Positions 1 to 63,182 of a stretch of 63,182 nucleotides of DNA are shown piece by piece. Source of the stretch: Flavobacteriales bacterium (GTDB lineage Bacteria > Bacteroidota > Bacteroidia > Flavobacteriales > UBA7430); NCBI GenBank assembly GCA_022425195.1, contig JAKMFX010000005.1, positions 1 to 63,182 on the forward strand. Direction: 5' to 3'. Numbering within the stretch: the stretch's first letter is position 1; each line of letters begins with the position of its first letter. The notes below the pieces were generated by a model. It did no database searches, was not told the DNA's origin, and saw nothing but the letters and a program-made list of their open reading frames with translations. Position numbers and translations under genes: made by a program.

Positions 1-662
1 ACGTAGTACAAGTATATTTTATCGCTGACAGTAATGTACACGAAAAGGTTGTAAAGCAGCATTACCAAAATAATTCCCATGTACATTCCCATTATTAAAT
101 CTCTATCTATTATTGATTTTAGAGTTGTTATAGAAGTTCCAATGTAGATAGGTAAATTAATTTGCTCATTACTTTTAATTTTTAAGAAGCAGGTCACAGA
201 GGAGTTTTTTGGCGCATAAACGTCAAATAAATAATTGGGATGATTGTGTTTTCTTTTTGTAAAGACCTTGTATTCACTAATTTCTTGAGTTATTATTTTT
301 TCTTTGTTTGGGTAATAAGAATAAAGTTCTACAACATCTATAGTTGGATGTCTGACATCCAGCAATAAAGATGGCTCAGAAGTGTTATTTGCTATTTCAA
401 ATTTCACCCAAAAAGTAGAGTAGCTTAGCCCAAGATTTAAGTTTGTTTGATCTGAAGGCTCTAAAGAGTTAATGAGAAGGTCGTTTATTTGGGATTGGTT
501 ACTTTTATCCTCGTAAAGGATGTAGTTTTTTATTTTGTAAATAGTAGTTTGATGGTCTATTAAAGTGGGTTCTTGTGCAGCTAAAAATTCGGGTATGGAA
601 ACAAAAATTAATGTAAATAATAGATGAAATTTCACCGAACATTTAGTCTTTTTTAACCACAT
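1..662 (-). CDS. 7TMR-DISM membrane receptor, N-terminal part (cut by window edge)
   Basis: The frame runs open from an ATG at 662 (an earlier in-frame ATG is at 695) to base 1. Residues 1-30 form a signal peptide (MWLKKTKCSVKF, a hydrophobic run, then FLAAQ). Residues about 35-180 look like the periplasmic 7TMR-DISMED2 sensor fold, with LSYSTFWVKFEIANNT and LLDVRHPTIDVVELY. The final visible stretch (MGMYMGIILVMLLYNLFVY) matches the first helix of a 7TMR-DISM transmembrane domain. Such proteins usually end in a histidine kinase, cyclase or DNA-binding domain, but the output domain lies outside the window. The gene starts 23-56 bases after the flavoprotein gene on the same strand, so the two are probably co-transcribed. 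Confidence 0.85.
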   Translation of the reverse strand, partial: MWLKKTKCSVKFHLLFTLIFVSIPEFLAAQEPTLIDHQTTIYKIKNYILYEDKSNQSQINDLLINSLEPSDQTNLNLGLSYSTFWVKFEIANNTSEPSLLLDVRHPTIDVVELYSYYPNKEKIITQEISEYKVFTKRKHNHPNYLFDVYAPKNSSVTCFLKIKSNEQINLPIYIGTSITTLKSIIDRDLIMGMYMGIILVMLLYNLFVYITVSDKIYLYY

Positions 663-718
663 AGGTAATAAACCCTTGTTCACTAGATGTTTCATTCTTT
701 TTCGTGTTAAATATTATT

Positions 719-2293
719 TTAATACATACTTTTTTTGGATAAGTTTGGACTGTATCTTCCTGGTGCTAATACTTGATTTACATCAATTGCATTTTTAATC
801 TTATCAATTAATTTAACAGATGTTAAGTCATGTTCGTCATTGTAAATTTTCATGGAATCTATATTTAACCGATACGGCATAAGGCCCATATTTCGGCATT
901 CTCTGAAAAGTTCATCGTAACAAGATTGTGCATTTTTTTTATCGTCGACATTGTCTTTTTCGTACAAAATAGGGATAGTAGAATCAAAGCACTGGTTAGA
1001 AATTGTAGTTAAGGTAATTAATGGGTCGATCTTATGCTTTTTGCAAATCGAAATTATTTTTTTGACGAAAACCTCTACTGTATTTGGTCGGATAGGAAGA
1101 AGTGGTGAAAACCAAATTAAACCACAATCATCAACAGCTGGATTTATGTTCCCTTTCAAGCTAGGCGTCTTCTTAGATTTCGAATAAGCCAATGCTAAAG
1201 CCATTTCAGAGGGAACTCCATCAAGTATTTTGAAGAAATTATCCATAGCCTCTATTCTGTCTGGAATGCCAAAAAAATATTTGTTAATCAAGTTAGGCAG
1301 ATTGTTTCTCAGTCTTGTTGTTCTTTTATTGAGAAAAACAACGGGGGATGATAAATTTTTTAGTTTTCTTTTGATTATTCGTTTTGCTTGTTTAATGATT
1401 TCAATAGGTCCATATAGACCTCCCACACAAGTCCAGATGATGTTTTTGTTTTGATGTTTATCACCAAACATAGCTTTTATTCTCTCTCTATTCATCAGGT
1501 TAATCCCACCAACTATACTTCCTAGTTCTTGTTTTATTTCTCTAATAATTTTAATTGTGTGATTTAAATCTTTTGTTTCTTTAATAGAAAACATGAATAC
1601 TTCTGTGTGTTCTGTTTTTTTTGCAAGTGCAATCGTGATTTTCGTCACAATACCAAAATTGGATTGAGTGAATATTCCATCTAAATACGGACCTATTCCA
1701 TATTTGAAAACTTTAGCAACTTCTACCGCCTTAAAATCACTCAATGGTGATTTGTAAAGAGATCCGTCTGGTAGTATAGCTTCTAAAGAAATAAGTGAGG
1801 CAAAATGATCAGATAATGGAGTAATCCCGTAACCACGCTCAATTACATTACCTAAAATGCTGCAATTTGGTCCAGCACCTGTTGTTGGTACCAGATAATT
1901 AACTTTATTTATCTTAAAATATTCGAACAACATTTTTTGAGTAACACCAGGTTCTAAAGTGATATAACCTAACTCATCATCAAAATTTAATATTTCATTT
2001 AAGTCAGAAAGATCTAGAATGATTGAATTATTTTTAATCGGGTTTGCACTTCCGTATCCCCAATTGTTTCCTGTACTAATTGGGTAAATAGAAATCATAT
2101 GTTTATTTGCAATCCTCATTATTCCAGTAATTTGATTCGAACTTGAAACCTTTATTGCTGCTAGGATTTGCCTATGAATACCCATTGTATTTATATGGTA
2201 TCTTTTTAAATCTACTGAAGCAGTAATAATTTTAATATTTTCTAAATCAGGAGAATTTAAAAAGTCATCTATTATACCTTTTGTCATCAACAT
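719..2293 (-). CDS. FAD-binding oxidoreductase, 4-cresol dehydrogenase / vanillyl-alcohol oxidase type
   Basis: This 524-residue protein has the PCMH/VAO layout: an FAD-binding domain with the pyrophosphate loop YPISTGNNWGYGSA at about residues 71-84, then LEPGVTQ, then VPTTGAGPNCSILGN followed by ERGYG.TPLSDHF. The C-terminal cap domain ends with VLAPGRYS. This pattern is typical of flavoproteins that oxidise para-substituted phenols. The substrate cannot be read from sequence, and no cytochrome partner is visible next to it. Its start codon lies one base after the stop of the upstream acyltransferase gene, which implies translational coupling. The gene looks AT-richer and more Lys/Ile/Asn-rich than the rest of the window, which may indicate transfer. 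Confidence 0.85.
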   Translation of the reverse strand: MLMTKGIIDDFLNSPDLENIKIITASVDLKRYHINTMGIHRQILAAIKVSSSNQITGIMRIANKHMISIYPISTGNNWGYGSANPIKNNSIILDLSDLNEILNFDDELGYITLEPGVTQKMLFEYFKINKVNYLVPTTGAGPNCSILGNVIERGYGITPLSDHFASLISLEAILPDGSLYKSPLSDFKAVEVAKVFKYGIGPYLDGIFTQSNFGIVTKITIALAKKTEHTEVFMFSIKETKDLNHTIKIIREIKQELGSIVGGINLMNRERIKAMFGDKHQNKNIIWTCVGGLYGPIEIIKQAKRIIKRKLKNLSSPVVFLNKRTTRLRNNLPNLINKYFFGIPDRIEAMDNFFKILDGVPSEMALALAYSKSKKTPSLKGNINPAVDDCGLIWFSPLLPIRPNTVEVFVKKIISICKKHKIDPLITLTTISNQCFDSTIPILYEKDNVDDKKNAQSCYDELFRECRNMGLMPYRLNIDSMKIYNDEHDLTSVKLIDKIKNAIDVNQVLAPGRYSPNLSKKSMY

Positions 2294-2294
2294 A

Positions 2295-3056
2295 TTATTT
2301 AGTTTGATTTGTATTGAATTTCATATTTAATTGGTAATTAATTTCTATTTCCGTCATTTTGGTCTGTTCTATTTTTAGTTGACAGGGGTTTTCTCTCAAT
2401 TCAAGTATGATTTTTTTATCTTGCCTTGTGGCTGTTTCTAGTGTTTTTACATTCATGACGCCTAAAGTCCAAGCAATCATATCCTTTTTAGGGTAGGGGA
2501 AGGTCCCTTGCTCACCCAAAGCTTTACTCTCAACAAACCCAATATTACGACAGCTTTGTAGCGTAGGCCGCCCCACGATAGCCATTAAAGTGGTTAATTT
2601 TAGCTGATTGACAACAGCTACAGCGGCTCTTGTTAATCGATGTCCGAGCCCAATTTTTTTATCATTACGGCTCTTTTTATGGTGGTGAATAGAACTCCAT
2701 AAACCACACGTTTCTCCAACACCACCGTATTGAGAGAGTTCTTGAATTAAATGACTTATTCTTGAATCCATACAACCCACAGCATCTTCAATAGGAAGCG
2801 GGTATTCTGGAGCCGCGATATGAATGCGAACCCCTCCAATCATTTCTCCTGTAGAAAGGGATTCTGCAATCAATACATAAACATTCGGATTTTGCGGCCA
2901 ATTGATATTGTTCGAGGTAACCATGTCTATGCCGTAGTGTTTTAATATTTCGTGATGCTTTCTTATAAATAATAGGCTAACGTGAGGCTCCTCAATAGCT
3001 CTTAATGCTCGTATACTAAATTGAGCAACATCTCTATGGCCACTAGATATCAACAT
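2295..3056 (-). CDS. GNAT-fold acyltransferase, autoinducer-synthase/FeeM-like
   Basis: This 253-residue protein has no exact family name that I recognise. The central part looks like a GNAT fold: a strand with EMIGGVRIHIA, then VGETCGLWSS where N-acyl amino acid synthases and AHL synthases carry an E-x-x-R-like motif. A helix follows (GLGHRLTRAAVAVVNQL), then a strand (TLMAIVGRPTLQSCRNIGF) resembling the acyl-CoA/ACP-binding end with its Y/C-x-x-x-GF signature. It is the first gene of the leftward operon with the VAO-type flavoprotein and the 7TMR-DISM receptor. I infer an acyl transfer making a small molecule that the flavoprotein could modify. An ordinary acetyltransferase is the alternative. 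Confidence 0.6.
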   Translation of the reverse strand: MLISSGHRDVAQFSIRALRAIEEPHVSLLFIRKHHEILKHYGIDMVTSNNINWPQNPNVYVLIAESLSTGEMIGGVRIHIAAPEYPLPIEDAVGCMDSRISHLIQELSQYGGVGETCGLWSSIHHHKKSRNDKKIGLGHRLTRAAVAVVNQLKLTTLMAIVGRPTLQSCRNIGFVESKALGEQGTFPYPKKDMIAWTLGVMNVKTLETATRQDKKIILELRENPCQLKIEQTKMTEIEINYQLNMKFNTNQTK

Positions 3057-3167
3057 CTCATTAGCTTAGATTGGTTCAGATTTTTTAATTTATATTTTTA
3101 TATGATGTCCCAGGAGGTTAATTTTTAAATTATTTTAGGATAAATATATATAATTATTTACATTTAC

Positions 3168-3779
3168 ATGAATGTTATATGTGTTTATATGAAAAATAAG
3201 GAAACAAAAATTGATAATTTCCCTGTCAAAACTGAGCTAGACAAGTTTAAAACTGAGTTTACTGATGAAGAAATTCGCAGTCAGATTAAATCTTATGGAC
3301 AGGATTTCACGACGCCCAGAGAAAAAATTCGCTTGCTTTACTTAGACGATGAGCGCGATGAATTGGAGAGTTTTCGGAGCTTGTACAGACGTGTTTTCGA
3401 TGTTCACATAGCCTCTACTCCAGGACGAGCCTATGAAATCATGAAAACCGAAGACGTACATGTAGTGCTTACAGACCAGAGAATGGACTTGATGACTGGT
3501 GTTGAATTTTTAGAATCCATTGTTGAAGATCATCCCGATCCTGTCCGAATTCTCGTTACGGGATATTCAGACATCACCGCAGTCATCAATTCGATTAATC
3601 AGGGCAGAGTTTATAAGTACATTTCCAAACCTTACCCGAGAGAAGCCATGCAGAAGAGTATCGAAAATGCTGCTGAAGTCTATTTCTTGAGGAAGGATCG
3701 AAAAGAGTTGATTCAAAAATTAACCAGAGCTTGTTCTCAGTTGGAATTTTTATTAGGTCAAAGCTCCCTTGATGTATAA
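3168..3779 (+). CDS. Stand-alone response-regulator receiver protein with C-terminal coiled coil
   Basis: A CheY-like receiver domain spans about residues 54-175 of 203: acidic pair Asp60/Asp61 (LYLDDERDE), phospho-acceptor Asp103 (VVLTDQRMD), Thr131 (LVTGYSD) and Lys144 (YISKPYP). The 50-residue N-terminal extension is charged. The last 30 residues (RKELIQKLTRACSQLEFLL) look like a short coiled coil rather than an output domain. The start could be Met8 (3189). It is divergent from the acyltransferase operon and shares a 111-base AT-rich intergenic region with it, so it may act downstream of the 7TMR-DISM receptor; that link is inference. Confidence 0.85.
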   Translation: MNVICVYMKNKETKIDNFPVKTELDKFKTEFTDEEIRSQIKSYGQDFTTPREKIRLLYLDDERDELESFRSLYRRVFDVHIASTPGRAYEIMKTEDVHVVLTDQRMDLMTGVEFLESIVEDHPDPVRILVTGYSDITAVINSINQGRVYKYISKPYPREAMQKSIENAAEVYFLRKDRKELIQKLTRACSQLEFLLGQSSLDV

Positions 3780-3831
3780 AACTCTTCTTTTTTGACATGA
3801 TTGCTCCTTCCTCGAAAATTGATGTGCCAAT

Positions 3832-4926
3832 TTATTGGCAGTGGTATACGACGAATTTATCATTTTGCGCAACGAGCTTTACTTTGTGAAAGAGTTTGAA
3901 GAGATGTGTTTTTAAATTGAGATGATTGCTCGTGACCAATTGGAAAACGCCACCTTTTTTAAGACATCTTTTCACCTCTGCAAACAAATTCAAAGCAATT
4001 TCAATATTTGTTTCGAACTCAAAGTGAAAAGGGGGGTTCGAGATGACCAGATCAAATGTATTACTTTGAAAAGCACTTAGATCATCACTAAAGTAAAAGT
4101 GTGCATTTTTTGAATCGATGTTAATCTTTGAGGACTCAACGGCGAGAAAGGAGTCGTCTACTAAGTGAATTTCAGCATTTGGATTTTTTGAGAGTGCTAC
4201 GTGAGCTAAAACACCATTTCCTGAAGCCAGGTCAAGGATTTTATTGTCGGTTGTTTGGACGTCCATATTTGTCGCAAAAAACTGTGTAGCATAATCAATA
4301 TTTTTTGCAGAAAACACCCCGAAATATTGTTTGAAGCTTTTTGTTTTGTCAATTGACACCGTATTTATATGTAGTGTTGGATCGACCTTTTTCTTCTTTT
4401 TAAGAATCAGTAACCTCGATTTTTTCCATGCTCGGGTTTGTTCGCATTGTTCAAAATATTTTTCAGCAATCTCGATGGTTTTTCGACTAAAGTATTTGGT
4501 CATGAAAGAGCAAATGACGGTTGCATCTTCATTTAATGATTGATGAATTTGATCGAGCTGAAGTCTAAAAAGATCTAGTGATTTTGGTATTTTGATGAGC
4601 GCTAAATCGAACGATTTTGACAAAGTATCCAGAGGTTCAATTTTGGAAATATTTTTCAAGTCAACACCATTTTTCGATGCATTGAGCTCAATTGCCTTTT
4701 CTTGACTTTTAAAATTAACGACTGTAGAGGGGTTGAATTCTGACAGAACGGTACTCAGAAACCCAAAACGATCGTTGTACAGTATCGGATGTTGAGATAA
4801 AGCCTGATGATCTGATAGATATTTTAGCAGATGTTCATCTGCAGCACTCCAAGCTTGTAGTGATTTATTATCAGATGTTGGGTAGCGAACAATCGAATAC
4901 TTAGAGTCTTTGAAAAAGAAGTTCAT
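3832..4926 (-). CDS. rlmG: 23S rRNA (guanine-N2)-methyltransferase RlmG-like
   Basis: The protein is 364 residues, close to the usual RlmG length of about 378. The N-terminal pseudo-methyltransferase half carries the family pattern YPTSDNKSLQAWSAADEHLL, with ILYNDRFG and AWKKSRLL further on. The C-terminal Rossmann domain has SAM motif I as LDLASGNGVLA (about residues 231-241) and the base-flipping/catalytic motif NPPFHFE (about 295-301), as in RsmC/RlmG. It should methylate a guanine of 23S rRNA (G1835 in E. coli). It sits three bases downstream of metK, the supplier of its methyl donor, in the same orientation. RsmC is the alternative, but the N-terminal half fits RlmG better. Confidence 0.85.
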   Translation of the reverse strand: MNFFFKDSKYSIVRYPTSDNKSLQAWSAADEHLLKYLSDHQALSQHPILYNDRFGFLSTVLSEFNPSTVVNFKSQEKAIELNASKNGVDLKNISKIEPLDTLSKSFDLALIKIPKSLDLFRLQLDQIHQSLNEDATVICSFMTKYFSRKTIEIAEKYFEQCEQTRAWKKSRLLILKKKKKVDPTLHINTVSIDKTKSFKQYFGVFSAKNIDYATQFFATNMDVQTTDNKILDLASGNGVLAHVALSKNPNAEIHLVDDSFLAVESSKINIDSKNAHFYFSDDLSAFQSNTFDLVISNPPFHFEFETNIEIALNLFAEVKRCLKKGGVFQLVTSNHLNLKTHLFKLFHKVKLVAQNDKFVVYHCQ

Positions 4927-4929
4927 ACT

Positions 4930-6192
4930 TTAAAGTCCGAAGTTGAGTTTAATTTTTTCTACAAAATCAAGTTTTTCCCAGGGAAAGGTCTCAATCTCTT
5001 TCTCTATGATTTCACCCTCATGCGATTTAAAGGTGAATGTTTTTTTCTCAGAGCTACGGCCCATATGGCCATAGGCTGCAGTTTCGGAGTAAATAGGATC
5101 CTTAAGTTTGAACCGGTTGACAATCGATGCCGGTCGTAAATCAAAGAGCTCGCTTACTTTTTTAGCAATCTCACTATCGCTTAGGCCTAATTTAGAGGTC
5201 CTATAGGTGTCAATAAAAACACTCATAGGCTCAGCCACACCAATGGCATAGGCTACTTGTACAAGGATTTGATCAGAAACCCCTGCTGCCACTAAGTTTT
5301 TGGCAATATGCCTTGTCGCGTAGGCTGCTGATCGGTCTACTTTTGATGGGTCTTTACCAGAAAAAGCTCCACCTCCATGGGCTCCTTTACCTCCATAGGT
5401 GTCCACAATGATTTTTCTACCCGTGAGACCTGTGTCTCCATGAGGTCCACCAATCACAAATTTACCCGTAGGGTTTACGTGGTAGGTGATGGAATCGTCA
5501 AATAGGGAAGCCAGATGTTCCGGTAATTTTTTCTTCACGCGCTCAACAAGGATGTTGATCACGTCACTTTCTATTTTAGCGAGCATTTTTGGCTCCTCAT
5601 CAAAATCATCGTGCTGTGTGGAGATAACAATCGTATCGATTCGTTCAGGGGTATGCTGATCGGAATACTGAATGGTCACTTGTGATTTAGCGTCGGGGCG
5701 GAGGTAGTGCATTACCTCGTGATTTTCACGTCTTATGACCGCAAGTTCTTGAAGTAATAAATGAGAAAGACTTAAAGCCAAGGGCATGTAACTGTCGGTT
5801 TCATTGGTAGCATAACCAAACATGATTCCCTGATCTCCCGCACCTTGTTCCGTATGCAAGCCTTCTCCTTCCACAACTCCTTGAAGGATGTCTGGGGACT
5901 GTTCGTGAACGACAGACATGACTTCACAAGATTTAGCATCAAACTTGTATGCAGGGTTTGTGTAGCCAATATTTTTTATCACATTTCGAGCCTCTTTTTC
6001 TAGATCTACTGTGGCTTTGGAGTTTATTTCACCACTAAGAACGGCTAAGCCAGTGGTTACAAGTGTCTCACAGGCAACTTTAGATTCAGGGTCTTGCGCC
6101 AAAAATGCATCGAGTATGGCATCCGAGATCTGATCAGCAACCTTATCTGGATGTCCCTCTGATACAGACTCAGAAGTAAAAAAGTACGACAT
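4930..6192 (-). CDS. metK: S-adenosylmethionine synthase
   Basis: MetK joins methionine and ATP to give SAM, phosphate and pyrophosphate in the cytoplasm. The 420 residues cover the three-domain fold: GHPDK at 13-17 (ATP and Mg binding), [15 protein letters not shown] at about 113-127, [20 protein letters not shown], and the loop [20 protein letters not shown]. All signature residues are present. A -7 promoter element (TATCTTTG on the minus strand) lies at 6309-6316, about 115 bases upstream. I see no SAM riboswitch in the leader. It is followed by the SAM-dependent rlmG. Confidence 0.98.
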
Positions 6193-6308
6193 ATCGTAGT
6201 TTTTAAGTAATTTTTAAAATTAAAGTCTGATCTGGGCTTTGCGGTAGAGAATACTGCTTTAGCCTTTTTTATAGTGGTAGCAATCAGTCAAATTTATCCA
6301 CTGCGATG

Positions 6309-6316
6309 CAAAGATA
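6309..6316 (-). promoter_or_regulatory. Predicted -7 promoter element for metK
   Basis: TATCTTTG on the minus strand matches the Bacteroidota -7 consensus TAnnTTTG. No convincing -33 element is visible, and the leader to metK would be roughly 110 bases. Confidence 0.5.
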
Positions 6317-6341
6317 AGAATAAGATTGATTTAATATTTTA

Positions 6342-7241
6342 TTACCTCGTTAGATTGTGGAAAATAGTTTCTAGTTTTTCTTCTTCCACATTCATTTGGA
6401 GGACAGTGATGTTTTGGGCTACCGCAAAATCAAATAAAGCGGGTCTCAAGTCAAATTTTGGATCGGAAATGATTTTATATTGACAGCCTTTAAGTGCAAT
6501 CACCTCACGGGTATGTTTGATCTTAAGAAGATCTTTTTTGCTGATGGATTGATCAAATTCCACCGTAATGATTCTCTTTTTCTTGGTGAGGCTTTGAAGT
6601 TCTTCAATAGATTTATCGGCAACGATTTGTCCCTTGTTCATGATGATGATACGGTCGCATATGGCTTCTATTTCTTGTAAGATGTGGGTTGATAACATCA
6701 CGGTTCTTTCTTTCCCGATTTCTCTGATCAAGGAACGCATATCAACCAATTGGTTGGGGTCTAGGCCTGTTGATGGCTCATCTAATATGAGAACTTCTGG
6801 TTGATGAATCAGCGCTTGTGCAAGACCCACTCTTTGGCGGTATCCTTTTGAAAGTGCACCAATGAGTTTTTGCTGTTCGTTTGCCAATCCTGTTTTTTTA
6901 ATTACTTCAGCAACCAACTCATGTGAAACTCCGTGTATGTCTGCGGAGAAATTTAAATATTCTTTTACATACATTTCATGATAAAGAGGGTTGTGCTCAG
7001 GAAGGTATCCTATTTTTCGTTTGGCTTTAATAGGATGTTCATCGATGTCAAAGTCAGCTACTTTTACGTGTCCGGATGTCGGCTTTATAGAACCGGTAAG
7101 GATCTTCATTAATGTCGATTTTCCAGCACCATTGGGCCCTAAGAAGCCTACAACTTCTCCTTTTTTTATTTCAAAAGAGATTTCGTTAAGTGCTTTTTGT
7201 GTCCCGTATGATTTAGAGACTTTTTTTACTTTGATAGACAT
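6342..7241 (-). CDS. gldA: ABC transporter ATPase, GldA-type (gliding motility)
   Basis: ATP-binding subunit with Walker A GPNGAGKST (about residues 35-43), signature LSKGYRQRVGLAQAL, Walker B VLILDEPSTGLDP and the H-loop STHIL. The length and C-terminal region fit GldA, which in flavobacteria works with the membrane proteins GldF and GldG and is needed for gliding; those partners are not in this window. The open frame extends to 7295, but the ATG at 7241 (MSIKVKKVSKSYG) gives the normal family start. A generic ABC-2 drug or polysaccharide exporter ATPase is the alternative. Confidence 0.8.
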   Translation of the reverse strand: MSIKVKKVSKSYGTQKALNEISFEIKKGEVVGFLGPNGAGKSTLMKILTGSIKPTSGHVKVADFDIDEHPIKAKRKIGYLPEHNPLYHEMYVKEYLNFSADIHGVSHELVAEVIKKTGLANEQQKLIGALSKGYRQRVGLAQALIHQPEVLILDEPSTGLDPNQLVDMRSLIREIGKERTVMLSTHILQEIEAICDRIIIMNKGQIVADKSIEELQSLTKKKRIITVEFDQSISKKDLLKIKHTREVIALKGCQYKIISDPKFDLRPALFDFAVAQNITVLQMNVEEEKLETIFHNLTR

Positions 7242-7319
7242 AGCACGAAGATAGCTTATTTTAATTTTTCTGGAGACCTGATTTGCAAAGGTCAAATTCT
7301 CTAAAATCGACCCAAACCT

Positions 7320-7396
7320 ACCGATAACTCAATATTTTACCGATGCCTCAACGATGATTACCGATAACTCAATAAGAGCTACCGATAACCCAAAAT
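7320..7396. repeat. Four short direct repeats, about 20-21 bp apart
   Basis: Copies of ACCGATAACTCAA begin at 7320, 7339 (variant ACCGATGCCTCAA), 7360 and 7381 (variant ACCGATAACCCAA), giving spacings of 19, 21 and 21 bases, or about two helical turns. The units fall on the same DNA face, as in arrays of activator sites. They end just upstream of a predicted promoter at 7400-7430. Nothing similar is seen elsewhere in the window. Confidence 0.75.
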
Positions 7397-7399
7397 ATA

Positions 7400-7430
7400 T
7401 TGTAAATCAAGTGTTTATGAGCTATATTTA
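7400..7430 (+). promoter_or_regulatory. Predicted promoter for a short transcript
   Basis: TTG at 7400-7402 and TATATTTA at 7423-7430 are separated by 20 bases, matching a Bacteroidota -33/-7 pair with one mismatch in the -7 element (final G to A). Transcription would begin near 7436, between the repeat array and the terminator at 7481-7509. Confidence 0.4.
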
Positions 7431-7435
7431 AGTAA

Positions 7436-7509
7436 TGTAATAATGATAATGAGCATTTCTCGAGGGGCGAGTTAATGTGAAAAAGGACTCAAATGGAGTC
7501 CTTTTTTTT
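7436..7509 (+). ncRNA. Candidate small RNA of about 75 nt ending in an intrinsic terminator
   Basis: No gene precedes the terminator at 7481-7509 on either strand: gldA and rsgA diverge away from it. The intervening segment can fold: CATT/AATG plus CTCG/CGAG pair around an AGGGG loop at about 7454-7476. The ends are estimated from the promoter and terminator. I recognise no RNA family. A leader attenuator of rsgA is the alternative. Confidence 0.4.
7481..7509 (+). terminator. Intrinsic terminator with no gene upstream
   Basis: GGACTC (7485-7490) pairs with GAGTCC (7496-7501) around a 5-base loop, and flanking AAAA/TTTT lengthens the stem. Eight Ts follow at 7502-7509. It lies between two divergent genes, so it must end a transcript that starts within the intergenic region or regulate rsgA. 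Confidence 0.75.
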
Positions 7510-7565
7510 CTGACTTTCCATTTGTAATAATGGCTGAATTCTTTCTTTCTCAAAGGGCAAATCCT

Positions 7566-7573
7566 ATATTTGT
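7566..7573 (+). promoter_or_regulatory. Predicted -7 element for rsgA, giving a near-leaderless mRNA
   Basis: TATATTTG is a perfect TAnnTTTG match and ends only three bases before the ATG at 7577, so the transcript would start at or almost at the start codon. Confidence 0.5.
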
Positions 7574-7576
7574 GTG

Positions 7577-8509
7577 ATGCAAGGTGTAGTAGTAAAATCG
7601 ACGGGTAGTTGGTATAGGGTTCGCTCACATGATGGGAACTATTTCAAATGTCGTATTAAGGGTAAATTTCGAATTCAAGGTTTGAAGAGTACCAACCCAA
7701 TTTCTGTTGGGGATCAGGTTAAATTGTCCTTAGAGGGTGAAGATTATCTCATCACTGAGATTCTCGATCGAAGGAATTACATCATCCGAAAGTCCGTAAA
7801 CTTATCCAAGCAAGTACATATCATTGCGTCTAATATGGATCAGGCCTTTTTAATCATCACTTTAGCTTCGCCTGCCACAACTATAGGCTTTATTGACCGA
7901 TTTTTAGTCACTGCCGAGGCCTATCAAATTCCCGTTTATTTGGTGTTCAATAAAATAGATTTATACGATGAATTTGATCGAGAATATCACGATCAGATTG
8001 CTGAAATGTATACCAATGCTGGATATAAGTGTATCGAGGTTTCTGCCTTAAATCAGCAAAATTTGAAATCTCTTACGGAGCTTATGAAAGATAAGGTGAC
8101 TTTGCTTTCTGGTCATTCTGGTGTTGGAAAATCTACCTTAGTCAATGCCATTGATTCCAATTTAAATCTAGAAACCCAACAGGTCTCTGAGGCGCACCAA
8201 AAGGGAATGCATACAACGACCTTCGCAGAGATGTTTGAGTTGGCCTTTGGAGGTTTTATTATTGACACCCCAGGGATAAAAGGATTAGGTCTTGTTGAAA
8301 TGGAGGATTCAGAATTGGCGGATTATTTCCCGGAGATGAGAGCCCTCAAGGGAAAATGTAAATTCCATAACTGCATGCATATTAATGAGCCCAAATGCGC
8401 CATTAAGGATGCTGTTGAAGCAGGGCTTATCCATCCTGTTCGTTACGATAGTTATCTAACGATTTTGGAGGATGATGGTGGTCAATACAGGGAATCAAAA
8501 TATCACTAA
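7577..8509 (+). CDS. rsgA: Ribosome small-subunit-dependent GTPase RsgA
   Basis: RsgA is a circularly permuted GTPase that helps mature the 30S subunit. The 310 residues show an N-terminal OB fold (GVVVKSTGSWYRV), G4 as NKID (about residue 132), G1 as GHSGVGKST (about 180-188), G3 as DTPG, and a zinc knuckle at the C-terminal end (CKFHNCMHINEPKC). I prefer the ATG at 7577 over the GTG one codon earlier. A -7 element ends three bases upstream. It overlaps dtd by one base and probably forms an rsgA-dtd-mazG operon. Confidence 0.97.
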   Translation: MQGVVVKSTGSWYRVRSHDGNYFKCRIKGKFRIQGLKSTNPISVGDQVKLSLEGEDYLITEILDRRNYIIRKSVNLSKQVHIIASNMDQAFLIITLASPATTIGFIDRFLVTAEAYQIPVYLVFNKIDLYDEFDREYHDQIAEMYTNAGYKCIEVSALNQQNLKSLTELMKDKVTLLSGHSGVGKSTLVNAIDSNLNLETQQVSEAHQKGMHTTTFAEMFELAFGGFIIDTPGIKGLGLVEMEDSELADYFPEMRALKGKCKFHNCMHINEPKCAIKDAVEAGLIHPVRYDSYLTILEDDGGQYRESKYH

Positions 8510-8961
8510 TGCGGATAACAATTCAAAGGGTAAGTGAGGCTTCGGTCCAGATTCATCATACATTGAAATCTAAAATAAATCACGGATTGCTGATTCTTCT
8601 TGGCGTAGGAACAGATGATGCTGAAGAGGATGTAGAATGGTTGTGCAATAAGTTGGTAGCTTTGAGGATTTTTTCTGATGAGGATGGAAAAATGAACAAG
8701 TCAATTATGGATGTGAATGGCGATATTCTGTTGATCAGTCAGTTTACCCTATTTGCGAGTACAAAAAAAGGTAATCGGCCATCTTATATTCGCTCGGCAC
8801 GTCCAGAGGTTGCGATTCCCCTTTACAAAGCTTTTCACAAACGCTTAGAGGTTTTGTTGTGTAAGCCAGTGGCTACTGGTGAATTTGGAGCAGATATGAA
8901 AGTCTTATTGTGTAATGATGGGCCGGTAACCCTTAATATAGATTCTAAAAACAGAGAATAA
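8509..8961 (+). CDS. dtd: D-aminoacyl-tRNA deacylase
   Basis: Dtd hydrolyses D-amino acids (and glycine) mischarged on tRNA. At 150 residues it is the normal length. The two family motifs are present: SQFTLFA with the following GNRPSY near residues 77-95, and the Gly-cisPro segment NDGPVTLNID near the C terminus. Start and stop codons overlap neighbours by one base on both sides (TAATG), so translation of rsgA, dtd and the MazG-like gene is coupled. Confidence 0.96.
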   Translation: MRITIQRVSEASVQIHHTLKSKINHGLLILLGVGTDDAEEDVEWLCNKLVALRIFSDEDGKMNKSIMDVNGDILLISQFTLFASTKKGNRPSYIRSARPEVAIPLYKAFHKRLEVLLCKPVATGEFGADMKVLLCNDGPVTLNIDSKNRE

Positions 8962-9287
8962 TGGAGCTAAATCAGTTGCAAAAAAAAGTAGATGAATGGA
9001 TTCAAGAATACGGAGTCCGTTATTTTAGTGAACTTACGAATATGACAATTTTAACTGAGGAAGTAGGAGAAGTCGCTCGAATCATGGCGCGACGTTATGG
9101 AGAACAATCTGAAAAGCCCTCTGATGCGGACAAAGATTTGGCTGATGAGTTGGCAGATGTTTTGTGGGTTCTTACCTGTATTGCCAATCAAACAGGAATT
9201 GATTTAGAGGCTGCCATGATAAAGAATTTTGAAAAGAAAACTGTAAGAGATCATCAGCGACATAAAAAAAATGAAAAGTTGAAGTAA
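8961..9287 (+). CDS. MazG-like nucleotide pyrophosphohydrolase
   Basis: This 108-residue all-alpha protein has the metal-binding pattern of MazG-type NTP pyrophosphatases: EEVGEVARIMARRYGEQ near residues 29-45 and the D/E-rich helix LADELADVLWVL near 70-82. It probably removes non-canonical nucleotides. Paired with dtd it fits a quality-control operon. It is a single-domain, short MazG homologue rather than the full-length two-domain enzyme. Confidence 0.88.
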   Translation: MELNQLQKKVDEWIQEYGVRYFSELTNMTILTEEVGEVARIMARRYGEQSEKPSDADKDLADELADVLWVLTCIANQTGIDLEAAMIKNFEKKTVRDHQRHKKNEKLK

Positions 9288-9310
9288 CCAGCTTAGCAAA
9301 AACATTAATA

Positions 9311-9345
9311 AACAAAAAAGAGGCCCATTGGGCCTCTTTTTGTTT
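9311..9345. terminator. Bidirectional intrinsic terminator
   Basis: GAGGCCC (9320-9326) and GGGCCTC (9330-9336) pair around ATT, with A-rich and T-rich flanks on either side. It separates the convergent MazG-like gene and the beta-barrel gene and can serve both. Confidence 0.9.
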
Positions 9346-9359
9346 CATGAGAAAAGGAT

Positions 9360-9968
9360 TTAGAATTTTATCCCCACAGCAAGCATCACTTGATCTAGCC
9401 TTTGATCTGCTGAAAATGATTTACCTGCAATTTTTAATTCATCTGAGATCGACTGAAGCCCTTTTTCAACTCGTAGATCGACCGTTATCATGGAAATATC
9501 TAATCCAATTCCATATTGTAAACCAATGGTAGCATTTTTATAGTTGGCAACGATTTCATCTGAACTACCTTTTAGATTCTTAATGTCTTGACTGAGTTTA
9601 AGGCTAAATACAGGTCCTGCATTGACTCTGAATATTTTCAGGAAACGTTTTCCCACCATCACTGGAAGGTCAAGCTTGTTTATTTTTACTTCTCCAGTTA
9701 CATCTTCGAATTTAAGTTCAGATTTGGAGTTGCTGAACATGGCTTCAGGTTGAATGTAAAACCCAAGAAGTTGAAGTCGAGCAAACAAACCCAGTTGTAG
9801 GTTTAGCGAAGCATTTTTTACATCCGGGATATGGTTATTTGCTTCCTTTATATCACTTAAGGACACATCTGGAGAGCCCACATTTACTTTTGCTCCCCAC
9901 TTAAAGCTTTGCGCTGAAAGACTCATGCTCGAAAATACCAGCACGATTGCTAAAATTAAGTTTTTCAT
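9360..9968 (-). CDS. Outer-membrane beta-barrel protein (porin family)
   Basis: The 202-residue protein starts with a clear signal peptide (MKNLILAIVLVFSSMSLSAQ) and continues as alternating hydrophobic/polar strands with a terminal aromatic residue (VMLAVGIKF), typical of the small outer-membrane barrels common in Bacteroidota. The cargo or role is unknown. Its start overlaps the stop of bioB by four bases, but I see no functional tie to biotin. Confidence 0.75.
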   Translation of the reverse strand: MKNLILAIVLVFSSMSLSAQSFKWGAKVNVGSPDVSLSDIKEANNHIPDVKNASLNLQLGLFARLQLLGFYIQPEAMFSNSKSELKFEDVTGEVKINKLDLPVMVGKRFLKIFRVNAGPVFSLKLSQDIKNLKGSSDEIVANYKNATIGLQYGIGLDISMITVDLRVEKGLQSISDELKIAGKSFSADQRLDQVMLAVGIKF

Positions 9969-11074
9969 AATTTCGGATTTAATTTACGTTTTTCTTTGGC
10001 ATTGAGTGTCGCTTTAACATTCGCTTCAATGGTGTGTGCGGGTCTCGACCATTTTTGCTTCTCACCGTTAGAACACGAGTTTTTGTAATTTTCATTCACC
10101 TCCGGTTTGTCTCCCTTTTTGTAGGCCTTCTGAGGCGTTAACCCAAGTGTATTAAATAATTCCATGTCCTTATTGATGTCCGGATTTGGAGTCGTTAATA
10201 GTTTGTCTCCCGCAAATATTGAGCCAGCACCTGCCATGAAACAAAGCGCTTGTCCTTCGTCAGTCATTTGTGTTCTTCCCGCTGAAAGTCGAACAGTAGT
10301 TTTAGGAAGTACAATTCGAGTGGTTGCAACCATTCGGACCATATCCCAAATTGGAATTTGTTCTTGTTCTTCCATAGGCGTACCCTCAACAGCTACAAGT
10401 GCATTGATGGGAACAGATTCTGGGTAGGGGTTTAAGCAGGATAGGGTAACCAGCATTGCTGCTCTGTCTTCTGGAGCCTCACCCATGCCGATGATACCTC
10501 CGGAGCATACGGTTAAGCCAGCTTTTCGAGCGTTTCCTATGGTTTCAATACGATCTTCATAGCCTCGAGTAGAGATGACTTTTTTATAATGTTCTTCTGA
10601 AGTGTCTAAGTTGTGATTGTATGCGTATAAGCCCGCATCAGACAGTCGTCGTGCTTGATCTTCTGTAAGCATCCCTAAGGTACAGCAAACTTCCATGTCT
10701 AGATCTCGTACGGTTCTAACCATCTCTAAAACTTGGTCAAAATCATCACCTTCTTTCACATTTCTCCATGCAGCACCCATACAAACTCTGGAAGACCCCG
10801 AGCTTTTTGCTCTTAATGCCTGAGCTTTTACCGTTTGAACGGACATTAAATCATTTTTTTCAATATCGGTATGGTATCGAGCTGCCTGAGGGCAGTATCC
10901 ACAATCTTCGGGACAGCCACCTGTTTTTATAGACAATAATGTGCTGACTTGTACTTCGCGTGGGTCATGATTTTGACGATGTACCTCTGCTGCTTCAAAT
11001 ACCAGTTGGAGTAGGGGTTTGTTGTAAAGTTCTAGAACTTCTTCCTTCGTCCAGTTTTTTCTTTTCTCCGTCAT
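9965..11074 (-). CDS. bioB: Biotin synthase
   Basis: BioB is a radical-SAM enzyme that inserts sulfur into dethiobiotin. The radical-SAM cluster ligands are in CPEDCGYCPQ (about residues 54-63). Further signature stretches are CMGAAWRNVKEGD, YNHNLDTSEE and SAGRTQM. At 369 residues it carries a modest C-terminal extension. It follows a beta-ketoacyl synthase gene on the same strand with a 52-base gap; the other bio genes are not in the window. Confidence 0.97.
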   Translation of the reverse strand: MTEKRKNWTKEEVLELYNKPLLQLVFEAAEVHRQNHDPREVQVSTLLSIKTGGCPEDCGYCPQAARYHTDIEKNDLMSVQTVKAQALRAKSSGSSRVCMGAAWRNVKEGDDFDQVLEMVRTVRDLDMEVCCTLGMLTEDQARRLSDAGLYAYNHNLDTSEEHYKKVISTRGYEDRIETIGNARKAGLTVCSGGIIGMGEAPEDRAAMLVTLSCLNPYPESVPINALVAVEGTPMEEQEQIPIWDMVRMVATTRIVLPKTTVRLSAGRTQMTDEGQALCFMAGAGSIFAGDKLLTTPNPDINKDMELFNTLGLTPQKAYKKGDKPEVNENYKNSCSNGEKQKWSRPAHTIEANVKATLNAKEKRKLNPKL

Positions 11075-11126
11075 GATTATTCCTGATTTAAGCTCAAATA
11101 TAAAGCTTCTTTTTTGCTATTCGTTT

Positions 11127-12290
11127 TTATTTAGATAAAATGATGCTTACGGCATTCCCTCCAAAGCCCGTGGCATTTACCATCACATTTTTCAGAGATT
11201 TTGGTCGCCCAAAACTCATACTGTCATAGGGGAATTGGATAAGTTTTTGGTGTTGTAGCATTAGTATTGCCAATTCCATACTCAAGGCACCTGAAGCACC
11301 AAAGGTATGTCCTGTAGTGTATTTTGTAGAAATTAAATGGGGTATATCGTTTCCAAATAGTTTTTGAACGGCTTTGTATTCGCTTTGGTCCCCTTTTAGG
11401 GTCCCGGGGGCGTGCATGATTATACTATCTACCGAAGTGAGATCTGCATTTTTGAGGGCCATTTTCATGGATTTTTGTAGGCATTCAGCTTCAGCAGAAA
11501 GAGAAACATTATGCTCTATAAGCTCTGTTGCATAACCTACGCCTTCTACTTTGGCAATTCTATTTTGCCCCTTGTCCTTTTCCATACAGAAGACTGCTGC
11601 ACCCTCTCCAAGGACCAGTGAACTTCGTTCTTTATTTTTCTCTAGCGGCAAAGAAGGATAGGGCTCTTTTTTTTCAGCGTAAATTTTTAAAGCCCGCATC
11701 TGTGCAATGGTAAAATCACTCAAAGGGGCTTCTGATCCTCCGATTAAGAACTTTTCAGCCATTCCAGCTTGTAACCACGCGATTGCGTTAAGCGTGGAGT
11801 GTAGTGCGGTACTGCATGTTATGGAGTGTGAGAAACTGGCTCCCTTGACCCCTAGGTCGTAGGCAATCCAAGATGATATATTTCCCAATGTAGTGGTGGG
11901 AGACACAAGTGCACTTAGCCTATTTTCTTCGTTTGTAACAAAGTTCTTGTGGTATTTTTCGAAGAGTTGCGTAGCTCCCCTGGAAGATCCCAAGTTGATA
12001 CTAGCATACTCATCCTTTCGCCAACCGGCTTGTTGAAAGGCTTTCCTGCCCGCAAGAATTCCCAACAGTACTGTTTTATCTAAACGTTTGTAGTGTGAGT
12101 TTTCTTCGCGAAGTTGGGTGATGCTCGCCTCGTCTTTGGGATGAAGTTTCCCCACGGGAGTATCTAGGTCATTAAAACAACCATTGGTGATTCGCGTTGT
12201 TCCATCTTGATAATGCTTCCATATTTCTTCAGAGTTACTCCCTAATGCTGAGAGACTCCCCATTCCGCTTATAATCATCTTATCCTGCAT
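11127..12290 (-). CDS. Beta-ketoacyl synthase, FabF-like, next to bioB
   Basis: The 387-residue thiolase-fold enzyme retains a full KAS II-type catalytic triad: Cys159 (ITCSTALHS), His293 (IMHAPGTLKGDQSEY) and His328 (TTGHTFGASGA). It is divergent from housekeeping FabF and a little short. The gene lies directly upstream of bioB, with no other fatty-acid gene beside it. I infer a role in making or extending the pimeloyl chain used for biotin. A role in another secondary lipid is possible. Confidence 0.8.
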   Translation of the reverse strand: MQDKMIISGMGSLSALGSNSEEIWKHYQDGTTRITNGCFNDLDTPVGKLHPKDEASITQLREENSHYKRLDKTVLLGILAGRKAFQQAGWRKDEYASINLGSSRGATQLFEKYHKNFVTNEENRLSALVSPTTTLGNISSWIAYDLGVKGASFSHSITCSTALHSTLNAIAWLQAGMAEKFLIGGSEAPLSDFTIAQMRALKIYAEKKEPYPSLPLEKNKERSSLVLGEGAAVFCMEKDKGQNRIAKVEGVGYATELIEHNVSLSAEAECLQKSMKMALKNADLTSVDSIIMHAPGTLKGDQSEYKAVQKLFGNDIPHLISTKYTTGHTFGASGALSMELAILMLQHQKLIQFPYDSMSFGRPKSLKNVMVNATGFGGNAVSIILSK

Positions 12291-12317
12291 GCGCCAAAGA
12301 TAATGTAAAATGAATTT

Positions 12318-13106
12318 CTAAATTAGGCTTGCTACCATGGATATTGTTCCGATGATAAAGCAGTAATAGGCAAAGTATTTCAGTTGACTATTTTTCACCA
12401 ATCGGATCATCCATTTACAAGCGAGTAAGCCTGTAAAGAATGCCGCAACAAAACCCACTAACAGCGGAAGGAGTGTGGTACTTTCTGGATGGATACTCCC
12501 CCCCATAATGTCCTTGGCCATTTTCCCAAATATTAAAGGAACCACCATAAGGAAGGAAAAGCGTGCCGCTTTTTCTCTATCAATACCCAACAATACAGAG
12601 GTGGAGATGGTGGCTCCAGACCTAGATATCCCGGGAAGTATGGCAATGGCTTGAGCGATTCCAATGAGCACTGCATTTAAAAAGCTTACTTTTCGATCTG
12701 TTTTTTTTGCCTGATCTGCTAAGAATAGCAGCAAGCCAGTTACAATAAGCATACTCCCTACAAGAAGTATTTGTCCACCAAACAATTGTTCAATTTCATT
12801 TTCAAAAAACAAACCTACAAGTGCTGCAGGAATCATTGACAAGACAATTTTAAGCGAGAATTGAAACTCCTCATTCCATTTGAATTGAAGGAGTCCACGA
12901 AAGATCTCAAGGATGTCTTTTCGGAAAATAAATACGGTGCTAAGCGCTGTAGCTGCATGAAGGGTTATTGTCATCAACAGGTTTTGTTCCTTAGCAGAAA
13001 TGTTAAGAATTTCTTTCGCCAACTCCAAGTGACCACTACTGCTAACCGGCAAAAACTCCGTTAACCCTTGAATGATTCCAAGGATAATAGCCTCTAATAC
13101 TCCCAT
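12318..13106 (-). CDS. uppP: Undecaprenyl-diphosphatase
   Basis: UppP (BacA) dephosphorylates undecaprenyl diphosphate to recycle the carrier lipid for peptidoglycan. The 262-residue membrane protein shows both active-site stretches: FLPVSSSGHLELA (about 18-30) and ILPGISRSGATIS (about 155-167), within about eight hydrophobic helices. Its start overlaps the stop of the DUF3098 gene by one base, giving an ftsX-DUF3098-uppP operon seen in other Bacteroidota. Confidence 0.96.
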   Translation of the reverse strand: MGVLEAIILGIIQGLTEFLPVSSSGHLELAKEILNISAKEQNLLMTITLHAATALSTVFIFRKDILEIFRGLLQFKWNEEFQFSLKIVLSMIPAALVGLFFENEIEQLFGGQILLVGSMLIVTGLLLFLADQAKKTDRKVSFLNAVLIGIAQAIAILPGISRSGATISTSVLLGIDREKAARFSFLMVVPLIFGKMAKDIMGGSIHPESTTLLPLLVGFVAAFFTGLLACKWMIRLVKNSQLKYFAYYCFIIGTISMVASLI

Positions 13107-13339
13107 TAGGATTTATTCTTTGGTTTGTACATGATGGCAAAGATTTCAATGGAAAAACCAATGAGGATGAGAATAGGAGCAAGTGTCATTCTGCGGAAAT
13201 TGAAAATTTCAGGATTGAAACTTGTTTCATCTCCTGTATCGCCGCCCGCCATAAGGGCAAGTCCCACGACAATGAAGACAATTCCTGCAATCATGATTTG
13301 GTAATTTTTTTTATTGAATAAAAACTTTTGATTTTCCAT
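13106..13339 (-). CDS. DUF3098 small membrane protein
   Basis: A 77-residue protein with two predicted transmembrane helices (IMIAGIVFIVVGLALMAGG and a second ending at IEIFAIMYKP) and the conserved core FNFRRMTLAPILILIGF. Function is unknown. It is wedged between ftsX (one base away) and uppP (one-base overlap), so it is probably tied to envelope or division work. Confidence 0.85.
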   Translation of the reverse strand: MENQKFLFNKKNYQIMIAGIVFIVVGLALMAGGDTGDETSFNPEIFNFRRMTLAPILILIGFSIEIFAIMYKPKNKS

Positions 13340-13340
13340 A

Positions 13341-14219
13341 TCAGTAGTGTAGTTCGTCAGTGGTTAGTTTTAAGTATTTGCGCACGGCAAAGTAAGTACA
13401 TATCCATGGAATAAAAAGACCAATAATAAGCAGGGATGTGTAAAGTATAATTTGATCTTCAGTCTTGTGTAACCTTTGAATCTCGGGAAGAAACTGTATA
13501 CAGTACCTCACAAGTAAGTCTAAGCATAGTATGGCCAAAAAAGAAGCCAATAAACCGTGCTGTAGGCTCTTTTTTATAAAGGGTTTTCGGATAAACCGTT
13601 TTGTAGCTCCCACCAATTGCATGGTTTTTATGATGAAGCGCCTAGAATAGATACTCAAACGTATGGATGCATTGATTAGGGCAATGGCTATGATACTGAA
13701 GATGCTACTCAATACAAGCAATGAATATGAAACCTTTTGAAGGTTGTCATTTAATAATTTGATCAAAGATTTGTCGTAGATGACCTCTTGAACCACGGGG
13801 ATATTCAGAAGCTCTTTTTCGATGCGCTCAGGATCATTGGTTTGGGTGTAATAGGCTTGGAAATGAATGTCTATAGCATCGGTCAGTGGGTTAAATCCCA
13901 GAAAGCTTATGAAGTCCTCGCCCAAATCTTTTTCAAGGCTTTTTATCGCCTCATTTTTTGAGATGAATTCTGTTGTTTTCACGTGCTCACTCAGCTCTAA
14001 TTGACGTTGAAATTGTTTTACGTCAATGGGTTTCGCCTCGGGCTTCAACAAAACGGTAAATGCAATATTTTCTTGTACCTGATTTGCAATGGTTTTCGAG
14101 TGATATAAGAGGGTACTGAGTAGACCTATCAAAAAGAGGACTAAAGTCATGCTAATCACAACGGATAAGTAGGAAGATCGCAGTCTTCGTTTGTTGAATT
14201 TGTCCTGTTTAATGCTCAT
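13341..14219 (-). CDS. ftsX: Cell-division permease-like protein FtsX
   Basis: The 292 residues have the FtsX topology: TM1 at about 18-38, a periplasmic domain of about 130 residues, then three helices near the C terminus (LLVLSSIFSIIAIALINASI, a central helix, and a last one ending IPWICTYFAVRKYLKL). FtsX pairs with the ATPase FtsE and relays a signal to cell-wall hydrolases. ftsE is not beside it here. It heads the ftsX-DUF3098-uppP operon. Confidence 0.92.
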   Translation of the reverse strand: MSIKQDKFNKRRLRSSYLSVVISMTLVLFLIGLLSTLLYHSKTIANQVQENIAFTVLLKPEAKPIDVKQFQRQLELSEHVKTTEFISKNEAIKSLEKDLGEDFISFLGFNPLTDAIDIHFQAYYTQTNDPERIEKELLNIPVVQEVIYDKSLIKLLNDNLQKVSYSLLVLSSIFSIIAIALINASIRLSIYSRRFIIKTMQLVGATKRFIRKPFIKKSLQHGLLASFLAILCLDLLVRYCIQFLPEIQRLHKTEDQIILYTSLLIIGLFIPWICTYFAVRKYLKLTTDELHY

Positions 14220-14289
14220 TGCGGGCTAATTTACAAATTCGTTGAATATATAGCTTGTTTTTATTTAAGGATTCAATAAGAACTATTTA

Positions 14290-15027
14290 TTATTTGCTTT
14301 TGACTGCGGTAAGCTTCTCTTTGGTTCCAGAATATTTTATCAAATCCATTTTTATGGAGCCCACCATTATTTTTGCTTTGATTTGGATGGGGATTTTATT
14401 TCTGTCGTTGCTTATCCACAAATTCACACCCTGTTCATCTTTAAACACCCTACCAGTTTGAAGTTCAGGAGACCACTTGGTACATGGAATCCATCCAAAC
14501 TTTGTTTTGATGGTGTCAGGGCCTAGGTATTCGAGTTTTGAATTCATAAATTCATCATCAAGGTATACTTGTAGTGACTTTTTGTTGCCAATTTCTAGGG
14601 AGTCGAAATTTTGCGCGCGCATAAAGTAGAATATAGAGAGGAGGTCTTGTGTGTTTTCGGGTAGCGGAATGGTATCTCTTGTAGATTCTGCTTGTTTGAG
14701 ATCGTAATTAAAAAAAACAGATTCTGTTTTCACATAATCACCTTCTCGAATGTCTCGGTGAAATTGCTTGGGTTTTAAACTGTACTTGTCGACGAGGCTT
14801 TCGTAGGAGTTACGCACTTTAAAGAAAAGGTTGAACAGTCCGGTCGATCTGCCTTTAGCTATGAATTTATAGGCATCGCCTGTGGTTTGAGTTTCTAAAT
14901 CTGCCACACCTGCTGCCACAAGTCCGTAATGAACTTTGTAGCTTAATTTCTCTCCTTCCTTGAAGGGGGTTTCGTTTTGCCCAAAGACTGTGGATGTTGA
15001 GAGAAGTAAGATGAGAATAATTTTCAC
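14290..15027 (-). CDS. DUF3108 exported protein
   Basis: The mature protein starts around GQNETPFKEGEKLSYKVHYG and carries features of DUF3108: GLVAAGVADLE near the start, later GRSTGLFNLFFKV and, near the end, DRNKIPIQIKAKIMVGSIKMDL. The open frame extends to an ATG at 15156, but the first 40 or so residues look unlike a coding start. The GTG at 15027 opens a clean signal peptide (MKIILILLLSTSTVFGQ when read as Met), so I take it as the start, giving 245 residues. Probably periplasmic; role unknown. Confidence 0.75.
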   Translation of the reverse strand: MKIILILLLSTSTVFGQNETPFKEGEKLSYKVHYGLVAAGVADLETQTTGDAYKFIAKGRSTGLFNLFFKVRNSYESLVDKYSLKPKQFHRDIREGDYVKTESVFFNYDLKQAESTRDTIPLPENTQDLLSIFYFMRAQNFDSLEIGNKKSLQVYLDDEFMNSKLEYLGPDTIKTKFGWIPCTKWSPELQTGRVFKDEQGVNLWISNDRNKIPIQIKAKIMVGSIKMDLIKYSGTKEKLTAVKSK

Positions 15028-15180
15028 AATAGCGCTTTTTGGTATTTCCTTGTTCTGACTGAAAATTATCACATACCATGATAGAAACCTTAGGGTCCTT
15101 TGTTTTGAAATGTCATGTATCCATAAACCCATATATTTATCATCTAGATTTCTCAATTAAAACACTTTAAGTTTGTTTAT

Positions 15181-15570
15181 CTACTCCCAGTTGATGATGA
15201 CATGATCCATCTTAACTTCTCCAAAAAGATCATCAAATCCGACACATCTTCCTTTGATTTTAATTGAGTCTGATGGATGAATTTTAGGTTGCATGAAACT
15301 GCTATCGAGTCTGCAAATTATTCCTGGGTATAAAATAATTTCCCCATTTGAAATGGTGTTTACTTTTCCTTTCAGTTCGATGGTTTGATTAAGGTAGGTG
15401 TCGTTAGCTAGATTTTGATTGTCCGTAAATTGAAAAAAAAGACGATCACTGGTTAAACAATAAGCTGTTTTTTTAGACACCATGTCAGTACGATCTTGAT
15501 ATACATATTGATAACTCAAGTAGATGCTTGTGGATATGAATAGCAGTGTGATCAGTATTTTATGTTTCAT
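15181..15570 (-). CDS. Small exported OB-fold (tRNA_anti-like) protein
   Basis: This 129-residue protein has an N-terminal signal anchor (MKHKILITLLFISTSIYLSY). An OB-fold-like core follows, with LNQTIELKGKVNTI and, later, DSIKIKGRCVGFDDLFGEVKMD. Similar proteins occur in Bacteroidota next to YceI and DUF5777 genes, and here it diverges from exactly such an operon. That neighbourhood suggests a shared process, but the function is unknown. Confidence 0.7.
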   Translation of the reverse strand: MKHKILITLLFISTSIYLSYQYVYQDRTDMVSKKTAYCLTSDRLFFQFTDNQNLANDTYLNQTIELKGKVNTISNGEIILYPGIICRLDSSFMQPKIHPSDSIKIKGRCVGFDDLFGEVKMDHVIINWE

Positions 15571-15746
15571 TTTAGAGGGTTTACAGTCTTATTTAAAGAT
15601 ACAGATTTCTGAGTAATTCATCAGAATAAACCCAAATAAAGGGAAGTAAGATTTACAGAAAGCTGCTATTGTTCTTATTTGAAGTCCTGGTAGAAAAATA
15701 TTTAGTAATTTGTAGAATATTAATACGTCTTAAAAAACCCCCCTCC

Positions 15747-16178
15747 ATGAAAGAAATTTTTATTGCCATTTTGACAATCTGTTTATTTAATGCCTGTAGT
15801 TCTGACAGTGTTGAAGAGTTGAAAGAGGAACTGGTCTGTGATACTTGTGAAGTAAATGTTGAAGATGAGGTTGATGAGGACTTATGTGAGGGGATAGATT
15901 GTGACACCAATTTGATTTCTTTTCAGTCGGATATTTTTCCGATCATCAATACCCATTGTATTTCCTGTCATGGAGGTGTAAGCCCCTCAGCTTGGTTAAG
16001 TTTAGAGTCACACGAACAGATTCGTAGTTCTGCAAATAATAATACTTCATCGGGCATGATCAATCGAATGGAAAGAGACATATCAGACTCAAGGTTAATG
16101 CCTATGGGCTACAAACTTTCGCAGGATAATATTGATTTAATTAAGGATTGGGTCTCTCAAGGCAGTTTAAACAATTAG
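15747..16178 (+). CDS. Haem-c lipoprotein (single CxxCH)
   Basis: The protein is 143 residues from the ATG at 15747; an upstream in-frame ATG at 15669 would spoil the signal peptide. It has a lipoprotein signal (ILTICLFNACSS) followed by an acidic linker holding CDTC and CEGIDCDT. The globular part contains a single c-type haem site CISCHG at about residue 80 and the late methionine-containing stretch SRLMPMGYKL, a candidate axial ligand. It is followed closely by YceI and DUF5777 genes. Likely a periplasm-facing electron carrier or sensor. Confidence 0.8.
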   Translation: MKEIFIAILTICLFNACSSDSVEELKEELVCDTCEVNVEDEVDEDLCEGIDCDTNLISFQSDIFPIINTHCISCHGGVSPSAWLSLESHEQIRSSANNNTSSGMINRMERDISDSRLMPMGYKLSQDNIDLIKDWVSQGSLNN

Positions 16179-16180
16179 AT

Positions 16181-16720
16181 ATGCGTTTATTATCGGTAGC
16201 TTTGTTCTTATTTACTGTGAGTCCTATACTCGCTCAAAAGTACATCACCCGAGCAGCAGAAGTTTCATTTCTTTCCGATACTGATGCCATCGAAGTAGTG
16301 GCTGCCAAGAACGACCAGGTGGGGGCTGTTATTGATTTGTCAAACGGAGATTTGGCTTTTCAAGTGCAGATGCGGGCTTTTCACTTTAAGATTGCTTTGA
16401 TGGAAGAGCATTTTAATGAGAATTATGTAGAGTCGGATAGGTTCCCGAAAGCCACCTTCAGAGGAAGGTTTGTCGACTTACCTCTTCCGAATCTATTGAC
16501 TGAACAAGAACTCAGCGTAAAGGGTGTGATGGATATGCACGGGGTACAGAAAGAGATGACTTTCGCCGTTGTTTTGAGCTGGCAAGATGGATCTTTGCAG
16601 GGAACCAGCTCATTTGATTTGCGATGTTCCGATTTCAATATAGAAATTCCCAAAATTGTATCCGATAAAATTTCCAATGAGATTCAGGTCACTGTAAAGG
16701 CCCTCTTAACCAAACTATAA
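16181..16720 (+). CDS. YceI family periplasmic lipid-binding protein
   Basis: YceI proteins are lipocalin-like barrels that bind polyisoprenoids. Residues 1-18 form a signal peptide (MRLLSVALFLFTVSPILAQ). The barrel has VSFLSDTDAIEVVAAKND, HFNENYVESDRFPKATFRG and VKGVMDMHGVQKEMT, all typical. It begins two bases after the stop of the haem-lipoprotein gene and ends three bases before the DUF5777 gene. Confidence 0.9.
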   Translation: MRLLSVALFLFTVSPILAQKYITRAAEVSFLSDTDAIEVVAAKNDQVGAVIDLSNGDLAFQVQMRAFHFKIALMEEHFNENYVESDRFPKATFRGRFVDLPLPNLLTEQELSVKGVMDMHGVQKEMTFAVVLSWQDGSLQGTSSFDLRCSDFNIEIPKIVSDKISNEIQVTVKALLTKL

Positions 16721-16723
16721 ACT

Positions 16724-17575
16724 GTGAAAAAGATCACTTTATTAAGTCTTTTGTTGCTAGTGAATACACTCAAAGCACAAAATGAGTTGCTGTCTCTTTT
16801 GGGAGATCAAGAGGTCAATCAAGAAGTGTATGGGACCTTCAAAGGCACCAAAGTCATTAACGGTCAATCGGTTGAAATGCCGAGTCAATCAGCCTTATTC
16901 TTTATCATAGAACATCGTTTTGGGACGATCAACAGTGGTGCTTATGAATTGTGGGGTTTGGATCAGGCGAGTATGCGTATGTCTTTTGAGTATGGCGTGA
17001 GAGAAGGGGTGGTTTTAGGAGTCGCAAGAAATACGTTTCAGAAAACCTATGAGACCTCAATAAAAACACGATTGCTCAGGCAGAAAGAAGGCGCAGGTTC
17101 TCGAGTGTCAATAGCTACTTACCATGCAGCCTTTATCAATTCAATGCGACACATAGATTCGGATCGAGAAGACCTTTTCAGATCTAGATTGTCTTATGTA
17201 CATCAAGTGCTCATAGCCAGAAAGTTCAATCGTGCTTTTTCACTACAGTTCTCGCCTACTCTTATCGTCAGAAACCTAGTGTCACTCACCTCTATGAACA
17301 ACAATTACATGGCAATGGGCGTCGGAGCTAGATATAAATTGTCAAATAGAGTTTCTTTGAACGGTGAATATTTTTATCAGTTCGACCGCCCCTACGAGGA
17401 TTTTGAAAATTCCTTGTCATTGGGCTTTGATATTGAAACGGGAGGGCATGTTTTTCAATTGCACTTGACCAATTCACAAGGCATGTTTGAAAGGGCATTT
17501 GTTGGAGAGACTCGAGGAAAATGGTCCGATGGAGACATTTATTTTGGGTTTAATATCTCGAGAGTATTTCAGTAA
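16724..17575 (+). CDS. DUF5777 beta-barrel protein
   Basis: The 283-residue exported protein starts with GTG and has a signal peptide (KKITLLSLLLLVNTLKAQ). It continues as a beta-rich barrel with VYGTFKGTKVINGQS, FFIIEHRFGTINSGAYELWG and LWGLDQASMRMSFEYG, the hallmark of DUF5777. It is the third gene of the haem-lipoprotein/YceI operon. The barrel probably sits in the outer membrane, and its role is unknown. Confidence 0.85.
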   Translation: MKKITLLSLLLLVNTLKAQNELLSLLGDQEVNQEVYGTFKGTKVINGQSVEMPSQSALFFIIEHRFGTINSGAYELWGLDQASMRMSFEYGVREGVVLGVARNTFQKTYETSIKTRLLRQKEGAGSRVSIATYHAAFINSMRHIDSDREDLFRSRLSYVHQVLIARKFNRAFSLQFSPTLIVRNLVSLTSMNNNYMAMGVGARYKLSNRVSLNGEYFYQFDRPYEDFENSLSLGFDIETGGHVFQLHLTNSQGMFERAFVGETRGKWSDGDIYFGFNISRVFQ

Positions 17576-17609
17576 TTTCGATAACGATCAACCAAATATT
17601 TCTTTCAAA

Positions 17610-18587
17610 TTATTGAAACAAAAGATGGTTCACAAACAGAGCGCATAGCAAAACAAGAGCCAGTGAATTCAGCCATGTCCTTTTATTGTTATAATAAAAA
17701 TAGTTGCTCATAATAGCCGATAGCGGCAAAGCGAATATTCGTAATTTTTCATACATGGGGCCTTCTGTAAAATAAAAATAGACAGAACCCAAGATAAGTA
17801 CCCACAAGAAGAGCACATAGGACTTTCGAGCTTTGATGTTTTTTTGCCTCAGGCTAATGAGAAGTTCAAAGATTGAAAGCAAACCGACAAGCCCAAAAAC
17901 AAAAAGTGTTAAAAAGTCTCCGGCATCAATTTTTATAGTGCTGTTTATGGGCAGAAGACTTTCAAAGAAGTTGAAAGCGTTCAGGTCTGCCGCAGAAAAA
18001 AAGGTAACGGTTGTATAAAAGAGAAACCAAGGGCATATAACGCCCAGAAAACTGATGGCCCAGTGTCTCCACTCTACTTGTGAAAAGATCGACATACCTA
18101 TCCAAACCAGGAGAGTAAAAACGAAAAAAGGAGGGTGGATTAAAGTAGCAATACTCAGAAAAAAAGCACTTTCAAAAACATGATTGTAGGCTTCTTTCTT
18201 CAAATATGTATTGAGAATCTTATTGAGTGCAGCAAGAATAAAACTCATAGATATAAGGCTCGGGCTTAAATAGATGCCATTTGGAGATGTGCTGATCAAC
18301 AGGAAGTAAAATAAGGCTGGGAATGATGAGTTGATAGAAATAACTTTTTGTTTAGCCATCATTCTGTTCATCGAGATACACTGTGAAAAAATGAGAATGC
18401 CGAGGCAAATACGCTCTAGATAAACATGTGTCTTTAACCAGTTGTACAGGGGGCTTAAAAAAGGTGAAGCCCCATCGATTGAAGGTTCTAATGATTGAAA
18501 AGAGAGACCCATCCAAAGCATTCCACACAGCGCCATTAAAATCAAAATAGAAATGGATTGCGTGTGACGAAATAAATTAACTACCAT
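17610..18587 (-). CDS. DUF6427 integral membrane protein
   Basis: The 325-residue protein has about nine hydrophobic helices and no soluble domain, with features I associate with DUF6427 of flavobacteria (MVVNLFRHTQ at the N terminus, FALPLSAIMSNYFYYNNKRTWLN near the end). The function is unknown; it may act in the envelope. It is divergent from a 53-residue ORF. Confidence 0.75.
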   Translation of the reverse strand: MVVNLFRHTQSISILILMALCGMLWMGLSFQSLEPSIDGASPFLSPLYNWLKTHVYLERICLGILIFSQCISMNRMMAKQKVISINSSFPALFYFLLISTSPNGIYLSPSLISMSFILAALNKILNTYLKKEAYNHVFESAFFLSIATLIHPPFFVFTLLVWIGMSIFSQVEWRHWAISFLGVICPWFLFYTTVTFFSAADLNAFNFFESLLPINSTIKIDAGDFLTLFVFGLVGLLSIFELLISLRQKNIKARKSYVLFLWVLILGSVYFYFTEGPMYEKLRIFALPLSAIMSNYFYYNNKRTWLNSLALVLLCALFVNHLLFQ

Positions 18588-18601
18588 GTGGTAAAAATAT
18601 G

Positions 18602-18609
18602 TAAATTTG
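18602..18609 (+). promoter_or_regulatory. Predicted -7 element for the 53-residue ORF
   Basis: TAAATTTG matches TAnnTTTG and lies 27 bases before the ATG at 18637, so a short leader is expected. Confidence 0.5.
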
Positions 18610-18636
18610 TGCCGTTAAGAAAAAACAATCTATATC

Positions 18637-18798
18637 ATGAATGAACTAATTTGTGGCCTCGGCGAGTTATTTACAGCATCTTTTGAAATTCTTCCTGTTT
18701 TAGGGAATCTACCTAACCTAGTTTTAGGGCTCATAGGTGCGGGTGCTTTGTTCTTTTCCGGTAAAGTTTCTGTTGCCGAAAAGAATATATGCGAATAA
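18637..18798 (+). CDS. Small hydrophobic protein, 53 residues, unknown
   Basis: The ATG-to-TAA frame encodes a peptide starting MNELICGLGELF and containing one likely membrane-associated helix (LGNLPNLVLGLIGAGALFF) with a polar tail ending KNICE. A perfect -7 element stands upstream and a strong terminator 20 bases downstream, so it looks like a complete single-gene transcription unit. I do not recognise the family. Confidence 0.6.
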   Translation: MNELICGLGELFTASFEILPVLGNLPNLVLGLIGAGALFFSGKVSVAEKNICE

Positions 18799-18817
18799 CA
18801 GGTGTCTGACAACATTC

Positions 18818-18847
18818 AAAAAAAAGCAGCTTTAAGCTGCTTTTTTT
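18818..18847. terminator. Bidirectional intrinsic terminator
   Basis: GCAGCTT and AAGCTGC pair almost without a loop (in practice GCAGC stem with a TTTAA loop), flanked by A and T runs. It ends both the 53-residue ORF and nadD. Confidence 0.85.
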
Positions 18848-18874
18848 AGTTCAAAACTTAGGGTAATGGGATGA

Positions 18875-19462
18875 TTATTTTTTGTAATAATTCATTTCAT
18901 CGATATATTCCCAGACTTTTGAGGGCAGCATTGCCCGAACGTCTTTATTTTCTTTCACGGCATTTCGAATAAACGAAGAAGAAATCTGCATGATCGGAGC
19001 CCCTACAAGGTTTACCTTTTCATGGTGATCAAGCTGACTTGTTGTGTTTGCTAACCTGGGGTAAACATAAAGATGGTGATTTTCCAAAATAGCTTCGTAA
19101 TTTTTCCACTTGTGGAAGGCCGTTAGATTGTCCCCACCCATGATGAGAGAGAAATGGTGATCTGGGTATTTTTCACTAAGGTGGACCAGTGTATTGATGG
19201 TATAGGAAGGTTGGGGTAAACCAAATTCTATGTCAGTAACACGCAAGGAATCGTAATCTTCAACAGCTCTGTAAACCAGTTCTAATCGAGCGTAATCATC
19301 AAGTAGGTTTTTTTTATTCTTGAATGGATTGTGTGGGCTTACAACAAACCAGACCTCATCGAGATCGGTGTAGTTCGCCATGTGATTGGCAATGACCAAA
19401 TGACCTATGTGAATGGGGTTGAAGGTCCCAAAATACAAACCTATTTTTTTTTGATTAGCCAT
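18875..19462 (-). CDS. nadD: Nicotinate-nucleotide adenylyltransferase
   Basis: NadD makes deamido-NAD from nicotinate mononucleotide and ATP. The 195 residues contain the nucleotidyltransferase motif GTFNPIHIGHLVIANH (about 13-28) and the second motif ISSSFIRNAV near the C terminus. It overlaps gmk by eight bases and belongs to the yicC-gmk-nadD operon. Confidence 0.97.
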   Translation of the reverse strand: MANQKKIGLYFGTFNPIHIGHLVIANHMANYTDLDEVWFVVSPHNPFKNKKNLLDDYARLELVYRAVEDYDSLRVTDIEFGLPQPSYTINTLVHLSEKYPDHHFSLIMGGDNLTAFHKWKNYEAILENHHLYVYPRLANTTSQLDHHEKVNLVGAPIMQISSSFIRNAVKENKDVRAMLPSKVWEYIDEMNYYKK

Positions 19463-20024
19463 TGATGAAGTCAGTTATTTTTTGGAAAGCTTCCTGTTGT
19501 GCAATTTCTAGATCGTCATTAATGATCACCAGGTCAAACTCTTTGGCATAACTCATTTCTTTTTCAGCCTTGTTGAGTCGCATCTCTAGTTGACTTTGAG
19601 TTTCCGTATTTCTCTCAGACAAACGCTGTTTCAACACAGCAATAGATGGAGCTTTAATAAAAACAGACAATGCATTCTCAGAAAACTGATTTTTAAGATT
19701 GATCCCCCCGATGACATCGATGTCAAAAATTACGTGCTTTCCTTTTGCCCAAATGCGTTCTACTTCTGAACGAAGGGTTCCGTAAAAGTTGCCTTCGTAA
19801 ACTTCTTCCCATTCTAGAAATTCATCGGCATTTACTTTCGCTTTAAATTCTTCAGGGCTCAGAAAGTAGTAATGTTCTCCATGTTTTTCCTCACCTCTGG
19901 GCGCTCTGCTGCATGCTGAAATAGAAAACTCTACGGGCATTCCCTGATTGATCAGGTAGTTGACTATGGTCGACTTTCCGGATCCCGAGGGTGCTGAGAA
20001 AATGATGAGTTTGCCTTGATTCAT
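19455..20024 (-). CDS. gmk: Guanylate kinase
   Basis: Gmk phosphorylates GMP to GDP. The P-loop is SAPSGSGKST (about 10-19). The GMP-binding motif SRAPRGEEKHGEHYYFLS and the lid follow, and 189 residues is the normal size. It overlaps yicC by one base and nadD by eight. Confidence 0.97.
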   Translation of the reverse strand: MNQGKLIIFSAPSGSGKSTIVNYLINQGMPVEFSISACSRAPRGEEKHGEHYYFLSPEEFKAKVNADEFLEWEEVYEGNFYGTLRSEVERIWAKGKHVIFDIDVIGGINLKNQFSENALSVFIKAPSIAVLKQRLSERNTETQSQLEMRLNKAEKEMSYAKEFDLVIINDDLEIAQQEAFQKITDFING

Positions 20025-20899
20025 TAGAGAACGTTTAATACTTGTTCTTTGATTTTTTCCAGCGCATCTTTCATCTGAACAACGATTTTCTGAATTTCGG
20101 TGTGATTGGCTTTTGAGCCCATTGTATTGATCTCTCGGCCCAACTCTTGAGAGATAAAGCCCAGCTTTTTCCCATTAGATTCTTTAGAGTTCATGGTTTC
20201 AATAAAGTAGGCGCAGTGATTCTTCAACCGAACTTTTTCTTCAGAAACATCAAGTTTTTCAATGAAATAAATCATCTCTTGTTCCAAACGATTCTGATCA
20301 AAATCTACGGATTGTAAGACGTCTTTTAGTTTCGTAGAAATACGATCTTTTATAGTGACAACACGTTCTTGTTCGTATTTAGGGACTTCATTGTGAAGTC
20401 TATCTATAGTATCTATTTGTTCCTTAATGTCTTTGTCTAGGGATAGCCCTTCCGCTTTTCGATAATTCACCAATGCCTGAATGGCCTCTTCAACGACTTT
20501 CCTGATGGCCTTCCATTCTTCTTCATCTATTTCTTCTCGTTCAACTTTCATTGCATCGGGAAGGCGCATGGCAATACTCAACAATTCTCCTGAAGCTATT
20601 TTCTCTCCTCCAAAATCTTGCAGTGACTTTATGTATTCTCCGACGAGATCTTTATTGATTTTGTACTGGGCATTTACATCAGTATTTTCAATGAAAATGG
20701 AAAGCTCTATTTTACCTCTGCGAAGCGTTGATGAGAGCAAGGATCGTACTTCCAGTTCTTTTTCTTTGTAAAAAGAAGGGATACGCGTGTTTATGTCGAT
20801 TTGTTTTGAGTTTAAACTCTTTACTTCGACACTGATTTTTTTTTCCGGAAGAATTAAAGTCGCTCTACCGAAGCCCGTCATTGATTGAATCATAGTCAT
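20024..20899 (-). CDS. yicC: YicC family endoribonuclease
   Basis: YicC-type proteins have an N-terminal motif SMTGFGRA and a C-terminal DUF1732 with LGFISQELGREINTMGSKAN; both are here, joined by a coiled helical region. The open frame begins at 20935, but MTMIQSMTGFG (Met at 20899, or 20893) is the natural start and gives 291 residues. The family includes an RNase that degrades small RNA in E. coli. It heads the yicC-gmk-nadD operon. Confidence 0.92.
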   Translation of the reverse strand: MTMIQSMTGFGRATLILPEKKISVEVKSLNSKQIDINTRIPSFYKEKELEVRSLLSSTLRRGKIELSIFIENTDVNAQYKINKDLVGEYIKSLQDFGGEKIASGELLSIAMRLPDAMKVEREEIDEEEWKAIRKVVEEAIQALVNYRKAEGLSLDKDIKEQIDTIDRLHNEVPKYEQERVVTIKDRISTKLKDVLQSVDFDQNRLEQEMIYFIEKLDVSEEKVRLKNHCAYFIETMNSKESNGKKLGFISQELGREINTMGSKANHTEIQKIVVQMKDALEKIKEQVLNVL

Positions 20900-20941
20900 G
20901 TATTTGGCGTAAAAATACGCAAATTTGTTGGGCAATAAAGC

Positions 20942-21838
20942 TTATGGTTCAACTGCTTTGGTCTTTCTACTCACAAGGTAAACCCCAAGGAAGATAATAA
21001 AGGAAGCCAAAATCTTAATGGAGTCTAATTGATCAGAGCCTAACATCAAAGCAATAATCGTTGCCAATACTGGTTGAAGGTATATATAGAATCCCACAGT
21101 AGAGGCCTGTAGCCTCTTTAATGCATAGATGTTGCATAGATAAGCAAGAAAGGAAGTCCCAACGACAACAAAGGCAATTTCAGCCCAAATGGTTTTTGAG
21201 ATTTCTTTCCACTCAACAAGGAATAACTCATCAATTCCGAAAGGCAGAATAACGACAAATGCCACAGTAAACATCCATTTTGTGATGGTTAAAAAATGGT
21301 ATTGAGACATTAGGGGTTTTACGAGAGTGAGGTAGATTGCATAGGAAACAGCATTGATGAAGACATATAGGTTGCCTTGTGCTAATTTGGGGATCCCCGT
21401 TTCAAACTCTCTTCCATAAACAGCGAGTACAATAGCTCCGACAGCCCCTAAGGCAACTCCAAGGATTCGGGGTGTTGACTTCTTTTCTCCATGGAATATG
21501 ACTGCTAAAATAAATATAATGATTGGAGCTGATGTCATGGTAACTGCAGCGTGAATCGGCGTGGTGTAATTTAATCCTTTTAAGAAAAAGGTCATGTTAA
21601 GCGCCACACCAAACAACCCGCAGAGGATTAGAAGTCCGTAATCTTTTCTCTTGACCGTTTCTTTCACCCAAAGCCGATGAGCTAAGTGAAAAAGTAGCAT
21701 CGCCCCCATAATTCGGATCAGTATTAAGCCCATTGGCTGAATAGTGTCCGGCATAATATCCTTAGCCAAGGTGAAGGTTAGGGCATAAATGAGGTTTGCG
21801 AAAAATAAAGCGATGTGTGACTTTAGGATATCATTCAT
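20942..21838 (-). CDS. EamA/DMT family transporter
   Basis: The 298-residue protein consists of about ten transmembrane helices in two EamA repeats (the second starts near LAQGNLYVFINAVSYAIYLTLV). It is a drug/metabolite transporter of unknown substrate, in the inner membrane. It overlaps the ArsC-like gene by eight bases on the same strand. Confidence 0.9.
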   Translation of the reverse strand: MNDILKSHIALFFANLIYALTFTLAKDIMPDTIQPMGLILIRIMGAMLLFHLAHRLWVKETVKRKDYGLLILCGLFGVALNMTFFLKGLNYTTPIHAAVTMTSAPIIIFILAVIFHGEKKSTPRILGVALGAVGAIVLAVYGREFETGIPKLAQGNLYVFINAVSYAIYLTLVKPLMSQYHFLTITKWMFTVAFVVILPFGIDELFLVEWKEISKTIWAEIAFVVVGTSFLAYLCNIYALKRLQASTVGFYIYLQPVLATIIALMLGSDQLDSIKILASFIIFLGVYLVSRKTKAVEP

Positions 21839-22184
21839 CTACTAGGGAAGCTTTCAAGGCTTCAATTGTTTTTTTAGAATTGCCAATAAAAATTTTTCTT
21901 GATGTAATAAATACAGGTCTTTTAAGAAAGGTGTATTCTTTTAGGATGAGGTTTTTATAATCATCCTCTGTCAGTGCTTTTTCTTTCAGGCCCATGCTCT
22001 TGTATTTTTGAGCCCTCTTGCTAAACAAGGATTCATAGGACATGCTTAACTCGAACATTTCCTCAATTTGTGAGTGTGTAATGGCTTTTTCCTTGATGTC
22101 TTGACGATCAAACCCATCAAGATTCAATTCATTTAGGATGCGTTTGCAGGTACTACAAGACGATAAGTAATATACTTTTTTCAT
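21831..22184 (-). CDS. ArsC/Spx-family thioredoxin-fold protein
   Basis: The 117-residue protein opens with MKKVYYLSSCSTCKRIL, a CxxC redox pair at Cys10 and Cys13, and continues with the ArsC/YffB-like fold, including RPVFITSRKIFIGNSK. The family includes glutaredoxin-dependent arsenate reductases and Spx regulators. The absence of other ars genes argues against a firm arsenate role. A -7 element lies at 22212-22219. Confidence 0.8.
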   Translation of the reverse strand: MKKVYYLSSCSTCKRILNELNLDGFDRQDIKEKAITHSQIEEMFELSMSYESLFSKRAQKYKSMGLKEKALTEDDYKNLILKEYTFLKRPVFITSRKIFIGNSKKTIEALKASLVDE

Positions 22185-22211
22185 GTGTATTATTATTCAT
22201 TCCAATAATGG

Positions 22212-22219
22212 CAAAGATA
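22212..22219 (-). promoter_or_regulatory. Predicted -7 element for the ArsC-like gene
   Basis: TATCTTTG on the minus strand, 27 bases upstream of the ATG, with no clear -33 box. Confidence 0.5.
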
Positions 22220-22296
22220 CCAAAAGTCGTGCTAGTAATCAGGCCATTCTTTCTGATAAGAGTCTGGGTTAATTGTAGCGCTTGAAGTAAAATATC

Positions 22297-22325
22297 TTTA
22301 GACTGTGAAAATATTTCTACATTTG
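22297..22325 (+). promoter_or_regulatory. Predicted promoter for the TrkA-like gene
   Basis: TTTA at 22297-22300 and TACATTTG at 22318-22325, 17 bases apart, fit a -33/-7 pair; the ATG is 23 bases further on. Confidence 0.5.
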
Positions 22326-22348
22326 TAGGGAACTATATAAATTACGTT

Positions 22349-23041
22349 ATGTCTGATCAACGTTTTGCTGTAATCGGTCTTGGACAATTTGGTTCCGCCA
22401 TTGCAAAAAACTTATCTAAACGTGGAGCCGAAGTACTCGCTATTGATTCCTCCCTAGAGAAAGTTGAAAATCTAAAGGATGAGGTATCTCATGCAGTTGC
22501 ATTGGATGCTACAGATAAGAAAGCACTTTTGGCTCAAAATATTCAAGATGTTGATGCCGTTGTTGTTGCCATAGGTGAAAACTTTCAAGGACTACTCTTA
22601 ACCACTTTCCTGCTGATGGAGCTCAAAGTAAAGCGAATTATCGCAAGGGCTATGGATAGTGACCAAAGAAAGATTTTAGAAAAAATGGGGATCACTGAAA
22701 TACTATCCCCTGAAGATGAAGTTGGTGGGAATGTTGCCGAAATGCTTATCAACCCCGAGGTCGTTATGTGTATTCAGCTTCCTGATGATTACGAAATTGT
22801 AGAGGTAAAAGCTCCGTCTGAGATTTGCGGGAGAAATCTTGAAGATATTGGCTTAAGACAAAAATACAAATTGAATCTCGTCACTCTTTTGAGGAAACAA
22901 GAGGGTAGTACTTCAGAGGGGACCAAAGACTATCATATCATTGGAGTCCCTGATTCCAAAACCGTAATAGAAAAAACAGACATCATTGTTTTGTTTGGTC
23001 TTACTAAGAATATAGAACGCTTTCTGGAAATCAATAAATAA
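22349..23041 (+). CDS. TrkA/KtrA-type potassium channel regulator
   Basis: The 230-residue cytoplasmic protein has an RCK_N (NAD-binding Rossmann) domain with AVIGLGQFGSAIAKNL at about 7-22, the acidic ribose contact LAIDSS, and an RCK_C domain from about residue 140. It gates a TrkH/KtrB-type potassium channel by binding nucleotides. No channel subunit gene is adjacent, so its partner must lie elsewhere. Confidence 0.92.
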   Translation: MSDQRFAVIGLGQFGSAIAKNLSKRGAEVLAIDSSLEKVENLKDEVSHAVALDATDKKALLAQNIQDVDAVVVAIGENFQGLLLTTFLLMELKVKRIIARAMDSDQRKILEKMGITEILSPEDEVGGNVAEMLINPEVVMCIQLPDDYEIVEVKAPSEICGRNLEDIGLRQKYKLNLVTLLRKQEGSTSEGTKDYHIIGVPDSKTVIEKTDIIVLFGLTKNIERFLEINK

Positions 23042-23061
23042 GGAACAAGCTCAAAGCATTT

Positions 23062-23763
23062 ATGAGAGGATTTATTATTACCGGTACGAGTAGTGGTATC
23101 GGTAAAGCACTTAGTGAATTGCTTTTAGAGGATGATGAAAATCAGGTTTTCGGAATCTCTAGAACGCAAAATATAACACATGATAATTACCAACACCATC
23201 ACCTTGACCTAAATGACATCTCTGAGATTGAAGGCATAGAGTTCCCAGATTGGCGTCAGGCGGAGCAAATTTCATTAATTCACAATGCAGGATGGATCGG
23301 CCCGATTCAGAAAATGGGGAAACAGGAGTTAGGTGCTATTGCTGCGACATACATAATTAATCTTGTAGCTCCTGCGGCACTTTCCAATCAGTTTATTGCT
23401 AGGTATCAGTCTTCTGCCGCCCAAAAGGTGATTTTGAGTATTGACTCAGGAGCTTCAAGAGCACCGATAGCAGGATGGAACACTTATTGTTCTTCCAAAG
23501 CAGGGCTTGATATGCTTAGTAGGTGTATTGCAGAAGAAAATTCAAATGTAATTAGCTTGTCTATAGCGCCTGGAAAAGTAGATACGCCCATGCAGAATGA
23601 CATTCGATTTGCTGATGAAAAAGAGTTCCCCAGATTGAAAGAGTTTCAGAACTACTTCAAAAAAGGAGCGCTTGTTGGAGCAAAAGATGTTGCAGAGAAA
23701 TATAAGAAGGCGCTCTACAACCCGTCAAAATATACTGATGTGAAACGCGTCAGTGAGATTTAG
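23062..23763 (+). CDS. Short-chain dehydrogenase/reductase
   Basis: The 233-residue SDR has the cofactor motif TGTSSGIGKAL (about 7-17), NAGWIG, a catalytic Ser in LSIDSGASR and the YxxxK pair in YCSSK. It resembles sepiapterin-reductase/benzil-reductase-like SDRs. The substrate is unknown. Its stop overlaps that of the convergent M23 peptidase gene. Confidence 0.9.
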   Translation: MRGFIITGTSSGIGKALSELLLEDDENQVFGISRTQNITHDNYQHHHLDLNDISEIEGIEFPDWRQAEQISLIHNAGWIGPIQKMGKQELGAIAATYIINLVAPAALSNQFIARYQSSAAQKVILSIDSGASRAPIAGWNTYCSSKAGLDMLSRCIAEENSNVISLSIAPGKVDTPMQNDIRFADEKEFPRLKEFQNYFKKGALVGAKDVAEKYKKALYNPSKYTDVKRVSEI

Positions 23764-25010
23764 ATTTCCTCCGGGTAGGGAATGATTTCTAAGATTTGAG
23801 CCAAGCTGTCGCTATACAGTTCAAACGAGGCTCTTGAACTTTCCTGAATGGGATCAGATGGGGGTAGCTTACTTTTAAAAGGGTCGACTTGTTCTCCATT
23901 CATCCAAAATCGGTAACACACATGGGGTCCCGTAGCTAGGCCTGTACTCCCTATATATCCGATGGTCTGACCTTGTTTGACGTGCGTGCCAGGCCGAATG
24001 CCCTTTGCTATTTTTGACATATGAAGATACTGAGTAGAAAATGTGGAGTTGTGGCGAACTTTCACAAAGTTGCCGTTGTATTTACCGTATTTCGCAAGCT
24101 CAACGACCCCATCTGCTGTAGACCAAATTGGAGTCCCTTTTGGAGCGGCATAATCTGTCCCTTTGTGTGATTTCCATGTTTTCTGAACGGGGTGAAAGCG
24201 ATTTTTAGAGTATCGGGAGGATATCCGACTGTTCTTAACAGGTGTTTTCAGGAAAAACTTTCGAAGATTATTTCCCTTGTGATCAAAATAATCATCAAAG
24301 CCTCCATCATTGAATGGGAATGCATAGAAGTCTTTACCCAAATGATTGAAGTAAACGGCTTTGACGTCTCCCACGCCAACAAACTCTCCTTCTAGATACT
24401 TGGCTTCATAAAGTACTTTAAAGCGATCACCAGGTTGAACATGTCTAAAATCCAGGGTCCAACAATAGATTTCGTCAGAGATGATTTCACACAAACGATC
24501 AGACATCCCTATTGAGGCACCGGTGAGAAAAAAGCTAGATCCTTTTTCAATGATTCCAGCATCCTCAATGATTCTTATTTCTACGGGTTTGGTGTCCTCG
24601 TAAACGCTTAAACTGTCTCTAAAGTCATAAACTACATAATTTATTTTATCGAGTTCATAAATAAATACTTTTGCCTGCTCTTTCCCTGCAGTATCCTGTT
24701 CGCAAAATAGGGCATAGGGATGCCCCGCTTTTAGGTAACGAACATCGTAATCTGTCTTTCTAGTTTTTCTTGCGATTTCATCAATTTGAGAAAATGAAAC
24801 ACCGTATTCGTTAAGGATTTTACCCAGGGATTGCCCGGTTTGTATTTCATCTTTGATGACCAAGAAGGTATCTATTTCAAACCCATATTCAATAATGGGT
24901 TCAGGAGCAGTAATTACGGGGTTTACTGTCGTGTGATCATCCTCTTTTGGGGAGGAGCAACTGACAGAACACAACAAAATAAATGAAAGGAGGATTGTAC
25001 TATAATTCAT
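23760..25010 (-). CDS. M23 family peptidoglycan endopeptidase, lipoprotein
   Basis: I place the start at the ATG at 25010 because MNYSTILLSFILLCSVSCSS is a lipoprotein signal; the frame extends to 25127. The 416-residue protein has an OapA/LysM-like N-terminal region and a LytM domain with SHKGTDYAAP (His and Asp ligands) and YLHMS. The final motif is GPHVCYRFW, so the usual HxH is HxC here: the second histidine, a zinc ligand, is a cysteine. Cysteine can bind zinc, so the enzyme may still work. It probably cuts peptidoglycan cross-links in the periplasm. Confidence 0.88.
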   Translation of the reverse strand: MNYSTILLSFILLCSVSCSSPKEDDHTTVNPVITAPEPIIEYGFEIDTFLVIKDEIQTGQSLGKILNEYGVSFSQIDEIARKTRKTDYDVRYLKAGHPYALFCEQDTAGKEQAKVFIYELDKINYVVYDFRDSLSVYEDTKPVEIRIIEDAGIIEKGSSFFLTGASIGMSDRLCEIISDEIYCWTLDFRHVQPGDRFKVLYEAKYLEGEFVGVGDVKAVYFNHLGKDFYAFPFNDGGFDDYFDHKGNNLRKFFLKTPVKNSRISSRYSKNRFHPVQKTWKSHKGTDYAAPKGTPIWSTADGVVELAKYGKYNGNFVKVRHNSTFSTQYLHMSKIAKGIRPGTHVKQGQTIGYIGSTGLATGPHVCYRFWMNGEQVDPFKSKLPPSDPIQESSRASFELYSDSLAQILEIIPYPEEI

Positions 25011-25159
25011 AAAATCAAGACGCCATACAATAACAAAATATTTTTGCCAATTTATGAATTTATCGTTCGCTGTTTTTTTTTTCAATGAATTTCTATTAAC
25101 AAAGTAATTCAAATGTTTTTTCTCCAATTCGAATATGCGAATGGTTACCTTATAAAGGA

Positions 25160-25167
25160 TATCTTTG
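25160..25167 (+). promoter_or_regulatory. Predicted -7 element for the PfkB-family kinase
   Basis: TATCTTTG, a perfect -7 match 16 bases before the ATG at 25184. Confidence 0.5.
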
Positions 25168-25183
25168 TGGAAAAATAGTTAAG

Positions 25184-26113
25184 ATGAGCTTATTAATCGT
25201 TGGAACAGTCGCTTTTGATAAAATTGAAACACCCTTTGGTAAAACTGAAAAAATATTAGGAGGCGCAGGGACATATATTGGAATTGCATCTTCATACTTT
25301 ACCGATCAGATGAATATGATATCTGTGATTGGAGAAGATTTCCCTCAGAAATATCGAGACATTCTCAAAGATCACAAAATAAATACTGAAGGTATTCAGG
25401 AAGTTAAGGGAGGGAAAACTTTTTTTTGGGAAGGGAAGTACCATACTGATATGAACAGTCGAGACACTCTAACTACTGAGCTGAATGTTTTAGCTGACTT
25501 CGACCCAATAGTACCAGAAAAATATCAAGATTGCGACTTCTTAATGCTCGGGAATTTGGCGCCTGCGGTTCAAAGTAAAGTGCTTGATCAGCTTAGGAAG
25601 AGGCCTAAACTTGTGGTCATGGATACCATGGATTTTTGGATGGATATTGCGTGGGATGCCCTTGTGGATACGATTGGCAAAGTAGATGTTCTTACCATTA
25701 ATGATGAAGAAGCTCGACAAATGTCAGGTGAATATTCCTTGGTCAAGGCTGCTCGAAAAATTTTGACCATGGGTCCTAAATATTTAATCATAAAAAAAGG
25801 AGAGCACGGCGCTTTGTTGTTCGATAAAGAGTCCAATTGCTTCTTTGCTCCTGCCATGCCCTTGGAAGATGTTTTTGACCCCACAGGAGCTGGTGACACT
25901 TTTGCAGGTGGGTTTATTGGATATTTAGCCAAAACAAATGATTTATCTTTCGACAATATGAAAAGAGCGATCATATACGGTTCTGCATTGGCATCTCTTA
26001 CTGTGGAGAAGTTCGGGACGGAAAAAATCTCTTATCTAACACAAGACGAACTTAATCATAGAATAGAGTCTTTTAAATCTTTAGTAGAGGTAGATGTCAA
26101 ACTGCTTGATTAA
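25184..26113 (+). CDS. PfkB-family carbohydrate/nucleoside kinase
   Basis: The 309 residues have the ribokinase fold. The N-terminal signature is GGAGTYIGIASSYF (about 26-39). The C-terminal signature DPTGAGDTFAGGFIGY (about 231-246) carries the catalytic Asp and anion hole. Substrate cannot be assigned from sequence. The neighbours give no metabolic clue. Confidence 0.88.
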   Translation: MSLLIVGTVAFDKIETPFGKTEKILGGAGTYIGIASSYFTDQMNMISVIGEDFPQKYRDILKDHKINTEGIQEVKGGKTFFWEGKYHTDMNSRDTLTTELNVLADFDPIVPEKYQDCDFLMLGNLAPAVQSKVLDQLRKRPKLVVMDTMDFWMDIAWDALVDTIGKVDVLTINDEEARQMSGEYSLVKAARKILTMGPKYLIIKKGEHGALLFDKESNCFFAPAMPLEDVFDPTGAGDTFAGGFIGYLAKTNDLSFDNMKRAIIYGSALASLTVEKFGTEKISYLTQDELNHRIESFKSLVEVDVKLLD

Positions 26114-26159
26114 TGACATCATGTCTTGTGAAGCATATTGCGATAAATACATGTATTTT

Positions 26160-26167
26160 TAAGTTTG
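26160..26167 (+). promoter_or_regulatory. -7-like element overlapping the start of the next ORF
   Basis: TAAGTTTG matches TAnnTTTG but overlaps the TTG start codons at 26165 and 26168, so it cannot drive a message that includes them. Confidence 0.3.
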
Positions 26168-26662
26168 TTGAGTAAACTAGTCCACATATACCTGTTGGGG
26201 GTTTTAGCCTTCAATTTTCAAGCGGAACTTCTCGCTCAAGACACCATTAGATTGAAAAGTGGTGCAATCATTCCTTGTCATATCACAGAGATCACTGATT
26301 TCATTTTGTATGCTGAAATCAATGACAGATCGGAGCGCGTTACTTTTTTTTCAGATGATGTTTCTCAATTGATCATTGGGAAGCAAAATGGAGCTATGAT
26401 CTGGCAGTTGAAACAAGGTGTTGAAGATGCTATGGAGTTTACGAATTCAACTAATGACAGCACCCTTACTGGAAATTACTTTGGCTATACTTATGACTCG
26501 ATTGGCAACTACAATAAAGCCAAGAAGCATTATCAGACCGACAGTCTTGGTAATCCTATTTTGGTCCCTTACAACCCAATGGAAATGGCTTTCCCTGAAC
26601 GTTTGAAAAGCTTAGTCAAAAGTTTAGGAGGAAAGCCTCAAGACGACAGGGGTAAGGAGTAA
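26165..26662 (+). CDS. Hypothetical exported protein, 165 residues
   Basis: I do not recognise a family. The frame opens after a stop at 26144 and has no ATG or GTG before the signal peptide; the only usual starts are TTG at 26165 and 26168. A signal peptide follows (KLVHIYLLGVLAFNFQAELLAQ), then DTIRLKSGAIIPCHITEI, a short beta-rich segment like those of Bacteroidota surface proteins. The C-terminal half is polar and charged. The stop abuts the convergent biotin-carrier gene. Confidence 0.6.
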   Translation: MLSKLVHIYLLGVLAFNFQAELLAQDTIRLKSGAIIPCHITEITDFILYAEINDRSERVTFFSDDVSQLIIGKQNGAMIWQLKQGVEDAMEFTNSTNDSTLTGNYFGYTYDSIGNYNKAKKHYQTDSLGNPILVPYNPMEMAFPERLKSLVKSLGGKPQDDRGKE

Positions 26663-27169
26663 TTAGCTTTCAAATCTTATCAAGACTTGGTTTTTGTCTA
26701 CCGTCTTGTTTTGTTGAACCTCAATAGATTTTACGATTCCATCTGTTGGGGATTTGATCATGTTTTCCATTTTCATTGCTTCTAGAACAATTAGGGGTTC
26801 TCCTTTAACCACTTGCATTCCTTCTTTGGCAATGATTTGAATGACCAATCCCGGCATAGGGGCCAGAACTTCATTTACCTTTTTGGCGTTAAATTGATCC
26901 ATACCCAATTTATGAAGAAGCTGGTCATAACGATTTTCGATGGACACTACGACTTCTTGATTGTTAATGTTGAGAATACAAGATTTGTTTTTTGTGTCAA
27001 AGTGGACGAGTTCAACGGTATATGAACGATGATTGTGGATTACATAATGGGTAGACCCATGTTTTTTTGCATCTATTTTGAAAGCTGCCCCGTTGATCGT
27101 TCCGTCCAGACCTTTTTGATCATTGAATTCAAAATCAAAAATCTCATTATCGATTTTTGCTTTATACAT
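26663..27169 (-). CDS. Biotin/lipoyl carrier protein of an acyl-CoA carboxylase
   Basis: The last 75 residues form a biotinyl domain: PMPGLVIQIIAKEGMQVVKGEPL, then the biotinylation motif EAMKMEN, about residue 134. The N-terminal part (MYKAKIDNEIFDFEFN) is the linker type seen in propionyl-/acetyl-CoA carboxylase carriers of Bacteroidota. I take Met at 27169 as start; the frame begins at 27196. The matching carboxylase subunits are not adjacent. Confidence 0.85.
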   Translation of the reverse strand: MYKAKIDNEIFDFEFNDQKGLDGTINGAAFKIDAKKHGSTHYVIHNHRSYTVELVHFDTKNKSCILNINNQEVVVSIENRYDQLLHKLGMDQFNAKKVNEVLAPMPGLVIQIIAKEGMQVVKGEPLIVLEAMKMENMIKSPTDGIVKSIEVQQNKTVDKNQVLIRFES

Positions 27170-27264
27170 GCGGATATTTTTATTTGTGATACTCAAAGGT
27201 AGCCTATTTTACCCAATCCCTTTTCGTAAATAGAAATCGTAAAATAAGGTAACTATTGATTCGC

Positions 27265-27272
27265 TAAATTTG
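27265..27272 (+). promoter_or_regulatory. Predicted -7 element for the dCMP deaminase gene
   Basis: TAAATTTG, 14 bases before the ATG at 27287; a second weaker box TATTTTTA follows at once. Confidence 0.45.
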
Positions 27273-27286
27273 TATTTTTACGGACT

Positions 27287-27730
27287 ATGGGAGTGAATAA
27301 GGAAAAGCAATTAAAGTACGACAAGGCCTATTTGAAAATGGCTTTAGAATGGGCAAAATTATCCTACTGTGAACGCAAGCAAGTGGGCGCACTCATCGTG
27401 AAAGATCGAATGATTATTTCGGATGGATATAACGGTACACCTTCGGGGTTCGAGAATGTTTGTGAATTGGATTCTGGCGGTACAAAATGGTATGTTTTAC
27501 ATGCTGAAGCAAATGCCATTTTAAAGGTTGCTCGCAGCAACCAAAGCACGGTAGGAGCCACTTTATATCAGACGCTCTCTCCTTGTAAGGATTGCAGTAA
27601 ACTCATTCACCAATCAGGGATACAGAGGGTTGTATTTATAAATAAGTACAAAGATACAGAAGGAGTAGACTTCCTCGTAAAAGCGGGTGTTCAGGTGGAT
27701 CATATCCCTCTAGACTCTTTAAATAGTTAA
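27287..27730 (+). CDS. Deoxycytidylate (dCMP) deaminase family protein
   Basis: The 147 residues have the zinc cytidine-deaminase fold: VGALIVKDRMIISDGYNGTP, then HAEANAIL (His zinc ligand and catalytic Glu) and LSPCKDCSKLI (two Cys ligands). ComE-type dCMP deaminases make dUMP for thymidylate synthesis. It is 16 bases upstream of the S41 protease gene. Confidence 0.93.
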   Translation: MGVNKEKQLKYDKAYLKMALEWAKLSYCERKQVGALIVKDRMIISDGYNGTPSGFENVCELDSGGTKWYVLHAEANAILKVARSNQSTVGATLYQTLSPCKDCSKLIHQSGIQRVVFINKYKDTEGVDFLVKAGVQVDHIPLDSLNS

Positions 27731-27746
27731 GATCAACAGCATATTA

Positions 27747-29348
27747 ATGACAAAATTTTTCTCTAGACTTTTTGTGCTCGTTATAGGCGTTTACTTGGGT
27801 AAATACTTGTTTAGCTCCAATCCTTATGTGTTGATTGATAACACAAATTCCCATTCAAAAATCACTGAGCTTCTTCGTTATTTAGAATACAATTATGTAG
27901 ACGAAATTGACCTTGACAGCCTTCAAGAGGAGGTGATCAGCAGAACCTTAGAAAGTTTAGACCCACATTCAAGTTATATACCTATTTCTGAACTTCAAGA
28001 AGTTACTGAGAGTATGCAGGGGAATTTTGAAGGTATCGGAGTAGAATTTCAAATCATCAAGGATACGATACTAGTTGTCAGTCCTATTTCTGGTGGACCT
28101 TCGGAGCGACAAGGAATCCTCGCGGGAGATAAAATTGTTCGTGTAGATACCCTGAACGTTGCGGGCGTTGGTTTTACAAATAAGGACGTGTTAAAAACCC
28201 TTAAGGGGAAAAAAGGCACTGAGGTTTTACTTTTTATTAAACGTAAAAATATAGATCGACTGTTAGAATTTAATATTGTTAGAGACCGAATCCCGATTAC
28301 TAGTGTTGACGTTTCCTATATGGTAAGCTCAGAGGTGGGCTACATCAAAGTAAATCGATTTTCTGGGACCACCGATCAGGAGTTCATCAGTGCTTTGTCT
28401 CAATTGAAAAAATCGGGAATGAAAAAGTTGATACTCGACTTAAGATCCAACCCTGGAGGCTACCTTTCAGCGGCCATCAATATGGCTGATGAATTTCTTC
28501 CCAGCGGAAGGCTTATTGTTTATACTGAGGGAAATGCAAGAAGCAAAAGAGTTTATGAATCTACCTATCAAGGGCAATTTCAAAAAGAGTCACTGGTTGT
28601 GTTGATTGATGAAGGCTCTGCATCTGCCAGTGAAATTGTTGCTGGTGCCATTCAAGATCACGACCGAGGATTTATTGTGGGACGAAGGAGTTTTGGCAAG
28701 GGCTTGGTGCAGGAACAAAACCAAATGAGTGATGGTTCTGCATTTAGGTTAACCACAGCCAGGTATTTCACCCCCTCAGGTAGATCAATACAAAAGCCTT
28801 ATTCTGATGATGCCGAGGAATACAACCAGGAAGCTTCTGAGCGTTATGATCGCGGAGAACTGTACTATGAGGACAGTGTTAAAGTTTCTGATTCATTAAA
28901 ATATTTTACCGAAAAAGGACGTGTTGTTTATGGAGGTGGAGGGATATATCCTGATTATTTCATTCCCATGGATTCTACGGGACGATCCGACTGGTTGTTC
29001 GATTTATTGGCAGAAAACATCATTAACACTTATGCCTTTGACTATGTTGAGTCTCAAACAAGTAAACTTGATATGTACAAAACTCCCTATGCGTTTCAAA
29101 ATGACTTTTTGATTGAAGAAAGTCAGTTTTTGGACTTTGTAAAAGCAGCAAAGGAAAAGGGGGTTGAGGGGTCCAAGTCAGACATAGAGAGCTCTAGAGC
29201 TTGGGTAAAACTTAGAATAAAAGCGCTCATTGCACGCCAACTATGGAGTGATGAAGGCTTTTACAGAGCCATCAATGCAGACGATGTCATGATGAATAAG
29301 GCATTAGAACTTCTCAGCGGCCAGAATTCAGACGTTCTCAAAAACTGA
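27747..29348 (+). CDS. S41 family C-terminal processing protease
   Basis: The 533-residue periplasmic protease has an N-terminal membrane anchor (about residues 4-24), a PDZ domain (from about 85, with GIGVEFQI and GPSERQGILAGDKIVRVD), and the S41 catalytic domain. The catalytic Ser is in EGSASASEIVAGAIQD, the Lys in GRRSFGKGLVQE. It resembles CtpA/Prc. A C-terminal extension of about 150 residues has no named domain. Confidence 0.93.
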   Translation: MTKFFSRLFVLVIGVYLGKYLFSSNPYVLIDNTNSHSKITELLRYLEYNYVDEIDLDSLQEEVISRTLESLDPHSSYIPISELQEVTESMQGNFEGIGVEFQIIKDTILVVSPISGGPSERQGILAGDKIVRVDTLNVAGVGFTNKDVLKTLKGKKGTEVLLFIKRKNIDRLLEFNIVRDRIPITSVDVSYMVSSEVGYIKVNRFSGTTDQEFISALSQLKKSGMKKLILDLRSNPGGYLSAAINMADEFLPSGRLIVYTEGNARSKRVYESTYQGQFQKESLVVLIDEGSASASEIVAGAIQDHDRGFIVGRRSFGKGLVQEQNQMSDGSAFRLTTARYFTPSGRSIQKPYSDDAEEYNQEASERYDRGELYYEDSVKVSDSLKYFTEKGRVVYGGGGIYPDYFIPMDSTGRSDWLFDLLAENIINTYAFDYVESQTSKLDMYKTPYAFQNDFLIEESQFLDFVKAAKEKGVEGSKSDIESSRAWVKLRIKALIARQLWSDEGFYRAINADDVMMNKALELLSGQNSDVLKN

Positions 29349-29419
29349 TGTATTGTTTTCTGAGTAGAATGGATTTCTGTTTGCTATTTTGTTACATTGG
29401 TCTATTGTAAAAAGACACA

Positions 29420-31243
29420 ATGGATAAAATCATATTTACATTCTCTATGTTGTTCTTGGTGGCTTGCCATTCGGAAAAGGATTTGCGAAGTGATTTACAT
29501 AGTTTTTCTGAGCCTCATCATGTAATTACGACCCATTTGGATTTAAATATCGAGGTTGACTTTGAGAACGAATGTATTTCAGGGGAAGCACGATATGAAA
29601 TTGAAAATAAAACAGGTCATAGGCAATTGACACTCGATACTCATGGCTTGCAAATCCACAAAGTGACCAGTAATGGTGAAACTCGTAATTATTTTTTAGG
29701 TCAGAAAGATTCTATTTTGGGTCAACCCTTGCTAATAGAACTGCAAAAAGAGGATGAAGAAGTTTCTATTTTTTACCAAAGTGCAGCGAATGCAAAAGCT
29801 TTACAATGGTTAAACCCTGAGCAAACCGCAGGGAAAAAGCATCCATTTCTATTTACACAGTCACAAGCTATTTTAGCTCGATCTTGGCTGCCTTGTCAAG
29901 ATTCTCCAGGCGTAAGATTCACTTATGAAGCTCAGGTAAAAGTTCCAAATGATTTATTGGCAGTGATGAGTGCCGAAAACCCCAGGGAGAAAAATATAGA
30001 TGGGCTTTACACCTTTAAAATGCAACAAGCGATTCCTGCCTATTTAATGGCTTTGTCTGTTGGCGATATAGAGTTTCGTGAGTTGGGAGCAAATACTGGC
30101 GTTTACGCTGAGCCCAAACTTATTGAACAATCTGCTTTTGAGTTTGCTGAGACCCAGGAAATGTTGGTCATAGCGCAAGATATGTATGGAGATTATGCCT
30201 GGGATCGTTTTGATATCCTTGTTTTACCGCCAAGCTTCCCTTACGGGGGAATGGAGAACCCTCGTTTAACATTTGTTACGCCAACAATTTTAGCCGGTGA
30301 CCGATCTCTTACTTCTGTTATTGCTCATGAATTGGCTCACTCATGGTCGGGAAATCTAGTAACAAATAAGACTTGGGACGACTTTTGGCTTAACGAGGGA
30401 TTTACGGTTTACTTTGAGCGAAGAATTATGGAACGACTCGAGGGAATCGCTTATGCAGACATGCTTTCTTTGTTGGGGAGGCAGGACTTAGAACGCACTT
30501 TGGAAAGTATAGGTCATTCTCATTCGGATACACATCTCAAGTTGGATTTGGCCGGTAGAAATCCGGATGAGTGTTTGACAGACATTGCCTATGAAAAAGG
30601 CTTTTTTTTACTGCGTTTGATAGAGCAAACCATTGGGAGAAAACAATTTGATTTTTTCTTAAAAGAATACTTTTCTGAAAATGCTTTTCAAGTGATGGAT
30701 ACAGAAGGATTTGTGGATTATATAAATAGTAATTTGCTTAATCATCAACCTAAACTCAAAGAAAAAATACGTCTTGAAGATTGGGTTTATGGACCTGGGA
30801 TTCCCGAAAATTGTCCTGCCATTAAGTCGTCGAAGTTTAAAGCTGTAGATCAGGCCATTCAATCTTTTGATAGAGGTTACTCACTGGAGCATATAGACTG
30901 TAATCATTGGTCATCTCACGAGTGGTTACACTTCTTAAGACATCTGCCCAAAAAGCTTACTAAAAAGGACTTGAAGAAGTTAGATCTTGCTTTTAATTTC
31001 TCCAAAAGTGGAAATGCTGAATTGTTAAATGCTTGGTTTTTACGTACGATTCCCGTCGGATATAAGCCTGCGGAAAAGCCCTTAGAAGACTTTTTGATGA
31101 CTGTAGGTCGCAGAAAGTTTTTAAAACCTCTCTATGAAGCTCTTTACTTAAAAGACCCCAGCAGAGCCAAGCGCATCTATGAAAATGCAAGAGCCAACTA
31201 TCATTCAGTATCTCAGGAGGCTCTGGATGAATTGATTCTGTAG
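29420..31243 (+). CDS. M1 metallopeptidase, leukotriene-A4-hydrolase-like lipoprotein
   Basis: The 607 residues match the LTA4H-type M1 family in length and order: lipoprotein signal ending LVACHS, N-terminal beta domain, exopeptidase motif PSFPYGGMENPRLTF, the zinc motif HELAHSWSGNLV at about residue 300 followed by NEGFTVYFERR with the third ligand, and an alpha-helical C-terminal domain. It is probably a membrane-anchored aminopeptidase. It ends 13 bases before the convergent rodA. Confidence 0.93.
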   Translation: MDKIIFTFSMLFLVACHSEKDLRSDLHSFSEPHHVITTHLDLNIEVDFENECISGEARYEIENKTGHRQLTLDTHGLQIHKVTSNGETRNYFLGQKDSILGQPLLIELQKEDEEVSIFYQSAANAKALQWLNPEQTAGKKHPFLFTQSQAILARSWLPCQDSPGVRFTYEAQVKVPNDLLAVMSAENPREKNIDGLYTFKMQQAIPAYLMALSVGDIEFRELGANTGVYAEPKLIEQSAFEFAETQEMLVIAQDMYGDYAWDRFDILVLPPSFPYGGMENPRLTFVTPTILAGDRSLTSVIAHELAHSWSGNLVTNKTWDDFWLNEGFTVYFERRIMERLEGIAYADMLSLLGRQDLERTLESIGHSHSDTHLKLDLAGRNPDECLTDIAYEKGFFLLRLIEQTIGRKQFDFFLKEYFSENAFQVMDTEGFVDYINSNLLNHQPKLKEKIRLEDWVYGPGIPENCPAIKSSKFKAVDQAIQSFDRGYSLEHIDCNHWSSHEWLHFLRHLPKKLTKKDLKKLDLAFNFSKSGNAELLNAWFLRTIPVGYKPAEKPLEDFLMTVGRRKFLKPLYEALYLKDPSRAKRIYENARANYHSVSQEALDELIL

Positions 31244-31256
31244 AACTCTTAGTTCG

Positions 31257-32519
31257 CTAATGCAAAATATCCATTCTATAGGCATCCAATTTAATGAAGA
31301 TGAAAAGTAGAATGCTAAAGCCCCACAACGATGACCCCCCGTAGCTAAAGAATGGCAGAGGAATCCCTATGACAGGGACAATTCCTACGGTCATTCCAAT
31401 GTTGATGAAGAAGTGACAAAAGAGAATACTCGCGACTCCATATCCAAAAACTCTACTGAATGTAGATCTTTGCCTTTCCGCCAAATGAATGAGTCTAAAA
31501 AGCAGCAGTAAGAACAAGCCAATAGTGAATAGTGAGCCTAAGAACCCCCATTCTTCACCAATCGTACAGAATATAAAATCGGTACTTTGTTCTGGGACGA
31601 AATTGAATTTTGTTTGTGTTCCCTCTAAAAATCCTTTGCCGGAAAAACCTCCTGAGCCAATGGCGATTTTAGACTGGTGTAAATTATAGCCGGCTCCGTG
31701 AACATCATCAATTTTCCCAAGGATAAGGTCAATCCTATTTTTTTGATGCGTCCTCAACACCTCATTATAAAGGTAGCCTACAGACTGAATAAAGCCTATC
31801 GCAAAAATTAAAGATAGAAAAGCAGGTTTTAGTGATTTTCGATTCTTTTTTAGCAAGATGCCAAAGAGGAGGCATAGGGAAGAAACAATGATCGTAGCCG
31901 TTTGAACTTGGAGTGTTAATGTCAGTAGAAATAGTGTAATGGCCAGACCTATCAGAACAAGGTAGACCCCTGAAATACCTTCTCTGAACAACACAAGGAA
32001 TAGGGATGCAAAAACAATGGCTGAGCCTGCGTCAGGTTGTAGCATGATGAAAAAGATAGGCGCCATAATGATAGCAAGTGCCTTTATCTTTGTACTCATC
32101 AGATCAAGATTGATGTTTAGCGTACTCAAATATTTACTGAGCGCCAGTAGCGTTCCGATTTTTGCAAATTCTGAGGGTTGCATGCTAAAGCTGCCAATGG
32201 CATACCAAGATTTGGCACCACCAATTTCCTTTCCGACAACGAGAACGCCAATAAGCAGTAGTATAGTGATTGCATACATGAAATATGAAAAAGTAGTATA
32301 GAACTTCCCATCAATGATTAAAATGAGTAATATCCAGATAAAGGACGAGCCTATCCAAAATAGTTGTTTCCCCGGCTCAGTAGACATTGACAGTAGGTCA
32401 TGAGTTCCTTCACCAAAGTTCGCTGCATAGATATTTAGCCACCCAAAAAAAAGCATAACTAAATAGATGCTTACCAGTGTCCAGTCTATGTTGGTAAATA
32501 AGCTCTTATTGTTTCTCAT
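31257..32519 (-). CDS. rodA: Rod-shape SEDS glycosyltransferase RodA
   Basis: RodA polymerises lipid II for cell elongation with PBP2. The 420 residues have about ten helices with SEDS features: IGGAKSWYAIGSFSMQPSEF, GFLEGTQTKFNFVPEQSTDF and FSYGGSSL near the C terminus. The start overlaps the PBP2 stop by 14 bases, which ensures coupled expression. Confidence 0.97.
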   Translation of the reverse strand: MRNNKSLFTNIDWTLVSIYLVMLFFGWLNIYAANFGEGTHDLLSMSTEPGKQLFWIGSSFIWILLILIIDGKFYTTFSYFMYAITILLLIGVLVVGKEIGGAKSWYAIGSFSMQPSEFAKIGTLLALSKYLSTLNINLDLMSTKIKALAIIMAPIFFIMLQPDAGSAIVFASLFLVLFREGISGVYLVLIGLAITLFLLTLTLQVQTATIIVSSLCLLFGILLKKNRKSLKPAFLSLIFAIGFIQSVGYLYNEVLRTHQKNRIDLILGKIDDVHGAGYNLHQSKIAIGSGGFSGKGFLEGTQTKFNFVPEQSTDFIFCTIGEEWGFLGSLFTIGLFLLLLFRLIHLAERQRSTFSRVFGYGVASILFCHFFINIGMTVGIVPVIGIPLPFFSYGGSSLWGFSILLFIFIKLDAYRMDILH

Positions 32520-34341
32520 CGTCTTTCGAGATTAGATTTCCACTAAGAATAAAGTTCTCAAGCTCTGGGTTGCTGATTTGGTTGCTTAAATATTTCTCAA
32601 TCATAAGGCCGGCAATAGGAGCCGCCCATGTAGACCCCCAACCTGCATTTTCAACATATACGGCCAGGGCAATTTTAGGATTGTCTTTTGGAGCAAAGGC
32701 AATAAAAATAGAGTGATCCTCCCCATGGGGGTTCTCTGCAGTCCCTGTTTTCCCACAAATTTCTATGTCTTTAATTCGGGCACCTCTGGCTGTACCATAT
32801 CTGCTTGTGTAGGATCTTTCCATACCGCGAATCACGGTCTTAAAGTGTTTTTTGTCTATGGATGTGTACTTTGGAATCGTATACGTAGAGTCCGATAAAG
32901 GTTTTCCATCAATTTTACGAACGATATGTGGCGTATAATAATGTCCTTGATTGGCAATGGCAGCACACATATTTGCCATTTGTATGGGCGACACTACCAG
33001 GGCATCTTGTCCAATCGAAAGAGAGATGACTGTAGGGGCTTTCCATCTTTTTTTTCCGTATTGATGGTTGTAGAAGTCTACATCAGGAACCCTACCTTTT
33101 CTTCCGGTATATAAGTCATTATTGAGGAAGTTTCCCAGTCCGAAACTCAGGATATGGTCTCTCCATCGGTTATACCCCACTTCTGTATTCGGATACTTTT
33201 CTATGATTCGTCTGAAGGTATAGCAGTAGTATGCGTTGCATGACTGAGCTATAGATTGGGTAAGGTTTAAAGGGGAAGCATGTGGATGACAGCCGATTTT
33301 TAGTTTTGGACTAAAACGCCAACCTTCATCACATGAAAATTTGGTTCCCGAGTAAATCACATCTTCCTGTAAGCCCACCAGGGCGTTAAGTAATTTAAAA
33401 GTAGATCCAGGTGGATATTCCGCCAATAAACTACGATCAAAAAGAGGCATGTTCTCATCTTTATACATCCTGTTGAAGTTCGGGGAACGAGATCTTCCAA
33501 CCAGTAAATTGGGGTCGTAATAAGGGCTGCTTACTAAGGATAATATTTCGCCTGTAGAAGGTTCTAGGGCGACAATACTTCCCTTTTTATTTTTCATTAA
33601 CTCCTCTGCGTATTGCTGCAGTTCAATGTCGAGGCTAAGTTCAATGTCCTGACCATTCATCGCGAGGCTGTCGTATTTCCCTTGTTGAAAACTGCCTTTA
33701 GGTCTGTTGTATACATCACGAATGAGATATTGAACCCCTTTGGTCCCGCGTAATTCTTTTTCATAGGAATTTTCAACCCCCGTCATTCCAAAATTATCAT
33801 TCTTTTTGTAGTGCGTACTTTTTTCAAGTACATAGTCAGGAACTTGACTAACGTAGCCCAAAACATGAGCGGCAGATTTGTGAGGATATTCCCGCATCGT
33901 TCGCTCTTGAAGGTAAAATCCTGGAAATTCGTAAAGTCTTTCTTGTAGCTGGGCGGCTGTTTGTTTGGAGATTTCTTTTAAGAATATTGAAGCCCGATGA
34001 TTGGAATATTTTTTCGCTCTTTTAAATTGCTTGTTGAAATAGGCCTTGTCAACACCGATAAGATTACAGAGGTCTAGCGTATCTATTTCATCGACTTGCC
34101 TTGGAGTAACCATAAGGTCATAAGCTCTTTGGTTACTCACCAACAAAGCTCCATTCCTATCGTAAATATATCCTCTTTCTGGATAGACTGTCACTGCTTT
34201 AATGACATTGCTATTGGCAGATAATTTGTAGGATGGATCTAAAATTTGAATTCGGAATAGCGAGATCAGCAGGAGTAATGTACTCACCCCAAATAGGAAA
34301 TAAAAAAAAACCCGTCGACTGCTGTGCTTCCCTGTCCCCAT
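32506..34341 (-). CDS. mrdA: Penicillin-binding protein 2 (transpeptidase)
   Basis: The 611-residue PBP2 has one N-terminal helix, a dimerisation domain and the transpeptidase. The active-site Ser is in YPPGSTFKLLNAL (SxxK), with SQSCNAYY (SxN) and CGKTGTAEN (KTG). It is transcribed between mreD and rodA and forms the elongasome synthase with RodA. Confidence 0.97.
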   Translation of the reverse strand: MGTGKHSSRRVFFYFLFGVSTLLLLISLFRIQILDPSYKLSANSNVIKAVTVYPERGYIYDRNGALLVSNQRAYDLMVTPRQVDEIDTLDLCNLIGVDKAYFNKQFKRAKKYSNHRASIFLKEISKQTAAQLQERLYEFPGFYLQERTMREYPHKSAAHVLGYVSQVPDYVLEKSTHYKKNDNFGMTGVENSYEKELRGTKGVQYLIRDVYNRPKGSFQQGKYDSLAMNGQDIELSLDIELQQYAEELMKNKKGSIVALEPSTGEILSLVSSPYYDPNLLVGRSRSPNFNRMYKDENMPLFDRSLLAEYPPGSTFKLLNALVGLQEDVIYSGTKFSCDEGWRFSPKLKIGCHPHASPLNLTQSIAQSCNAYYCYTFRRIIEKYPNTEVGYNRWRDHILSFGLGNFLNNDLYTGRKGRVPDVDFYNHQYGKKRWKAPTVISLSIGQDALVVSPIQMANMCAAIANQGHYYTPHIVRKIDGKPLSDSTYTIPKYTSIDKKHFKTVIRGMERSYTSRYGTARGARIKDIEICGKTGTAENPHGEDHSIFIAFAPKDNPKIALAVYVENAGWGSTWAAPIAGLMIEKYLSNQISNPELENFILSGNLISKDDEKQ

Positions 34342-34342
34342 T

Positions 34343-34849
34343 TTATTTGTGTGAATTTGAGCGTACAGACTCCATCAGTAAAATGATCAGTAAACTGATC
34401 AATGTACTTGATAGCGCTCGCACAAAAGTGTCGATGAATTCATTCAGTCTAAAAGCCTCAATATAAAACAAGGTGAAATGGTGAATGAGGCACAAAATAC
34501 CAGAATAGGTAAAAAACCGTGCAAACCTCAACTGCTTGATTCCTATTGCCTCAAGGTCTTCTCCACCTTTTACGGAGACCAATGAAAGTGCAAGGGGACG
34601 AATAAAAGCGATTAAGACAGATGCCGCAGCGTGAATTCCATAGCTATTTTCAAAAATATCGACAGTAAAGCCCATGATAAATGCCATTGTTAAAACAAGT
34701 GCTTTTGGCATTTTAGGAGGGAGTAGCATGATGAATAGTATGTAAATGTATGGATTCAAATATCCACTAATCTGCACATTATTCAATACGATGACTTGTA
34801 TCGCCAGAAGAATGAAAAACCGCTTTATGTGAATAACCGCTTTATTCAT
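34343..34849 (-). CDS. mreD: Rod-shape determining protein MreD
   Basis: A 168-residue protein with about five helices, matching MreD in size and position. PYIYILFIMLLPPKMPK and GFTVDIFENSYGIHAAAS are typical. It sits between mreC (8-base overlap) and mrdA (one-base gap). Confidence 0.93.
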   Translation of the reverse strand: MNKAVIHIKRFFILLAIQVIVLNNVQISGYLNPYIYILFIMLLPPKMPKALVLTMAFIMGFTVDIFENSYGIHAAASVLIAFIRPLALSLVSVKGGEDLEAIGIKQLRFARFFTYSGILCLIHHFTLFYIEAFRLNEFIDTFVRALSSTLISLLIILLMESVRSNSHK

Positions 34850-35651
34850 TTTCTTTGAGTTTTGATTCTAATTCTAACCGTTCTTTACCTTGTAGGTTTT
34901 TTATGACAAACACATAATCGATATTGCTGTAATCGACACTCAAGTCGACTTCTATGTCATAGAAATTATCGCTTTCGTTTCTCTCAAACCTATTTACCGT
35001 TCCCAATAAAATTCCTTCAGGAAAAATACTAGAAAAACTATTTGTTGTGAGGGTGTCGCCTATGGAGACGTCTACGTATTTCTCTACAGACCTCAGCTGT
35101 GCAAAATGATGTGACTTCCCATCCCATACGATTTCCCCAAAATGGTTTGATTTTGCAAACCTTGAGCTGATGACCGCGTGTTTGTTCAATACACTCATTA
35201 CGGTTGCGTAATGATCAGATACCTCACGAACGATCCCTACAACGCCTTCACTGACACAAACCCCCATTCCCTTTTCAATACCATTCAACCTTCCTTTGTT
35301 TATTGTAATGTAATTGTTCCGGTTGTTGTAAGCGTTTTTGATGACCTTAGCAGAGATGTACTCATAGGGAAAGGCCGTGGCTTCTGTATGAGGTATAGAT
35401 GTACTAGAAATACGGTTTCTTAACTGTGCATTTTCCTCCGCCAGCAGGTGATTTATTTTTTTTAAAGAAAAGTAATCAACGGAATTCTGAATATATGTTA
35501 GGGTTTTTCCAGACCATGCTTGAGTGGAACTATAGAAACGTGACCCTTGGTAGTAGTGACTTTGAATTAATATCCCGAAAGCGATAATCTCTAGAAGAAT
35601 GAACACGAAAAATACGTGATGTCTATAGAGAAATGCAAATAAGTTGCGCAT
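34842..35651 (-). CDS. mreC: Rod-shape determining protein MreC
   Basis: The 269-residue protein has one N-terminal helix, a coiled segment (KKINHLLAEENAQLRN) and the MreC beta domain with AKVIKNAYNNRNNYITINKG and VVGIVREVSDHYATVMSV. It links MreB to PBP2 in the periplasm. It lies 15 bases after mreB. Confidence 0.95.
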   Translation of the reverse strand: MRNLFAFLYRHHVFFVFILLEIIAFGILIQSHYYQGSRFYSSTQAWSGKTLTYIQNSVDYFSLKKINHLLAEENAQLRNRISSTSIPHTEATAFPYEYISAKVIKNAYNNRNNYITINKGRLNGIEKGMGVCVSEGVVGIVREVSDHYATVMSVLNKHAVISSRFAKSNHFGEIVWDGKSHHFAQLRSVEKYVDVSIGDTLTTNSFSSIFPEGILLGTVNRFERNESDNFYDIEVDLSVDYSNIDYVFVIKNLQGKERLELESKLKENE

Positions 35652-35666
35652 GTGTTATCGGGGTTT

Positions 35667-36692
35667 CTATTTCATCAAGAAACTAAACGATTCAACGTTT
35701 TTTAGTGCGATACCTGTTCCTCGAACGACTGCTCTAAGAGGGTCTTCCGCCACATAAACTGGTAACTCTGTCTTTTTTGAAATCCGATTGTCTAGTCCTC
35801 GAAGCATAGATCCTCCTCCGGCCAGATAAATTCCGGTATTGTAGATATCAGCAGCTAATTCAGGCGGCGTCATTGCCAGAGCTTGCATTACAGCATCTTC
35901 AACTTGAATGATGGATTTGTTGAGGGCTTTTGCAATTTCTCCACTAGATACTGTGATTTGTTTGGGTTTACCCGTCATCAAATCCCGTCCTTGAACGGGG
36001 TAGTCCTCTGGTGGATTGTCTAGCTCTTCTGTGGCTGATCCTACATGGATTTTAATTTTTTCAGCGGTACGTTCACCCACATAAAGGTTGTGTTGCGTCC
36101 TCATATAGTATACGATGTCGCTTGTAAATACGTCTCCCGCCACTTTGATGGATTTATCACAAACGATTCCACCTAAAGCAAGAACAGCAATTTCCGTTGT
36201 TCCCCCGCCGATGTCAATAATCATGTTCCCTTTTGGTTCAAGAACATCAATACCAATTCCAATGGCCGCAGCCATAGGCTCGTGAATGAGGTAAACTTCC
36301 TTGGCTCCAATTTGTTCTGCTGAATCTTTCACGGCTCTTTCCTCAACCTGCGTAATCCCAGAAGGGATGCAGATCACCATTCTTAGAGAAGGGGAGAAAA
36401 ATTTGTTGCGAAGATTGGGGATGGTTCTCACCAATTCGCGAATCATTTGTTCCGATGCACCAAAGTCAGCGATAACACCATCTTTAAGAGGTCGAATGGT
36501 TTTGATTCCCTCATGAGACTTTCCATGCATTTGTTGCGCTCTTTTCCCTACGGCAATAACCTTTTCAGATTTCCGGTCAATGGCAACAATTGAAGGCTGA
36601 TCTACAACTACTTTATCGTTATGGATAATTAGCGTGTTTGCAGTTCCCAAATCAATGGCAATGTCTTGTGTCATGAAGTCTAACAATCCCAT
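35667..36692 (-). CDS. mreB: Actin-like rod-shape protein MreB
   Basis: The 341 residues start MGLLDFMTQDIAIDLGTANT, the phosphate-1 loop, and carry NMIIDIGGGTTEIAVLALGG (phosphate-2) and GIYLAGGGSMLRGLD (adenosine). MreB filaments direct the elongation complex. It lies 72 bases after purH and starts the mreB-mreC-mreD-mrdA-rodA series. Confidence 0.98.
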   Translation of the reverse strand: MGLLDFMTQDIAIDLGTANTLIIHNDKVVVDQPSIVAIDRKSEKVIAVGKRAQQMHGKSHEGIKTIRPLKDGVIADFGASEQMIRELVRTIPNLRNKFFSPSLRMVICIPSGITQVEERAVKDSAEQIGAKEVYLIHEPMAAAIGIGIDVLEPKGNMIIDIGGGTTEIAVLALGGIVCDKSIKVAGDVFTSDIVYYMRTQHNLYVGERTAEKIKIHVGSATEELDNPPEDYPVQGRDLMTGKPKQITVSSGEIAKALNKSIIQVEDAVMQALAMTPPELAADIYNTGIYLAGGGSMLRGLDNRISKKTELPVYVAEDPLRAVVRGTGIALKNVESFSFLMK

Positions 36693-36764
36693 GAGCTCTT
36701 TGGATTTAATGTATTAGTAAAATCTCCAACAAACACTTTTGTGTGGGTTGGAAAATATTTCTTT

Positions 36765-38279
36765 TTAATGTTTGAAGTGTCTGGTTCCTGTAAATACCAT
36801 TGCCATGTTGTGGTCATTACAATAATCAATTGACAGTTGGTCTTTAATGGATCCTCCCGGTTGAATGACTGCTTTAATGCCCTCGTTATTTGCCAATTCC
36901 ACACAATCTGGGAATGGGAAGAAAGCGTCTGAAGCCATCACGGCGCCGTTAAGATCGAAGCCAAAGGCCTTTGCTTTAACAACCGCTTGTTTTAGCGCAT
37001 CCACACGTGAGGTTTGACCTACACCACTGGACAAAAGCTGTTTGTTTTTTGCAAAAATGATGGTGTTCGATTTCGTGTTTTTACAAAGCTTAGATGCGAA
37101 AGCTAGATCTATTTTTTGTTCTTCAGTAGCCAATACATTACAAACATCTTTCATGTCTGATGGGGCATCAATTTTCGAATCTTTGTCTTGTTCCAACACA
37201 CCGTTCAGAATGGTGCGGACCGTTTTATTGGGCAATGCCACTTCTTTTTGTACAAGAACGACGCGATTTTTCTTTGTTTTTAACAACTCCAAAGCAGCCT
37301 CGTCATAAGCTGGTGCGATAATCACTTCGAAGAACAATTTATGAATTTCTTCGGCGGTTTCAGCGTTAACTTTTTTATTAGTTATCAACACCCCTCCAAA
37401 TGCAGAAACAGGGTCTGCAGCAAGTGCATCTTTCCATGCGTCAATTAAATTTTCTCTGGAGGCAAGACCGCATGCGTTGTTGTGTTTAAGAATGGCAAAA
37501 GTCGTGTCATTGAATTCTGCAATGAGGTTAACGGCTGCGTCAACGTCTAGAAGGTTATTGTAGGACAATTCTTTACCATTAAGCTGGTCAAACATATCGT
37601 CAAGCTTGCCATAAAACCGACCTTCTTGATGTGGGTTTTCCCCATAACGCAACGTTTTAGATTCTTGGACGCTCTGTTTTAGAGAATGAATAGATCCGTC
37701 GTTGAAGTAGTTAAATATCGCTGTATCGTAGTGAGAAGAGATGTTAAATGCTTTGCCAGCAAAAGCCTTTCTTTGTTCTAGTGAGGTAGACCCTTCTTGA
37801 GCTTGTAAGATTTCAAGCGTCTCTTGATAGTCTTCTCTTGAGGGAACGATTAAGGTGTCTCTAAAATTCTTGGCAGCTGCGCGAATTAAAGAGATTCCAC
37901 CGATGTCAATTTTTTCGATGATGTCTTGTTCAGCAGCACCCGAAGCTACCGTATCCTCAAATGGGTATAAATCGACAATAATCAGATCGATCTCAGGAAT
38001 GTCATATTGTTTCAACTGCTCCAAATCGCTTGATTCGTGTCTTCTTGCGAGAATGCCACCGAAAACATTAGGATGAAGAGTTTTTACTCGACCTCCCAAA
38101 ATAGAGGGGAAGCTCGTTAAGCTTTCAACGGGCACGACAGGAACACCTGCGTCTTCGATGAACTTCTGGGTTCCCCCTGTTGAGTAAATGGTTACATCTA
38201 AGCGATTTAACTCTTTAATGATTGGTTCCAATCGGTCTTTATGGAAAACCGATATAAGGGCGTTTTGTATCTTTTTCAA
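36765..38279 (-). CDS. purH: Bifunctional AICAR formyltransferase / IMP cyclohydrolase
   Basis: PurH performs the last two steps of IMP synthesis. The 504-residue protein has an N-terminal MGS-like cyclohydrolase domain (ALISVFHKDRLEPI, then STGGTQKFIEDAGVPV) and a C-terminal transformylase domain with LKHNNACGLA, SDAFFPFPD and VIQPGGSIKDQL. A -7 element stands at 38311-38318. The order purH-mreB is usual in Bacteroidota. Confidence 0.98.
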   Translation of the reverse strand: MKKIQNALISVFHKDRLEPIIKELNRLDVTIYSTGGTQKFIEDAGVPVVPVESLTSFPSILGGRVKTLHPNVFGGILARRHESSDLEQLKQYDIPEIDLIIVDLYPFEDTVASGAAEQDIIEKIDIGGISLIRAAAKNFRDTLIVPSREDYQETLEILQAQEGSTSLEQRKAFAGKAFNISSHYDTAIFNYFNDGSIHSLKQSVQESKTLRYGENPHQEGRFYGKLDDMFDQLNGKELSYNNLLDVDAAVNLIAEFNDTTFAILKHNNACGLASRENLIDAWKDALAADPVSAFGGVLITNKKVNAETAEEIHKLFFEVIIAPAYDEAALELLKTKKNRVVLVQKEVALPNKTVRTILNGVLEQDKDSKIDAPSDMKDVCNVLATEEQKIDLAFASKLCKNTKSNTIIFAKNKQLLSSGVGQTSRVDALKQAVVKAKAFGFDLNGAVMASDAFFPFPDCVELANNEGIKAVIQPGGSIKDQLSIDYCNDHNMAMVFTGTRHFKH

Positions 38280-38310
38280 TGCTTTAATTTTGAGATGCTT
38301 AATACTTTAG

Positions 38311-38318
38311 CAAAAGTA
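38311..38318 (-). promoter_or_regulatory. Predicted -7 element for purH and the mre operon
   Basis: TACTTTTG on the minus strand, 31 bases upstream of the purH ATG. No clear -33 match. Confidence 0.45.
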
Positions 38319-38487
38319 GAAATTCAAGTGAAATAATACCGTTTATATACGCTCAAATTTCAAATTTATTTGCACATTTTACGACAACACCTATGGGGTC
38401 ATGATCTCGAGGCTTTATGTTTTGATTAAGCCTATTGGTGAAGGATGTACGCTTATAAATTTTTATCTTTACACGACATCTGTTATT

Positions 38488-39738
38488 ATGGGTCCAATAA
38501 AAATACTTCAAGAAAGTTTCCGATTTGCTTTGCAGGCATTGTTTGGTAATAAATTACGTGCTTTTTTATCTCTTTTGGGGGTAAGTATTGGGGTGTTTGC
38601 CATCATATCCGTTTTTGCTTTGGTGGACTCTTTAGAACGAAATATTCGAAATAGTTTAGATTCCTTGGGTGATAATGTGGTTTTTGTAATGAAGTGGCCA
38701 TGGGCTTCCGGGCAGGATTATCCTTGGTGGAAATACTATCAAAGGCCCTTACCCCAGTTGAAAGAGTTGCCTGTTTTAGAAGCTCGAATGGACTTGGCTG
38801 AAGCCATCACCTTTGTCGCCAGAACCTCAGATAAGACGGCAAAGCATGGGGTGAATGATGTACAAGGAGTTGGCGTCTCAGCGGTATCTCACGATTATCA
38901 AAGTGTTTATGATTTCGATTTGTCTAGGGGTCGGTATTTCACGACACTAGAATCCAATTCTGGCAAGCCTGTCGCCATCATTGGTGCTACGATTGCTGAA
39001 AAGCTATTTGAGGCCAATAATCCAATCGGGAAAGAGCTCCGATTTATGGGGCAGAAGGCTACTGTTATTGGAGTATTCTCAAAGGTGGGGGATCATTTAA
39101 TTGGAAATAGTGATGATGATAATATTGTAATTCCCGTTCAGTTTGCTCGCAGTTTTATGCGTTTAAATAGCGATTCGAGCAGCCCTACATTTTCTGTTAA
39201 AGCGAAGCCGGGGATCACAAACGCTCAGTTGAAGGAAGATTTGGTGAGGGTAATGCGTTCGGTCAGAAGATTGCCACCCAAAGCAGATGATAACTTTGCG
39301 TTAAACCAAACCAGCATGCTTTCAGAAGGGGTAGACGGTCTTTTTAGAATTATTGATTTGGCAGGGCTAATTATAGGAGGCTTCTCCTTGTTGGTTGGAG
39401 GTTTTGGGATTGCAAATATTATGTTCGTATCCGTTAAAGAGAGAACCACGATTATAGGGATCCAGAAATCCTTAGGCGCACGCAACCGATTTATCTTAAT
39501 GCAGTTTTTGTTTGAAGCGATTGTATTGAGTGCAATCGGAGGCTTTTTTGGCTTATTCCTTGTTTATCTAGGAACGTTAATAGCAAATGCAACTATAGAC
39601 TTTGATTTGATGCTATCTCTCCACAACGTACTAATGGGCTTTTTTGTTTCGGTGCTTATTGGGCTTCTTTCGGGTGCGATTCCTGCTTATTCCGCAGCTC
39701 GATTAGATCCTGTTGAAGCCATTCGCTCTGGTCAGTAG
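38488..39738 (+). CDS. MacB/FtsX-type ABC transporter permease
   Basis: From the ATG at 38488 the protein has 416 residues: one N-terminal helix, a large periplasmic MacB-like domain and three C-terminal helices with the FtsX-like stretch GGFGIANIMFVSVKERT. An upstream start at 38401 would add 29 residues not typical of the family. No ATPase gene is adjacent. Probably exports a lipid, peptide or drug. Confidence 0.9.
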   Translation: MGPIKILQESFRFALQALFGNKLRAFLSLLGVSIGVFAIISVFALVDSLERNIRNSLDSLGDNVVFVMKWPWASGQDYPWWKYYQRPLPQLKELPVLEARMDLAEAITFVARTSDKTAKHGVNDVQGVGVSAVSHDYQSVYDFDLSRGRYFTTLESNSGKPVAIIGATIAEKLFEANNPIGKELRFMGQKATVIGVFSKVGDHLIGNSDDDNIVIPVQFARSFMRLNSDSSSPTFSVKAKPGITNAQLKEDLVRVMRSVRRLPPKADDNFALNQTSMLSEGVDGLFRIIDLAGLIIGGFSLLVGGFGIANIMFVSVKERTTIIGIQKSLGARNRFILMQFLFEAIVLSAIGGFFGLFLVYLGTLIANATIDFDLMLSLHNVLMGFFVSVLIGLLSGAIPAYSAARLDPVEAIRSGQ

Positions 39739-39752
39739 CCCAACTGAAATGA

Positions 39753-40340
39753 CTATTGCGGTATTAAACGCGCAATGTATTTGCCAATGATGTCAAACTC
39801 CAGGTTAACTCGATCCCCCTTTTTAAGTTCTTTGAAGCAGGTATTTTCGTAGGTGTAAGGGATGATGCAAACTGAGAATGCATTTTCTTTGGAGTTTACG
39901 ACCGTAAGGCTGGTGCCGTTAACGCATATTGAACCTTTTTCTACGGTAATCTCCGAGGGAGATTTCCTTTCGTAGGAGAAATCAAAAACCCAAGAACCGT
40001 CTTCTGTTTTAACATTTGTACACTCTGCTGTTGTGTCTACATGTCCTTGAACAATGTGGCCGTCGAGTCTGGCACCTAATTTCATACAGCGTTCTAGGTT
40101 AACAATTTGCCCTGTTTGTAGATCGTTGAGATTAGTTTTCTCAAGAGTTTCTTGAATTGCGGTTACGGTGTATTCATTTCCGTTCATAGAAACCACGGTA
40201 AGACATACCCCATTGTGCGCAACACTTTGATCTATTTTGAGCTCTGGTGTCATTGAGGCTTCAATGGTGATGTTTAGGTTGCCCCCTTCAGAGGTGATTT
40301 TTTTCACGTTCCCCAATTGCTCAATAATTCCTGTAAACAT
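39753..40340 (-). CDS. ribE: Riboflavin synthase, alpha chain
   Basis: RibE converts two lumazines to riboflavin. The 195 residues contain the two lumazine-binding repeats: MFTGIIEQLGNVKKI at the start, VNLERCMKLGARLDGHIVQG in the linker, and a second repeat after it. Length is somewhat shorter than E. coli's. No FMN riboswitch is seen; the gene follows mqnC by 15 bases. Confidence 0.96.
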   Translation of the reverse strand: MFTGIIEQLGNVKKITSEGGNLNITIEASMTPELKIDQSVAHNGVCLTVVSMNGNEYTVTAIQETLEKTNLNDLQTGQIVNLERCMKLGARLDGHIVQGHVDTTAECTNVKTEDGSWVFDFSYERKSPSEITVEKGSICVNGTSLTVVNSKENAFSVCIIPYTYENTCFKELKKGDRVNLEFDIIGKYIARLIPQ

Positions 40341-40355
40341 AACTCAGTAGGTGGG

Positions 40356-41480
40356 TTAATAATTAATCACTTGATCTTCCATGACTTCTGGTAAGTCTCT
40401 GGATTCGTATTCTTGATTTCTAAGTTGAGGTTCAAATCCAGCTTCACGAATGGCTTCTTGCATGCTTGTGGCGGTAAATCTATGTGGTGCCCCAGCAGCA
40501 GATACTACATTTTCTTCAATCATGATGGATCCAAAATCATTGGCTCCGGCATGAAGGCACATTTGACCTACTGCTTTTCCAACCGTCAACCAGGAGGCTT
40601 GAATATTTTTGACATTTGGCAACATGATTCTAGACAAGGCAACCATGCGGATGTATTCATCGGCATCGACATTGTTTGAAACGCCTCTGATGCGTTTTAG
40701 CAGTGTGCCGTCATCTTGAAAAGGCCAAGGGATAAAGGCGAGAAAGCCATTGGCATCATCTGGCTTTTCAGACTGCACTTCTCTAATTTTAACCAGATGC
40801 TCAAAGCGCTCCAAAAGGGTTTCAACATGACCAAACATCATCGTAGCGGAGGTGGTTAGGTTAAGTTTGTGCGCTTCACGCATCACGTCAAGCCACTCTT
40901 GTGCACCGCATTTCCCTTTAGAGATCATTCGACGAACTCTATCGTCGAGAATTTCTGCACCTGCGCCCGGGAGGCTGTCTAAGCCCGCCTCCATAAGACG
41001 TTTTAAAACCTCTCGGTGGCTCAGTTGATCAATTTTACTGATGTGAGCAATTTCTGGGGGCCCGAGTGCGTGAAGTTTGATGTTGGGAAACCTCTTTTTT
41101 ATTCCTCGGAATAAATCGCAGTAAAATTCCAAGCCCAAATCCGGATGATGCCCTCCTTGGAGTAGAAGTTGTTCGCCACCATATCGTATGGTTTCTTCAA
41201 TTTTAACGGTGTACTCATCAAGAGTTGTTGTGTATGCTTCCTTATGTCCGGGGACTCTGAAGAAGTTGCAGAACTTACAATTGGCAATACATACGTTGGT
41301 TGTATTTGCATTTCGATCAATAATCCAAGTGACTTTATTGCCTGGAACTTGCTTTTTCCTCAAGGTGTCCGCTACAAATATTAAGTCTGTAGTGGCAGCA
41401 TGATTGAAAAGAAATAATCCTTCTTCAGCACTCAGATTGTCAAATTTTAATGCTCGATCTAATAGCTTCCCTGTCTCCAT
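40356..41480 (-). CDS. mqnC: Cyclic dehypoxanthinyl futalosine synthase
   Basis: MqnC is a radical-SAM enzyme of the futalosine route to menaquinone. The 374 residues have the family features WIIDRNANTTNVC followed by the cluster motif CIANCKFCNF, then LLLQGGHHPDLGLEFY, LDSLPGAGAEIL and FIPWPFQ. MqnE, the sister enzyme, fits less well at the IDRN and PGAGAE motifs. Its 5' region diverges from the M17 peptidase. Confidence 0.93.
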   Translation of the reverse strand: METGKLLDRALKFDNLSAEEGLFLFNHAATTDLIFVADTLRKKQVPGNKVTWIIDRNANTTNVCIANCKFCNFFRVPGHKEAYTTTLDEYTVKIEETIRYGGEQLLLQGGHHPDLGLEFYCDLFRGIKKRFPNIKLHALGPPEIAHISKIDQLSHREVLKRLMEAGLDSLPGAGAEILDDRVRRMISKGKCGAQEWLDVMREAHKLNLTTSATMMFGHVETLLERFEHLVKIREVQSEKPDDANGFLAFIPWPFQDDGTLLKRIRGVSNNVDADEYIRMVALSRIMLPNVKNIQASWLTVGKAVGQMCLHAGANDFGSIMIEENVVSAAGAPHRFTATSMQEAIREAGFEPQLRNQEYESRDLPEVMEDQVINY

Positions 41481-41489
41481 TAAAATACC

Positions 41490-41510
41490 TATTTTTACGC
41501 TACAAAATTA
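41490..41510. promoter_or_regulatory. Back-to-back predicted -7 elements (mqnC and M17 gene)
   Basis: CAAAATTA at 41503-41510 reads as TAATTTTG on the minus strand for mqnC. TATTTTTA at 41490-41497 is a near match on the plus strand for the peptidase gene. They are six bases apart, so the two promoters face each other within 40 bases of both starts. Confidence 0.4.
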
Positions 41511-41518
41511 ACGAAAAA

Positions 41519-42967
41519 ATGCACAGCATTATCCATAAAGCTGAGGAGTCTTTTTTAAAGAGCCATTTAATCATTTTGGGAAGTCCAAATTCAGACTGGT
41601 CGCAGTTCAATTTGAGTGCAGATGAGTTGGCTTTTATACAGCTCAAAATTAAAAATGGGCAGAAATCTATTGAGATAAATCAGTATTCTAGGTATGTGTT
41701 TGTTGAGTGTTTTGACCAAAATGACCAGCCGTCTTTGATGTTTGAAAATGCTCGTAAGCGCGGAGCTGCGATGCTTAAAAGATGTAATGAGGTCCATATT
41801 GATGCCGTCTCGATTGTCGATGAAATGGATGAGAAGCTTTCCATGTATGTCGCTGAAGGGATGGCCTTGGCAAACTATCAGTTTTTGAAGTACTTCACAG
41901 ATTCTGAATCAAAGAAAAACAGCTTAAAAGTCATTCGAATTGATGAAAGTGATGCGGAAATACGAAAGCTGAACGCCGTGATTGACGGAGTTTTGCATGC
42001 TCGTGATCTTGTAAATGAACCCTTGTCTTATTTAACCGCCCTTCAATTTTCTCAAGACATTGTTACTCTTGGAGCAGCGGCGGGATTTGAAGTAGAGGTC
42101 TTTCATAAAGAACAAATTGAGGCTCTAAACATGGGGGGCTTACTTGCTGTAAACAAAGGAACTTTGGAGCCACCCACCTTCAATGTACTGACTTATCGAG
42201 CCGATGCGCCTAAAAACTCAAAACCCATTGTTCTTGTTGGGAAAGGGATTGTGTACGATACAGGAGGGTTGAGCTTAAAGCCTACAGAGAACTCTATGGA
42301 CATCATGAAGTGTGATATGGGGGGTGCTGCATCAGTGGTAGGCGTTTTGTATGCGATAGCCAAGGCAAAAATCCCCATTCACGTGATTGGACTGATTCCC
42401 GCTACCGAAAATCGGCCTGGCCTCAGTGCCTATGCACCTGGAGATGTCATACACATGATGGATGGAACTTCGGTTGAGGTGTTAAATACGGATGCCGAAG
42501 GGCGTTTGGTTATGGCGGATGCCTTAAGCTATGCAAAGAAATACAATCCGGAGCTGGTTGTCGATTTTGCTACTTTAACAGGTGCAGCAGTTCGAGCAAT
42601 TGGCAAATATGGTATCGTAGCCATGGGGGCCGTAAATTCTTCGGTTAAAAATGCCTTAATAGAAAGTGGTCATATGACCCATGAAAGATTGGCGATGATG
42701 CCTTTTTGGGATGAATATGCAGATTTGTTAAAGTCTGATATAGCTGATTTGAAAAATTTAGGACCTGCTGAGGCGGGACATATTACTGCGGGTAAGTTCT
42801 TAGCGCATTTTACGGACTATCCATGGATGCACCTCGATATAGCTGGACCGGCTTTCCTCTCTCAAGATGACCATTACCGACTCAAGGGAGGGACAGGTAC
42901 AGGAGTTCGGTTGATGTTTGATTTTTTACTAAAAGAAAGTGGTTATCTTGGAGCGGGTTCTAACTGA
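41519..42967 (+). CDS. M17 leucyl aminopeptidase family protein
   Basis: From the ATG at 41519 the protein has 482 residues (the frame opens at 41450). The catalytic domain shows VLVGKGIVYDTGGLSLKP with the metal-binding Lys and Asp and the signature NTDAEGRLVMADALSYA. This is a cytosolic, two-metal aminopeptidase, usually hexameric. It is the first of a rightward pair with pdxA. Confidence 0.94.
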   Translation: MHSIIHKAEESFLKSHLIILGSPNSDWSQFNLSADELAFIQLKIKNGQKSIEINQYSRYVFVECFDQNDQPSLMFENARKRGAAMLKRCNEVHIDAVSIVDEMDEKLSMYVAEGMALANYQFLKYFTDSESKKNSLKVIRIDESDAEIRKLNAVIDGVLHARDLVNEPLSYLTALQFSQDIVTLGAAAGFEVEVFHKEQIEALNMGGLLAVNKGTLEPPTFNVLTYRADAPKNSKPIVLVGKGIVYDTGGLSLKPTENSMDIMKCDMGGAASVVGVLYAIAKAKIPIHVIGLIPATENRPGLSAYAPGDVIHMMDGTSVEVLNTDAEGRLVMADALSYAKKYNPELVVDFATLTGAAVRAIGKYGIVAMGAVNSSVKNALIESGHMTHERLAMMPFWDEYADLLKSDIADLKNLGPAEAGHITAGKFLAHFTDYPWMHLDIAGPAFLSQDDHYRLKGGTGTGVRLMFDFLLKESGYLGAGSN

Positions 42968-42998
42968 GCGATGATTCCAACACAATAAGAAGTAGAGT

Positions 42999-44090
42999 AT
43001 GAGAAATGAAATGAAATCAAAAAAAGTACGTTTGGGAATTTCTGTTGGAGACATTAATGGGATCGGATTGGAGGTGGTCATGAAAGCATTTTCGGACAGT
43101 CGTATTTTTGATTTGTGCACTCCGGTTGTATATGCATCCTCTGGCTATGCAATGGCTTATCAAAAAGAAGTAGGGATAAAGAACTTTAGGTTCAACTTTG
43201 TGAAACCCGACGCGAAAATTGCTTCTAACAGGGCAAATTTGATCAATTGCTGGGATGAAGATGTGAAGTTAACCATTGGAGAAGAAACGGAAGATGGAGG
43301 GGCTTATGCTCTTAAGTCTTTATCCGCAGCCGTTGAAGCTTTGAAGAAAGGAGAGGTAGATGCGTTGGTTACTGCCCCCATCAACAAGCATAACATTCAA
43401 TCCGAAGCATTTAATTTCCCAGGACACACCGAGTATCTGGCAAAAGAGTTTGAAGGAGGGGATGCACTCATGTTTATGGTTGCCGACGCTCTGCGGATAG
43501 GAGTTGTTACAGGGCATATTTCCATAGCGGAAGTTGCATCGGCGATTTCAGAAGAAAAAATCTTGAAGAAGATAGCGCAAATGGAGATGTCTTTGAAGCG
43601 TGATTTTAAGATGCGGAAACCTAAAATAGCTGTTTTGGGTTTAAATCCACATAGTGGTGATAAAGGGGTTATTGGTAAAGAAGATGAGGAAATTGTCGGT
43701 CCTTCAATTAAGAAGGCATTTGACGAGGGTAAGCTGGTTTACGGACCTTATTCAGCCGATAGTTTCTTTGCATCTGACACTTTTCAGCAGTTTGATGCGG
43801 TATTGGCTATGTATCACGATCAGGGCTTAATTCCTTTTAAGACCATGTCCTTTAACAGGGGTGTTAATTTTACCGCCGGGTTGTCGGTTGTCAGAACTTC
43901 ACCCGATCATGGTACTGCCTATGATTTGGCAGGTAAGAATGAGGCTCAAGAATCTTCATTTAGAGAGGCCATTTATACGGCCTGTAAGGTTTTTAAAAAT
44001 AGGACAGAGTTCACATTGTTGAATCAAAATCCATTAAAAACTCAGCCCGTTGTCAGTAAAAAATGGCAGACGAAGTCGAAAAAATCTTAA
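42999..44090 (+). CDS. pdxA: 4-hydroxythreonine-4-phosphate dehydrogenase
   Basis: PdxA acts in pyridoxal phosphate synthesis. The 363 residues include LGISVGDINGIGLEV at the N terminus, VTAPINKHNI, FPGHTEYLA and MYHDQGLIPFKT with the conserved metal-binding His, then RTSPDHGTAYDLAG. It lies 31 bases after the M17 gene. Confidence 0.96.
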   Translation: MRNEMKSKKVRLGISVGDINGIGLEVVMKAFSDSRIFDLCTPVVYASSGYAMAYQKEVGIKNFRFNFVKPDAKIASNRANLINCWDEDVKLTIGEETEDGGAYALKSLSAAVEALKKGEVDALVTAPINKHNIQSEAFNFPGHTEYLAKEFEGGDALMFMVADALRIGVVTGHISIAEVASAISEEKILKKIAQMEMSLKRDFKMRKPKIAVLGLNPHSGDKGVIGKEDEEIVGPSIKKAFDEGKLVYGPYSADSFFASDTFQQFDAVLAMYHDQGLIPFKTMSFNRGVNFTAGLSVVRTSPDHGTAYDLAGKNEAQESSFREAIYTACKVFKNRTEFTLLNQNPLKTQPVVSKKWQTKSKKS

Positions 44091-44129
44091 AGGCTCTATT
44101 TTTTAGCTAAATAGCTGTACTTAGATTAG

Positions 44130-44159
44130 TTTAAATAAAGAAAAATATTTCTATCTTTG
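44130..44159 (+). promoter_or_regulatory. Predicted promoter of the DUF177-rpmF-plsX operon
   Basis: TTTA (44130-44133) and TATCTTTG (44152-44159) are 18 bases apart, a good -33/-7 pair, 21 bases before the ATG at 44181. Confidence 0.6.
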
Positions 44160-44180
44160 CAGACCCAAAAACTATAAGTA

Positions 44181-44711
44181 ATGGATGCGTTATCTGACTA
44201 CATTATACCCATTGTAGGGCTTAAGCTAGGAGATCACCCGTATCAATTTAAAGTAGATGGTAAGTTCTTTGAAGAATTTGACAATACTGAATTAGAAGAT
44301 GGTGTACTTGATGTTGACTTAGTTTTAACAAAAAGACCCAATTTGATGGAATTGGTATTTCATGTAAAAGGTCAGATTGAGACTTTTTGTGATCGTTGTG
44401 GTGGCGCTTTAGAGTTGCCGCTTGAGCACAAAGAAATGAGAATTATAAAGTTCTCTCAAGAAGATTTTAACAACACAGATGAAATACTCGTGCTTGGTAA
44501 TGATGAGCATGAAATCGATGTTTCACACATGATTTATGAAACCATTGCGCTGGGGTTGCCCTCCAGAAGAGTTCATGATGAATCCGTAAATGGAGAATCC
44601 TGTGACCAAGAAGTATTGGATAAATTATCAGAGTACCAAGAAAAAGAAGAAAGTGAAGATGTTGATGATCGTTGGTCGGCATTAAAAAAATTATTAACGA
44701 ATAAAGAATAG
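44181..44711 (+). CDS. DUF177 (YceD-like) protein
   Basis: The 176-residue protein contains the family core VKGQIETFCDRCGGALELPL, with a CxxC, and the late stretch DDRWSALKKLL. DUF177 proteins precede rpmF in most bacteria and act in 23S rRNA or large-subunit maturation. It starts a lipid/ribosome operon whose promoter is at 44130-44159. Confidence 0.92.
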   Translation: MDALSDYIIPIVGLKLGDHPYQFKVDGKFFEEFDNTELEDGVLDVDLVLTKRPNLMELVFHVKGQIETFCDRCGGALELPLEHKEMRIIKFSQEDFNNTDEILVLGNDEHEIDVSHMIYETIALGLPSRRVHDESVNGESCDQEVLDKLSEYQEKEESEDVDDRWSALKKLLTNKE

Positions 44712-44717
44712 CTTAAC

Positions 44718-44894
44718 ATGGCACATCCTAAACGAAAGATATCGAAACAAAGACGTGACAAGAGAAGAACACACTACAAGGCAGAGGCCCCAACGGTTTC
44801 TGTATGCTCAACAACAGGTGAAGCTCACTTGTACCACAGAGCATACTGGCACGAAGGGAAGATGTACTACAAAGGAAACGTAGTTATTGAGTAG
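44718..44894 (+). CDS. rpmF: Ribosomal protein L32
   Basis: The 58-residue frame starts [20 protein letters not shown] and ends [12 protein letters not shown], a clear L32. It is too short for typical ORF lists. Only one Cys (Cys30) remains, so the four-cysteine zinc site of many L32 proteins is missing; this is the zinc-free form. It is six bases downstream of the DUF177 gene. Confidence 0.97.
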
Positions 44895-44967
44895 TGTCTT
44901 CAGCAAGATCATCAATCGCTCTGAGTGATTTTTCATTTTGTTTTTACTTCACGTATAAAGAAATTGT

Positions 44968-45009
44968 GTAGATTTAAACCCTGCTTATGAGGTTTAAATC
45001 TACATTTTT
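44968..45009 (+). terminator. Strong hairpin in the rpmF-plsX gap (terminator or attenuator)
   Basis: A 13-bp perfect stem (44968-44980 with 44991-45003) around a 10-base loop is followed by a run of five Ts at 45005-45009, 12 bases before the plsX ATG. It may end most rpmF messages and set the level of plsX-fabH-accBC. Confidence 0.7.
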
Positions 45010-45021
45010 AGTTTAAAAGAA

Positions 45022-45963
45022 ATGCGAATAGGACTTGACGTTATGGGGGGGGATTTTGCGCCCTCTGCCACTATAAAAGGTGCTTTGCTTGCTCTGCAGG
45101 AATTGCCAAAAAGTTCCCGTATTGTGCTCATTGGAGACGAATCATCGATCAGGCAAACCCTTCAAAAGGAGGGTGCTGAAAGTGACTCTTTTGACATTCT
45201 CCACGCTCCTGACGTTATTGCCATGGGAGATCATCCTACGAAGGCATTTTTGAAAAAGCCCAATTCATCTATTTCAGTGGGTTTTCATCATCTAAAAAAT
45301 AAATCTATTGATGGATTTGCCAGTGCTGGGAATTCCGGTGCTATGTTAGTAGGCTCCTATTATTCCATCAAATCGATTCCCGGGGTCATAAGACCCTCAT
45401 TAACCAGTATTCTTCCCAAAGAACAAGGAGGTGTCGGATTAATTTTAGATGTTGGTATTAATGCAGATTGCAAGCCCGATGTTTTAAATCAATTTGCTAT
45501 TTTAGGCTCCTTATATGTCGAGCATGTGTATGGAGTGAAAAATCCTAAAGTGGCATTGCTAAATATAGGAGAGGAAGAGGGCAAGGGAAATTTACTGTGC
45601 CAGTCAGCCTATAATTTAATGAAGGATTCAGACGAATTCAATTTTGTTGGAAATGTCGAAGGCAGGGATTTGTTTAACGATCGTGCTGATGTGATTGTCT
45701 GTGACGGGTTCACGGGTAATATTGTACTAAAGCAGGCTGAAGCCTTTTACGTTTTGACAAAAAAAAGAGGATTTAAAGACGAATATTTTGATCGCTTTAA
45801 CTACGAAAACTATGGAGGAACCCCGATTTTGGGCGTCAATGGAACCGTTGTGGTGGGCCATGGGATTTCAAATGATAAGGCCATCAAAAACATGCTTTTG
45901 CATACAGCAGAAGTCATACAAGCAAAATTATCTGAAAAAATTAAACAAGCTTTTCAAGAATGA
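45022..45963 (+). CDS. plsX: Phosphate acyltransferase PlsX
   Basis: PlsX makes acyl-phosphate from acyl-ACP for phospholipid synthesis. The 313 residues start [20 protein letters not shown] and include [14 protein letters not shown] and [16 protein letters not shown]. It overlaps fabH by four bases and follows a strong hairpin. Confidence 0.96.
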
Positions 45964-46949
45964 GTAAAACAACAGCAGCAATTACAGGGATTCACGGTTG
46001 GGTTCCTGAATATAAGCTTACGAATCAGGAGCTTTCCAAAATGGTGGATACGAATGACGAGTGGATAACGAGTCGTACTGGGATCAAGGAAAGAAGAATC
46101 CTCAAAGGAGAAGGTTTGGCTTCCTCAGATCTCGGAGCGCAAGCTGTTGAGGGCTTATTGAAAAAGAAGAATATAAAAGCGGAGGAAATAGATTTGATCA
46201 TCTGTGCAACAGCGACCCCCGACATGATTTTTCCATCCACAGCATGTATCATAGCCGACAAAGTGGGTGCGAAAAATGCTTTTGCTTATGATTTGATGGC
46301 TGCTTGTTCGGGTTTTTTATTTTCTTTGTCAACAGCTTCAAAGTATATTGAATCAGGTACGTACAAAAAAATCATTGTTGTAGGCGCAGATAAGATGTCC
46401 TCAATTATTGATTATGAGGAACGAACGACATGTGTTATCTTTGGCGATGGAGCCGGTGCTGTTTTGCTTGAGCCGAATGAAGAGGGCTTGGGAATTCAAG
46501 ATGCCATCTTAAAAAGTGATGGGTCAGGAAGAAATTACTTGCACATGAAAGCGGGTGGGTCACTAAAACCATCTACTCACGAAACGGTTGATGCAAAAGA
46601 ACACTACATCTACCAAGACGGAAAAACCGTATTTAAGTTTGCGGTCACCAACATGGCAGACGTATCTGCTGAGATTATGGAACGAAACCAACTGACGGGT
46701 GATGATATCGCCTGGTTGGTTCCCCATCAAGCCAACAAACGTATCATTGATGCAACGGCAAATCGTATGGGTGTGGGAACGGATAAAGTGATGTTGAACA
46801 TCCAGAAGTTTGGGAATACAACGAACGGAACCATTCCATTGTGTTTATGGGAGTGGGAAGATAAATTAAAGAAAGGAGATAACCTCGTATTGGCTGCATT
46901 TGGTGGCGGATTTACCTGGGGTTCTATTTACCTTAAATGGGCATACTAA
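45960..46949 (+). CDS. fabH: 3-oxoacyl-ACP synthase III
   Basis: FabH starts fatty-acid elongation from acetyl-CoA. The 329 residues have the catalytic Cys in [14 protein letters not shown] (about residue 114), His in [12 protein letters not shown] and Asn in [12 protein letters not shown]. FabH directly after plsX is standard. Confidence 0.97.
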
Positions 46950-46979
46950 CAAAAACAAAAAGTAACATTAATTATTGTT

Positions 46980-47513
46980 ATGGCATTAGATATCAAAGAA
47001 ATCCAAGAACTTATTAAGTTCGTAGCAAAGTCCGGTGTTTCCGAAGTAGATTTGGAAATGGGAGAAATGAAAATTTCTATCAAAACACCTCCTAAAAAAG
47101 GTAGAGGTCAATTAGAGACACTCGTACAGCAAATTCCAGTTGCAACTGCTTCTACTCTAGCTCCTGTAGCTGTTCAGACGGCCCCTGTAGCTGTTCAGGC
47201 AGCACCTACTGCTGAGACTCCAGCTGCTCCAGCTGCTCCAGCTGCTCCAGCTGCTAACGATAATGACTCTAATTACATCACCATTAAGTCCCCAATGATT
47301 GGGACTTTTTATAGAAAACCATCTCCAGACAAAGATGCCTTTGTAAGTATTGGAGACGAGGTGTCTAGTGGTAGTGTTGTCTGCGTTGTTGAGGCCATGA
47401 AATTATTTAACGAAATTGAGTCAGAAGTTTCTGGTAAAATCGTGAAAGTATTGGTGGATGATATGAGTCCTGTAGAATACGATCAACCATTATTTTTAGT
47501 AGATCCATCCTAA
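46980..47513 (+). CDS. accB: Acetyl-CoA carboxylase biotin carboxyl carrier
   Basis: The 177-residue carrier has an N-terminal segment (MALDIKEIQELIKFVAKSG), an Ala/Pro linker of about 45 residues (residues 50-95), and a C-terminal biotinyl domain with EAMKLFNEI. The biotinylated Lys is about residue 143. It is co-transcribed with accC 18 bases on. Confidence 0.97.
   Translation: MALDIKEIQELIKFVAKSGVSEVDLEMGEMKISIKTPPKKGRGQLETLVQQIPVATASTLAPVAVQTAPVAVQAAPTAETPAAPAAPAAPAANDNDSNYITIKSPMIGTFYRKPSPDKDAFVSIGDEVSSGSVVCVVEAMKLFNEIESEVSGKIVKVLVDDMSPVEYDQPLFLVDPS
47159..47255 (+). repeat. In-frame tandem repeats in the accB linker
   Basis: Two copies of CCTGTAGCTGTTCAG (near 47163 and 47184) and about four tandem copies of the 9-bp unit GCTCCAGCT near 47218-47255 encode the Val-Ala-Pro-rich linker. 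Such repeats can change length by slippage without breaking the frame. Confidence 0.8.
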
Positions 47514-47531
47514 TTTCTCAAAACATAACTT

Positions 47532-48878
47532 ATGAAAATGTTTAAGAAGATTTTGGTCGCAAATCGTGGTGAAATTGCACTTCGTGTCATTCGAACGGTA
47601 AGAGAGATGGGCATCAAAACGGTCGCAGTCTATTCTTCTGCAGATGCAGATAGTTTGCACGTTAAATTTGCAGATGAGGCGGTATGTATAGGGCCTGCGA
47701 GCAGTACGGATTCCTATTTAAAGATACCCAACATTATTGCGGCTGCAGAGATTACAAATGCCGATGCAATTCATCCAGGTTATGGTTTTTTGGCTGAAAA
47801 TTCCAATTTTTCCAAAATCTGTGAAGAAAACAGTTTAAAATTTATTGGGGCCTCTCCTGAAATGATTGATGGAATGGGCGACAAGGCGAATGCCAAGGCA
47901 ACCATGAAAGCCGCAGGTGTCCCTACCATTCCGGGCTCTGAAGGAATTCTAGAGACTTATGAAGAGGCTGAGAAGTTGGCCATTGAGATCGGCTTTCCTG
48001 TGATGCTTAAAGCTACCGCAGGTGGGGGTGGAAAAGGAATGCGTGCTGTTTTTGAATTGGAAAAATTCCAGTCCGCATGGGATTCAGCCCGTCAAGAATC
48101 CGCAGCTGCTTTCGGAAACGATGGTATGTACATGGAAAAATTAATCTTAGAGCCTCGCCACATAGAAATTCAGATTATCGGCGATTCCAGAGGAAAAGCC
48201 TGTCACTTATCTGAGAGAGATTGTTCCGTTCAGAGAAGACATCAAAAGCTTACTGAAGAAGCGCCATCTCCCTTTATGACGGATGAATTAAGACAGCGTA
48301 TGGGTGAGGCAGCTGTAAAAGCTGCAGAAGCCGTAAAATATGAAGGCGCGGGAACTGTAGAGTTCTTGGTAGACAAGGATAGAAATTTCTATTTCATGGA
48401 AATGAATACGCGTATTCAGGTTGAACATCCTGTAACGGAAGAGGTAATCAACTATGATTTAATTGCTGAGCAAATAAAGGTGGCTGCAGGAATTCCGATA
48501 ACCGGAAAAAACTATGAGCCAACGCTTCATGCCATAGAATGTAGAATCAATGCTGAAGACCCTTCTAATGACTTCAGACCTTGCCCAGGGAAAATTACTA
48601 CTTATCATGCTCCAGGTGGTCTCGGTGTTCGAGTAGACACTCACGTGTATGCGGGTTATGTGATTCCCCCTTATTACGATTCAATGATCGCGAAACTCAT
48701 CGTTGTTGCTCAAACTCGTGAAGAAGCGATTGAAAAGATGAAGAGGGCTTTGAGTGAGTTTACCATTGAAGGAGTAAAGACAACCATCCCGTTCCACCTT
48801 CAACTGATGGATAATGAGGATTATAGATCGGGTAATTATACCACGAAATTTATGGAAGATTTCGAATTCAAAAACTAG
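47532..48878 (+). CDS. accC: Biotin carboxylase subunit of acetyl-CoA carboxylase
   Basis: AccC carboxylates biotin with ATP and bicarbonate. The 448 residues show the ATP-grasp fold: [41 protein letters not shown] and the catalytic [14 protein letters not shown]. The start is either 47532 or the second Met at 47538. It is the last gene of the operon, ended by the terminator at 48901-48933. Confidence 0.98.
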
Positions 48879-48900
48879 GGAAGACTTCCAGCAAAATAAA

Positions 48901-48933
48901 AAATCCAATGGACAAATGTTCATTGGATTTTTT
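48901..48933. terminator. Bidirectional intrinsic terminator
   Basis: AATCCAATG (48902-48910) pairs with CATTGGATT (48921-48929) around a 10-base loop, with A-rich and T-rich flanks. It serves accC and the convergent dxs. Confidence 0.85.
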
Positions 48934-48960
48934 CGTTATGTCTGATCTAGATTGTCTGGT

Positions 48961-50883
48961 TTAAATGGCCAATTTCATTCGCCCTTTAATTTCTTCAATT
49001 TTCATCTTTATGCCTTCTGGGTCAAATCCACAATCTTTGTGGAGTTGTTTCTGAGGACCGTGCTCAACAAATTCATCCGGGATCCCCAATCTGTGGACAC
49101 AGGCACTGTATTGATGGTCAGACATGAACTCCAGGACCGATGAACCGACTCCACCAGAGATGCATCCATCTTCTAGTGTGATGACGTGATTGTAGTTAGA
49201 AAACACTTCATGCAGGAGGTCGCGGTCAAGAGGCTTGGCAAACCTTAGGTCGTAATGTGCAATGTGAAAGCCATTTTTGTCGTAGTCATCACACACCTCT
49301 TGAGCGTAATTACCCACATGCCCAAATGATAATATGGCGATGTCTTTTCCGTCTCTTAGTTTCCTTCCTCTACCGATTTCAATGGATTTAAAATCCGTTT
49401 TCCACTCCGGCATAACACCTTTACCTCTTGGGTATCTGATGCTGAATGGGCCGTGTTTTTCCTCTTGTGCGGTAAACATTAAGTTCCTCAACTCTTCTTC
49501 ATTCATAGGAGCCGATACAATCATATTTGGAATGCATTTGAAATAGGCAATGTCAAAGGAACCATGATGCGTTGGGCCATCTTCACCTACCAAGCCCGCA
49601 CGATCCAAACAAAAAATGACACTCAAATTTTGAATGGCTACATCGTGAACTACCTGATCAAAAGACCTCTGCATGAATGTAGAGTAGATATTACAAAATG
49701 GAGTGAGACCTTGTGTGGCCATTCCGGCAGAAAAAGTAACGGCATGTTGTTCGGCAATCCCCACGTCAAATGTACGGTCGGGCATGACCTCCATCATATA
49801 TTTGAGCGATGAACCCGTAGGCATGGCGGGTGTGACACCAACAATTTTTTCATTCTTTTCAGCAAGTTCAATGATGGTATGGCCAAAAACATCTTGATAT
49901 TTAGGGGCTTCCGCTTTCGATTTTGTTACCTGGAAGATTTTACCGGTGTCTTTGTTGAACACTCCGGGAGCATGCCATTTGGTGGTGTCTCCATCTTCTG
50001 CAGGTTGGTAGCCTTTACCTTTTTTGGTGATGCAGTGTAATATTTTTGGGCCGGGGATGTCTTTGAGGTCTTCAAGAATTTTCACTAAATGCTCTACGTC
50101 ATGCCCGTCTACAGGACCAAAATATCTAAAGTTCAGAGACTCAAAATAATTGCTTTGCTCAAGCATTGACGATTTGATCGCATTTTCAACTTTCTTGACC
50201 ACCGCTTGCGCATTGGGTCCAAACTTGCTGAATTTACCGAGTAAATCCCACACCTCATCTTTAATCTTATTGTAGGTATGTGAGGTGGTGATGTCGGTTA
50301 AATATTCTTTTAAAGCGCCAACATTAGGGTCAATTGACATGCAGTTGTCGTTGAGGACCACCAGTAAATTGGAGTCACTTGTACCTGCATGGTTCAGGGC
50401 TTCAAAAGCTTGTCCTCCCGTAAGGGCTCCATCGCCAATAACAGCAATGTGTTGTTTGTTGTTTTCTCCTTTTAGTTTTGAGGCAATCGACATCCCAAGT
50501 GCGGCTCCAATTGATGTAGAAGAATGTCCTACTCCGAAAGCATCGTATTTACTTTCATCAATTTTTGGGAAGCCACTGATGCCTTTGTATTTTCTGTTGG
50601 TTTCAAATGCGTCTCTTCTGCCCGTCAGGATTTTGTGCCCGTAGGCTTGGTGACCCACATCCCAGACCAGTGGGTCGGTAGGGGTGTTGAATACATAATG
50701 TAGAGCGATGGTTAGTTCTACCACACCCAAACTTGCACCAAAATGACCTCCATGAACGGAGACGATGCTAACGATAAATTGGCGAAGTTCTTCAGATAAA
50801 AGCAGTAACTGAGCACTGTCGAGCTTTTTCAAATCGCTTGGCGATTCAATTTTATTGAGGATTGGATAGGCTTCTTTCGACAA
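48961..50883 (-). CDS. dxs: 1-deoxy-D-xylulose-5-phosphate synthase
   Basis: Dxs starts the non-mevalonate isoprenoid route, using thiamine diphosphate. The 640 residues show WDVGHQAYGHKILTGRRD, the TPP motif GDGALTGGQAFEALNHAG, NDNCMSIDPNVG, the central DVGIAEQHAVTFSAGMA and SIRYPRGKG. The -7 box is at 50908-50915. Confidence 0.98.
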   Translation of the reverse strand: MSKEAYPILNKIESPSDLKKLDSAQLLLLSEELRQFIVSIVSVHGGHFGASLGVVELTIALHYVFNTPTDPLVWDVGHQAYGHKILTGRRDAFETNRKYKGISGFPKIDESKYDAFGVGHSSTSIGAALGMSIASKLKGENNKQHIAVIGDGALTGGQAFEALNHAGTSDSNLLVVLNDNCMSIDPNVGALKEYLTDITTSHTYNKIKDEVWDLLGKFSKFGPNAQAVVKKVENAIKSSMLEQSNYFESLNFRYFGPVDGHDVEHLVKILEDLKDIPGPKILHCITKKGKGYQPAEDGDTTKWHAPGVFNKDTGKIFQVTKSKAEAPKYQDVFGHTIIELAEKNEKIVGVTPAMPTGSSLKYMMEVMPDRTFDVGIAEQHAVTFSAGMATQGLTPFCNIYSTFMQRSFDQVVHDVAIQNLSVIFCLDRAGLVGEDGPTHHGSFDIAYFKCIPNMIVSAPMNEEELRNLMFTAQEEKHGPFSIRYPRGKGVMPEWKTDFKSIEIGRGRKLRDGKDIAILSFGHVGNYAQEVCDDYDKNGFHIAHYDLRFAKPLDRDLLHEVFSNYNHVITLEDGCISGGVGSSVLEFMSDHQYSACVHRLGIPDEFVEHGPQKQLHKDCGFDPEGIKMKIEEIKGRMKLAI

Positions 50884-50907
50884 GGATTAAAATTTCAGTT
50901 CTACTTA

Positions 50908-50915
50908 CAAAGGTA
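50908..50915 (-). promoter_or_regulatory. Predicted -7 element for dxs
   Basis: TACCTTTG on the minus strand, 24 bases upstream of the dxs ATG. The rest of the 50884-51155 gap has a second -7-like box (TATATTTG at 50991-50998, plus strand) and no ORF or riboswitch I can recognise. Confidence 0.5.
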
Positions 50916-51119
50916 CTAAAGAATCATATATAATGTCTTCATAGATTAAAGATTTTAGCCATCGATCAGGGGTGAAAAAAATGAAAAGAGTATATTTGAG
51001 TAATACAATAATAATTTTAATATAAAAAGATCAATTACCGTTCCTAAAAATAGGATCCCAAAAAAACCTACTTCCCCTCATTTGATGGACACATATGCCG
51101 TGTTCCGTTGAAAAAAATT

Positions 51120-51127
51120 AAATTTGC
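51120..51127 (+). promoter_or_regulatory. Predicted -7 element for asnS
   Basis: TAAATTTG, 28 bases before the asnS ATG at 51156. Confidence 0.5.
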
Positions 51128-51155
51128 TCAATCAATTTAGGATACTTTAGAAGAA

Positions 51156-52595
51156 ATGAAGAGGACAGAAATAAAACATGCCTTGGCTCAAGAGGCGGGA
51201 ACAGATTTGGTAAACCTTAAAGGTTGGGTGAGAACAAAGCGCGGCAGTAAGAATGTTAGCTTCATTGCTTTAAATGATGGTTCCACCATCAACAACATTC
51301 AAGTAGTGGCTGAAAACAATATTTCGGAGGATGTTCTTAAGTGCATACATACAGGTGCAAGTATATCCGTGGTAGGCACACTTGTTCAGTCACAAGGTAG
51401 TGGTCAAACCACAGAACTTCTAGCTTCATCGATAGAGGTTTTAGGTGAGGCAAATCCGGACGATTACCCCTTGCAACCGAAGAAACATTCCTTGGAGTTT
51501 TTGAGAGAGAATGCCCATTTGAGATTTAGAACCAATACGTTTGGGGCCATCTTTAGAATTCGCCATGCGATGACCTTTGCCATTCATAATTTTTTCAACG
51601 AACGAGGATTTTCAAATGTACATACGCCAATCATTACAGGCTCTGATTGTGAGGGTGCTGGAGAAATGTTTGCGGTAAGTACCTTGAATAAAGTGAATAC
51701 CCCCATTAATGATGATGGCGAAGTTGATTATACTCAAGACTTTTTTGGTAAGGAAACCAATCTTACCGTTTCGGGTCAGCTAGAGGCTGAAATGGCTGCT
51801 CTGGCCTTGGGAAAGGTCTATACTTTTGGTCCGACTTTCAGAGCTGAAAATTCAAATACCTCTCGCCATCTGGCTGAGTTTTGGATGATAGAGCCCGAGG
51901 TGGCCTTTGCTGATCTTAATGAAGATATGGACCTGGCGCAAGACATGCTTCAGTATTTGTGTTCTTATGCGCTTACCAATTGTAAGGATGATTTAGACTT
52001 TTTAGACAAGCGTCTTCAGGAAGAGGAGAAGCACAAGAAAAAAGAAGAGCGTCAGGAAATGAGCCTTATAGAGAAGCTCAAATTTGTGACGGAGAATGAT
52101 TTTGAAAGAATTACTTACACGGAGGCTTTTGACATCTTAAGAAATTCAAAACCCAACAAAAAGAAGAAATTCAATTACCTTATCAATGAGTGGGGGGCTG
52201 ATTTTCAGTCTGAGCACGAAAGATATTTGGTGGAAAAGAAATTTAAGAAACCGGTCATCATTACCGATTATCCTAAGGACATAAAGGCCTTCTATATGCG
52301 CATGAATGATGATGGTAAAACCGTTCGAGCGATGGATGTATTGTTTCCGGGAATTGGTGAAATTATCGGAGGTTCTCAAAGAGAAGAACGTCTCGATGTA
52401 CTCAAATCCAGAATGGAGGATATGCAAATCCCTGAGCATGAGTTGTGGTGGTATCTAGATTCCAGAAAATTTGGGACAGTACCTCACAGTGGTTTTGGTC
52501 TTGGCTTTGAGCGCCTCATACTATTCGTTACAGGCATGGGGAACATCAGAGATGTAATTCCTTTCCCACGAACACCTAATAATGCAGATTTTTAA
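51156..52595 (+). CDS. asnS: Asparagine-tRNA ligase
   Basis: AsnRS charges tRNA-Asn. The 479 residues contain an N-terminal OB-fold anticodon domain and a class II catalytic core: motif 2 region [20 protein letters not shown], and motif 3 [15 protein letters not shown]. The family's charged insertion (near residues 285-300, rich in K and E) is present. The AsnRS form, not AspRS, is supported by these segments. Confidence 0.97.
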
Positions 52596-52601
52596 TACCG
52601 T

Positions 52602-54035
52602 ATGTTAAAACAGTCTCTTCATCAAAAGTTAGCACAGAAGCTCTCGCCTCAACAAATCAAGTTGATGAAGCTCATCCAGCTTCCTACGATTGAGTTAGAG
52701 CAAAAAGTGAAAGAAGAGCTGGAAGAAAATCCCGCCATTGAAGAGGTGACAGATCACGTGGCTCCCGAGGATGATTCTTTTGACGGAGATCAGCATATAG
52801 ATGCCAAAGAAATCAATGTCGACGAATACCTAAGCGATGACGAAACACCTCGTTATCGTTTGGTCGCGAATAACAACAGTGCTGACCAAGAAGATAAGTC
52901 GATACCCATATCCATGGGCGTCAGCTCACTTGAAATACTCGAAAAACAACTTTCACTCAGAGATTTAGACGAACATCGTTATCAAATAGGGTCTTTTTTA
53001 ATTGGTTGTGTTAACGATGATGGCTACATCCGACGAGACTTGCTTTCTATCGTTGATGATTTGGCCTTTACGCAAAACATCACAACCGATGAGAAAGAAG
53101 TGGAAGAGGTGCTTAAAGTCATTCAAGATTTTGAACCTTTTGGAGTAGGAGCGAGGAATTTGCAGGAGTGTATGCAAATACAACTCCATAAAAAGACCAA
53201 CAGTGAATCTATTTCTTTGGCCAGAGAGATTGTTTCCACCCATTTCAATGCGCTGTCCAAAAAACACTACGATAAATTACGCGATGGATTTTCAGCTTCA
53301 GAAGAGCTGCTTAAGAGCGCTCTTAAAGAAATATCAAAACTGAACCCTAAACCGGGTTCTTTTGGCTCTACCAAGGTGATTCAACACATCATCCCAGACT
53401 TTAGAATCTCTATAGTAGAAGGCGAGTTAGAGTTAACCATGAATACGGGTATGATTCCTGAGCTCCGAGTAAATAACTCCTTTAGAGACTTACTTGAAGG
53501 GTATAAAGAATCTTCTCAAACGGAGAACAAAGAACAGAAGGAGGCGGTGCTCTTTGTGAAGCAAAAACTAGATGCTGCCAAATGGTTTATCGATGCAATC
53601 CGACAGCGTCATCATACGCTGATGTTAACGATGACTGCCATCATGAATTTTCAATACGAATACTTTCTTACGGGAGATGAACGGATGTTAAAGCCCATGA
53701 TTCTTAAAGATGTAGCCGATCAAATAGGGATGGATATTTCTACGGTGTCTCGGGTCGCCAACAGCAAATATATAGATACGCCTTACGGGACCTATCTGAT
53801 CAAATATTTTTTCTCTGAATCCATGAAAAACAATCAGGGGGATGACATCTCTACGAAAGAGATTAAAATGATTTTAGATGAGGTAGTGAAGGCTGAAGAT
53901 AAATCTCACCCATTGACGGATGCGAAGCTGATGGAGCTTCTAAAAGAAGAGGGCTATCCCATTGCCAGACGAACCGTTGCCAAATATCGTGAGCAGTTGG
54001 GGATCCCTGTCGCGCGTTTAAGGAAAGAGCTTTAA
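52602..54035 (+). CDS. rpoN: RNA polymerase sigma-54 factor
   Basis: The 477 residues begin with the Gln/Leu-rich region I (LHQKLAQKLSPQQIKLMKLI), continue with an acidic region II and the core-binding region, and end with the RpoN box ARRTVAKYREQLGI. Genes under sigma-54 also need an AAA+ activator, and none is visible in the window. It follows asnS by six bases and probably shares its transcript. Confidence 0.97.
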   Translation: MLKQSLHQKLAQKLSPQQIKLMKLIQLPTIELEQKVKEELEENPAIEEVTDHVAPEDDSFDGDQHIDAKEINVDEYLSDDETPRYRLVANNNSADQEDKSIPISMGVSSLEILEKQLSLRDLDEHRYQIGSFLIGCVNDDGYIRRDLLSIVDDLAFTQNITTDEKEVEEVLKVIQDFEPFGVGARNLQECMQIQLHKKTNSESISLAREIVSTHFNALSKKHYDKLRDGFSASEELLKSALKEISKLNPKPGSFGSTKVIQHIIPDFRISIVEGELELTMNTGMIPELRVNNSFRDLLEGYKESSQTENKEQKEAVLFVKQKLDAAKWFIDAIRQRHHTLMLTMTAIMNFQYEYFLTGDERMLKPMILKDVADQIGMDISTVSRVANSKYIDTPYGTYLIKYFFSESMKNNQGDDISTKEIKMILDEVVKAEDKSHPLTDAKLMELLKEEGYPIARRTVAKYREQLGIPVARLRKEL

Positions 54036-54144
54036 CACTTCTATACTATGGCGTTTCAGCTTTTTAAATACCTGAACTTAGCTCGTTCAAATGCAAGCAT
54101 TAAATAAAATAAAGTTCTAGATACCTATAAGGTTGATTATCTGA

Positions 54145-54166
54145 ATTCAAATCCATATATTTGAAT
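54145..54166. promoter_or_regulatory. Palindromic operator over the promoter of the ArsR-type gene
   Basis: ATTCAAAT (54145-54152) and ATTTGAAT (54159-54166) form a perfect 8-6-8 inverted repeat. The -7 element TATATTTG (54156-54163) lies inside it. A dimeric ArsR/SmtB repressor bound here would block its own promoter. Confidence 0.65.
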
Positions 54167-54192
54167 ACATATAACGAAATCCCCTCCCCTAA

Positions 54193-54486
54193 ATGAAAGT
54201 TTTAGATTTAAATGCCAAAGATTTACACAGCGCTGCGTCTATGTTAAAAGTGCTGGGTCACCCAATACGAATCTCTATTGTTGAACTGCTTGAAGAGTCG
54301 ACTCGGATGTCCGTAACGGAAATTTTTAAAGCCTTGAAAATTGAACAAGCGATTGCTTCACATCATTTGAATACGCTCAAAAATAAAAGAGTCCTCATCT
54401 CTGAGCGCGTTGGAAAGAATACCTATTATTCCATCGGTCATGAGAATTTGACTGAAGCAGTTAAGGCAGTTCGAGCTTGTCAGTAA
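54193..54486 (+). CDS. ArsR/SmtB-type winged-helix transcriptional regulator
   Basis: The 97-residue protein is a single winged helix: LKVLGHPIRISIVELLEES, recognition helix region EQAIASHHLNTLKNKRVL, and the wing SERVGKNTYYS. Only the final CQ includes a Cys, so no obvious metal site exists; it may sense something other than metal. The preceding palindrome over its promoter implies self-repression. It stands alone, 200 bases upstream of the porin gene. Confidence 0.9.
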   Translation: MKVLDLNAKDLHSAASMLKVLGHPIRISIVELLEESTRMSVTEIFKALKIEQAIASHHLNTLKNKRVLISERVGKNTYYSIGHENLTEAVKAVRACQ

Positions 54487-54593
54487 CGCATTTTAGCCAT
54501 GCAGTTCATATGGATCTGTAGTGTTTAAATAATATATCAACCCCAAAGCCTCATTTATCCATTGATAATTGAGGTTTTTGATATCTCTTTCTT

Positions 54594-54660
54594 TTTACGA
54601 TTAATTAACAAAGGTTTAAATAGTGATTAACAATAGTTGTTGTTCAGTCGGCTAGATTTG
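54594..54660 (+). promoter_or_regulatory. Predicted Pho box and promoter of the porin gene
   Basis: Repeats TTTACG (54594), TTAACA (54605), TTAAAT (54616) and TTAACA (54627) are spaced exactly 11 bases. Twenty bases after the last unit is the -7 element TAGATTTG (54653-54660). The same layout is found at pstS and the PiT-like gene, so I read it as the binding site of the PhoB-type regulator. Confidence 0.7.
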
Positions 54661-54685
54661 CAATAGCGAAACAAAAAAAAGAAAC

Positions 54686-55621
54686 ATGAAAAAATTTTTT
54701 ACAATTGCATTGGCTTTGGCAGGAATGAATCTTGCACATGCTCAGAGCACAGGAAAAGTACACGGTCAAATTCACTCTAACTTCAATTACGATGCTACTG
54801 CTGAGGCAGCTGCTTTTGAAGTTTCGAGAGCTTATTTAGGTTACAAGTACAAGTACAACGACGATTGGAGCGTAAAGGTGACCTTTGATGTCGGTGGCGC
54901 CGATACCTATGCTCGTACGGCTTATTTGAAAGTTGCGGCATTGAAATGGAAAGCTACAGACAAGCTTACCGTAAACTTCGGGCAAGTGGGCTTGAAGCAA
55001 TTCAAAACGCAAGAGAAAAATTGGGGTTACCGTTACATCGCCAAGTCTTCTCAGGATCGTTATAAAATGGGGACTTCAGCGGATATGGGGTTCACTGCAG
55101 ACTATAAACTCAACGGGATGTTTGCGTTAGACTTAACGGTTGTTAATGGCGAAGGTTACAAGAAAGATCAAGCGGACTCAAATGTAAAAACCGGTTTTGG
55201 TTTAACGATGAAGGCGACTGATGCCTTAACTCTAAGAGTCTATACAGATGCTCTTGCCAAGTCGGATACAAGCACTCAAAACACGATGGCTTTATTTGCG
55301 GGTTATAAGGCAGATGCCTTCCGATTAGGAGCAGAATACAACACTCAGACGGCACACAAAAATGTAGATGGTGGTGATTACGAAATTGTATCTGCTTACG
55401 GAACCTATTATGTAAATGATCAGGTAGGTGCTTTTGCGCGCTACGATGTGGTTTCTTGTGATGAAGGTGGTTATGATGGTAAAAACGGAGATTACCTCAT
55501 TGCGGGTCTTGAATACCGACCGGTAAAAGGAATATCTATTTCAGCAAACGTTCAGGGTTATACGCCAGAAGACGGAGATGCTGAGAATTCAGTTTACATG
55601 AATTTACTTTACAAGTTCTAG
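54686..55621 (+). CDS. Outer-membrane porin, phosphate-selective (OprO/OprP) type
   Basis: The 311-residue protein has a signal peptide (MKKFFTIALALAGMNLAHAQ) and a beta-barrel with strands such as HGQIHSNFNYD, RAYLGYKYKYNDDWSVKVTF, a trimer-porin-like extended segment and a final aromatic strand (SVYMNLLYKF). Phosphate selectivity is inferred from the family resemblance and from the predicted Pho box. It converges on phoU across the terminator at 55642-55677. Confidence 0.8.
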   Translation: MKKFFTIALALAGMNLAHAQSTGKVHGQIHSNFNYDATAEAAAFEVSRAYLGYKYKYNDDWSVKVTFDVGGADTYARTAYLKVAALKWKATDKLTVNFGQVGLKQFKTQEKNWGYRYIAKSSQDRYKMGTSADMGFTADYKLNGMFALDLTVVNGEGYKKDQADSNVKTGFGLTMKATDALTLRVYTDALAKSDTSTQNTMALFAGYKADAFRLGAEYNTQTAHKNVDGGDYEIVSAYGTYYVNDQVGAFARYDVVSCDEGGYDGKNGDYLIAGLEYRPVKGISISANVQGYTPEDGDAENSVYMNLLYKF

Positions 55622-55641
55622 TAGGGCCTGTAAGTCAGAAT

Positions 55642-55677
55642 AAAAAAAACCTCTCAAACATGTTGAGAGGTTTTTTT
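55642..55677. terminator. Bidirectional intrinsic terminator
   Basis: CCTCTCAA (55650-55657) pairs with TTGAGAGG (55663-55670) around ACATG, flanked by runs of A and T. It ends the porin gene and the phoU end of the pst operon. Confidence 0.92.
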
Positions 55678-55702
55678 ATGCGCTAAACTAGCAAGGATTG
55701 GT

Positions 55703-56383
55703 TTATGTATTTTCAGATCTTTTTCGTTTCCCTTTATGCTTTAAGACGAGAGCTTCTACGTAAAAGATAATTTCTTCAGCAACATTTTTGATGAGATCAC
55801 CATTCCGTTCAAGTTTGCGCACCGCAGATAGAATATAAAGGTGCTTTTTCAGGTTTTCAGGTTCGTCATGAAAGTGAGGGGTCAGAATGCCAATAGCCTC
55901 ATCATCAAATTTGTTTAACTTTTTGTCCATGGCATATACTTTCCGAGCCAGGTTCGTATCCTCATTTTCATAAGCTTCAATAATATTTTCGAGCATATTC
56001 AAACAAACGTTAAACATTTCAACGATTCCGATTTGTGAAATAATTTCTTTTGAAAACTCTTGATCTTGCTTTAGGATGTATGAAGCAATAGCATCTACAT
56101 TATCCGCAATGCGTTCTAGGTCACTGTTCATTTTGTAAATCGACAATACAAATCTCAAATCTACAGCTACTGGAGAATACAAAGCAATAATGTTCTCACA
56201 ATCGGAGTCTATTTGAAGCTCAATACCGTTGATTCTTTTTTCCGTTTCTCGGATTTCTGTGGCTAAATCTTTATCGAATTCAATAAGAGCCTTTTTTGTT
56301 TTTTCTACTTGGCTCTCCACATTAAGTAACATTTTGAGCATGTTACTTTTTAATCTTTTGATTTCGTGGTCTAAGTGTGTCAT
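55703..56383 (-). CDS. phoU: Phosphate-specific transport regulator PhoU
   Basis: PhoU links the Pst transporter to PhoR/PhoB signalling and represses the regulon in high phosphate. The 226-residue all-helical protein contains two PhoU repeats with metal-binding acidic motifs (ESQVEKTKKALIEFD, later MNSDLERIADNVDAIA and VRKLERNGDLIKNVAEE). It is the last gene of pstSCAB-phoU. Confidence 0.95.
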   Translation of the reverse strand: MTHLDHEIKRLKSNMLKMLLNVESQVEKTKKALIEFDKDLATEIRETEKRINGIELQIDSDCENIIALYSPVAVDLRFVLSIYKMNSDLERIADNVDAIASYILKQDQEFSKEIISQIGIVEMFNVCLNMLENIIEAYENEDTNLARKVYAMDKKLNKFDDEAIGILTPHFHDEPENLKKHLYILSAVRKLERNGDLIKNVAEEIIFYVEALVLKHKGKRKRSENT

Positions 56384-56395
56384 AGTATCGTGTAA

Positions 56396-57160
56396 TTATC
56401 CGAATCTTCCGGTGATGTAATTTTGAGTTCTTTCCTCTTTTGGATGGGTAAATATATTTGTGGTTTCATCGAATTCAATCAATTCTCCCATGTAAAAGAA
56501 GGCGGTATAGTCGCTTACCCTCCCTGCCTGTTGCATGTTGTGTGTAACAATAACAATCGTATATTTTTGCTTGAGCTCAAAAATTAATTCTTCAATCTTT
56601 GCTGTAGAAATTGGATCAAGAGCCGAAGTGGGCTCATCCATTAATATGATTTTCGGATCTACGGCCAGTGCTCTGGCAATACACAATCTTTGTTGTTGCC
56701 CTCCTGATAGAGATAAGGCAGGCTTTTTTAGATCGTCTTTAACTTCATCCCAAAGAGCTGATTGTTTGAGTGCGGTTTCGACCCGGTTGGCAATGAGCTT
56801 CTTATCCTTTACCCCTTGAATTTTCAATCCGTAAGCAACATTTTCAAAAATGCTTTTTGGGAAGGGATTTGGTTTTTGGAAAACCATACCAATATTCGTT
56901 CTAAGTTCCTCTACTTCAATTTTTGAACTGTATATATCTTGACCGTCTATGAGAACTTCACCCGTCATAGAAAATGTGTCGATATAATCATTCATTCGAT
57001 TTAGCAGACGTAAGTAAGTAGATTTTCCACAGCCTGATGGGCCTATTAAAGCCGTGACAGAATTGGGAGTGATGTCTAGGTTGATGTTTGATAAGGCTTT
57101 CTTGTCTCCATAAAAAACATCAACATTCTTTGATTGTATTTTGTGTCCAGTTTGACTCAT
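56396..57160 (-). CDS. pstB: Phosphate ABC transporter ATPase
   Basis: The 254 residues show Walker [10 protein letters not shown] (about 37-45), signature [15 protein letters not shown] and Walker [14 protein letters not shown], with PstB-specific [20 protein letters not shown]. It powers high-affinity phosphate uptake. Confidence 0.98.
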
Positions 57161-57173
57161 AGTTTACTGAAAT

Positions 57174-58031
57174 TTACCAATTGATTTTTTTCTGCCATCG
57201 GTTTCTTAAATATACCGCAATGCCATTCATAATAAAAGTGATGCCCAAAAGAATTATAATTGCTGCTGCAGCATTCACTGCAAATCCGTGCTGAGGCCTT
57301 GAGATCCAGTTAAAAATCTGAATAGGTAGCACGGTAAATTCATCCATAGGGCCGCTAGGCGCAAAAGGCACATAGGCCAAAGCGCCGACAACAATTAGGG
57401 GAGCCGTTTCACCTACGGCTCTGGAAATGGCTAAGATGACTCCCGTAAAAATACCGCCCATAGAGGCAGGGAGAATCTGATTCCAAATGGTTTGCCACTT
57501 ACTAGCGCCTAGGCCATAAGAAGCCATTCTTAGGGAGTTAGGGACTGCGCGAACCGCTTCTCGTGTCGCTACAATGATGATGGGTAATATTAGTAGTGCC
57601 AAGGTCAAAGAGCCAGCAAGAAGGCTATTTCCCAAGTGCATTACCCGTCCAAAAATTTCTAGACCCAACAAGCCGTATATGATCGAGGGTACACCGGCAA
57701 GATTTGAAATGTTGATTTCCAAGAGACTCGAAAGCTTACTTTTTTTAGCGTATTCCTCTAGATAGATACCCGCAGCTACGCCCAGAGGAAAGGCAAAAAG
57801 AGTTGTCATCACCAATATCCATAATGTTCCTACCCATGCGGTATATATTCCTGCTTTTTCCGGTTTACGCGACGGAAGGTCTTTCAGAAAGTCCATGTCT
57901 AAACGATTGAGCCCTTCGTGAAGTATTTGTCCAATGAAGAATCCCAAAATGATCAATCCCGACAGGGTAGCTATCAGACCGAGTACACCGAATGATTTGT
58001 CTTTGATTCTGTTTATTTGTACTTTATTCAT
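57174..58031 (-). CDS. pstA: Phosphate ABC transporter permease PstA
   Basis: The 285 residues span about six helices with the permease EAA-type loop ([20 protein letters not shown]). PstA pairs with PstC. It overlaps pstC by eight bases. Confidence 0.96.
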
Positions 58032-58905
58032 ACTCTTCGCGGAATTTTTTTCTTATCCAGAAAGAAAGGTTGTTTAAAATAAATGTAAATACAAACAAGG
58101 TCATCCCTGCGGCAAAAATAGTTTTATATTCTAAAGAGCCATGAGGAACATCTCCTAAACTAACTTGTACAATGTAGGCAGTAATGGTTTCAATAGGTAC
58201 AAATGGGTCAAAAGTGAGTCGCGGCTGTTGCCCTGCTGCAATTGCTACAATCATCGTTTCACCAATTGCCCTGGAAAAAGCCAATATGACAGAGACCACA
58301 ATACCGGATGAGGCGGCAGGAACCATGACCTTAAATGCGGTTTGGAGGCGTGTAGCTCCCAGCCCGTAAGATGCTTCTCTCAATGATTTAGGAACCGCCC
58401 TTAAAGCATCCTCACTAAGGGAAGAGACAAACGGAATGATCATGATACCCATTACGATACCCGCTGATAGGGCATTGAAGCCTGAAATATTTGGGAAAAT
58501 AGTTTTTAGAAACGGTGTTACCACCATCAAGGCAAAGAATCCGTATACAACCGTTGGTACAGCAGCAAGGATTTCAAGTAGTGGCTTCAAGACATCTCTA
58601 ACTTTATTCGGGGCATATTCACTCAGGTAAACGGCGATGGTTAATCCGAGTGGAAGTGCTACGGAAAGTGCAATCACTGTTGTCAGCAATGTCCCACTTA
58701 TCAGGGGCATAATACCAAATCGCTTATTGGCAAAAAGTGGCGTCCATTGGTCATCGGTCAAAAATTCGACCAATGAGACTTCTTTGAAAAACGAAAAACT
58801 TTCGCTGAACAATACCCATATAATTCCAATGGTAGTGAGGACCGTAATCAGACCGCTTAGCTTGAGCATCAGCTCAATAATTTTTTCTTTATTTTTTCTA
58901 TTCAT
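58024..58905 (-). CDS. pstC: Phosphate ABC transporter permease PstC
   Basis: The 293 residues span about six helices with an EAA loop ([20 protein letters not shown]) and the PstC N-terminal segment. A hairpin in the gap after pstS (58918-58943) may keep pstC expression below pstS. Confidence 0.96.
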
Positions 58906-58917
58906 CTTAAACGCGAG

Positions 58918-58943
58918 AAAGTACCCCCGTAAGGAGGTACTTT
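58918..58943 (-). other. Intercistronic hairpin between pstS and pstC
   Basis: AAAGTACCCCC (58918-58928) pairs with GGAGGTACTTT (58933-58943) around GTAA, an 11-bp stem with one G-T pair on the minus-strand RNA. No T run follows, so it is more likely an mRNA 3'-end stabiliser or partial block than a full terminator. Such features often give pstS more mRNA than pstCAB. Confidence 0.7.
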
Positions 58944-58967
58944 GATCTTAATTATGTGTTATTACCC

Positions 58968-59915
58968 TTATTTTTTCACAAAGGCATCAAATTTATCGAT
59001 TTCAACTTGATATTCTTCAACTGGAAGTGCTACGTAACCTACTTCTTTCGCAATATCTCCGGCAGAATTCAGGTAGAAGTTTACAAAATCTACTACTTCT
59101 GGTTTTTCTGCCGCCTTATTACTTACATAAATGAATATTGGACGTGATAGCGGTGCATATTCTCCTGAAGAAACGGTTTCCATTGAAGGGAATACAGCTC
59201 CATTTCCGTTGTCTACTGATACCAAGTCGAGTTTGTCTTTGTTCTCCTCATAGTATGCCAAGCCAAAGAAACCTAAAGCGTATTTATCTGTTGCAATACC
59301 TTGCACCAATACATTGTCGTCTTCAGATGCAGTATAATCTCCACGAGTTCCTACCTTTTTTCCGCAGATGACCTCAGCAAAGTAATCATAGGTACCAGAA
59401 GCTACACCTGGGCCGTATAGGTGAATCTCTTCATTTGGCCATTCTTCCCGAATTTGATTCCAGTACATGATACTGTCTTGTGCTTGTGGGACCCACAACT
59501 TGTTCAATTCTTCAACAGTAATTGAGGTAAGCCAGTCGTTAGCAGGGTTTTTTAGCACGGCTAAACCATCGTATGCAACTGAAAGTCCAACGTATGAAAT
59601 ACCGTTTTCCTCACATATTTTTATCTCTTTTGATTTTATAGGTCGCGATGCATCATTGATGTCAGTTTCGCCTCGGTAGAATTTCTTAAATCCTCCTCCT
59701 GTTCCAGACACCCCTACAGTAACTCTTACTTCAGTTTGTTCTGAACGATATTCTTCAGCTATGGCTTCAGTGATAGGGTATACGGTGCTTGATCCATCAA
59801 TTTTAATATCTCCAGATAGTGTTGTATTTCCCGTTTTTTTACTTTCTTGCTTACTTCCGCAAGATACAGCCGCAAGTGTAAATAATGCAACCAATGTTAG
59901 TGCTAGATTTTTCAT
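58968..59915 (-). CDS. pstS: Phosphate-binding lipoprotein PstS
   Basis: The 315-residue binding protein has a lipoprotein signal (LVALFTLAAVSCGSKQ) and the PstS motifs IKIDGSSTVYPITEAIA, GVSGTGGGFKKFYRGETDIN and the phosphate loop region SGTYDYFAEV. It heads the pstSCAB-phoU operon, whose predicted Pho box is at 59940-60006. Confidence 0.96.
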   Translation of the reverse strand: MKNLALTLVALFTLAAVSCGSKQESKKTGNTTLSGDIKIDGSSTVYPITEAIAEEYRSEQTEVRVTVGVSGTGGGFKKFYRGETDINDASRPIKSKEIKICEENGISYVGLSVAYDGLAVLKNPANDWLTSITVEELNKLWVPQAQDSIMYWNQIREEWPNEEIHLYGPGVASGTYDYFAEVICGKKVGTRGDYTASEDDNVLVQGIATDKYALGFFGLAYYEENKDKLDLVSVDNGNGAVFPSMETVSSGEYAPLSRPIFIYVSNKAAEKPEVVDFVNFYLNSAGDIAKEVGYVALPVEEYQVEIDKFDAFVKK

Positions 59916-59939
59916 GTTTCTCTATGTTAGTTTACGATG

Positions 59940-60006
59940 CAAATATATAGGGATACTATGCTTGCTAGGTTAATGGATTTTTACTTGTCGATTAACAAAT
60001 CATTAA
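59940..60006 (-). promoter_or_regulatory. Predicted Pho box and promoter of pstSCAB-phoU
   Basis: Read on the minus strand: TTAATG (60006-60001), TTAATC (59995-59990), GTAAAA (59984-59979) and TTAACC (59973-59968), each 11 bases apart. After exactly 20 bases comes TATATTTG (59947-59940), the -7 element. Identical spacing to the porin and PiT promoters. Confidence 0.75.
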
Positions 60007-60124
60007 AGGAAAGCACGCCAGATTAATTTGATATTTATCGTAGGGTCAAAATGTAGCCTTTTAGGTACGAAATTATAGCTTTTATCGTCTTATAATGGTG
60101 TCTAAAATTCTGTTTTTAAGTTGT

Positions 60125-60202
60125 TTAAATAATGCTTAACTTAAACTTAACATTAGGGTTATTTTAGATTAACGGCGATGTTTTAAATAAGCTTGTTATT
60201 TG
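60125..60202 (+). promoter_or_regulatory. Predicted Pho box and promoter of the small ORF / PiT operon
   Basis: TTAAAT (60125), TTAACT (60136), TTAACA (60147), GTTATT (60158) and TTAACG (60169) are spaced exactly 11 bases. Twenty bases after the last comes GTTATTTG (60195-60202), a -7 element with the first two bases off consensus. The 306-base gap between pstS and the small ORF holds this box and that of pstS, and I see nothing else in it. Confidence 0.7.
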
Positions 60203-60222
60203 TAGTGTAAAAAAAAGACAAG

Positions 60223-60315
60223 ATGAACAGCACTTCCGTTAAAAGAATCGAAATCAGCAAGTTTTTATATGCAGCTATTTTAGTTGCGGTCTACACCATA
60301 GCAATACTTGCATAG
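60223..60315 (+). CDS. 30-residue membrane peptide upstream of the PiT-like gene
   Basis: The frame starts MNSTSVKRIEISKF, then one hydrophobic helix (LYAAILVAVYTIAILA) to a TAG. It lies 20 bases downstream of the predicted Pho promoter and 33 bases before the transporter ATG, so it would be translated first. It may be a subunit or regulator of the transporter, or a leader peptide. Too short for homology by eye. Confidence 0.55.
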   Translation: MNSTSVKRIEISKFLYAAILVAVYTIAILA

Positions 60316-60348
60316 TTGTTGATTTAAGAATTTCGACCCCACACTCTT

Positions 60349-61491
60349 ATGAAAAAGCTAATCAAAAGATTTAGTTTTCCAGTCTCTTTTTGGATTCAAA
60401 AAGATGAGAAATCTTTTCTTTCCTTCGTAATAGTTGCCTTTATGCTGGCAATGTTTGCTACACCTTATCCTCAAATTGCAATGTGGGTAGGGTTTTTATT
60501 TGCCGCTTATGCTGCGGTTGCCAATGACAGTATTCAAACCCTAGGAACCTTCATTGCTTCTAACCAAGATAAGAAATGGTGGGTTCTTTGGATTTTTATT
60601 GGGGGAATCTTTTTGTTCACGGTAGGATACAGTTGGTTAAATTACGCGGGTGACGTCTCTCACGGTCGATTGATGGCCAAAGGCTTCGATATTGCGCCTA
60701 CAGAATTTCATTTTTTACAAATAGCGGCACCTATATTTTTATTGATTCTTACTCGACTGAGGATGCCCGTTTCGACCACGTTTATCTTACTGACTTCTTT
60801 TGCGGCCGCTCCTGCTGCTATTGGTAAAGTTTTGGCCAAGAGTATGAGTGGATATATTCTTGCTTTCTTTTTGGGATTCATCGTCTTTATTATGATTTCA
60901 AAACTCGCTAAGAAATATTTTGTGGGAGAGGCTAAATTTGGATGGACGATAGCTCAGTGGATTACTTCGGGAACGCTATGGTCGGTTTGGCTTATGCAAG
61001 ATGCTGCCAACATCGCAGTATACTTACCAAGAAGCATGGCTTTTAGTGAGTTTATGGGCTTTGCTTTGGTTGTATTTATCGGTTTAGGGTTGTTGCTTTA
61101 CTACAAAGGGGGCCGTATCCAAAAAATTGTTACGGAGAAGTCCGTGATTACAGACGTTAGGTTTGCGACCATCATTGATTTTATATACTGTATCATATTG
61201 TTTTACTTCAAACTCCATTCTAAGGTCCCAATGAGCACGACATGGGTGTTTATTGGTTTGCTAGGAGGTAGAGAAGTTGCCATGGCCATTCGAAATGCCG
61301 GTGAGAATAGTATCGGAAGGTCATTCCGACTGATGTTTAAAGACTTTGCTTTTGCGATGATCGGACTGATTATTTCCATTGCGATAGCGATTGGTGTGAA
61401 TGACCAACTGTCACTCGCTTCAATGATAGAAACCATTCCAAATGAGTTTGCGTCTGGAATTAAGAAATTCTTTGGCAGGCTAGGCCTGTAA
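60349..61491 (+). CDS. PiT-family inorganic phosphate transporter-like protein
   Basis: The 380-residue protein has about ten helices and the two PiT signature segments: AVANDSIQTLGTFI near residue 60 and MSTTWVFIGLLGGREVA near 290, with another VSTTFILLTSFAA repeat at about 140. It is a low-affinity phosphate (or related anion) symporter by family. A predicted Pho box upstream places it with the Pho regulon. Confidence 0.88.
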   Translation: MKKLIKRFSFPVSFWIQKDEKSFLSFVIVAFMLAMFATPYPQIAMWVGFLFAAYAAVANDSIQTLGTFIASNQDKKWWVLWIFIGGIFLFTVGYSWLNYAGDVSHGRLMAKGFDIAPTEFHFLQIAAPIFLLILTRLRMPVSTTFILLTSFAAAPAAIGKVLAKSMSGYILAFFLGFIVFIMISKLAKKYFVGEAKFGWTIAQWITSGTLWSVWLMQDAANIAVYLPRSMAFSEFMGFALVVFIGLGLLLYYKGGRIQKIVTEKSVITDVRFATIIDFIYCIILFYFKLHSKVPMSTTWVFIGLLGGREVAMAIRNAGENSIGRSFRLMFKDFAFAMIGLIISIAIAIGVNDQLSLASMIETIPNEFASGIKKFFGRLGL

Positions 61492-61493
61492 AA

Positions 61494-61526
61494 TAAAAAA
61501 AAACTCCGCATTGCGGAGTTTTTTTT
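61494..61526. terminator. Intrinsic terminator after the PiT-like gene
   Basis: ACTCCGC (61503-61509) pairs with GCGGAGT (61513-61519) around ATT with A and T runs on both sides; the T run extends to 61526. It separates the transporter from phoB, so phoBR has its own promoter or depends on readthrough. Confidence 0.9.
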
Positions 61527-61579
61527 GCGCTTATAAATTTTGACAATTATCTTTATATTTACACAAATCTCAGTTTTTG

Positions 61580-62269
61580 ATGAAGACCAACAACAGAATT
61601 TTACTTGTTGACGATGAAAAAGATATACTTGAGTTCTTGAGCTATAATCTAGTAAAAGAGGGCTTTGAGGTTTCGACGTGTCAAGACGGACAGTCGGCCT
61701 TGAATATGCTTGATACGTTTCAGCCCAATCTCATTGTTCTAGATGTCATGATGCCCGGTATGGATGGGATTGAAACTTGTGAGCAGATTCGCTCTAACAA
61801 GGAATACGATAATATATTGATCACCTTCTTAACTGCACGCTCTGAGGATTACTCGCAAGTAGCAGGGCTTGAGGCGGGTGCTGATGGTTACATCCACAAA
61901 CCGATAAAGCCCAAAGTGCTGGTGAGTCGAGTGAAGTCTTTACTCAGAAGAAAGGGGGTAGCCATCGAAATCAGTCCTTCTGATGTTATTGAAATCCTCA
62001 ATTTGAAAATCGACCGAGAACGGTATCAAGTTACTCTTGACCATGAGCCTTTATCCCTCCCTCGCAAAGAGTTTGAGATTCTTTATCTGTTGGCTTCAAA
62101 ACCCGGAAAGGTATTCAATAGAGAAGAAATATTTGAAAAAATATGGGGCGAGGATGTAGTTGTTGGAGGACGAACGATTGATGTGCACGTCAGAAAGCTC
62201 AGAGAAAAGATAGGGTTGAATTATATAGAAACCGTCAAAGGCGTGGGGTACAAATTTAAAAACGGATGA
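61580..62269 (+). CDS. phoB: Response regulator PhoB-like (OmpR family)
   Basis: The 229-residue regulator has a receiver domain (acidic pair in LLVDDEKDILEF, phospho-acceptor Asp in LIVLDVMMPGMDG, Lys in GYIHKPIKP) and a C-terminal winged helix (PRKEFEILYLLASKPGKVF, VDVHVRKLREKIG-like tail). Its place beside pst and PiT genes makes PhoB the best name. I take the ATG at 61580; a TTG one codon earlier is less likely. It overlaps phoR by four bases. Confidence 0.88.
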   Translation: MKTNNRILLVDDEKDILEFLSYNLVKEGFEVSTCQDGQSALNMLDTFQPNLIVLDVMMPGMDGIETCEQIRSNKEYDNILITFLTARSEDYSQVAGLEAGADGYIHKPIKPKVLVSRVKSLLRRKGVAIEISPSDVIEILNLKIDRERYQVTLDHEPLSLPRKEFEILYLLASKPGKVFNREEIFEKIWGEDVVVGGRTIDVHVRKLREKIGLNYIETVKGVGYKFKNG

Positions 62270-63182
62270 ATAGGGAACTCAAATTTTTCCAACGTTTCAA
62301 AGGAAAGATGGATGAGTCTTGGCTGGTGTCATTGGTGTCATCGTTTCTGTTGATGTTGATTCTCATCATACACCTCATTATTTTTGATTTTTCACTAAGT
62401 TTTGCTGACTCTACTTTGCTGGTCTCATCCGTAGGCTTATCGAATTATCTCTTGGTGCGATGGTTGGTCGACAAGTTCATTCACAATAGAATTAAGTTGA
62501 TTTATAAAAACATACACGATTCCAAGTCAAAACCGGGTGACTATAAAGATTTCGGTCTCACCCAAGTGAACAAAGATGTTACCACATGGAATACCCAGAG
62601 AGAATCGGAAATTGAGAAATTAATGATTCGAGAAAGTTATCGAAGGCAATTTGTTGGAAATGTGGCTCACGAGCTCAAAACCCCCATTTTTAATATTCAA
62701 GGCTATATAGACACTTTGCTTGATGGAGCTATCGATGATGAACATATTAACAAGAAGTTCCTTCAACGCGCCAATAAGAGCGTGAGTAGAATGATTCATA
62801 TCGTTGAAGATCTAGATCAAATCACAAAATTAGAAGGCGGTAAAATAGAGTTGCATGAAGAACCGGTTGACATCATTGAAATCATATCAGATCTGATCGA
62901 GCAATTGGAGCTCAAAGCAAAAAAACGAGGGGTTAAACTAACGATGTCTCAAACGCTGAAAGGCCGGTACATGGTGGAGGCAGATGTAGAGAAAATACAG
63001 CAGGTTTTGGTGAATTTGATTGTCAATGCCATTAAGTATGGTAAAGAAGGTGGCGAGGTCATACTAAGAACTTATGACATGGATCAAAACATATTGATTG
63101 AAGTAGCGGATAACGGTAATGGAATTGCTCAAAAGCATTTGAATAAAATTTTCGATCGCTTTTATCGTGTTGATACCTCTAG
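62266..63182 (+). CDS. phoR: PhoR-like sensor histidine kinase (cut by window end)
   Basis: The frame starts MNRELKFFQRFKGKMDESWL and stays open to the last base. Two helices (about residues 19-40 and 50-68) precede a HAMP-like linker. The H box is GNVAHELKTPIFNIQGYID with His135; the N box (VNLIVNAIKYGKEG) and G box (VADNGNGIAQKHL) follow. The kinase core ends near FDRFYRVDTS, just short of completion. There is no PAS domain. It senses phosphate through Pst/PhoU in homologues. Confidence 0.9.
   Translation, partial: MNRELKFFQRFKGKMDESWLVSLVSSFLLMLILIIHLIIFDFSLSFADSTLLVSSVGLSNYLLVRWLVDKFIHNRIKLIYKNIHDSKSKPGDYKDFGLTQVNKDVTTWNTQRESEIEKLMIRESYRRQFVGNVAHELKTPIFNIQGYIDTLLDGAIDDEHINKKFLQRANKSVSRMIHIVEDLDQITKLEGGKIELHEEPVDIIEIISDLIEQLELKAKKRGVKLTMSQTLKGRYMVEADVEKIQQVLVNLIVNAIKYGKEGGEVILRTYDMDQNILIEVADNGNGIAQKHLNKIFDRFYRVDTS

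Follow-up and report, generated by a model that had tools for sequence, protein, structure and literature searches.

Gene organisation of the locus

Can a handful of adjacent genes at the end of a Flavobacteriales contig produce a small molecule and also perceive it? The initial annotation of the stretch of DNA analysed here (the window, 63,182 nucleotides) had raised this possibility from the genes of a synthase-like acyltransferase, a flavoprotein and a 7TMR-DISM membrane protein, opposed by a lone receiver gene, and all four are indeed present. On the minus strand, the gene of a FeeM/LuxI-fold N-acyltransferase (2295..3056, 253 aa), presumed from a structure model to be an N-acyl amino acid synthase, is followed after 1 base by that of a 4-phenol-oxidase-type (VAO/PCMH) FAD flavoprotein (719..2293, 524 aa, FAD_binding_4) and, 23 bases further on, by the N-terminal part of a 7TMR-DISM receptor histidine kinase (1..695). 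The lone receiver (CheY-like) protein of 203 aa is encoded on the plus strand (3168..3779; Pfam Response_reg, 56 bits), divergently from this operon. Within the intergenic region of the divergent genes (3057-3167), an AT-rich stretch at 3136..3167 is near-identical in all three congeners, and GTAAATGTAAATAATTATATATATTTATCCTA, as read on the minus strand, occurs in 3/3 congener intergenic regions between acyltransferase and receiver. We infer that this stretch is probably a promoter region shared by the divergent genes. Neither a dedicated exporter nor a DNA-binding output gene is found in the cluster.

The receptor gene runs up to base 1 of the window, which is the contig end. Its part in the window encodes a signal sequence, an extracellular 7TMR-DISMED2 sensor (90 bits) and the first 7TM helix, the start of 7TMR-DISM_7TM, both Pfam domains being above cut-off. 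The receptor continues on contig C47 (G000:C47:1-1514), where positions 3-1505 encode the missing part, of 501 aa and 77% to the congener receptor; the start of C47 aligns with congener receptor residues 231-731 and overlaps the window by 7 bases. This part carries the remaining 7TM (141 bits), an H-box (HEFNNAN) and HATPase_c. Hence, the output domain to the left of base 1, whose nature had been left for extension of the sequence, is a histidine kinase. The next gene after the receptor encodes a second histidine kinase (C47:1515-2453). Furthermore, the phospho-acceptor residues of the receiver (D60, D61, D103, T131 and K154) are identical in 38/38 cassette homologues. Kinases of the 7TMR-DISM type are common and are mostly orphan receptors.

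The acyltransferase and the flavoprotein

Pfam and NCBIfam searches with the window acyltransferase gave no match, and neither phmmer nor a profile search against solved structures gave anything significant. For the structure model (pLDDT 82), the top solved match is FeeM (2g0b, Z 16.8 over 180 residues), followed by LasI (Z 15.0) and TofI (Z 14.8), the best small plain GNAT reaching Z 14.7 over 142 residues. Compared in this way with FeeM, LuxI and ordinary GNAT structures, the protein is predicted to adopt a FeeM/LuxI-like fold, and the plain N-acetyltransferase that would have refuted the initial annotation is not what the model indicates; acyl transfer activity is inferred. Five residues (H34, G75, P88, E115 and W120) are invariant over the 34 members of the family. 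Since the Pfam Autoind_synth and FeeM models do not match the window protein at E<=10, it has not been filed as a LuxI or FeeM family member, although its modelled fold is FeeM-like; one of the 34 family members matches Pfam FeeM, at E 0.28. No sequence homology to FeeM is claimed either, because the profile-profile score (24.2) is no better than that of column-shuffled controls (maximum 24.9). By the same type of comparison, only weak kinship to a TrzA-like neighbour emerges (25.2 vs 18.9, E about 1e-3). A family search with Autoind_synth matched none of the control genomes and therefore carries no weight. For L016, an order-level family member, comparison with 72,556 plasmids gave no match.

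The flavoprotein contains FAD_binding_4 (Pfam, 69.9 bits), and its top solved relatives are p-cresol methylhydroxylase (PCMH, E 2e-52) and the vanillyl-alcohol and eugenol oxidases (VAO, EUGO), with E values from 1e-52 to 1e-37. It belongs to the same sequence family as these enzymes and has their phenolate-binding Tyr and Tyr-Arg: Tyr80, Tyr474 and Arg475 align with Tyr95, Tyr473 and Arg474 of PCMH. This triad is retained in 3/3 congeners (L012 and L013 included) and in Methylorubrum, and is absent from GlcD-like paralogues. The window protein differs from PCMH in that no cytochrome subunit gene is adjacent, and from all three enzymes in its context of acyltransferase and receptor. No obvious Tyr or His for the covalent FAD link is recognised in it, the alignment leaving this region uncovered. 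Some members of the VAO/PCMH family hold FAD non-covalently.

The identity of the window flavoprotein to the plasmid VAO-family proteins compared is 23-37%. Outside the genus, its closest relative in the plasmid records searched lies on Methylorubrum plasmid pMPPM04, in the same run as a gene for a Pfam FeeM N-acyl amino acid synthase. Inheritance within Bacteroidota was rejected, the next best matches in 395 genomes of the phylum being GlcD-like and restricted to the N-terminal half. Simple orthology between the window and L012 proteins was rejected as well: they share 27-29% identity, and it is the window/L013 pair that groups with Methylorubrum, not L012, whose own placement is unresolved.

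Conservation of the neighbourhood in relatives

The initial annotation would also have failed if its genes were not neighbours in related genomes. The neighbourhood is kept at 46 further loci, giving 47 acyltransferase loci in total, with a 7TMR-HK in the immediate vicinity at 40 and no receptor gene at 7. The receiver is kept beside the acyltransferase at 38/47 and the downstream kinase at 36/47. A chance arrangement is excluded because this conservation extends across genera and families. Moreover, a synthase gene adjacent to its cognate sensor kinase and conserved together with it, as at the 40 loci, is one criterion of synthase/sensor-kinase quorum sensing.

A tailoring enzyme is identifiable at 45 of the 47 loci, being ThiF-type at 40, VAO at 3 and ICMT-type methyltransferase at 2 (L038 and L039). 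Instead of the flavoprotein, relatives usually have a middle gene of the Rv1355c/TrzS family, which encodes either a ThiF or a ThiF-nitroreductase (ThiF-NR) protein. Two ThiF-NR proteins of order-level relatives score 704 bits (L017) and 734 bits (L040) against the NCBIfam Rv1355c family (cut-off 476). In Mycobacterium this family makes N-acyl oxazolones, Rv1355c (TrzS) and TrzA together yielding N-acyl tryptazolones (PMC12856293); TyzABC yields tyrazolones (PMC10404671). In the window genus, no ThiF/flavin oxidase of the Rv1355c family is present, the best match in G000-G002 being a generic ThiF of MoeB size at about 32 bits. Judged by gene content and sequence, the VAO is a genus-specific variant within a wider cassette, the middle position of which is normally occupied by a homologue of the oxazolone synthase.

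Linked evolution of synthesis and sensing

Two evolutionary comparisons address the relation between the enzymes and the receptor. Across 25 ThiF-type loci, with cubic controls, the sensor half of the receptor co-varies with the acyltransferase (partial r 0.59-0.64, p 0.0002). No such relation is seen for the kinase half (partial r -0.03), which follows RR-HK instead (partial r 0.76). Rate saturation as the sole cause was tested by means of cubic controls, thinning of the set and a control gene that evolves fast, and was rejected; the equally fast RR3 shows a partial r of -0.07 with the acyltransferase.

Independently of this test, the flavoprotein and the sensor half were found to have moved together, as a single block, in an exchange between the window and L013. 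Synonymous identity is 71.5% in the VAO, 79.6% in the sensor and 76.3% in the 7TM, as against 33-49% in 13 flanking gene segments, which include the acyltransferase as well as the kinase portion of the same receptor gene. When pooled, this represents 210/283 (74%) in the block vs 458/1123 (41%) in the flanks (Fisher p 2.5e-24). The pattern is reversed between the window and its sister L012, the third genome, which carries a third allele. One switch point lies at the GNAT/VAO boundary on C41 and the other at about receptor codon 420-440 on C47, both inside contigs and each coinciding with a functional border. Sensor and kinase halves are split in the same way in a second case, L041 vs L040/L042. 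The exchange is based on three fragmented draft genomes, two of which are metagenome-assembled records. Enzymes and sensor half evolve and move as a unit, and both tests, as far as sequence comparison can tell, tie synthesis to sensing. They also satisfy a further criterion of synthase/sensor-kinase quorum sensing, co-variation between synthesis and the sensor domain.

Discussion

We consider it likely that the cassette both produces a small-molecule signal and perceives it, even though product, binding and phosphorylation have not been shown. The earlier suggestion of an acylated, perhaps aromatic signal is independently supported by fold, kinase output, neighbourhood and co-variation, ligand production and binding being inferred. 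Three other explanations have to be weighed.

The cassette could instead make a membrane or envelope lipid or an antimicrobial N-acyl amino acid. In that case the receptor would monitor this product or the envelope, in the service of feedback or self-protection, and no cell-to-cell signalling would be involved. Indeed, N-acyl tyrosines and oxazolones are lipids, some with reported antimicrobial activity (PMC12479983, PMC12856293), and Bacteroidota make N-acyl glycine lipids. This remains possible but unlikely, as conservation with the cassette extends to no gene for resistance, efflux or the envelope in the loci compared, and enzymes and sensor halves swapped as alternative alleles fit a diversifying signal specificity better than housekeeping feedback.

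Catabolic sensing, in which the receptor would detect an external phenolic that the VAO and acyltransferase degrade or detoxify without any signal being made, is slightly more doubtful still. Phenol breakdown is the best-known role of VAO/PCMH enzymes, and a sensor next to a catabolic enzyme would likewise co-vary. However, the corresponding position in relatives holds a methyltransferase or Rv1355c-type cyclase/oxidases, biosynthetic where characterised (PMC12856293), and no other catabolic enzymes; the sensor is tracked by the acyltransferase too, not by the oxidase alone; and the cluster has no downstream phenol pathway.

That the window/L013 exchange is an assembly artefact, with chimeric contigs arising from a mixed population, so that no more than ordinary conservation of neighbours would remain, is suggested by the metagenome-assembled congener drafts and the window receptor split at a contig end, but is very improbable given switch points inside two different contigs at functional boundaries, a third allele in a third genome, a co-variation test on 25 other genomes that does not depend on the exchange, and the second sensor/kinase split.

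Returning to a self-made signal, it is probably acylated, tyrosine-derived and sensed by the 7TMR-DISM kinase, no product having been shown. From its fold and neighbours, together with the phenol-binding site of the enzyme encoded next, we infer that the FeeM/LuxI-fold enzyme would N-acylate an amino acid or amine with a fatty acyl group, the likeliest substrate being tyrosine or a related compound. The flavoprotein, which replaces the Rv1355c/TrzS-type ThiF cyclase/flavin oxidase or ICMT-type methyltransferase of other loci, may then oxidise the para side chain of the acyl-phenol via a quinone methide, by inferred chemistry, the probable outcome being an N-acyl dehydro- or hydroxy-tyrosine or a decarboxylated product. 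This product is presumed to leave the cell without a dedicated exporter and to bind the periplasmic/membrane sensor half, binding being inferred from the observed co-variation. From gene order and co-variation, with no biochemistry, the kinase half would signal via the second kinase and stand-alone receivers, the final output lying outside the cluster.

The TrzAS, OxzAB and TyzACB loci of Mycobacterium and Pseudoalteromonas resemble the relatives' cassettes in that an N-acyltransferase is accompanied by a ThiF cyclase and a flavin oxidase, the latter two being either fused or encoded side by side. Unlike the cassette, they have not been described with a receptor kinase. The TrzAS authors noted that oxazolones resemble signalling molecules and suggested signalling, naming no receptor (PMC12856293). 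The window genus departs from these pathways, its genome having the VAO-type enzyme in place of ThiF/flavin oxidase, and on its gene complement the window set is not classed as a TrzAS/OxzAB oxazolone pathway. Clusters with FeeM-type N-acyl amino acid synthases share the acyltransferase fold with the window but have no receptor, and the window protein has no Pfam FeeM match. NAMEs are the product type expected of the ICMT-bearing variant, but come from other organisms, have no known receptor and play no part in AHL signalling (PMC11580390).

Synthase and sensor-kinase pairs are known in quorum sensing as CqsA/CqsS, LqsA/LqsS and PhcB/PhcS. As in the cassette, the synthase gene adjoins a membrane histidine kinase and receivers, and specificity co-evolves; the cassette differs in its synthase chemistry and 7TMR-DISM sensor, and its ligand and density dependence have not been shown. 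In the literature searched, no description of the cassette was found, nor anything relevant that connects 7TMR-DISM with quorum sensing, with an acyltransferase or with ligands in Bacteroidetes.

With somewhat less confidence than for the cassette itself, we favour a cell-to-cell signalling class of Bacteroidota in which a conserved FeeM-fold acyltransferase works with a tailoring enzyme that can be exchanged (an Rv1355c-type cyclase/oxidase, a VAO flavoprotein or an ICMT methyltransferase). Together they would produce N-acyl amino-acid-derived autoinducers (oxazolones, dehydro-tyrosines or methyl esters), with 7TMR-DISM histidine kinases as the sensors; the swapping of sensor halves along with the enzymes would give close relatives alternative 'dialects'. 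The joint swapping of signal-making enzyme and sensing half suggests a so far undescribed form of chemical communication in bacteria. If true, this would be a candidate signalling system of Bacteroidota, of a kind for which we found no description, and would provide a ligand class for 7TMR-DISM kinases and assign a role to N-acyl oxazolones, whose function is still open. Furthermore, the swapping of enzyme and sensor half as a block would yield directly testable enzyme-receptor pairs and would parallel, with small molecules, the switching of peptide pherotypes.

Locus organization and reconstruction of the receptor

The left end of the window carries three minus-strand genes: the acyltransferase (2295-3056), a VAO flavoprotein one base further on (719-2293) and, after another 23 bases, the start of a 7TMR-DISM gene (1-695, its first 231 residues). 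A receiver-only protein (3168-3779) diverges from them. The window is one complete contig (C41) of the 1.77 Mb genome. Positions 3-1505 of another contig of this genome, C47, match residues 231-731 of the congener receptor at 77%; furthermore, the last 7 bases are common to both contigs and the receptor reading frame runs on across them. Hence, the full receptor has about 733 aa and is a histidine kinase of the 7TMR-DISM type. The output domain sought in the initial annotation lies on the C47 part, as an H-box (HEFNNAN) and a HATPase domain. The receptor gene is followed by that of another histidine kinase, a soluble one (C47:1515-2453), and then by hemW and further housekeeping genes, arranged alike in two congeners. 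Both contigs end (window 1 and C47:1) at one point within the receptor gene, beside the palindrome ACTACGTAGT and within the exchanged block described below; population variation possibly halted the assembler there. The genome also carries a lone 7TMR-DISM histidine kinase of about 650 aa without adjoining biosynthetic genes (G000:C10:16397-18346; L063:8398-10347).

Conservation of the neighbourhood

The acyltransferase is present in 9 of 60 close relatives, in 32 of 396 genomes sampled from the order and in 13 of 395 sampled from the phylum. The locus counts refer to 47 acyltransferase loci, the window included. The proposed association of these genes holds in relatives, as the receptor kinase is immediately near the acyltransferase in 40 of the 47 loci; the lone receiver is kept in 38 and a downstream kinase, mostly REC-HisKA-HATPase, in 36. 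Contig ends cut some of the remaining loci. The tailoring gene, lying among these genes or next to them, is of ThiF type in 40 loci, an ICMT-type methyltransferase in two and a VAO flavoprotein in three, the latter limited to the window genus. Among the seven loci missing the receptor gene, five retain ThiF and the lone receiver adjoining the acyltransferase. At L107, L109, L111, L113, L114 and L117, ThiF and the acyltransferase are found, five times with the lone receiver, and no receptor kinase adjoins; these could be producers after receptor loss or reflect an older function.

Enzymes of the cassette

No Pfam or NCBIfam family matched the acyltransferase. However, the structure closest to its AlphaFold model (pLDDT 82) is FeeM (Z 16.8 over 180 residues), an N-acyl amino acid synthase, followed by LasI and TofI, with ordinary GNATs aligning over shorter lengths, which bears out the synthase-like fold first suspected. 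Kinship at the sequence level is weakly supported: acyltransferase-sized Rv1355c neighbours in Rhodococcus gave E about 1e-3 (133 proteins), beating 60 of 60 shuffles, while FeeM-type proteins scored no higher than shuffles. A distant acyltransferase-like domain is joined to an Mrr-type restriction endonuclease domain at L118:7393-8562.

The flavoprotein most resembles p-cresol methylhydroxylase (PCMH) and vanillyl-alcohol/eugenol oxidases. Its Tyr80, Tyr474 and Arg475, present in all three congeners and absent from GlcD-like relatives, are equivalent to PCMH Tyr95, Tyr473 and Arg474, which bind the substrate phenolate. No further flavoprotein of this kind was found in 395 phylum genomes. The nearest relative among plasmid records (37-39%) is on Methylorubrum populi plasmid pMPPM04, in a gene run whose products include a Pfam FeeM match (134 bits). 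By inference, this suggests an acylated para-phenolic substrate, e.g. N-acyl tyrosine. The whole run (L153:3179-10445), biosynthetic but unassigned, comprises the FeeM-type acyltransferase, a methyltransferase, the VAO flavoprotein, a FAD halogenase, an amidase and a flavodoxin-like oxidoreductase, and probably makes a halogenated N-acyl phenolic metabolite.

In relatives, fusions of ThiF and nitroreductase match the NCBIfam 'Rv1355c family' at 704 and 734 bits (cut-off 476); no ThiF-oxidase of this type was found in the three genomes of the window genus (G000-G002). TrzS (Rv1355c) acts after the acyltransferase TrzA and converts N-acyl tryptophan by cyclisation and desaturation into tryptazolone, and tyrazolones are made by OxzAB and TyzACB (PMC12856293, PMC10404671); similar genes accompany N-acyl dehydrotyrosines (PMC12479983). 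On Nitratidesulfovibrio vulgaris plasmid pDsulf-L2-1 (L165:2926-5850), a 974-aa fusion of FeeM-type N-acyl amino acid synthase, ThiF cyclase and nitroreductase-type oxidase represents a whole oxazolone-type pathway in a single chain, with a PEP-CTERM protein gene nearby.

Evidence for joint evolution of synthesis and sensing

Two comparisons of sequences support joint evolution of synthesis and sensing. In the first, identity at synonymous four-fold sites was measured gene by gene between the window (A) and two congeners, L012 (B) and L013 (C). In the flanking genes and the acyltransferase it is 46-65% for A-B and 33-49% for A-C, which makes A and B sisters. The order is reversed in the VAO gene, receptor sensor and 7TM, where A-C reaches 71.5%, 79.6% and 76.3% and A-B only 29-39% (A-B protein identity 29% for VAO, 38-46% for sensor and 7TM), and the kinase half of this receptor gene returns to the flank pattern (A-C 39.5%, A-B 65%). 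Pooled A-C identity is 210/283 within the block, compared to 458/1123 elsewhere (Fisher p 2.5e-24). The block extends from the junction of acyltransferase and VAO to receptor codon about 420-440, just past the last transmembrane helix. This pattern indicates that the VAO gene and sensing half were transferred jointly, leaving the acyltransferase and kinase half in place, although it rests on three fragmented draft genomes. The VAO tree agrees, as A and C cluster with Methylorubrum (100/99) and B falls outside.

The second drew on 25 ThiF-type loci. Sensor identity, taken from either the 7TM or the extracellular part, was set against that of the other genes, and kinase half, RR-HK and lone receiver were controlled for by cubic terms. 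With partial r values of 0.59 and 0.64 (p 0.0002), the sensor tracks the acyltransferase; it follows ThiF more weakly (0.26 and 0.32). In contrast, the kinase half shows no such link to the acyltransferase (-0.03) and instead follows RR-HK (0.76) and, in the 17 loci with it, the small receiver RR3 (0.60); RR3 evolves about as fast as the 7TM, yet gives -0.07 against the acyltransferase. This outcome persists when the set is thinned to 17 loci. Permutation tests on pairwise matrices are inexact for related sequences, and the contrast between halves of one gene serves as internal control. The pattern recurs on a small scale within one genus, where L041 is 80-87% identical to L040 and L042 in kinase, RR-HK and receiver but only 44-46% in the acyltransferase and 37-38% in the 7TM, compared to 62% and 76% for L040-L042.

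Proposed mechanism

The cassette resembles synthase/sensor-kinase quorum-sensing pairs in mode of working, and its enzymes belong to the oxazolone/N-acyl amino acid type. No link of the 7TMR-DISM receptor class to such enzymes was found in the open-licence PMC literature; an earlier account may exist elsewhere. Gene content, families, conservation, block exchange and co-variation are observed; substrates, product, secretion, binding, phosphotransfer and output are inferred. Most likely, the acyltransferase would acylate an aromatic amino acid, the flavoprotein would oxidise the product at its para side chain, and the released compound would bind the 7TMR-DISM receptor kinase at its sensor half and signal via the second kinase and lone receivers. 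That this compound derives from tyrosine is a tentative proposal, somewhat short of an even chance. In relatives the same core would yield oxazolones with ThiF/flavin oxidase or methyl esters with ICMT. We consider it likely that the receptor senses a ligand made by its own locus.
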